The notes beneath the pieces are model-generated. The model did not search any database and was not told where the DNA came from. It saw only the letters and a list, made by a program, of their open reading frames with translations. Below, piece after piece: positions 1-22,393 of a stretch of DNA of 22,393 nt. How positions within the stretch are numbered: the stretch's first letter is position 1; every line of letters begins with the position of its first letter. This DNA is from a virus. Where the stretch lies: positions 1 to 22,393 of IMG/VR virus record IMGVR_UViG_3300049791_000019. One strand, written 5' to 3'. A program made the position numbers and the translations under genes.

Positions 1-48
1 TACTAGATCGTCTGGCAGGCTTTCGGTTACTGGGGTCCAAGTGGTCAT
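1..48 (-). CDS. DUF551-like phage protein, 5' end only
   Basis: Only the first 16 codons are in the window, reading MTTWTPVTESLPDDLV. The pattern of a tryptophan followed a few residues later by a leucine-proline pair is the N-terminal signature of DUF551-type small phage proteins, whose function is unknown. The ATG at 48 is preceded by GGAG with 8 nt spacing, which supports this start. It is the last visible gene of the leftward operon. The family call rests on 16 residues, so it is tentative; the start itself is better supported. Confidence 0.5.
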   Translation of the reverse strand, partial: MTTWTPVTESLPDDLV

Positions 49-81
49 TTTGGCAACTCCGTTTTAGGCCTGAATGGCGCG

Positions 82-201
82 CTACTCGGCTTCGGAAGTT
101 CTGATGGTCCGCCAACCTGAAACGACTTTGGTGTCGAGTAGTACAGTTCTGATTTCCAGTTGTTCATCTTGCGTGGCGCTGTTTTGATCATGCTCTAACA
201 T
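82..201 (-). CDS. possible small protein, 39 aa
   Basis: A short open frame beginning with ATG at 201 overlaps the end of the preceding gene by 14 nt and leaves 33 nt before the next start. The product is acidic at first and basic at its end, with no membrane segment or recognisable motif. A GTG at 270 would extend it upstream to 62 aa, but that would overlap the neighbour by 83 nt. Neither start has a good ribosome-binding site. It is kept because the operon otherwise has almost no non-coding DNA. Confidence 0.3.
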   Translation of the reverse strand: MLEHDQNSATQDEQLEIRTVLLDTKVVSGWRTIRTSEAE

Positions 202-460
202 CCAGACAAGAAACTTCAGTATCAAAGTTTTCAGATTTATAGGCACTAACAGTGATGTACTTTCGCGCACCTGCCAGCATCGCTTTCAATTTGTGGCCGG
301 TTGCAAAGCCCAGTGGCTTGCCGCCGAATTCAATTATCTCGCGCTTTTCCAGCGATTCAAGTTTGGCTAGTAACTCAGACAGCTCAGCAGTTGAAACTTC
401 CAGAGTCTTTGCGCCTTGATGTTGGGCGCGGTGGAGTTCGGCTAGGAGGAAGGTGTTCAT
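188..460 (-). CDS. conserved hypothetical phage protein, 90 aa
   Basis: Start ATG at 460 is chosen because GAGG lies 9 nt upstream; an in-frame ATG at 490 has no such site. Residues 1-45 are leucine- and glutamate-rich and probably helical. The C-terminal half contains KPLGFATGHKLKAMLAG followed by an ITVS segment and a KSENF motif, a layout that resembles small uncharacterised proteins in Pseudomonas phages (recollection, not searched). No enzymatic motif is seen. It lies 26 nt downstream of the helix-turn-helix gene. Confidence 0.7.
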   Translation of the reverse strand: MNTFLLAELHRAQHQGAKTLEVSTAELSELLAKLESLEKREIIEFGGKPLGFATGHKLKAMLAGARKYITVSAYKSENFDTEVSCLDVRA

Positions 461-486
461 GTTAAAAAACCTCGCTAAGAAATAAA

Positions 487-795
487 TCATTTGCCATTCA
501 ATTTCTTCTGCAACTGCCGCTCAGAAAACCCGATCTTGGCAGCGATCACCCGCCAGCAAAGTCCGTCCGCCTTCATCTCGCGCACCAGATCCATATACTC
601 ATCAGTGATCTGTGTCTTCCTGCCTGGCCCGCCAAGATCGACGCCAGCCTCATGCAGACGCCTATGCACGCATGATCTGTGGAATCCAAGCTTTTCGCCT
701 ATCGCACCAGTCGAATAACCTCTGGCAAACAAAGCCTTCATTTCGTCTATGAACTCAGTTCCAAGCTTCACTCTTTCTTCGCATTCACTTTCCAT
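487..795 (-). CDS. double helix-turn-helix protein, paralogue 1
   Basis: A 102 aa protein with two predicted helix-turn-helix units. The first, around residues 17-45, has RGYST, IGEKLG and a basic VHRRL helix. The second is at the C terminus and has IAAKIGFSERQLQKKL. This suggests a sequence-specific DNA-binding protein, perhaps a regulator or homing-like recognition module without a nuclease. It aligns without gaps over 85 residues with the next upstream gene, with about 41 identities by my count, so the two are tandem duplicates. ATG at 795 is chosen because GAGG lies 7 nt upstream; ATG at 801 is possible but too close to that site. It overlaps the upstream gene by 11 nt. Confidence 0.8.
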   Translation of the reverse strand: MESECEERVKLGTEFIDEMKALFARGYSTGAIGEKLGFHRSCVHRRLHEAGVDLGGPGRKTQITDEYMDLVREMKADGLCWRVIAAKIGFSERQLQKKLNGK

Positions 796-1057
796 ATACA
801 TACCTCTGGAGTTGTCGAGCGGAGAATCCAATTTCATCGCTTATTTCAATCCAGCCTTTTCCAGCATCAAGCATCTGCCTGATCAATACTGCATAATTAT
901 TAGCAGATGCCTTTTTGTTATTCGGCCAATTTGTATCTATCCCAGCAGACATAAGATGGCGGCGAACTGTTTCCTTGCTGATTCCTAGTTTCTCGCCGAT
1001 ATGCCTAGTCGAATAGCCGCGACTAAACAGGTCTTTCATTTCTTCAACACTATGCAT
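785..1057 (-). CDS. double helix-turn-helix protein, paralogue 2
   Basis: A 90 aa protein with the same two-unit architecture as its downstream neighbour. The first unit contains RGYSTRHIGEKLG and VRRHL, and the C-terminal unit contains IGFSARQLQR. The segment after the first unit, AGID, matches AGVD in the paralogue. The likely role is DNA binding; the target is unknown. ATG at 1057 follows GAGG with 8 nt spacing. The variable parts (recognition-helix positions after IGEKLG, and the linker) differ between the copies, as expected if they now bind different sites. Confidence 0.8.
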   Translation of the reverse strand: MHSVEEMKDLFSRGYSTRHIGEKLGISKETVRRHLMSAGIDTNWPNNKKASANNYAVLIRQMLDAGKGWIEISDEIGFSARQLQRYVYGK

Positions 1058-1182
1058 TTGTTAAACCTCGTTACTCGATCCATTGCAACCCAGTGGCCAA
1101 CTCCGAAACATGCGCCGATCTTGCGCCATGAAAGTCCTAATTCGCGGAACAGTGCGGCCTCTTCGATTTGGTTTGGTTTCAT
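1036..1182 (-). CDS. mini helix-turn-helix protein, 48 aa
   Basis: A short gene fills the space between the cupin and the duplicated helix-turn-helix genes. It starts at ATG 1182, overlapping the cupin stop as ATGA, and ends 22 nt inside the next gene. The product begins MKPNQIEEAALFRELGLSW and continues RKIGACFGVGHWVAM. This reads as a single helix-turn-helix (ELGLSWRKIGACFGV), the same idea as the repeated units next to it. Coding is supported by the overlap and the lack of any gap, but the ribosome-binding site is weak, so translational coupling to the cupin is likely. Confidence 0.65.
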   Translation of the reverse strand: MKPNQIEEAALFRELGLSWRKIGACFGVGHWVAMDRVTRFNKCIVLKK

Positions 1183-1706
1183 TTATAAAGCCCGAGATAT
1201 GTGCGCCATTGAACTTTCAGGCCGTCAACCAAGAAACCCCAAGTCCCTTGGTATGGACCGCTAATGAATAGCGTCCACACACCATCAGGCGGAACATATG
1301 TGATGCGGTGATATTCACCAAAGCGCAATCTTGCGGTATCTCCGGGCCTGCGATGAAATCTCTCGGTCTCGAAAAAGAATGGATTGCCGGTCAATCTCTG
1401 CTCTGTATATGCGCCATGCAGAATGATAGTTCTGGCATTCCATGGATGGTCATGCAGATGGCGATCTTGATCTGGCAGGCGGATCCAGTGGATGCGGATA
1501 CTCCACGGGAACCACTTGTACTTTGAGCCCATCTGTTGGCCGTCGATGCTCTCATATCGATTGAATAGCCAATATCGCTCCATGTAGACCAGCCCATCTT
1601 TCACGATTGGCGAGTATGGAGTTTTCATTGCTCTATCGACTAGCCATCTTGTAATGGCCGGTCTTGATATGATCCGCGCAATCAACTGCCAGGATTTATT
1701 GATCAT
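1179..1706 (-). CDS. cupin-fold protein, 175 aa
   Basis: The central part carries a cupin-type metal site: RHLHDHPWN with His83, His85 and His87, then ILHGAY (residues 96-100), and a second-motif His133 in RFGEYHRI. Two-motif cupins bind a metal and act as dioxygenases, isomerases or sugar-binding proteins. The substrate here cannot be read from sequence. Proteins with a similar LHDHPW motif occur in phages (recollection). ATG at 1706 follows GGAGGG with a short spacer; it sits 1 nt after the stop of the depolymerase-like gene, so the two are co-translated. An in-frame upstream ATG would overlap that gene and is less likely. Confidence 0.75.
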   Translation of the reverse strand: MINKSWQLIARIISRPAITRWLVDRAMKTPYSPIVKDGLVYMERYWLFNRYESIDGQQMGSKYKWFPWSIRIHWIRLPDQDRHLHDHPWNARTIILHGAYTEQRLTGNPFFFETERFHRRPGDTARLRFGEYHRITYVPPDGVWTLFISGPYQGTWGFLVDGLKVQWRTYLGLYK

Positions 1707-1707
1707 G

Positions 1708-2508
1708 TTAGCCCTCCAGAAACCCCGTAATAATATTCGCCGCAACTTCAGCCTTGGTCAGCAGAAACAAATGCCCATCGTCAAATACATGCAGATCAGA
1801 ATTAGGAATCCATCTGGCTAGATTCTCGGTATTAACTATTTTTATCAGCGGATCATCAGAGCCAGATAAAATTAGTGTCTGCTGCTTGATCTTGTGCAAC
1901 CAATGAATTGACGTCCAACCCCACACCGCGCCAGTCTGGTAGTAGTAACCAAGGCCGCCAGAAGACTGCATCTTTGCGGCATGCGAGATGCAAAGGTCTC
2001 TATTGGTTCTGAATTCGCCACCATAAATCTCTGGAGCTATTTCAGCAGCGTAGTTAGGATCGATGTAACGCTTAGGACTAGCCATCAACGCCAACACTCT
2101 GAGGCTAGGCGGAACCATTGCGACTCCGCATGACGTGGCTGCCAGGATCAATCGCCGGCAGTGAGTCGGATGATCGTAGGCGAACTGCTGCGCCAAAAAT
2201 CCGCCCCAACTAAGACCGATTACGTCGACCTGAGCATGCCCAAGATGATCGAGCATCTTGGTTGCCAATCTCGCCAAGCAACTAAACCTATACGGCAGCA
2301 CTGGCGTAGGCGAGCCGCCGACACCAGGCACGTCGAAGGCTATGATCCCCTGTTCAGGATCAAGCTTCTCGGCGAATGGCAGTACCAGTTCGAGGCTGGC
2401 GCCTATGCCATTGAAGATAAGCAACGGTGGCTTGGATTGGTTTCCTTGGCGCGTGGCGATTCGAAGTGATTGGCTTCCGATTGTTATTGTTTTGAAGGTG
2501 AATGTCAC
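1708..2508 (-). CDS. phaZ: PhaZ-like intracellular polyhydroxyalkanoate depolymerase (alpha/beta hydrolase)
   Basis: A 266 aa alpha/beta hydrolase with a complete catalytic triad: nucleophile Ser100 in GLSWGG, Asp219 in SGSDDPLI and His246 in DDGHLFLL. The oxyanion-hole region LLIFNGIGASLELV (29-42), IAFDVPGVGGSPTP (56-69), MASPKRY and WTSIHWLHKI match, from memory, the medium-chain-length PHA depolymerase PhaZ of Pseudomonas, whose triad is Ser102-Asp221-His248; spacing here is identical. That enzyme attacks intracellular storage granules and releases 3-hydroxyalkanoic acids. The start is GTG at 2508: it overlaps the upstream stop as GTGA and has AAGGAG 8 nt before it. Length is near the usual 283 aa. 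Finding it in a phage operon is unusual. A related alpha/beta hydrolase with another ester substrate is the main alternative. Confidence 0.85.
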   Translation of the reverse strand: MTFTFKTITIGSQSLRIATRQGNQSKPPLLIFNGIGASLELVLPFAEKLDPEQGIIAFDVPGVGGSPTPVLPYRFSCLARLATKMLDHLGHAQVDVIGLSWGGFLAQQFAYDHPTHCRRLILAATSCGVAMVPPSLRVLALMASPKRYIDPNYAAEIAPEIYGGEFRTNRDLCISHAAKMQSSGGLGYYYQTGAVWGWTSIHWLHKIKQQTLILSGSDDPLIKIVNTENLARWIPNSDLHVFDDGHLFLLTKAEVAANIITGFLEG

Positions 2509-3176
2509 GGGTTCAGCTCCTTGAGCTTGTCGCCAGAAACCAATGCGGTGTATGCCGCCCATGCGTCGTCGCGATTAGCAAACGCTGTGACGATCTTGTA
2601 CTTGCAGTTTCCAGTTTCGAGCGTGATGAACCCCTTAGCAAGCGGCGATACCGGCGCGGGCTGCTCGGTGTAGACCGGCACACAAAACCGATCGTCTTTT
2701 TCGAATTTGCATCCGATTCGACCAGTGCCGCCCGAGGCTCTCATCGCTTTGGATATACCGATCATGCCGAATGTCGTAAAGCAGAACGGCTCACCCTGCC
2801 CACTCTTCAGCCGCTCGATTTCAGCGCGCAACTCATCCTGCTTTTCAATTGCAGCCTTGTAGGCGATGGCGTCGTTCTTTTGTTCGCGCTCCAGCCGTGC
2901 GATGGTGGCTTTAGCTGTTTCCAGTTCAGCTTGTGCAATCGAGACATCTGCGGCGCATTTCACTGCGTTGAAGTCAGGAACTGGGAAGCCTGCCATTCGA
3001 TGCTCAAGCATCAGCCAAACAAAGTTGTACTCCGGCCAATCCTTCTCGACCACGACGCAATCCACGCGGGCCCGGTCGAATTTCTCCAGCAGCGACGGAA
3101 CTAGCGTCCATTGCTGATTGGTCAGCTTTTTGTATTTGATAACCGCGTAACGATCTTCGCGTTCGAATTCACTCAT
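2505..3176 (-). CDS. hypothetical phage protein with central coiled coil, 223 aa
   Basis: The N-terminal part (RYAVIKYKKLTNQQ, then a VVEKDWPEYNFVWLMLE stretch) resembles uncharacterised Pseudomonas phage proteins. Residues about 78-125 are rich in Ala, Glu, Lys and Leu and probably form a coiled coil. The C-terminal part contains PVYTEQPAPVSPLAKG and ends with an Ala-rich helix. No catalytic motif is visible. ATG at 3176 has AGGTGA 6 nt upstream and overlaps the previous gene by 8 nt. The stop overlaps the GTG of the PhaZ-like gene, so both are made from one transcript. Confidence 0.75.
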   Translation of the reverse strand: MSEFEREDRYAVIKYKKLTNQQWTLVPSLLEKFDRARVDCVVVEKDWPEYNFVWLMLEHRMAGFPVPDFNAVKCAADVSIAQAELETAKATIARLEREQKNDAIAYKAAIEKQDELRAEIERLKSGQGEPFCFTTFGMIGISKAMRASGGTGRIGCKFEKDDRFCVPVYTEQPAPVSPLAKGFITLETGNCKYKIVTAFANRDDAWAAYTALVSGDKLKELNP

Positions 3177-3582
3177 GGCCGATCACCTTTTCTACTGAGT
3201 TGTGCCATTCATCGCTTGCGCCGTTAACCATGCCGCGAGCCTGACCAAGCAGAATTTTGAGCGTGGCGATGGTGGCTTGCAGTTCGGCGAGTTCGGGCGG
3301 GGCGGCGTACAAGGGTTGAAAGTCTTTTACCCGGCCATCGTCGAACAGGAACTGCGCAGGCTTTTCGCGATCAATTTCGTCTCTCCAGTTTTCAGGTCCA
3401 GCGGAGGTCACGCAACCAGCGAACCGAAACGAATAGGCAAAAGGCTGGCGCTCGACGACAGGGGCGGCGAGTAGGGCGCGCAGCTCATCCGCAATACTCC
3501 ATCCCATGGATTCCGCGCAGCGCTCCAGATGCTTGAGCATCCCGCGTGACACTTCAATTTTACTGCTCATTCGCTTGCTCAT
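3169..3582 (-). CDS. hypothetical phage protein, Ea22-like style, 137 aa
   Basis: The N terminus is helical (SRGMLKHLERCAESMGW). The middle has a FLFDDGRVKDFQPLYAAPP segment, and the C-terminal third is a helix starting ELAELQATIATL. A QPLYAAPP-type motif before a coiled coil is common in early-region phage proteins of the Ea22/Eaa type, whose functions are not established. The start at 3582 overlaps the upstream stop as ATGA. A second ATG at 3570 is also possible. The family link is only by resemblance. Confidence 0.7.
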   Translation of the reverse strand: MSKRMSSKIEVSRGMLKHLERCAESMGWSIADELRALLAAPVVERQPFAYSFRFAGCVTSAGPENWRDEIDREKPAQFLFDDGRVKDFQPLYAAPPELAELQATIATLKILLGQARGMVNGASDEWHNSVEKVIGHE

Positions 3583-4142
3583 TTCCGCGATACCCCTTCG
3601 TCTAGGCGTAGATCGCTACCGACGCGCTCTGAAACTTCGTTGAACTTCATCGCTACAGCTTGCCCAAGGTCGATGCCATAGCGAGCGGCCAACAAATCCG
3701 CGTATGTCACAACGTCTGCAAGTTCTTTGGCCAAGGCTAGAACGCGTTCATCGGTCAGGCCATCGCGATCAATCTTCTTGACTACGTTGCAAGCCTCGCC
3801 ACATTCGCCAGCCATTGCGTTACCCCACCACGGTCCGTCTTTTGACTCCAGCGGGAAGAATGCCTCGTTGCAACGCTGTTCACTGATTTTGCGGAGGTCC
3901 TTGAATGACAGCTGCGAGCGCTTTGGCCCGTAGCGAATATCCTGTTGGCGCTGCTGGTCATCCCATGTTGCAAGGTCTTCACAGTCCGGTTCATAAAACG
4001 GTTCGCTGATGAACGTGCAGCCGCCCATGCATTGATCCCCGTGCCAACCACCAGCGTGTCGACCAGTGAGTTTCGCAAGTGCCGTAGAGCCGCCACCGTA
4101 ACGCACGACGTCGCCTATTTTTGGGTTACTCATTGTTCTCAT
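3579..4142 (-). CDS. MazG-like nucleotide pyrophosphohydrolase with N-terminal extension
   Basis: Residues about 78-178 form a MazG-type all-alpha domain with the metal-binding pattern ExxE (Glu113, Glu116 in AGECGEACN) and ExxD (Glu140, Asp143 in KELADVVTYADLL). Such enzymes hydrolyse (d)NTPs to the monophosphate and pyrophosphate; in phages they may adjust nucleotide pools or ppGpp-related starvation signals. Residues 1-70 form an extra domain beginning NPKIGDVVRYGGG with Cys38, Cys42 and a nearby Cys54, typical of small phage proteins that are sometimes separate genes. Start ATG 4142 overlaps the previous stop as ATGA. Two other ATGs (4133 and, further upstream, 4190) are less well placed. 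Confidence 0.85.
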   Translation of the reverse strand: MRTMSNPKIGDVVRYGGGSTALAKLTGRHAGGWHGDQCMGGCTFISEPFYEPDCEDLATWDDQQRQQDIRYGPKRSQLSFKDLRKISEQRCNEAFFPLESKDGPWWGNAMAGECGEACNVVKKIDRDGLTDERVLALAKELADVVTYADLLAARYGIDLGQAVAMKFNEVSERVGSDLRLDEGVSRK

Positions 4143-4513
4143 GATTCGCTTACTCCCGATTCGGTGGGCATCGTCAGCTTGGCGACACATGCATCACGAT
4201 CCTTTTCGCTGCTGTAGCCGTTGGGGTTGTTCTGGCCATCGCCATATCCCCATTCGTATGCATCCTTGACGGATTGGTCTATTCGATCCTGATAAGCCTT
4301 GATCGTCTCAGCTTGGTTCGCATTCCGCTGCTCGGCGGCGGTCAGCTTGTCGTGCTGTTCAGATATGTGAACTTGCGCGTTGTATTCGTTGGTGAGCGAT
4401 GTGGCCAGCTCTTCCATCATCGCATCCTCGCGGGCCAGTGCGGCTTCGTAGTCCACCGAATAGATGTACTCGCCTGCCGCGCCTTTGAATCGATACCGAT
4501 TCACTTCACTCAT
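4139..4513 (-). CDS. hypothetical protein with coiled coil, 124 aa
   Basis: Starts MSEVNRYRFKGAAGEYIYSV, continues with a long predicted helix rich in Glu, Gln and Ala (about residues 22-80), and ends in a Gly- and Asn-rich segment (WGYGDGQNNPNGYSSEKD). No domain is recognised. The start at 4513 overlaps the upstream stop as ATGA and follows AAGGAGGG, one of the strongest ribosome-binding sites in the arm, so it may be well expressed. Confidence 0.7.
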   Translation of the reverse strand: MSEVNRYRFKGAAGEYIYSVDYEAALAREDAMMEELATSLTNEYNAQVHISEQHDKLTAAEQRNANQAETIKAYQDRIDQSVKDAYEWGYGDGQNNPNGYSSEKDRDACVAKLTMPTESGVSES

Positions 4514-5160
4514 AACCCACCCTCCTTAGCCGGCCTTCCACCTTTCCCACGCGGAATACCCAATTTGTATTTTTTGCTTGCCGCAGTCACCGCAACAAAC
4601 GACGAATGACAGTATTTGCAGATCGGCCAGGTTCCGACCATGCCTGCTGCCAGCGCTTCACGGATCTTTGCCACCAACGCCAACTCATTATCCAGCTTCT
4701 GCACATCACGCTCGCGCTTATGGAATTTGTCGGCACACGGATCATCGGCGAAATTCTCACGCAGAAGTCGCCAGACTCGATCAGGACTGCACTTCAATTC
4801 TTTGGCTAGGAACGTGGTGTGCGGCGCGGTATCCAGAAGCGTCTGTAGCAGCGCTACGGCCTCGGCATCACCATTGCGAACCTGATAGTGGAGCTTGCCG
4901 GCCTTGCGCTTGGCGTAGGCTTTCAGCTCGCTCTGCGTGAAGTTGTTGCTTTTGTTCGTGACCAGATTAGTACCAAATGGAATAGACTGTGCTGCACTAG
5001 CACCAGCCGGAACTACCGTGATCTTGCCGCTGTTCTTTTGGAACTCGGCGATCTTCTGCTCGATCTCCAGGCGGATGCGTTCACGCGGACAAATCACAAC
5101 GCCTGACCAGTCATCAGCGCTGATCATGTCCTCAATGTCTTCCTCGATAAATATTGTCAT
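4510..5160 (-). CDS. putative DNA-binding protein with zinc-knuckle-like CxxC
   Basis: A 216 aa protein. An acidic N terminus is followed by a Pro- and Ala-rich linker. A helix-turn-helix-like segment lies near residues 110-135 (TTFLAKELKCSPDRVWRLL). A CKYCHSSF motif lies near residue 180, and the tail is very basic (KKYKLGIPRGKGGRPAKEGG). The combination suggests nucleic-acid binding. ATG 5160 has GAGAGGTG upstream. It heads a run of overlapping genes down to the helix-turn-helix cluster. No named family is recognised; resemblance to Pseudomonas phage hypotheticals is from memory. Confidence 0.75.
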   Translation of the reverse strand: MTIFIEEDIEDMISADDWSGVVICPRERIRLEIEQKIAEFQKNSGKITVVPAGASAAQSIPFGTNLVTNKSNNFTQSELKAYAKRKAGKLHYQVRNGDAEAVALLQTLLDTAPHTTFLAKELKCSPDRVWRLLRENFADDPCADKFHKRERDVQKLDNELALVAKIREALAAGMVGTWPICKYCHSSFVAVTAASKKYKLGIPRGKGGRPAKEGGL

Positions 5161-5185
5161 GCTGCACCTCTCAGGGCTTTATTAT

Positions 5186-5410
5186 TTATGAGACGCCATC
5201 TTCGACTGCTGTATAGGAGACTTCGAAAATCAGGAACGAACGATCTTCGAAATAGTAGATATGCTTGCTCTGTCCATGAGGAACATCGCGGCGCGCAAAG
5301 GATGCCACTGCTGCCCGATAAGGATCTGATGAACGGCAGATTGATTGCGCGATGGTCAGCTGGCCTGGCTCGACCGCTGAAGAGCTGTTCTTGCGGCGAT
5401 CATTGGTCAT
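5186..5410 (-). CDS. hypothetical protein, 74 aa
   Basis: An open frame starting at ATG 5410, overlapping the end of the upstream 55 aa gene by 11 nt. The first 28 residues are polar. The rest (DPYRAAVASFARRDVPHGQ, then a hydrophobic FLIFEVSYTAV strand near the C terminus) looks like a folded small domain. The ribosome-binding site, AAGG about 11 nt upstream, is modest. No function can be assigned. Confidence 0.55.
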   Translation of the reverse strand: MTNDRRKNSSSAVEPGQLTIAQSICRSSDPYRAAVASFARRDVPHGQSKHIYYFEDRSFLIFEVSYTAVEDGVS

Positions 5411-5567
5411 TGCGACTAGCCTTCATGATTGCTGCTTTGACTTTGATAGCTGCGTACTTGCGGCGGCTGTCGTCTTCGAATGCTATGACGGGGATTGGCT
5501 TGCCATCGACAACCCAGAAGCCCGGCATCCATGGTTGATTGGCGTCTAACGTTTTGTTTGGCTTCAT
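5400..5567 (-). CDS. small phage protein, 55 aa
   Basis: A gene of 55 codons starting at ATG 5567 behind a G-rich GGGGGA site, ending inside the next gene. It reads MKPNKTLDANQPWMPGFWV, then DGKPIPVIAFEDDSRRKYAA and a basic helical tail. Composition and codon use look like real coding sequence: there are strand-like VIAF and WVVDGK segments and an amphipathic C-terminal helix. It fills what would otherwise be a gap between 5410 and 5582. Function unknown. Confidence 0.65.
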   Translation of the reverse strand: MKPNKTLDANQPWMPGFWVVDGKPIPVIAFEDDSRRKYAAIKVKAAIMKASRNDQ

Positions 5568-5581
5568 GAAATCCCCCTAGA

Positions 5582-5737
5582 TCACTGATCGCTAAGACGA
5601 CGGCCTTTGCTGGTTCGCTTCTCACGTCGCGCATCAACAACTTCCGAACTGAAACGCCACATCAGATAGCCTGCGCCGAGGATAGCCGCGCCGATGATCA
5701 TCCCGAGAACTGCCAGTGGAATCAGTTGTTCAACCAT
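5582..5737 (-). CDS. single-pass membrane mini-protein, 51 aa
   Basis: Starts at ATG 5737, two bases after the upstream stop. Residues 3-26 (EQLIPLAVLGMIIGAAILGAG) form one transmembrane helix with small residues and Gly; the rest is strongly basic (DARREKRTSKGRR), so the C terminus should be cytoplasmic by the positive-inside rule. Such proteins in phage early regions may act at the host envelope (superinfection exclusion, lysis control), but nothing specific is visible. A longer 89 aa frame exists from 5851 but would swallow the preceding gene. Confidence 0.6.
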   Translation of the reverse strand: MVEQLIPLAVLGMIIGAAILGAGYLMWRFSSEVVDARREKRTSKGRRLSDQ

Positions 5738-5738
5738 T

Positions 5739-5894
5739 TCAGTAATGCTCCGGCAGTTTCCAGTAGGCGACTTCAGATTCGTCGGCGATGTGTCCGGCTG
5801 GCGCTTCTGAGCTGAAATAGTGGTGAATGGCTTTTGGCTTTGCGCAATCAATCCTGCGACTCATGAATACGACGAACATCGAGAGTGCGAACAT
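5739..5894 (-). CDS. small protein with hydrophobic N terminus, 51 aa
   Basis: Starts at ATG 5894 with GGAG 8 nt upstream; the start lies 1 nt after the upstream stop codon. The first 11 residues (MFALSMFVVFM) are hydrophobic but short and followed by two arginines. The remainder is polar and ends with a Trp-containing EVAYWKLPEHY segment. It could be a short membrane-anchored or exported peptide. Function unknown. Good ribosome-binding site and perfect packing between neighbours support coding. Confidence 0.6.
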   Translation of the reverse strand: MFALSMFVVFMSRRIDCAKPKAIHHYFSSEAPAGHIADESEVAYWKLPEHY

Positions 5895-5895
5895 T

Positions 5896-5985
5896 TCAAA
5901 TTCTCCAAGCTATGTAGGCGGTGACAAAAACTGTCAGGCCACCAAGGATGATGAGAGTGATCATTTGCATGTCAAAAGCATTCAT
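5896..5985 (-). CDS. tiny membrane protein, 29 aa
   Basis: A 29-codon gene starting at ATG 5985, overlapping the upstream stop as ATGA, with AGGTG 6 nt before the start. Residues 8-26 (MITLIILGGLTVFVTAYIA) are a clear transmembrane helix. It is the second of four small overlapping genes downstream of the promoter near 6198. No function is known. Confidence 0.6.
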   Translation of the reverse strand: MNAFDMQMITLIILGGLTVFVTAYIAWRI

Positions 5986-6137
5986 GGCGCACCTACGGAT
6001 TTCATCGCAGCCATGCTGAGCCAGAAGATCTGCATGTCAGAGTGGAATTTGATCAGCCATGCATCGCCGCTGTATTGAGCTGCGCGAGCTAGCTTGCTGG
6101 ATCGATTGGCTTTGGCTTCGTACGCTTCCCTGGTCAT
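5982..6137 (-). CDS. first gene of a micro-operon, 51 aa
   Basis: Starts at ATG 6137 behind GGAG with 7 nt spacing, about 33 nt downstream of a strong promoter -10 box. The product is basic and helical at first (MTREAYEAKANRSSKLARAA) and then amphipathic with Trp and Met (AWLIKFHSDMQIFWLSM). It may lie at a membrane surface. It ends in GAP-stop, the recurring junction type of this operon. Function unknown. Confidence 0.65.
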   Translation of the reverse strand: MTREAYEAKANRSSKLARAAQYSGDAWLIKFHSDMQIFWLSMAAMKSVGAP

Positions 6138-6169
6138 GTCGTTGCTCCGTTTTTCATTTCGATAGCGAG

Positions 6170-6198
6170 ACTATATCCATGCCGAAATGTTGCGTCAA
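6170..6198 (-). promoter_or_regulatory. sigma70-type promoter for the 6137-to-left operon
   Basis: Reading the - strand, TTGACG (6193-6198) and TATAGT (6170-6175) are separated by exactly 17 nt. This is the best match to the sigma70 consensus in the window. It lies just upstream of the first small gene and downstream of a terminator, so it should drive the leftward block that contains MazG, PhaZ-like and cupin genes. Confidence 0.75.
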
Positions 6199-6240
6199 CA
6201 GTTTACCGATATTATTTTGACGAAATATTTTTAGGTGGAT

Positions 6241-6316
6241 TTGGCAGGCAGATCGAAGGCGTATCCAGGCGAGCCACGGGCAGACCCAGGCAAATCACGG
6301 ACAAATCGCAGGCAAA
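6241..6316. repeat. degenerate 10-11 bp tandem repeat (about 21 bp double unit)
   Basis: Read on the - strand, this stretch breaks into about seven units of 10 or 11 bases with consensus TYTGCCYGNGA: TTTGCCTGCGA, TTTGTCCGTGA, TTTGCCTGGG, TCTGCCCGTGG, CTCGCCTGGA, TACGCCTTCGA, TCTGCCTGCCA. The spacing is close to one helical turn. It lies between a terminator and the promoter at 6198 and has no convincing gene. Possible roles are a protein-binding array or an upstream activating region. Confidence 0.55.
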
Positions 6317-6318
6317 GA

Positions 6319-6344
6319 AAAGCCCGACTCAATGGCCGGGCTTT
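6319..6344 (-). terminator. intrinsic terminator after the 6372-6908 gene
   Basis: An 8 bp perfect stem (AAAGCCCG with CGGGCTTT) has a 10 nt loop. On the - strand it runs into TTTTCTTT, giving a reasonable rho-independent terminator 28 nt past the stop at 6372. Confidence 0.75.
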
Positions 6345-6371
6345 CTTGTTATCGCCGAGTGTTGTGGCTGA

Positions 6372-6908
6372 TCAGGCCACGAGCTTAAGCTCTGGTGACG
6401 CCTTCTTCATGTACTGCGACAGGAGACGCTGAAGCTTTGTCTCGAACTCGCCACGCTTCTCGTCTGGCAGATGCTTAACGACGACAGAGATGTCGTGCAC
6501 CAAGAATCCAGTGAGAATGTCATCCTTGCTGATCTGGACGCCAGCCAGTGACTCCGGTTTTTCGTTGGCCTCTTTTTCAGCGGCGCGAAGATCCTTGATC
6601 GCCTGGCGCATCTCGCCGACAGTCTTGAAGGACGGAACGTGAAGATTCAGCTTGTACGCTCTGCGGAATGCTGTCACATAGTTCTTCACGGTCGGCGGCG
6701 CCGGTATTTCCTTGGAGCCTTCCTTAGGTCTGCCCGCCGTTCGCGACCAGCCATTCTCGTCGTACGCAATGCCGAACTGCTCATTAGCTTTATCGAGCGT
6801 CGCGCATTTGTTTTTGACAAGGAACGCCAGGATTTGGGCGCCTAAGCTTTCTTGCTTTGCGTCATTTTCACCTATGGTTTTGAAGATTTCAGTCAATTGG
6901 CTAGCCAT
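6372..6908 (-). CDS. hypothetical protein divergent from the XRE regulator, 178 aa
   Basis: Starts at ATG 6908 with AGG 8 nt upstream. The first residues MASQLTEIFKTIGENDAKQ are helical. A basic central block has AGRPKEGSKEIPAPPTVKNY and FRRAYKLNL, followed by long charged helices and an FLVHDISVVVKHLPD segment. A GRPKEG turn plus basic helices could bind DNA. It is monocistronic, with its own terminator, and is transcribed away from the Cro-like gene, which is the usual position for a partner of a genetic switch, though it has no classical repressor domain. Function unknown. Confidence 0.7.
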   Translation of the reverse strand: MASQLTEIFKTIGENDAKQESLGAQILAFLVKNKCATLDKANEQFGIAYDENGWSRTAGRPKEGSKEIPAPPTVKNYVTAFRRAYKLNLHVPSFKTVGEMRQAIKDLRAAEKEANEKPESLAGVQISKDDILTGFLVHDISVVVKHLPDEKRGEFETKLQRLLSQYMKKASPELKLVA

Positions 6909-6972
6909 TTGGATTACCTGCTTGTATCTAGTCACCGCAAGAGTCGTCGTCCTGAAGCTCTCTAATGCTGCG

Positions 6973-6993
6973 GTACAGGCTGTTGCCTGGTAC
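6973..6993. repeat. inverted repeat in the divergent control region
   Basis: GTACAGGC, a 4 nt TGTT loop, then GCCTGGTAC: the arms are complementary apart from one extra G. It lies between the start of the - strand gene (6908) and the XRE promoter. It could be an operator or a hairpin in the - strand leader. Confidence 0.4.
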
Positions 6994-7034
6994 TTTCAGT
7001 GTAGTACGGTTGCGACAAAGCGCAAGTCAGTCTA

Positions 7035-7070
7035 GTTGCTAGTGACAGCAACTCGGACAGACGGTATCAT
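7035..7070 (+). promoter_or_regulatory. promoter of the XRE gene with overlapping operator
   Basis: On the + strand GTGACA (7042-7047) and TATCAT (7065-7070) are spaced by 17 nt, a good sigma70 promoter. The inverted repeat GTTGCT-AGTGAC-AGCAAC (7035-7052) covers the -35 box. This is where an autoregulating Cro/CI-type protein would bind. Confidence 0.6.
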
Positions 7071-7080
7071 GCCCGTACTG

Positions 7081-7092
7081 TGTGCATGCACA
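7081..7092. promoter_or_regulatory. perfect 12 bp palindrome TGTGCATGCACA
   Basis: A perfect palindrome lies just after the expected transcription start of the XRE gene and 21 nt before its ATG. The same core occurs once more in the window, at 15764-15775, in the region between the two arms. A shared operator is the simplest reading. Confidence 0.5.
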
Positions 7093-7113
7093 TACTTGCC
7101 AACTGGGGGAATA

Positions 7114-7314
7114 ATGAATATTGCGAAATCGATCAAGGCCGCGCTTGAGTTGAGGGGAATGAAGCAGATGGACCTGGCTGACAAGCTGGGGATTCACAAG
7201 GCCGGAGTTAGCCAGATCATTGGGCGGGATTGCGTGAATACGGACACGCTCGGGAGGATTGCTGAGGCGTTTGGGATGAAGGCTAGCGAACTGGTAGCGC
7301 TGGGGGAGGATTGA
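7114..7314 (+). CDS. XRE/Cro-family transcriptional regulator, 66 aa
   Basis: A compact HTH_3 protein. MKQMDLADKLGIHKAGVSQI (residues about 15-34) is the helix-turn-helix with the typical Ala-Asp-Lys-Leu-Gly turn and Val-Ser-Gln-Ile recognition helix; DTLGRIAEAFGMKASELVAL completes the five-helix fold. At 66 aa it is Cro-sized and lacks a peptidase or oligomerisation domain. ATG 7114 follows GGGGGA; the upstream in-frame ATGs lie before or within the promoter elements. It is the only + strand gene in the left arm, converges with the methylase-like gene and probably represses its own promoter through the palindromes described here. Confidence 0.9.
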   Translation: MNIAKSIKAALELRGMKQMDLADKLGIHKAGVSQIIGRDCVNTDTLGRIAEAFGMKASELVALGED

Positions 7315-7321
7315 GCTAGGG

Positions 7322-7339
7322 AAGCCCCGTGAGGGGCTT
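7322..7339. terminator. hairpin between convergent genes
   Basis: AAGCCCC, loop GTGA, GGGGCTT: a 7 bp stem with a stable tetraloop in the 44 nt between the stops of the XRE and methylase-like genes. U-tracts are poor on both strands, so termination efficiency is uncertain. Confidence 0.55.
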
Positions 7340-7358
7340 GTGGCTGAATGACGACGTG

Positions 7359-8057
7359 TTATTTGTGGTTAGCCTCGAATGTAGCCAGTACGAAGCCGCG
7401 AGGTGTTGCGCTGCGGATATTTTTGGTGCGAGTGGACTTGCCGCCACATTTCTTCCAGCCAGGATTATCCCTGTGTAGCGGCTCCACGCGCTTGCGCTCT
7501 GGCTCTTCGAATTCTGGCCCCTTCCATATGCAGGTATTTTTGTTGTAAGCGTCTTGCGGAGGATAGATATCCGGGTAGATCGGGTGTTCATCGTCATTCG
7601 GAAGATAGCCACCGAAGTCAGTCGGATTGAATGAGAAGTCTGGTTTGCGCCACATAGTTGAGATGACGCTTACCGGGTTCTCGAACGCCCAGCGTTCAGT
7701 GTTGCAAGCCTTTGCGACTGCCGGCACCAGCATGCAGAGAGAGAGAGCCTCCTGCTGGAATGCCGGGTTAGCCTCAGCCTTCTTCGCGAAGTGCTTAGCA
7801 CCAGCAACGGTCAGATGCGTGCATTCAGGAAACCCGAACACGAAATCAGCCTTGCCGCCGATCATCCGAGAGATGTCAGCCGCGTGCCTCTCGATCTGAT
7901 CGTGATGGAACCACATGCCAACCTTGAACAGATTGCCTTCTCGAGTGATCCCTTCCTGGTGCTGACCGTCGAATATCCAGCATTCGTATCCAGCAGCCAG
8001 CCACGGCTGAGCCATTAGGCCTGTGTAGTCGTAGAGGAAGATCGCCACTCTATTCAT
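7359..8057 (-). CDS. diverged cytosine-5 DNA methylase-like phage protein, 232 aa
   Basis: The opening IFLYDYTGLMAQPWLAAGYE (residues 6-25) has the layout of motif I of C5 cytosine methylases (a Gly-containing loop followed by AGYE). FGFPECTHLTVAGA (74-87) replaces the PPCQ catalytic motif IV and keeps a cysteine, Cys79. AFENPVSV corresponds to the ENV motif. A C-terminal RTKNIRSATPRGF block is conserved in similar phage proteins (recollection). It may methylate phage DNA, or be a catalytically altered relative. ATG 8057 is chosen because motif I begins there; the 8105 ATG lacks a site and would overlap the small membrane gene. Confidence 0.7.
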   Translation of the reverse strand: MNRVAIFLYDYTGLMAQPWLAAGYECWIFDGQHQEGITREGNLFKVGMWFHHDQIERHAADISRMIGGKADFVFGFPECTHLTVAGAKHFAKKAEANPAFQQEALSLCMLVPAVAKACNTERWAFENPVSVISTMWRKPDFSFNPTDFGGYLPNDDEHPIYPDIYPPQDAYNKNTCIWKGPEFEEPERKRVEPLHRDNPGWKKCGGKSTRTKNIRSATPRGFVLATFEANHK

Positions 8058-8085
8058 TGTTATGGACTCGTACGCGGGAGGTTGG

Positions 8086-8193
8086 TTATAGGCCGACAGC
8101 GACATCTATCATCATGAGAACCATAAGGCCGAAGATGAACAGCGTTACTATCGCAAGGGCTATGTCGATCAGGGTTTCGCCGGGGGTGAGCAT
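8086..8193 (-). CDS. small membrane protein, 35 aa
   Basis: Starts at ATG 8193 behind AGGAGGG with 5 nt spacing, an excellent site. Residues 8-28 (LIDIALAIVTLFIFGLMVLMM) form one transmembrane helix; little else remains. It is translated just after the 20 aa gene and ends 28 nt before the methylase-like start. Function unknown. Confidence 0.65.
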   Translation of the reverse strand: MLTPGETLIDIALAIVTLFIFGLMVLMMIDVAVGL

Positions 8194-8202
8194 GTCGCCC
8201 TC

Positions 8203-8265
8203 CTAGCAGTCGTAAGGAACGATAGGTTCTTTGGAATCGTCGGGGGTTGGCTGATATTTGCTCAT
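8203..8265 (-). CDS. possible 20 aa peptide
   Basis: ATG 8265 follows AGGAG and the frame runs MSKYQPTPDDSKEPIVPYDC to a TAG at 8203. The good ribosome-binding site is the main support. Its stop codon (TAGGAGG) merges into the ribosome-binding site of the next gene, so it may serve as a leader that couples translation. A length of 20 aa keeps confidence modest. Confidence 0.45.
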   Translation of the reverse strand: MSKYQPTPDDSKEPIVPYDC

Positions 8266-8279
8266 TTCCGCTCTCCTAA

Positions 8280-8295
8280 GGCGCCTATAGGCACC
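8280..8295. repeat. near-perfect 16 bp palindrome
   Basis: GGCGCCTATAGGCACC has a single mismatched pair. It lies in the 60 nt between the 47 aa and 20 aa genes, just upstream of the latter's AGGAG. It could be an operator or a short hairpin. Confidence 0.4.
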
Positions 8296-8298
8296 GTA

Positions 8299-8482
8299 TT
8301 GGGTTGCTCCAGGCTGAATAGCTAGTCATGACGGAATACCAGCAATTATGCATGCCGCAAAATGCCTCAACCATTCCAGTTCGGTCTCGGCGCGCCTGGC
8401 TTTGCCGGAAGCCGCGTATACCTCGTATGACTTACGACAAACAGTCAGCATTGCCGCCTGAGCGCTCATCTTGGGTTGCTCC
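8299..8482. repeat. two copies of TTGGGTTGCTCC
   Basis: Identical 12-mers at 8299-8310 and 8471-8482, read on the - strand as GGAGCAACCCAA. The right copy is the ribosome-binding site of the 47 aa gene. The left copy lies just after that gene, with no start codon following closely. This suggests duplication of a leader or loss of a small gene. Confidence 0.5.
8326..8469 (-). CDS. small protein, 47 aa
   Basis: ATG 8469 follows AGGAG with about 10 nt spacing. The product (MSAQAAMLTVCRKSYEVYAA, then a basic ARRAETELEWLRHFAAC helix) looks like two helices. It ends with IIAGIPS. No family is recognised. It lies after the terminator of the 8537-8797 gene, so it needs read-through or a promoter not recognised here. 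Confidence 0.55.
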   Translation of the reverse strand: MSAQAAMLTVCRKSYEVYAASGKARRAETELEWLRHFAACIIAGIPS

Positions 8483-8499
8483 TGTTGTTGGTACTGGCA

Positions 8500-8519
8500 A
8501 AGCCCCAGTTAAGGGGCTT
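8500..8519 (-). terminator. terminator-like hairpin after the 86 aa gene
   Basis: AAGCCCC and GGGGCTT form a 7 bp stem with a 6 nt loop, 17 nt past the stop at 8537. On the - strand it is followed by only TTT, so it may be leaky; genes downstream follow the same direction. Confidence 0.55.
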
Positions 8520-8536
8520 GAGGTGGGCGGGATTGG

Positions 8537-8797
8537 TTAGCGCAAGCTTGCAAGAACGTCGTAAACATCCTCATCCGATTGCAGGCCGCAGAACTCGTCG
8601 GCGCGAACTTGGGCGTCAGAGATAAATCCTGCAATGAGAGCTGGACCTTGCCGGCGGACCTGTGCGTCTCTGGCGCAGATGAATGAGCTGAATGCGGCGC
8701 GACCAATCTTGTCCGACACCCGGTCAATACCTACGCGCTCAATAGCTGTATCGAATTTGCGAATTTTCATTGCGTGGCGTTGCGCATCAGTAGTCAT
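8537..8797 (-). CDS. hypothetical phage protein, 86 aa
   Basis: ATG 8797 has GGAG 9 nt upstream and follows the promoter at 8868 with a 43 nt leader. The protein is mostly helical (AMKIRKFDTAIERVGIDRVS, then AFSSFICARDAQVRRQG, then ISDAQVRADEFCG). The two Asp-Ala-Gln-Val-Arg stretches (DAQVRRQ and DAQVRAD) suggest an internal repeat. It is the first gene of its transcript. Function unknown. Confidence 0.7.
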   Translation of the reverse strand: MTTDAQRHAMKIRKFDTAIERVGIDRVSDKIGRAAFSSFICARDAQVRRQGPALIAGFISDAQVRADEFCGLQSDEDVYDVLASLR

Positions 8798-8839
8798 CTC
8801 GTCTTGCTCCGTTGTTCGTTTATGTCTCTGTTGAAACGA

Positions 8840-8868
8840 ACTATAGCCACGCAGATTCAAAATAGCAA
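8840..8868 (-). promoter_or_regulatory. sigma70-type promoter
   Basis: On the - strand TTGCTA (8863-8868), 17 nt, TATAGT (8840-8845). It sits between the stop of the 57 aa gene (8872) and the start at 8797, and its leader carries the same CGGAGCAA ribosome-binding context as the operon after 6198. Confidence 0.65.
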
Positions 8869-8871
8869 TTA

Positions 8872-9045
8872 TTAACTCTCGCCATTCGTCCGGCGAATAA
8901 CAGCCTGAACCTCTTCCTTCGTTGCGCGTCTGATTGGGTCGCCGCCGTCGATGCTGAGCCAGTAGACTTCGGCAGGAAGGCTGGATTTGTAGAGGGTGAA
9001 GCGGCCCTGTACGAGCGTATCAGGGCCAGTGGATTGCCAGGCCAT
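8872..9045 (-). CDS. small protein, 57 aa
   Basis: The frame starts at ATG 9045, inside the last codons of the methylase-like gene, and runs MAWQSTGPDTLVQGRFTLYK through a SLPAEVYWLSIDGG segment to a basic helical end (KEEVQAVIRRTNGES). It alternates strands and then a helix, a plausible small fold. The ribosome-binding site is weak, so coupling to the 26 nt overlap with the upstream gene is likely. Function unknown. Confidence 0.6.
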   Translation of the reverse strand: MAWQSTGPDTLVQGRFTLYKSSLPAEVYWLSIDGGDPIRRATKEEVQAVIRRTNGES

Positions 9046-9637
9046 CAAGAGACCGTGAATGCATAGCCAGATCTATCAGCGCCTGTTTGAATCGTTGAGG
9101 CGTGGCATTGGCCTCCCGCTTGCCGAGGGTTGGCTTATTCGCTGCTTTGCCTCGCTGATCGTAGAATCCGATTTGATGTGAACCGGCAGGCCTAGACCAG
9201 TCAAGATCGAAAGGCTTCTGCTTGCCAACGTAATACAGCCAAGTTGCCTTGTTCGCTCGATGTCCGTATGCGGATTGCCATACCTCACAGATCCAGCCTT
9301 CGCCGCATTTCTGCCAGCCGATATCCACTGGCTTACTAAGGCCATGCGCAACGAATGCTCTACTCTTTGCCGGATGCTCAAGCACGCCGCCGAACTTACG
9401 AACACTCTCAAGCGCCGAGGCGAAACATCCTTGGTCATTACCCGGGCGGTTATGTTCGCCGCCCCAGCGAGCGAAATTCACGGAAGCCATAGCACCCCAT
9501 AACTGGCATGGAGGATGCGCAACTACCGGAAGTTCTCCGCGATATAGGCGAGCATCACGAACTTCTGGCCAAGCATCAATCGTTTTATCGCCAGAATAGC
9601 AGCCGTCTGGCTGAACGAACAAAGCAGCTACCTTCAT
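9020..9637 (-). CDS. phage methylase-like protein with PPC motif, 205 aa
   Basis: It starts MKVAALFVQPDGCYSG and has VVAHPPCQLWGAM around residues 38-50, which looks like the PPC catalytic loop of cytosine C5 methylases with Cys44. A GGVLEHPAKSRAF segment could correspond to the ENV motif. A SAM-binding motif I is not evident. The pattern matches a widespread phage family that I remember as DNA methylase-like or hypothetical. ATG 9637 has GGAGG 8 nt upstream. It may modify DNA or bind it without catalysis. It is not closely similar to the other methylase-like gene. Confidence 0.7.
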   Translation of the reverse strand: MKVAALFVQPDGCYSGDKTIDAWPEVRDARLYRGELPVVAHPPCQLWGAMASVNFARWGGEHNRPGNDQGCFASALESVRKFGGVLEHPAKSRAFVAHGLSKPVDIGWQKCGEGWICEVWQSAYGHRANKATWLYYVGKQKPFDLDWSRPAGSHQIGFYDQRGKAANKPTLGKREANATPQRFKQALIDLAMHSRSLDGLAIHWP

Positions 9638-9640
9638 CCA

Positions 9641-9751
9641 TCAATCCTCCAAATAATCATTAATCTCAACATCATCGAAATCAGTCTCGGTTTCGAGGTC
9701 TTCGGTTTCGGGTTCGTCTAGTTGGCGATCGCCAATATAAATCGAATTCAT
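9641..9751 (-). CDS. very acidic peptide, 36 aa
   Basis: ATG 9751 overlaps the upstream stop as ATGA and has AAGGTGAGG just before it. Of 36 residues, 15 are Asp or Glu, mostly in DEPETEDLETETDFDD. A short acidic protein could mimic DNA and block a host nucleic-acid-binding protein, but that is only a composition-based idea. Its stop lies 3 nt before the methylase-like start. Confidence 0.6.
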   Translation of the reverse strand: MNSIYIGDRQLDEPETEDLETETDFDDVEINDYLED

Positions 9752-9921
9752 GGCCTCACCTTTTTCTCGGACCAGAAATCGTCGATCACTGCTCCAATAA
9801 AGTAGCTTACCGACCAAGCTGTCAGCGCCAACATGGCATACGGATCATCATTCAGTCTTGCCAGCTTCGCAGCAATCATCAGCAGCGCCATCATGATCAT
9901 TCGGTATTGGATGGTGTTCAT
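9748..9921 (-). CDS. small membrane protein, 57 aa
   Basis: ATG 9921 is preceded by AGGTGG and overlaps the upstream stop as ATGA. Two hydrophobic stretches are visible: YRMIMMALLMIAAKLARL (5-22) and AMLALTAWSVSYFIGAVI (28-45), separated by NDDPY, so a two-helix hairpin in the inner membrane is likely. Function unknown. An earlier ATG at 9963 would overlap the neighbour and is not preferred. Confidence 0.65.
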   Translation of the reverse strand: MNTIQYRMIMMALLMIAAKLARLNDDPYAMLALTAWSVSYFIGAVIDDFWSEKKVRP

Positions 9922-10052
9922 GGCGCCACCTTCACGCCAGCGGCTTCGATGGCCGACCAGCAATCAAGATGTGCCGCGCGACCAAAATCCTGCCTATGCG
10001 TAGCCATCGGTGGTCGAGTCCTGCGGCAAAATTCCTCGAATTCTTTTCTCAT
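9918..10052 (-). CDS. small basic protein, 44 aa
   Basis: ATG 10052 overlaps the upstream stop as ATGA. It reads MRKEFEEFCRRTRPPMATHR, then DFGRAAHLDCWSAIEAAGVK, and ends VAP. The pattern of an N-terminal charged helix, an RQD-type linker and a C-terminal helix resembles unnamed small phage proteins. GGGAG lies about 9 nt upstream. No function is assigned. Confidence 0.6.
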   Translation of the reverse strand: MRKEFEEFCRRTRPPMATHRQDFGRAAHLDCWSAIEAAGVKVAP

Positions 10053-10210
10053 GCCCTACCACTCCCAAACAATGGCTTCTGCCCAACACTCAACAACCAC
10101 TCAACCACATGCCCGCGCTTGCCATTGGTGCAGATCCTGACGAATTGAGAGGTCAGGTTTGACATGGGTGCGTTGCATAGTGGGCATGGTTTTCCGGTTC
10201 CGTCAGTCAT
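10049..10210 (-). CDS. small zinc-knuckle-like protein, 53 aa
   Basis: ATG 10210 overlaps the previous stop as ATGA. The product has CPLC at residues 9-12 and a third cysteine at 27 (RICTNG), with a His at 34 in GKRGHVVEWL; a CxxC...C...H zinc site is plausible. Small zinc proteins in phage early operons often bind nucleic acids or host polymerase. Nothing more specific can be read. Confidence 0.6.
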   Translation of the reverse strand: MTDGTGKPCPLCNAPMSNLTSQFVRICTNGKRGHVVEWLLSVGQKPLFGSGRA

Positions 10211-10500
10211 TGGATAGCCTTGGTGGCTGGCGTGTGCTGATCAAAGAATCCTTCCAGCAGCGTCCAGCCCATCTGGTCGAACCAGCGAAGCTCGCTTGAA
10301 CGCAGACTGACACGATATTCAGAGGTTGCCTCGAACAGAGCGCGCAAATATGCGAACTTTGCGTCTACATGGATCACGGTAAAGTGCAAAGCACCATTGA
10401 ATCGCACCTGATCGCCTTCCTTGAATTTGCTGGCGGTTATTGCAGGGGATTCGCACATTTCGATCATTCGATTGCTTGGATCGCCTTGTAAAACAGTCAT
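10207..10500 (-). CDS. hypothetical protein, 97 aa
   Basis: ATG 10500 is chosen for AGGTGG just upstream and the ATGA overlap with the 50 aa gene; an in-frame ATG at 10527 lacks these. Central FKEGDQVRFNGALHFTV, then VDAKFAYLR and ATSEYRVSLRSSEL, suggest a small beta-barrel of the SH3-like type (a KEGDQVRF opening is typical). Possible nucleic-acid or protein interaction domain. Function unknown. Confidence 0.7.
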   Translation of the reverse strand: MTVLQGDPSNRMIEMCESPAITASKFKEGDQVRFNGALHFTVIHVDAKFAYLRALFEATSEYRVSLRSSELRWFDQMGWTLLEGFFDQHTPATKAIQ

Positions 10501-10649
10501 TTCCCACCTCGAAATTGAACCTTGCAATGCAGCCCATCGCTCGTAGAATCATCGCAAATCTGCGGGCGCCACAAGCCTATGCGGATGGCCTGAACCTTCG
10601 TCCAGGATGATTGCATGCGGCCTGTGCTGGTTAGGACTAGGAGGGTCAT
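10497..10649 (-). CDS. small protein, 50 aa
   Basis: ATG 10649 overlaps the upstream stop as ATGA and has AGGTGG 4 nt before it. The sequence MTLLVLTSTGRMQSSWTKVQ continues with RIGLWRPQICDD and ends KVQFRGGK. It is basic, with a hydrophobic start too short for a membrane helix. Function unknown. Strong start signals and a precise overlap at both ends support it. Confidence 0.6.
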   Translation of the reverse strand: MTLLVLTSTGRMQSSWTKVQAIRIGLWRPQICDDSTSDGLHCKVQFRGGK

Positions 10650-10816
10650 TTATCCACCTGTACGCAATTAGCGCCAAATGAGAAATCCTGACCGAAAGCA
10701 TGGCCGGCCACACATCCATATCCAGCCGCTATCGCGATTTTGACTAAAAACATGAATCCAATGAACCCACACAGCAAGCACCATGCTGACAAAACATTCA
10801 TCAATTTATCGATCAT
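10646..10816 (-). CDS. membrane protein, 56 aa
   Basis: ATG 10816 overlaps the upstream stop as ATGA and has GGAG 9 nt before it. Residues 8-31 (VLSAWCLLCGFIGFMFLVKI) form a transmembrane helix; the rest (AGYGCVAGHAFGQDFSFGAN) is Gly- and Cys-containing and may lie in the periplasm, with Cys35 and Cys51 able to form a disulfide. Function unknown. Confidence 0.65.
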   Translation of the reverse strand: MIDKLMNVLSAWCLLCGFIGFMFLVKIAIAAGYGCVAGHAFGQDFSFGANCVQVDK

Positions 10817-10962
10817 GCATGCAATCTCCGATTAGCCTGCGCTCTTATCCATCCCTTGTCCCACTTCACTCTGGACTTAGGACAGGTTTCGTCGTCGAAA
10901 GGGTTGTCATCCTTGCCGACGCCCTTGAGGAATGCTTCGTAGCCTTGTTCGAATGCGGTCAT
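10813..10962 (-). CDS. RMF/CrpP-like mini-protein, 49 aa
   Basis: The layout FEQGYEAFLKG, then NPF, then KWDKGWIRAQANRRL matches the ribosome modulation factor type fold: a Gly-Tyr helix, a Pro-containing turn, and a Trp-x-x-Gly-Trp motif followed by an Ala-Arg helix. RMF dimerises 70S ribosomes in stationary phase. Small RMF-like proteins are found in Pseudomonas phages and plasmids (recollection). Whether this one binds ribosomes is inference. ATG 10962 has AGGTG 6 nt before it and overlaps the upstream stop as ATGA. Confidence 0.65.
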   Translation of the reverse strand: MTAFEQGYEAFLKGVGKDDNPFDDETCPKSRVKWDKGWIRAQANRRLHA

Positions 10963-11399
10963 GGCGACACCTGCTGAATGTTCGACTCGACCCATTTGCG
11001 CATGCGCTGCCAGCGATGCTCCGGGGTTTCGGCAACCCACTTACCGCGCCCGTCAGCCTGCATTTCGTAATTGACGGGGTGTTCGTCATTCTCGTAGACG
11101 ATCTCGGCTGCCATTGCTTTGGCGATACCGAAAGCCTCCGACACGCTTTCTTGGCAATGCGAATCGATGGTGCTCATTTCCAGCCCACGTTTGGCGCCGA
11201 GAACGCCCAGCGCGCAGAACTGCCCATCCGCTTCGAGCGTGTCAGTAACCAGTCGCTTATCCGGCATCGCATCGAGCGCATCGCGCAGCTCGACCAGGAA
11301 CGATTGGCCGCGCTTCCCGCTCAGCGCTGACTTCACGGCGCCCCGCCAGCAAACCAGACCCCAACCACCACAATCATCGCTGTATCCGCTTCTGCTCAT
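10959..11399 (-). CDS. conserved phage protein of unknown function, 146 aa
   Basis: Begins MSRSGYSDDCGGWGLVCWRG and contains KRGQSFLVELRDALDAMPDK, a GQFCALGVLGAKRG segment and VYENDE. This set is typical of a family seen in many proteobacterial phages (recollection), with no known activity. ATG 11399 has an almost perfect AGGAGG upstream and overlaps the previous stop as ATGA, so it should be translated strongly. The C-terminal WQRMRKWVE helix is amphipathic. Confidence 0.8.
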   Translation of the reverse strand: MSRSGYSDDCGGWGLVCWRGAVKSALSGKRGQSFLVELRDALDAMPDKRLVTDTLEADGQFCALGVLGAKRGLEMSTIDSHCQESVSEAFGIAKAMAAEIVYENDEHPVNYEMQADGRGKWVAETPEHRWQRMRKWVESNIQQVSP

Positions 11400-11650
11400 T
11401 CCCCACCTCCTATCGCACGCACATACTTCGCATCCTCAACAACAGTAATGATCTCCAGAACGCCAATCTTGTACCCTTCAGGCTTCTCGACAAGTCCCCA
11501 CTGGAGCTTCTGAATCAGCCGCTCATAGCCACCGATAACCGTCAGTTCAGCGTAGAACAGCATGCAGATTTCTTTCGCCCAGCGGCGGCCTTGGAGTTCT
11601 TCGATTCTGGATATTTCAGGATTCCTGGCTGATGGCGCAATCGATTGCAT
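11396..11650 (-). CDS. hypothetical protein, 84 aa
   Basis: The reading frame is open from 11806, but the upstream gene occupies 11616-11951, so the start is probably ATG 11650 (35 nt overlap). From there it reads MQSIAPSARNPEISRIEELQ, then helical RRWAKEICMLFYAE and GYERLIQKLQWGLVE, ending in a Val-rich stretch. The ribosome-binding site at 11650 is not clear, so the exact start is uncertain. Function unknown. Confidence 0.6.
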   Translation of the reverse strand: MQSIAPSARNPEISRIEELQGRRWAKEICMLFYAELTVIGGYERLIQKLQWGLVEKPEGYKIGVLEIITVVEDAKYVRAIGGGE

Positions 11651-11951
11651 CGGAAACAGATAGAGCCAGAGTTTCGCAGCTGTTCGGATAATCGACTTCG
11701 CATCCATCGGCATCCCAAAGCTCTGCATAGCCACAATCTTTCTCGACGCAGACCCTGATCTCCCAGCCCGTTGGTAGACAGCCGGCAGCACGTTCCACTT
11801 GCTCATACAATTCTGATTTGCTTGTTAGTCGCTCAATAATCCCCTTAGCCGTGCTGATGTCTCCTAGGGCGCATTCGAGCTCACGGCCAAGCTGGCTATT
11901 GCGAACGACTAGCTGCGCAATTCTTGCGTGCAGCTTTTCATAATCACTCAT
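11616..11951 (-). CDS. hypothetical phage protein, 111 aa
   Basis: Residues 1-55 form a coiled coil (MSDYEKLHARIAQLVVRNSQ, then ECALGDISTAKGIIERL). The C-terminal half has CLPTGWEIRVCVEKDCGY and AELWDADGCEVDYPN, an alternating pattern of strands with four cysteines. ATG 11951 overlaps the upstream stop as ATGA and has a GGTGG site. The layout of an N-terminal coiled coil followed by an LPxGWxIRV segment resembles other early phage proteins (recollection). Function unknown. Confidence 0.75.
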   Translation of the reverse strand: MSDYEKLHARIAQLVVRNSQLGRELECALGDISTAKGIIERLTSKSELYEQVERAAGCLPTGWEIRVCVEKDCGYAELWDADGCEVDYPNSCETLALSVSDAIDCAISQES

Positions 11952-12202
11952 GGCTTCACCACCTTAAGCTGACCGCGCATGCAATCGGCGCAACCTTTCT
12001 TTGCCGTATCCAGCACATGCTGGGTAGCCGATGCACCAATAATCTTGAGCATGTGACCGGATGCGCTGCTGATAAATCCTGCGAATACCAGGGTCTTGAT
12101 GGTTGGGTCTTCGATGCCTTCAGCCTCCATTGTTACCGTGAAAGCATTGGCTAGTGACAGCCACATATCGGCGCCCAGGTCTACGGCTTCTTCGTTGGTC
12201 AT
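11948..12202 (-). CDS. conserved hypothetical phage protein, 84 aa
   Basis: ATG 12202 overlaps the upstream stop as ATGA with GAGGTG before it. It is mostly helical: MTNEEAVDLGADMWLSLANA, then IKTLVFAGFISSASGHMLKI, then CADCMRGQ near the end. The last part has a CxxC pair that could bind metal. No activity is known. Confidence 0.7.
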   Translation of the reverse strand: MTNEEAVDLGADMWLSLANAFTVTMEAEGIEDPTIKTLVFAGFISSASGHMLKIIGASATQHVLDTAKKGCADCMRGQLKVVKP

Positions 12203-12393
12203 GGTGACACCTCAATAACAGCCTCACGAAACCGCGACGGGCTCCAATCGCAAGATTCGTCGGCTGGGATATGGCCGAACATTATCGTGCATCGACGGCA
12301 GTGCACACAGTCGCCACAGGTCTTGCCTTCCGGCAAATTCATTTTGTCTTCGTTGGTCGCCGAACGCTTAAATGGTTCTCTTTGCTCACTCAT
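12199..12393 (-). CDS. small cysteine-rich phage protein, 64 aa
   Basis: After a basic N terminus (MSEQREPFKRSATNEDK) it has LPEGKTCGDCVHCRRCTIMF and then ESCDWSPSRF. Five cysteines in a CxxCxxCxxC...C pattern suggest a zinc or iron-binding module; the LPEGKTCGDC and CDWSPSRF blocks recur in Pseudomonas phage proteins (recollection). ATG 12393 follows GGAGAGGCTGGAG. It is the first gene downstream of an extended -10 promoter, so it heads the 12393-to-9020 block. Confidence 0.75.
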   Translation of the reverse strand: MSEQREPFKRSATNEDKMNLPEGKTCGDCVHCRRCTIMFGHIPADESCDWSPSRFREAVIEVSP

Positions 12394-12425
12394 CTCCAGC
12401 CTCTCCGCTGTTTATTTGTGGTGGG

Positions 12426-12434
12426 ACTATAGCA
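12426..12434 (-). promoter_or_regulatory. extended -10 promoter
   Basis: TGC-TATAGT on the - strand is a TGn-extended -10 box; the TATAGT matches the other two leftward promoters. No good -35 is present at 17 nt (TAGCGC), which an extended -10 can tolerate. It lies 33 nt upstream of the start at 12393. Confidence 0.5.
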
Positions 12435-12451
12435 AGGCGATTGGTGGGGCG

Positions 12452-12649
12452 CTAGCGGATTTTCTGCAGATAGGCATTGATTGCATCGGCCAGCTTGCGA
12501 GCATCCGATATCGAAAGCACAACCTGCCTTCGCTCATCGTTGTCGTCATCGTTGATGCCGAATGCCACACCATTGGCTTCAGGATGCAAAGAAACCCACA
12601 TAGGATTTCCGTCGTGTTTGCAGTAAAAATTCAATACGGTCTTTTTCAT
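12452..12649 (-). CDS. small phage protein, 65 aa
   Basis: ATG 12649 is chosen because it overlaps the upstream stop as ATGA and has GGAG 9 nt before it. The sequence MKKTVLNFYCKHDGNPMWVS then EANGVAFGINDDDND and VVLSISDARKLADAINAYL reads as a small mixed strand/helix domain with an acidic loop. No family is named. It is the last gene of the replication block before the extended -10 promoter. Confidence 0.7.
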   Translation of the reverse strand: MKKTVLNFYCKHDGNPMWVSLHPEANGVAFGINDDDNDERRQVVLSISDARKLADAINAYLQKIR

Positions 12650-12903
12650 TTCTTCTTGCTCCATGCCTGCGTATCAGGACCTGGTGTGCGCCGATCCCAT
12701 CGATCCATCTCCAGATATTTCATGTCGCACTCATGCATCATGTTGAGTTTCGCCACGATCACAGCAGAGAGAGCCACGCAATCCGCGACTGTCACGAGAT
12801 CTTCGCCAAACTGTATTCTGATTATCCGACGCGCAAGCTCCATCGCGTATTCGGCGGTTTCGCTTGCTTGCTTTACGTCCGGCCCTAATTGATCGCTAAT
12901 CAT
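12646..12903 (-). CDS. hypothetical helical protein, 85 aa
   Basis: ATG 12903 follows the stop of the helicase gene by 1 nt and uses AAGGGG about 9 nt upstream. It is helical and hydrophobic in parts (QASETAEYAMELARRIIRIQ, then TVADCVALSAVIVAKLNMM), ending in a basic stretch. The position right after the helicase hints at a replication-related role; that is inference from context alone. Confidence 0.65.
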   Translation of the reverse strand: MISDQLGPDVKQASETAEYAMELARRIIRIQFGEDLVTVADCVALSAVIVAKLNMMHECDMKYLEMDRWDRRTPGPDTQAWSKKK

Positions 12904-12904
12904 T

Positions 12905-14221
12905 TCATTTCCCCTTGACTGGTAGCCATTGATCGCCATCGATCATTTCGACATAACCGTTCTTAACCAAGTCATCCCACGCATTCTTCCAGTTGGATTT
13001 TGCGGTATTTTCATTCATGTCCTCAGCTCTGAGCATGCCAATGATGTCGCCACGAATTACCATCCGATTTTCAGGGCTTCCTCCATTACTGGCTGATCTA
13101 ACGCGCAGCTGGCTCATGATCATCGCCTTGACTCGCTCGCTCCCGCCAGGCTTGTAGATTTTTTCGGCTCGCCCCAATGGGGTTTTATCGTCGCTATCAA
13201 TACGATCTAGCATCGCCGACATTTTCGGGACCAGGCTCGTTAGCTTTAGGCCTTTCGCGCTGTAATCTCCAGTCTCGACAACTGCGAACTCGAACGCCAT
13301 ATCTTCTGGCTCAGAAGCATCCTTGATCTTGTCGGTATGCAGTTCGGCGTAGAGTCTTTCTTTCCCCCGCTTCAGTCGGTAGCTGAACCCGCAGTCGCCC
13401 AAGGCCACCGAAGATCCGCGCATTGAGTCCTTGTTATCCTTACCCGTGTGACCAACAAATAGAACGGTACATCCGTCAAATGAGTCGCGAATATCTTCGC
13501 AGCCGGCAATAAATGCCCGCATGTCTGCGGCATCATTTTCGTTGCCCTGGAAGCACTTTGAAAAAGTGTCGATCACCACAAGCACATATTTCATCCCGGT
13601 GGTGCGCTGAACCTCACGCATAGCAGCCTTTAGCTGTTCGCGATCAATTGCATCATTGACCATCACGCTACGCTCCAGGATGGTCACGGCATAGTTTTCG
13701 TTCCCAGTCCTGATGCGCCATGCCTTTTTGCGAAGGTGCATCTCGTTACCTCCCTCCGCCGCGATGTAAAGCACCATGCCAGGATAATCAACATCGATAC
13801 CATTCCATTTGCTTGCGCTTGCGACATGGCAGGCGATATCAAGCGCCAGAAAACTCTTATAGCTGCCAGGCGCACCATAAATGTATCCGACATCGTTATG
13901 CGGCAACATGCCATATATAAGCCACTTCTTATTGCGCACCCGCTCAATAGCCTTCTCTTCGTCGAACTCAATGCAGGCTAGAAACTTCGCCCCAAGTTCC
14001 GCATCGTCGATCTTTTCTTCTGCGGCTACTGATGACCTTGGTGCGCGCTTAATGTCATCGCTCACCCTCTTAGCAAAGTCTCTGTATTCCTCCAGCTGGA
14101 CAACTGGCTGCGTTACATCGAACTCTTCTCTAACTGGCGTATCAGATGCTAGCTCCATGAAATCAATCATCAACTCTTCAGATTCCGGCACTTCTGACGG
14201 ATGCTCGAACTCTTCCGTCAT
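12905..14221 (-). CDS. RepA-like P-loop helicase/ATPase (AAA_25 type), 438 aa
   Basis: A RecA-fold ATPase. Walker A is GAPGSYKS at 116-123, followed by the helix FLALDIACHVA. MVLYIAAEGG (149-158) is the strand carrying the catalytic glutamate, and Walker B is YVLVVIDTF (212-220) with Asp218. A sensor-like CTVLFVGHTGKD and an RGSSVALGD arginine region follow. This order matches the RepA/KaiC-like hexameric helicases used by plasmids and phages for replication. The first about 95 residues are acidic and the last about 80 look like a winged-helix region. Start ATG 14221 has GGAGG 8 nt before it and overlaps the upstream stop as ATGA. It lies close to the iteron-like region, which fits a replicative role. 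Confidence 0.85.
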   Translation of the reverse strand: MTEEFEHPSEVPESEELMIDFMELASDTPVREEFDVTQPVVQLEEYRDFAKRVSDDIKRAPRSSVAAEEKIDDAELGAKFLACIEFDEEKAIERVRNKKWLIYGMLPHNDVGYIYGAPGSYKSFLALDIACHVASASKWNGIDVDYPGMVLYIAAEGGNEMHLRKKAWRIRTGNENYAVTILERSVMVNDAIDREQLKAAMREVQRTTGMKYVLVVIDTFSKCFQGNENDAADMRAFIAGCEDIRDSFDGCTVLFVGHTGKDNKDSMRGSSVALGDCGFSYRLKRGKERLYAELHTDKIKDASEPEDMAFEFAVVETGDYSAKGLKLTSLVPKMSAMLDRIDSDDKTPLGRAEKIYKPGGSERVKAMIMSQLRVRSASNGGSPENRMVIRGDIIGMLRAEDMNENTAKSNWKNAWDDLVKNGYVEMIDGDQWLPVKGK

Positions 14222-14562
14222 GAATTAGCCTCCACCTGCTCTACCGCCAATTTGAGGCGAGCCGCATCTACAGCATTCAGCACTTCCCCGCGAGCAATAA
14301 GCCCTTTCGCACATTCAATAACCATTCGATTAAATTCCTGCTTTGGCGGCCTAAGCACTTCGACTTCAAAGCCATGCCACTCTTGACCATCGAAATAATA
14401 AATATCGCCATCCGTTCGGCACCCGAACACATACACATCGCCAAAGCTCAGGACGAAACCAATCCTGAATTGGTCGATAGGGAATGCTTTCATGCGCCCA
14501 TCTGCGGCAATCTCTGGCAACCGAACCCCATAAGCATCAAGGACGGCTGCCTGTAGATTCAC
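14218..14562 (-). CDS. hypothetical protein, 114 aa
   Basis: The start is taken as GTG 14562, which overlaps the upstream stop as GTGA and has GGAGG 5 nt before it. An in-frame ATG at 14583 also exists, but it lies in the WRCWR coding repeat of the upstream gene and has no site. The middle (DQFRIGFVLSFGDVYVFG, then DGDIYYFDGQEWHGFEV) looks like a small beta-sheet domain; the C-terminal third is helical (NRMVIECAKGLIARGEV). Function unknown; helicase neighbourhood suggests replication or recombination. Confidence 0.7.
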   Translation of the reverse strand: MNLQAAVLDAYGVRLPEIAADGRMKAFPIDQFRIGFVLSFGDVYVFGCRTDGDIYYFDGQEWHGFEVEVLRPPKQEFNRMVIECAKGLIARGEVLNAVDAARLKLAVEQVEANS

Positions 14563-14810
14563 ACAATCCTCCAGCAGCGCCATTCATTCTGATGTTTGCC
14601 AACGATGAATTTTGCATCGCCTTTCTTGTTCTCGCGGCATACGGAGACTCTGGCGGAACTAAGCTCTGCGTCTTCGATATCAAAGGAATCGCCGGATACC
14701 ATCTCGGCAAACGGGTAACGAGCTGGTCGGCCAACCCCTACTCCTTTGGAGGGGATCGGAATGTCGCTTCTCATGTCGAGCGCGTCGAGCTCTTCGTCGG
14801 TCATTCTCAT
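14559..14810 (-). CDS. WRCWR-tailed phage protein, paralogue 1, 83 aa
   Basis: The start is ATG 14810, one base overlapping the upstream stop (TGATG), with GGAG 9 nt upstream; ATG 14804 is an alternative. Over 69 residues it aligns without gaps with the next gene upstream: SDIPIP, GRPARYPF, EM, GDSF and the C-terminal EWRCWRIV. It also has an acidic N-terminal extension (TDEELDALDMRSD). Function unknown; small conserved modules with a WRCWR end are found in Pseudomonas phages (recollection). Confidence 0.75.
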   Translation of the reverse strand: MRMTDEELDALDMRSDIPIPSKGVGVGRPARYPFAEMVSGDSFDIEDAELSSARVSVCRENKKGDAKFIVGKHQNEWRCWRIV

Positions 14811-15031
14811 CACGAGACTCTCCAGCAGCGCCATTTTCTTTCATGCAAGCCAATCAGGAATTCTTCACCATGTTTGATCTTGCGTCTCCATGCTGCGGTT
14901 CTCACGGCCTTGATCCTTTCCTTGAGAAAAGGGAATGAATCACCAGGCTTCATTTCTTCAAAAGGCCACGCTGCCGGACGACCTTTTGCTACTGGGGTTT
15001 CTGGTGCTGGGATTGATTTCTTGATCTGCAT
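14810..15031 (-). CDS. WRCWR-tailed phage protein, paralogue 2, 73 aa
   Basis: ATG 15031 has GGAGG 6 nt upstream and follows the promoter at 15090. It reads KSIPAPETPVAKGRPAAWPF, then a GDSF motif, a basic AAWRRKIKHGEEF part and KWRCWRVS. It is the tandem copy of the downstream gene, the first cistron of the leftward early arm. The basic surface and Trp/Arg end are consistent with nucleic-acid contact, but no function is known. Confidence 0.75.
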   Translation of the reverse strand: MQIKKSIPAPETPVAKGRPAAWPFEEMKPGDSFPFLKERIKAVRTAAWRRKIKHGEEFLIGLHERKWRCWRVS

Positions 15032-15062
15032 TGCATGCCTCCAGTCATTCGATGGAAGCGAT

Positions 15063-15090
15063 ACTATCACCAAAACATTTTATCCCGCAA
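15063..15090 (-). promoter_or_regulatory. likely promoter of the early left arm
   Basis: On the - strand TTGCGG (15085-15090), 16 nt, GATAGT (15063-15068). The spacing is one short of optimal and the -10 has G in the first position. The -35 overlaps the first copy of the TCCCGCA repeat, so the repeat-binding protein could control it. Confidence 0.5.
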
Positions 15091-15299
15091 CAGATTGATA
15101 ATCTCGCACAAAATGCTGTTTTCCTGTCACGAAATTGTCCCGCACGATACGAAATAATCCCGCACCAAACCCCCGTATTCATTGGGGGATGTTGATGTTT
15201 TGTTTTCTACATCTCATTTACATCTCGACTAACCCCCTGTATTCATTGGGTTTCGAGTCATTTGATCTAAAAAACTGAGGTACGAAATAATCACAGCAC
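15075..15299. repeat. iteron-like repeats, consensus ACGAAATAATCCCGCAC
   Basis: Two good copies lie exactly 20 bp apart at 15129-15145 and 15149-15165. A third, with an insertion, is at 15282-15299. Partial copies at 15075-15090 and 15094-15109 share the ATCCCGCA or ATCTCGCA part. The start-to-start spacings of the first four (about 19, 36 and 20 bp) keep the sites on roughly the same side of the helix. Such arrays bind replication initiators or repressors. Being next to a RepA-like helicase operon, an origin is a reasonable hypothesis. Confidence 0.6.
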
Positions 15300-15391
15300 A
15301 TCCGTGAACGAGAATCATTCCAGATGTAGATGTAGATGTACATCCGGTTTACATCTAAAACACATCCCGCCAAGTACCTGTATTCATTAGG
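15175..15391. repeat. three copies of GTATTCATTGGG
   Basis: Direct repeats at 15175-15186, 15239-15250 and 15380-15391 (the last has AGG instead of GGG). The first two are preceded by a run of C, so CCCC and GGGG flank an AT-rich centre. They interleave with the iteron-like repeats and are separate from them. Confidence 0.6.
15323..15344. repeat. GATGTA triplicate ending in palindrome
   Basis: Three tandem GATGTA units (15323-15340), the last one forming the palindrome GATGTACATC. Related TACATC words occur at about 15208, 15219, 15350 and 15415. This is an AT-rich, repeat-dense stretch without a gene. Confidence 0.5.
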
Positions 15392-15462
15392 TTTATTTGG
15401 TTCGCCTATTTTTTTACATCCGTGTTTAATCCGTATATATTTGTGCTGGCCCTTACCGAGAT

Positions 15463-15505
15463 CAACTTCCGCACCCCCCCATTTATGGATGGGGGTGCGG
15501 AGTTG
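15463..15505. repeat. strong hairpin with 10 bp perfect GC stem
   Basis: CCGCACCCCC (15469-15478) pairs with GGGGGTGCGG (15491-15500); CAACT and AGTTG extend it by 5 bp past one bulged T. The 12 nt loop contains CCATTTATGG, itself nearly self-complementary. There is no T-tract on either side, so it is not a typical terminator. A single-strand origin, pausing site or RNA element are options. Confidence 0.7.
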
Positions 15506-16027
15506 TATCGAGGGCTGAGATTAAAAATCTGCATCGAGAGAAAATTGCACCACGATGCTTGCTCAATCCCAAACAATTTGAGACTATAGCTACGCAGTGA
15601 ATTGAGCAGGTCGATGCTCGATACGCCACCAAAGCCGGGATTGACTCCGGCCACTGTCAGCCGGGAATTCTCACAACAGTTCGGCTTGAAGCTACGGGTG
15701 AGATATGCAAACGCAGCATTCAAAGCGTGACATCTCGGAGAGACGGGCTCGGATTTTGAAGGGTGTGCATGCACACAGATTGAATAACCAACGCCAGACA
15801 AGTGCCCGAAGACTCGGAACCTGGTTAGGCTCATAGCCTTCTCAGCTGGCCGTTAGCGGCTCGGCATGCATCATGTGGCAGCGGCGGCCTACTCTACCGC
15901 CAGATCATTCGGCGCCATGGCGATGGATCAAAGCGCACACGATGTTCGAGTAAGTCGCAGGGGTTTATTCGTTTCCCCGAGAACAGTGCCCGCAGCATGC
16001 GGAACCAACGAATTCAGGAGTTCAGCA
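15506..16027. other. unassigned region between the arms
   Basis: No confident gene is seen in these 522 nt. A - strand frame 15406-15834 (142 codons) is open, but it passes through the hairpin and has no convincing ribosome-binding site. The region holds the palindrome at 15763, GC-rich short hairpins near 15847-15905 and an AGGGG/CCCCG pair around 15960-15980. It is probably the 5' leader and control region of the late arm and may encode a non-coding RNA. Confidence 0.4.
15763..15776. promoter_or_regulatory. 14 bp palindrome GTGTGCATGCACAC
   Basis: A perfect palindrome containing the same 12 bp core as at 7081. It lies between TTGAAG (15756-15761) and TTGAAT (15780-15785), 18 nt apart, which could be a weak + strand promoter with the operator in its spacer. 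Target of the Cro-like regulator is the leading guess. Confidence 0.45.
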
Positions 16028-16324
16028 ATGCCAATGTTCCGCAAAAAGCCTGTAGTGATCGAGGCGATTACCTTTGATGATCTGGTTGCTTATGGTGTCG
16101 CCAATGGCGGGAACATCGTAAACGGCATGCCATGGTCGTTCCAGTACAAGGGTCACGGGGTAACGCACGAAAACGACAACTGCTACTTGATTCCGACACT
16201 AGAAGGCGTCTTTCGGTTCGATCGTGGCGACATGCTGATCACTGGCGTAAAAGGCGAGATCTACCCTTGCAAGCCTGACATCTTCGCTGCCACCTACGAC
16301 CCTGCTGAGCCCGCCACGCCATGA
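16028..16324 (+). CDS. conserved phage protein of the FRKKPVVIEA type, 98 aa
   Basis: MPMFRKKPVVIEAITFDDL at the start and GDMLITGVKGEIYPCKPDIF near the end are the signature of a common small phage protein with a beta-rich fold and no known activity. The start at ATG 16028 has CAGGAG 7 nt upstream. A longer frame from 15866 exists but adds 54 residues of low-quality sequence. It overlaps the next gene by ATGA and is the first gene of the rightward arm. Confidence 0.85.
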   Translation: MPMFRKKPVVIEAITFDDLVAYGVANGGNIVNGMPWSFQYKGHGVTHENDNCYLIPTLEGVFRFDRGDMLITGVKGEIYPCKPDIFAATYDPAEPATP

Positions 16325-16503
16325 ACCTACAACCGTCAGTCCTAGTCTCCGGCATCGAGTGGAAACTCTTCAGCGTCGAGTTCAAGAGCCCTGATGGCCG
16401 ATTCTCGGCATACTTCTACGCGATTGATGCTGAGCATGCGAGCTACCAGGTTGAGGCGATCAGGGAGAATGGGGTGGCTGTGGAGATACAGGCGATTGTT
16501 TAG
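16321..16503 (+). CDS. small phage protein, 60 aa
   Basis: Starts with ATGA overlap. The sequence MNLQPSVLVSGIEWKLFSVE, then FYAIDAEHASYQVEAIRENG, suggests strands followed by an alpha helix, a compact single domain. It forms a two-gene unit with the previous gene, followed by a terminator. Function unknown. Confidence 0.7.
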   Translation: MNLQPSVLVSGIEWKLFSVEFKSPDGRFSAYFYAIDAEHASYQVEAIRENGVAVEIQAIV

Positions 16504-16522
16504 CCGCGACGATTAACGATTG

Positions 16523-16548
16523 AGCCCCGCCATGATGCGGGGCTTTTC
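16523..16548 (+). terminator. rho-independent terminator before terS
   Basis: AGCCCCGC, loop CATGAT, GCGGGGCT, then TTTCAT. An 8 bp perfect GC-rich stem followed by four T in all (CTTTTC). It separates the two small genes from the packaging operon. Confidence 0.8.
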
Positions 16549-16557
16549 ATTTGCGGG

Positions 16558-16563
16558 TATAGT
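16558..16563 (+). promoter_or_regulatory. possible -10 box for terS operon
   Basis: TATAGT, identical to the left-arm promoters, lies 29 nt before the terS start and just after the terminator. The -35 position (ATGCGG, 17 nt spacer, inside the terminator stem) is poor, so this is tentative. Confidence 0.35.
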
Positions 16564-16592
16564 TATTCCATCTGATTGAGGGGCTTTAGACA

Positions 16593-17033
16593 ATGGTTTT
16601 TACCGAGGAACAAAAGACCGAATTCAAGACAGAGATCTGCGATAGGATTTCAGACGGCACTCCTTTGCGCGCTATTTGCCGTGAAGAAGGAAAGCCAAAT
16701 TGGAGGACTGTTTATCTTTGGCTTGAAGAAGATCCCGAGTTCAATGCACACTTCGCGCACGCGAGGGAAATTGGATATGACGCGATTGCCGCTGACGCGC
16801 TCCTAATTGCCGACACTCCGCAAGAAGGTGTTAAATATGAAGATGGCCCACTTGGATCAAAAGAAGTTCGCGAGGACATGCTAGGCCATCGCAAACTTCA
16901 AATTGAAACTAGACTAAAGTTGTTGGCTAAGTGGTCGCCCAAGAAGTATGGCGAGAAAGTTGATCATGTCAGTAGTGACGGGAGCATGTCACCCAATCCT
17001 ACAATCATCGAACTTGTTGCTCCGGATAAATGA
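16593..17033 (+). CDS. terS: terminase small subunit
   Basis: A 146 aa protein with an N-terminal helix-turn-helix (IRDRISDGT-like: ICDRISDGTPLRAICREEGK, then PNWRTVYLWLEEDPEF), followed by helices (FAHAREIGYDAIAADALLIA) and a C-terminal LKLLAKWSPKKYGEKVDH motif. This is the layout of Sf6/P22-like small terminases, which recognise the packaging site on phage DNA and load the large subunit. The stop overlaps the ATG of terL as ATGA. GAGGGG lies about 9 nt upstream of the start. Its partner and the family motifs make the call solid. Confidence 0.9.
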   Translation: MVFTEEQKTEFKTEICDRISDGTPLRAICREEGKPNWRTVYLWLEEDPEFNAHFAHAREIGYDAIAADALLIADTPQEGVKYEDGPLGSKEVREDMLGHRKLQIETRLKLLAKWSPKKYGEKVDHVSSDGSMSPNPTIIELVAPDK

Positions 17034-18268
17034 CAACTGTTCAGCTCGCTTTGCCACCAAAGTTAATACCGGTCTTCAGCGGGTCTGCTCGTTATCGTGG
17101 CGCTCATGGCGGAAGGGGGTCCGGTAAGACTCGCAGCTTCGCATTAATGACCGCCGTACGCGCTTATATGTTCGCGGAGGCGAATGTCAGCGGAGTTATT
17201 CTTTGCGGTCGCGAGTTCATGAACTCGCTTGAAGATTCTTCAATGGAAGAGATCAAGCAGGCGATCCGAGAAACTCCTTGGCTTGATGCCTACTTCGATA
17301 TTGGCGAGCGATACATCCGCACGCGCAATCGTCGAGTGCATTACGTGTTCGCCGGCCTGAGACATAACTTGGACAGCATCAAGTCGAAGGCGCGAATCCT
17401 GATTGCATGGATTGATGAGGCAGAAGGTGTATCTGAGGTCGCGCTACAGAAGCTCCTGCCCACCGTGCGAGCTGATGATTCCGAGGTCTGGATTACTTGG
17501 AACCCGGAGTTGGACGGCAGCCCTGTTGATACTAGGTTCCGCAAGAACATTTCCGATGACGCGAAAATCGTCGAATTGGGATATGCGGACAACCCGTGGT
17601 TTCCAGCCGTACTGGACGGTGAGCGCCGTCGTGATCAGCGCAGCCTTGACCCGGAAACCTATGCCTGGATCTGGGATGGCGCATATCGCGAAAACTCTGT
17701 TGCGCAAATCTTCGCCAACAAATATCGGATATCAGAATTCGAGCCTGGCGCCGACTGGGATGGACCTTACTTCGGCCTGGACTTCGGCTTCTCGCAAGAC
17801 CCGACTGCCGGCGTCAAGCTATGGATTAGCGGACGAACTCTTTACGTCGAGCGCGAGGCTGGCGGCATAGAGATCGAAAACGACGACATGGCTAGGTTGC
17901 TGATCAAGGAATTGCCTGACATTGAGAGGCATGTAGTGGTCGCGGACAACGCCCGCCCCGAACTGATCAGCCATCTCAAGAAGCCAGACCCAAATCATAT
18001 GCGCCCTAACCTGCCAAAGATCGAGGCTTGTTCGAAGGGCAAAGGCAGCGTTGAGGATGGCGTATCCTTCATGAAGGCCTTCGACGAAATCGTTGTCCAT
18101 GCTCGCTGCAAGGAAACGATCAAGGAATTCAGGATGTATTCCTACAAGGTCGACCGGCTCTCTGGCGATGTGCTGACCGATATCGTCGACAAATGGAACC
18201 ACTACATGGACGCCATCCGATACGCGCTTGAGAAGGTTCGCAAGAAATCTCAGTTCTTCGCCGGTTGA
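17030..18268 (+). CDS. terL: terminase large subunit (PBSX/Terminase_3 type)
   Basis: A 412 aa packaging motor. The ATPase domain has Walker A GGRGSGKT (27-34), and Walker B ILIAWIDEAE with Asp129 and catalytic Glu130. The nuclease domain has three acidic residues in family positions: Asp251 in YFGLDFGFSQDP, Asp306 in VVADNARPE and Asp394 in HYMDAIRYAL. The enzyme pumps DNA into the procapsid and cuts concatemers. The length is on the short side for this family (about 420-480 aa). The ATG at 17030 overlaps terS as ATGA. Headful versus cohesive-end packaging cannot be settled from this window. Confidence 0.95.
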   Translation: MTTVQLALPPKLIPVFSGSARYRGAHGGRGSGKTRSFALMTAVRAYMFAEANVSGVILCGREFMNSLEDSSMEEIKQAIRETPWLDAYFDIGERYIRTRNRRVHYVFAGLRHNLDSIKSKARILIAWIDEAEGVSEVALQKLLPTVRADDSEVWITWNPELDGSPVDTRFRKNISDDAKIVELGYADNPWFPAVLDGERRRDQRSLDPETYAWIWDGAYRENSVAQIFANKYRISEFEPGADWDGPYFGLDFGFSQDPTAGVKLWISGRTLYVEREAGGIEIENDDMARLLIKELPDIERHVVVADNARPELISHLKKPDPNHMRPNLPKIEACSKGKGSVEDGVSFMKAFDEIVVHARCKETIKEFRMYSYKVDRLSGDVLTDIVDKWNHYMDAIRYALEKVRKKSQFFAG

Positions 18269-18318
18269 CACCATCCCTATAGCCGCGCATGATCGCCAAA
18301 TCAACCAAGGAGACCATC

Positions 18319-18546
18319 ATGGCAATTACCACCAAGAAAGTGCTTAAGTGGATATGGTCCGAGTTCAAGCGCGAGATGCAGATTCAGAAGCCTGGGCCCG
18401 AGTACTACGCTGCGAGGCGCAACTCCGAGCCAACGGTTGCTCGGCGCTACAGGTTCAGCAGAGGCATCGATGCTGGCTGCGGCTTGCTACTCATGATAGT
18501 GGTCGCCCCTGTGGTCTTTCTCATACTAGTGGCGTGCTTCGGCTGA
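18319..18546 (+). CDS. C-terminal membrane-anchored protein, 75 aa
   Basis: ATG 18319 follows AAGGAG with 6 nt spacing. Residues 1-50 are basic and helical (TKKVLKWIWSEFKREMQIQK). Residues 52-74 (CGLLLMIVVAPVVFLILVAC) are a transmembrane helix. A membrane protein between terL and structural genes may be a lysis or assembly factor; it lacks typical holin features beyond one TM segment. Tentative function only. Confidence 0.7.
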   Translation: MAITTKKVLKWIWSEFKREMQIQKPGPEYYAARRNSEPTVARRYRFSRGIDAGCGLLLMIVVAPVVFLILVACFG

Positions 18547-18611
18547 TGCGCAACTAGTTAGCTATTGGATCCACTAGCTGATACGATCGTGCCACCACAG
18601 GAGGCGCGGTC

Positions 18612-19232
18612 ATGGCTGATATTGATTTTAGTGTTCTCTGGGCATCAACCAAGAAAAAGCTCGTTGACATGCTCGACGGGACTCATGCTGAACGGTTGAT
18701 TGCTCAGCCTCCTGCATTCCTTCTGTCCGGCACGACAAAGCAGCGCATCCGCGTCGACGTTGGTGAGCCTGGATTCTTTGAGGGTCGCATGGCCAGAACC
18801 TTCAAAGAGTTTGCCCTTGTCGCCGGCTCTACTTACACGATCAAATTCGTTGTACCGGTCAATATAATCCTGATCGCTCAATCCGTTGAGCTTGATAGCG
18901 GAGCCCTTCGAATTACCAATACCGTCGGCGGAACTCCTGCTGGGTCATTTGCCGAAACTCTCCCTGTCATTCCCCAGAACACAATGAGTGAGCGCCCGGT
19001 GCCGCTCTATGTTCCGCAGGTTGTCGTGACTGCTGGCGGATCTTTGACCGGATTCACCACTCTCGATGTACACAGGGTTGTCACGGTGGCCACTGGCATT
19101 CAGACCACTATCGACAACTTTGTAGATGACTATCGCGGGATTGGCGCCAACACCTATCACGTCTTGTATGAGAATTTCGGATCGGGGACGGCTACCGGCA
19201 CCTTGTCCTTTTTGTGGGAGGAGCGAGTTTAA
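18612..19232 (+). CDS. probable virion protein, 206 aa
   Basis: Starts MADIDFSVLWASTKKKLVDM with AGGAGG upstream. The rest is beta-rich: RIRVDVGEPGFFEG, FKEFALVAGSTYTIKFVVPV, RITNTVGG and a Gly-Ser-Thr rich C-terminal half. The single-residue overlap (TAATG) with the next structural gene and the location between terL and portal suggest a capsid decoration, head-fibre or tail component. No named family is recognised. Confidence 0.65.
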   Translation: MADIDFSVLWASTKKKLVDMLDGTHAERLIAQPPAFLLSGTTKQRIRVDVGEPGFFEGRMARTFKEFALVAGSTYTIKFVVPVNIILIAQSVELDSGALRITNTVGGTPAGSFAETLPVIPQNTMSERPVPLYVPQVVVTAGGSLTGFTTLDVHRVVTVATGIQTTIDNFVDDYRGIGANTYHVLYENFGSGTATGTLSFLWEERV

Positions 19233-20311
19233 TGGCCGTCACCAGGATAAACGTGTCCGTTCCAATGGGCGTCTGGACTGACCTATATGCCGCATCAGGT
19301 ATCGCTGTCGGCACCGAGGTCATGCTGTTCAATAAAGACGGCATGATCGTGAATGTCGCGGCTTCATTGGCGGCGCCGACGACTGTTAAAGGCATTCCGC
19401 TGTATGCATTCACCGCCGCCAGTGATCCGCTAGACATTCCACCCGGCGAACCTGGTCTGTGGGCATTCTCGCCAGTTGGCACCGCGACGATCCTGGTGCA
19501 GGAGCAGGCCACGCAGCGCCACTCCAATGCAGCAGCATGGGTTACGCAGGCACACCCAAAGGGCATGGACTTCTACACCGCTGTAGGCTTCGGCATGGTG
19601 CCTGGCTGTCGTCGTGTGGCGGCACTTGGGAACAACCCTGACGTTGACTCTGGCACAATCCCCGAGGATATCTGGAGTGGTGGCGGACTTTACCCATGGA
19701 TGACTGCAGCTACATCACTGGAGATAGTCTCAAGCTCAGCCTCTGATTCATCGGCTGGCGTTGGCGCCAGAACCGTCGTGATTAACGGCCTTGATATCAA
19801 CTATGTCGAAGTCTCACAAACGATCACCCTGAATGGCCTGGCCGCTGTTGCGATTCCGACGCAGCTATTCCGCATCAACAATGCTCTAGTGGCATCTGCC
19901 GGCACGAGTCAGACTAACGTTGGCGATATCACCATCAGGAACGCTAGTGCTGGCGCTACCAGAGGCATTATTCCAGCTGGCTATGGCATTACCAGGCAAG
20001 CGATCTACACCGTCCCTGCTGGCTACACGCTCAGCATCCATTCGACGCTAGTTTCGCTGATCAAATCCAACGCCTCGATCAATGCGACCATGGCTACATG
20101 GTTCCGGACTTCTGCGGGTGTCGCCAGAATGCCGCTGGAGTTCAGCGTTAGTGAGGCGGTCCCATATCGCCACGATGGAACGCCAGGAGTGATCGTCGTT
20201 GAAAAGACCGACATAGCCATCAGGGCAAACTTCGTCAGCACCAACGATACCGCGCTCACTGGCGCCTTCCTTGGAATCTTGATTGCCAATACGACCATAG
20301 CGCAGGCATGA
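19232..20311 (+). CDS. probable virion structural protein, 359 aa
   Basis: ATG 19232 follows GGAGGAG; an in-frame ATG at 19214 is less likely. The N-terminal domain (INVSVPMGVWTDLYAASGIA, then GTEVMLFNK) resembles the whole 86 aa protein encoded next. The middle holds ALGNNPDVDSGTIPEDIWSG, a GLYPWMTAATSLEIVSSS block, and a strand-rich VGARTVVINGLDINYVEV region known from phage virion proteins (recollection). The C-terminal part is also beta-rich. It is likely exposed on the particle (fibre or decoration); the exact place is unknown. Confidence 0.65.
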   Translation: MAVTRINVSVPMGVWTDLYAASGIAVGTEVMLFNKDGMIVNVAASLAAPTTVKGIPLYAFTAASDPLDIPPGEPGLWAFSPVGTATILVQEQATQRHSNAAAWVTQAHPKGMDFYTAVGFGMVPGCRRVAALGNNPDVDSGTIPEDIWSGGGLYPWMTAATSLEIVSSSASDSSAGVGARTVVINGLDINYVEVSQTITLNGLAAVAIPTQLFRINNALVASAGTSQTNVGDITIRNASAGATRGIIPAGYGITRQAIYTVPAGYTLSIHSTLVSLIKSNASINATMATWFRTSAGVARMPLEFSVSEAVPYRHDGTPGVIVVEKTDIAIRANFVSTNDTALTGAFLGILIANTTIAQA

Positions 20312-20312
20312 C

Positions 20313-20573
20313 ATGGCAACTATCCCTGATATGCAGCTCATCCCGACCGCCTACACCGAAGTTTATGCGGCCACTGGTATTACGCCTGGCACCAAGATCG
20401 CGGTCCAGAACAAGGCGCGAGGCGATATCAATATCCAGAACATCGATGCGCAGCCGGCTGCCACTGACAACAATGGCTTCGTCATTTCATCCAAGGAGGT
20501 CTGGCCGGTTCCGGCTGGCACTCTGAAAGTTTGGTTTAAAGGTGATGGACCGATGGCCGTAGAGGTGATGTGA
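20313..20573 (+). CDS. small virion-associated protein, 86 aa
   Basis: Begins 1 nt after the previous stop. PTAYTEVYAATGITPGTKIA and VQNK align with the N-terminal domain of the 359 aa protein, and WPVPAGTLKVWF continues the strand pattern. It is a compact beta-sandwich, probably a stand-alone copy of that domain that binds the same site on the particle. The ribosome-binding site is weak, so coupling is expected. Confidence 0.65.
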   Translation: MATIPDMQLIPTAYTEVYAATGITPGTKIAVQNKARGDINIQNIDAQPAATDNNGFVISSKEVWPVPAGTLKVWFKGDGPMAVEVM

Positions 20574-20589
20574 TCAATCAGTGATTGAT
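20573..20589. repeat. perfect inverted repeat ATCAATCA-G-TGATTGAT
   Basis: Eight-base arms around one G, starting at the last base of the previous stop codon. It overlaps the -35 region of the putative portal promoter, so an operator is possible; the AT-rich stem makes a terminator less likely. Confidence 0.5.
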
Positions 20590-20614
20590 ACCGGCATGAC
20601 TTGATCGCTATTCT
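20585..20614 (+). promoter_or_regulatory. possible promoter for the portal gene
   Basis: TTGATA (20585-20590), 18 nt, TATTCT (20609-20614). It starts in the inverted repeat. The predicted transcript would begin near 20621, leaving a usable leader only for the ATG at 20653. Confidence 0.4.
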
Positions 20615-20652
20615 AAAGTATCATCATGCACACTATTCAGCGGAATCCATCC

Positions 20653-21990
20653 ATGGCTTTTTACGATCGCCTCAAGTTCTGGCATAAGCCCGAGATCAAA
20701 TCAGGCGGTCGCGTCTCCGAGATCCCTATTCAGCGCGGATCGCTGATGGACATGATCTTTGGGCATGGTGGTGGAAGAATGACTCCGCATGCAGCCATGG
20801 AGTTCTATCGGACCTGCTCAAGTGTCGCCATTGCCGTCGATATGATTGCCGATGAGATCGAACACTTGCAGCCGGTTATTCAGATGGAAGATGGCAAGTA
20901 TGAGAATGACCATGACCTATTGCGCCTGCTGAAATCGCCTAATGGCTTCGATAACTGGTCTGGGTTCATCGGCCAAGCCGCTCGCAGTTATCTGCTGACC
21001 CGCGAATGTTTCTACTACGGCGGCGGCGGTGTTACTCGCCCTCCACTGGAGTTGTTTGCCGTCAAGCCGCAGACGATCAGCGCCATGGAGAACGCGCTTG
21101 ACCGATATCCGCAGTCATTCATGATCTCCGATGGCCGCGCTCATGGTAGTTATCTGCGTGTTGAACGCGCCCGCAAGGTCAACTACTACGATGGCAACTT
21201 GCGCGAACTGTTCCGCGTGCATGGTTTCAGTTCGAGGACTGATGAGACTCGTGCCGATAGCCCGCTAGAGGCTGTTGCGCTCGAAGCCAAGCAACAGATT
21301 CAGGGTCGCGTTCATAACCTGGCGCTGCTTGATAACGGCGGTCGCCTAAGCCTGATCGTGCAGTTCAAAGATCCAATGACCGAGGATGAGCATATTGCCC
21401 GTCGCGATGGCGTCAACCGGGCATTGGCTGGCGCAGGAAATGCCGGTCGCATTGCCGTTGTGTCATCCAGCGATATGGAGATCCATGAAGCCGGCACAAA
21501 CAACAAAGATATGGACTATGCCAAGCTTGATGCCGTTGCGCGTGAGGCATTGTTTCTACGCTACAAGATCCCTCTGCCACTGGTGAGCAATGACGCCAGC
21601 ACCGATAATAACCTAGAACACTCGGTTTACCACCTGTATGACCGCGCCGTATTGCCGCTGGCCGATGTTCTGCTCGACGGCCTTGGGCGTATGCTGCTAC
21701 CTCGCTACGGCTTGGACCCCGCGCGGGTCTCCCTGACATTCAACCCAGAATCGATTGATGCCTTGGTCGACCGTCGCGTCAAGATGCTTGCCGAGCGTCA
21801 GAAGTTGGGCGTTGAGACGATCAATGAATTGCGCGCTCAACTGCCTAATCGCGAGCCACTTGAAGGCGGCGATACGCTTTATCAGGCTTCGACGCTGGTC
21901 CCGGTCGGCACAGATCTATTTACTGATGACAATGTTGATGATTCGACGATTGCGGCCAGGCTGATGGCTGAGGATGAGGGCAATGACTAA
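20653..21990 (+). CDS. phage portal protein (HK97-type)
   Basis: A 445 aa protein beginning MAFYDRLKFWHKPE. FYRTCSSVAIAVDMIADEIE and NDHDLLRLLKSPNGFDNWSG are typical of the HK97-type portal family, as are the central DSPLEAVALEAKQQIQGRVH and YAKLDAVAREALFLRYKIPL regions and the late NNLEHSVYHLYDRAVLPLAD helix. The dodecameric portal sits at one capsid vertex, anchors the terminase during packaging and later the tail. An upstream ATG at 20626 has no ribosome-binding site; ATG 20653 has GGA 8 nt before it. Placement just downstream of terL, with structural genes between, is unusual but compatible. Confidence 0.9.
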   Translation: MAFYDRLKFWHKPEIKSGGRVSEIPIQRGSLMDMIFGHGGGRMTPHAAMEFYRTCSSVAIAVDMIADEIEHLQPVIQMEDGKYENDHDLLRLLKSPNGFDNWSGFIGQAARSYLLTRECFYYGGGGVTRPPLELFAVKPQTISAMENALDRYPQSFMISDGRAHGSYLRVERARKVNYYDGNLRELFRVHGFSSRTDETRADSPLEAVALEAKQQIQGRVHNLALLDNGGRLSLIVQFKDPMTEDEHIARRDGVNRALAGAGNAGRIAVVSSSDMEIHEAGTNNKDMDYAKLDAVAREALFLRYKIPLPLVSNDASTDNNLEHSVYHLYDRAVLPLADVLLDGLGRMLLPRYGLDPARVSLTFNPESIDALVDRRVKMLAERQKLGVETINELRAQLPNREPLEGGDTLYQASTLVPVGTDLFTDDNVDDSTIAARLMAEDEGND

Positions 21991-22162
21991 AGAAGAAAAA
22001 GAAGTTCTGGAACTGGCCACCAAATTGTGGAATGCATTAGTCGCGCTACCAGTCATGCATCATGATGACAATGCGGAGCATATGCGCGATATCCACGACA
22101 TTCAGAATCGAGTGCTGGCGCGTTCTGCAATTCGCGCTATGGATGAAAATGGCCGTCCGTAA
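21983..22162 (+). CDS. small phage protein after portal, 59 aa
   Basis: ATG 21983 overlaps the portal end by 8 nt and follows GAGG. MTKEEKEVLELATKLWNALV and HMRDIHDIQNRVLARSAIRA are two helices with His-rich middle residues (MHHDDNAEH). Phages often have such small helical genes next to portal; no role is known. Confidence 0.7.
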   Translation: MTKEEKEVLELATKLWNALVALPVMHHDDNAEHMRDIHDIQNRVLARSAIRAMDENGRP

Positions 22163-22393
22163 GGAAATCCTAACCCGCGAAGTCGCCGAAAAGGTCAGGC
22201 TTGAAGAGCTGGTCAAGCCTGGCATTCGAAAGATATTTGCTCGCGTGGTCGAAGACTTCCGTGCCTCGGTTGCTCGCACTGGATCACCACAAGATGTAAG
22301 CCGCTACCGGACGTCGTTCGAGACTCTGCTAGAGGATCATTATCGTCGCGTGCAAAAGTCATTCTCCGGCGCGATCCTCCTACACAACAACGT
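22149..22393 (+). CDS. probable head morphogenesis protein, 5' part
   Basis: The frame starts at ATG 22149 with GGATG nearby, overlaps the previous gene by 14 nt and runs off the window after 81 codons. The product is charged and helical: MAVRKEILTREVAEKVRLEE, IRKIFARVVEDFRASVA, then EDHYRRVQKSFSGA. Proteins directly after portal with this type of N-terminal helix are often SPP1 gp7/Mu gpF-like minor head proteins; only the position and general character support that here. Confidence 0.6.
   Translation, partial: MAVRKEILTREVAEKVRLEELVKPGIRKIFARVVEDFRASVARTGSPQDVSRYRTSFETLLEDHYRRVQKSFSGAILLHNN

Follow-up and report, generated by a model that had tools for sequence, protein, structure and literature searches.

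Bacteria store polyhydroxyalkanoate (PHA) under carbon excess and draw on it in starvation. An open reading frame at positions 1708 to 2508 of an IMG/VR virus record, a 22-kb metagenomic fragment of 22,393 bases (the whole of which is called the window here), had been read in an earlier note as a PhaZ-like PHA depolymerase. This locus raises the question of whether a phage carries the enzyme that opens this reserve, how the gene came to be there, and what it would do during infection.

The reading frame is real and lies on the minus strand, which the earlier note had not given; it runs from a GTG (2508-2506) to a TAA (1710-1708). An in-frame ATG at 2562 is a possible alternative start, but it overlaps with the preceding gene. 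At the GTG, the sequence GTGA joins the start of phaZ to the stop of the preceding gene in a 4-base overlap, and together with the AAGGAG upstream (Table 1) this bears out the compact phage cluster with a good ribosome-binding site that had been described. At the other end, the ATG of the downstream gene follows the phaZ stop by one base (TAACATG) and has GGAGGG just before it. A promoter search gave no signal above chance, and placement of the gene in an early arm is suggested by its position. The motifs named earlier were all found in the protein (DVPGVGGS at 59-66, GLSWGG at 98-103, WTSIHWLHKI, and DDGHLFL at 243-249), and FNGIG occupies residues 32-36.

Table 1. Features of the window, with coordinates on the 22,393-base record
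Feature	Coordinates	Strand	Remarks
Cupin-like gene, downstream of phaZ	1179..1706	minus	PHROG 4786 'cysteine dioxygenase'; starts one base past phaZ stop
phaZ-like gene	1708..2508	minus	266 aa, TIGR02240; Ser100, Asp219, His246; lid ~131 to 195
Gene upstream of phaZ, function unassigned	2505..3176	minus	Stop overlaps phaZ start; N-terminal part 72% identical to gene of phaZ-less L209
AAGGAG, ribosome-binding-site-like	2516..2521	minus	About eight bases 5' of phaZ GTG
MazG-like gene, same leftward cluster	3579..4190	minus	86% identical homologue in phaZ-bearing L212
XRE-type repressor-like gene	7036-7314		
AAA (RecA-like/primase-helicase-like) replication protein	12905..14221	minus	69% identical in phaZ-less L208, L209
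Terminase small subunit	16593..17033	plus	
Terminase large subunit	17030..18268	plus	70% identical to Pseudomonas phage JBD44
Portal protein	20626..21990	plus	

Judged by its gene content, the record is a genuine fragment of a tailed phage; its hallmark genes encode both terminase subunits (small and large), the portal and a replication protein of RecA-like type. Because the terminase resembles that of JBD44 and its kin (70% identity over 99% of the length), the host is probably a Pseudomonas. No tRNA and no Rfam RNA were found in the window, and no close relatives were found for its gene at 4510-5160. A non-coding hairpin at 8491-8526 (AAGCCCC...GGGGCTT) and its flank are 98-100% identical to the Pseudomonas phages phiPto-bp6g and Torfinnsbu, to which there is no other match at the DNA level; it is probably a terminator or regulatory element common to Pseudomonas phages.

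The NCBIfam model that fits the window protein best is TIGR02240 (poly(3-hydroxyalkanoate) depolymerase), with 369.8 bits (E = 8e-111) against a curated equivalog cut-off of 250.6 bits. The second-best model reaches 93 bits, under its own cut-off of 390, and the models for 3-oxoadipate lactonase and other hydrolases score far under theirs, so that in the search against PhaZ families proposed in the earlier note the PhaZ equivalog leads by a wide margin. Ten phage relatives from ten loci likewise exceed the TIGR02240 cut-off (314-477 bits). In Pseudomonas putida KT2440, PhaZ has the triad Ser102/Asp221/His248, its FNGIG loop (34-38) and lid (133-192) are essential, and changes of Asn35 abolish activity (PMC12504323). 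By alignment, with the residue numbering verified on a chromosomal Pseudomonas PhaZ, the equivalents in the window protein are the triad of Table 1, Asn33 and a GxSxGG nucleophile motif; all residues reported essential in the P. putida enzyme are retained, and Ser184 is likewise conserved. Asn35, Ser102 and the FNGIG glycines (KT2440 numbering) are invariant in all 46 viral copies; 45 of these also have Asp221 and His248, and the remaining row is gapped. The AlphaFold2 model, which is of high confidence (pLDDT 91.7, pTM 0.92), inserts helices 136-196 between the core strands E117-123 and E210-216, which is the position of the lid, and the predicted fold matches alpha/beta hydrolases, including the Bacillus thuringiensis PHB depolymerase (TM 0.78); a viral structure library held no close phage match. 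The identification as PhaZ-like is thus supported by the best equivalog and the retained essential residues, and the predicted enzyme class is, with considerable confidence, that of an intracellular medium-chain-length (mcl) PHA depolymerase. Both the curated families and the intact essential residues speak against a generic esterase that lacks key residues, and this reading was rejected as fitting less well.

The window protein lacks the C-terminal tail of Pseudomonas PhaZ, and its lid hinge (190-195) reads YYYQTG against YYWQLF, keeping Y, Y and Q and changing W, L and F at residues 192, 194 and 195 (KT2440 numbering); the hinge is variable in other phage copies too. With an altered hinge and an absent tail, the specificity could have shifted, and the single hinge change S184F turned the P. 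putida depolymerase into an esterase (PMC12504323). The closest solved structure by sequence is a metagenomic esterase of about 27% identity rather than a PhaZ of the TIGR02240 family, and the best solved structures are general esterases. All this would fit a hydrolase derived from PhaZ that has ceased to be a depolymerase and acts on another substrate, such as a lipid, a lactone, a signalling ester or another polyester. We give this a slim chance, because TIGR02240 is matched far above its cut-off while the lactonase and other hydrolase models stay far below theirs, and because Ser184, Asn33, the triad and the lid are all conserved.

Three queries of IMG/VR gave 18, 26 and 45 loci, and relatives of phaZ lie in at least 45 other contigs of uncultured viruses. 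The closest of them, L001, is 77% identical and sits on a 54-kb phage contig; the others show 53-64% identity. Since many contigs derive from the same few metagenomes, their number overstates independence, and the number of gene-content groups is the safer figure: the 46 viral loci (window counted) form 14 groups when at least three shared proteins are demanded, with phaZ excluded and up to 10 kb taken on each side, and six groups when one shared protein suffices. The phaZ-bearing types range from siphophages to jumbo-size contigs of 228-307 kb. Tape measure, major tail, portal and terminase genes lie near phaZ in lambda-like siphophages. In the L018 group, phaZ has head-tail connector genes on one side and the major head gene on the other, and is the single gene there on the opposite strand. 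Elsewhere its neighbors include DNA polymerase, helicase and exonuclease (L001), tail sheath and baseplate (L223/L224), tail tube (L225), virion structural proteins and DNA polymerase (L227/L228, on 228- and 283-kb contigs), thymidylate synthase (L233, 307 kb), tail fibre and nicotinamide phosphoribosyltransferase (L068/L221, 116 kb), and NinB and replication initiation (L071/L075); in the L235/L237 group, a NinI-like phosphatase is the sole phage-type gene seen nearby. Chromosomal contamination of these contigs was unsupported where checked, as tail, capsid, portal, terminase, polymerase or other phage structural or replication genes surround phaZ in many groups. On L001, the DNA polymerase and the helicase (13049-14896 and 16037-18457) each apparently contain an intein (CIAEGTEVLT...VHN), with internal HNH-like ORFs close by. 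The nicotinamide phosphoribosyltransferase gene of L068 (229-1977) means that genes for NAD salvage and PHA mobilization coexist on that contig.

The viral copies (L001, the L018 group, L068, L212, L223, L228 and others) represent the same gene on one branch with that of the window, but the genomes around them are mostly unrelated to it, and we found no annotation or description of these copies. A tblastn search of 50,697 named phage records found no true PhaZ, only five matches of at most 30% identity. The remark that this is not a standard phage function holds for these named phages, but the gene recurs in uncultured viruses.

Each of the 25 genomes taken from one Pseudomonas genus-level group has a chromosomal PhaZ, and these are 58-61% identical to the window protein. 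In the tree with host homologues that the earlier note had called for, the window falls beside, not inside, the chromosomal Pseudomonas enzymes: these form their own branch and the viral sequences a neighboring one (support 97/92 with 12 viral rows and 84/82 with 22), within which the window groups with L001 (100/99). Joining the window to the chromosomal Pseudomonas enzymes was rejected by an AU test (p = 9e-6); moving the window and L001 there together was borderline (p = 0.051), and so was strict monophyly of the viral copies without a megaplasmid gene (p = 0.052). Because of this last value, a single origin of the phage copies, as read from the tree, is likely but short of demonstrated. 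Among 398 Pseudomonadaceae genomes, searched at E thresholds of 1e-108 and 1e-138, no window-type or L018-type copy was closer than the chromosomal gene. The GC content of phaZ tracks that of each phage (0.51 in the 0.52 window) versus 0.65-0.68 for host phaZ. Among close phage copies, dN/dS is 0.04-0.14 in two groups, indicating purifying selection; between the window and L001, synonymous sites are saturated (pS 0.77) and pN is 0.16. Identity, GC and the AU test reject a recent capture from a Pseudomonas chromosome, and with the genome search and the dN/dS values they indicate that phaZ is an old, selected phage passenger. The only bacterial-replicon sequence found inside the viral branch is the PhaZ of the Pseudomonas silesiensis megaplasmid pPL1 (1.17 Mb). 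It is 57% identical to that of the window, and inspection by eye recognized no phage structural genes near it. The nesting of this locus (L211, NZ_CP143488.1, from a plastics landfill) in the phage branch points to transfer between phage and megaplasmid, in either direction.

Two 41-43 kb records, L208 and L209, share the replication protein with the window, and neither has phaZ; L209 has a homologue of the gene upstream of phaZ, followed by other small genes. The phaZ-bearing L212 has the MazG-like and cupin-like genes in common with the window. These comparisons place phaZ in an exchangeable accessory stretch. Relatives of the cupin-like gene occur in 175 viral stretches, mostly without phaZ nearby. 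The gene at 7359-8105 (minus strand), a relative of PHROG 757 'DNA methyltransferase', is 69% identical in the phaZ-bearing L232/L075; the two phages have an accessory gene pool in common. Two small neighboring HTH proteins at 487-837 and 785-1057 (minus strand) look like tandem paralogues (RGYSTxxIGEKLG and related motifs) and are possibly a duplicated regulator.

Phages do acquire host genes, the window is a metagenomic fragment, and the related contig L209 does without phaZ; hence the gene might have been acquired recently and by accident from a host chromosome, or be the product of a chimeric assembly, and do nothing for the phage. This is very hard to reconcile with the tight junctions to phage genes on both sides, a GC content equal to that of the phage and a closest relative in another phage contig. 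Carriage by 14 groups, the AU rejection and purifying selection among the phage copies argue against it as well.

We consider it quite probable that phaZ serves as an auxiliary metabolic gene that mobilizes host PHA during infection. It is a metabolic gene of cellular origin inside a bona fide viral genome, and selection has maintained it in phages. PhaZ would be made from the compact leftward gene cluster and bind the PHA granules of the host, where the Ser-Asp-His triad beneath the lid would cut the polyester into 3-hydroxyalkanoic acids. These acids would then feed the acyl-CoA synthetase and beta-oxidation of the host, and the resulting acetyl-CoA and reducing power would support phage replication. 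In P. putida, loss of phaZ raises the PHA content, FadD2 recycles the freed monomers, and synthesis and depolymerization are tightly coupled (PMC3918157). A second PhaZ needs a reason, because the host already has one; given the coupling in the host, a phage copy that escapes it could shift the balance toward breakdown. We infer catalysis on PHA, its timing, the identity of the host and the benefit to the phage.

The depolymerase might instead mainly serve a lysogen or competition, as a moron that benefits the host or prophage rather than lytic replication. The L018 group, with phaZ alone on the opposite strand among head genes, shows a typical moron position, and the window itself has an XRE-type repressor-like gene and a terminase that comes closest to that of JBD44, a temperate phage. 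However, phaZ of the window is tightly packed among genes of the same direction, one of which it overlaps by four bases, and the gene is also carried by jumbo-size contigs, whose phages are usually virulent. The 398 Pseudomonadaceae genomes, moreover, contained no copy of either type. A role of this kind therefore seems unlikely, though less so than a change of substrate, and mobilization of host PHA in infection remains our preferred reading. Going further, we lean slightly toward a phage-adapted subfamily of PHA depolymerases that has long circulated among unrelated Pseudomonas phages (siphophages, contractile-tailed and jumbo) and liquidates the host storage polymer on infection; PHA granules would then be a target that phages generally attack when they take over the metabolism of the host.

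With the Pseudomonas enzyme (KT2440; TIGR02240), the window protein shares family, triad, FNGIG with its essential Asn, lid and predicted fold; it differs in being phage-borne and outside the Pseudomonas clade, in lower GC, in a shorter C terminus and in its hinge. Its gene lies outside any phaC1-phaZ-phaC2 cluster and has phage genes rather than phaC as neighbors; that cluster is typical of chromosomal members and no requirement for enzyme identity. Phage-borne genes of PHA synthesis (phaC, phbB, fadJ and others) have been reported, and found transcribed, in PHA-producing mixed cultures (PMC12013262). They act on the same host storage polymer but build it rather than break it down, and phaZ or a depolymerase is unmentioned there. 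Beyond that paper, a search of the open-access literature for PHA with auxiliary metabolic genes gave chance word matches, and we found no description of a phage-borne PHA depolymerase in this literature. What is new is the combination of a known enzyme with a known class of phage genes, at an unexpected breadth.

A phage depolymerase could unlock the PHA reserve and thereby link infection to PHA turnover in soil, in the rhizosphere and in bioplastic production. Viruses may thus feed on host carbon stores by a route for which we found no earlier description. The breadth across unrelated phage groups makes the role directly testable in laboratory Pseudomonas, and the phage PhaZ copies may supply new enzymes for PHA recycling.
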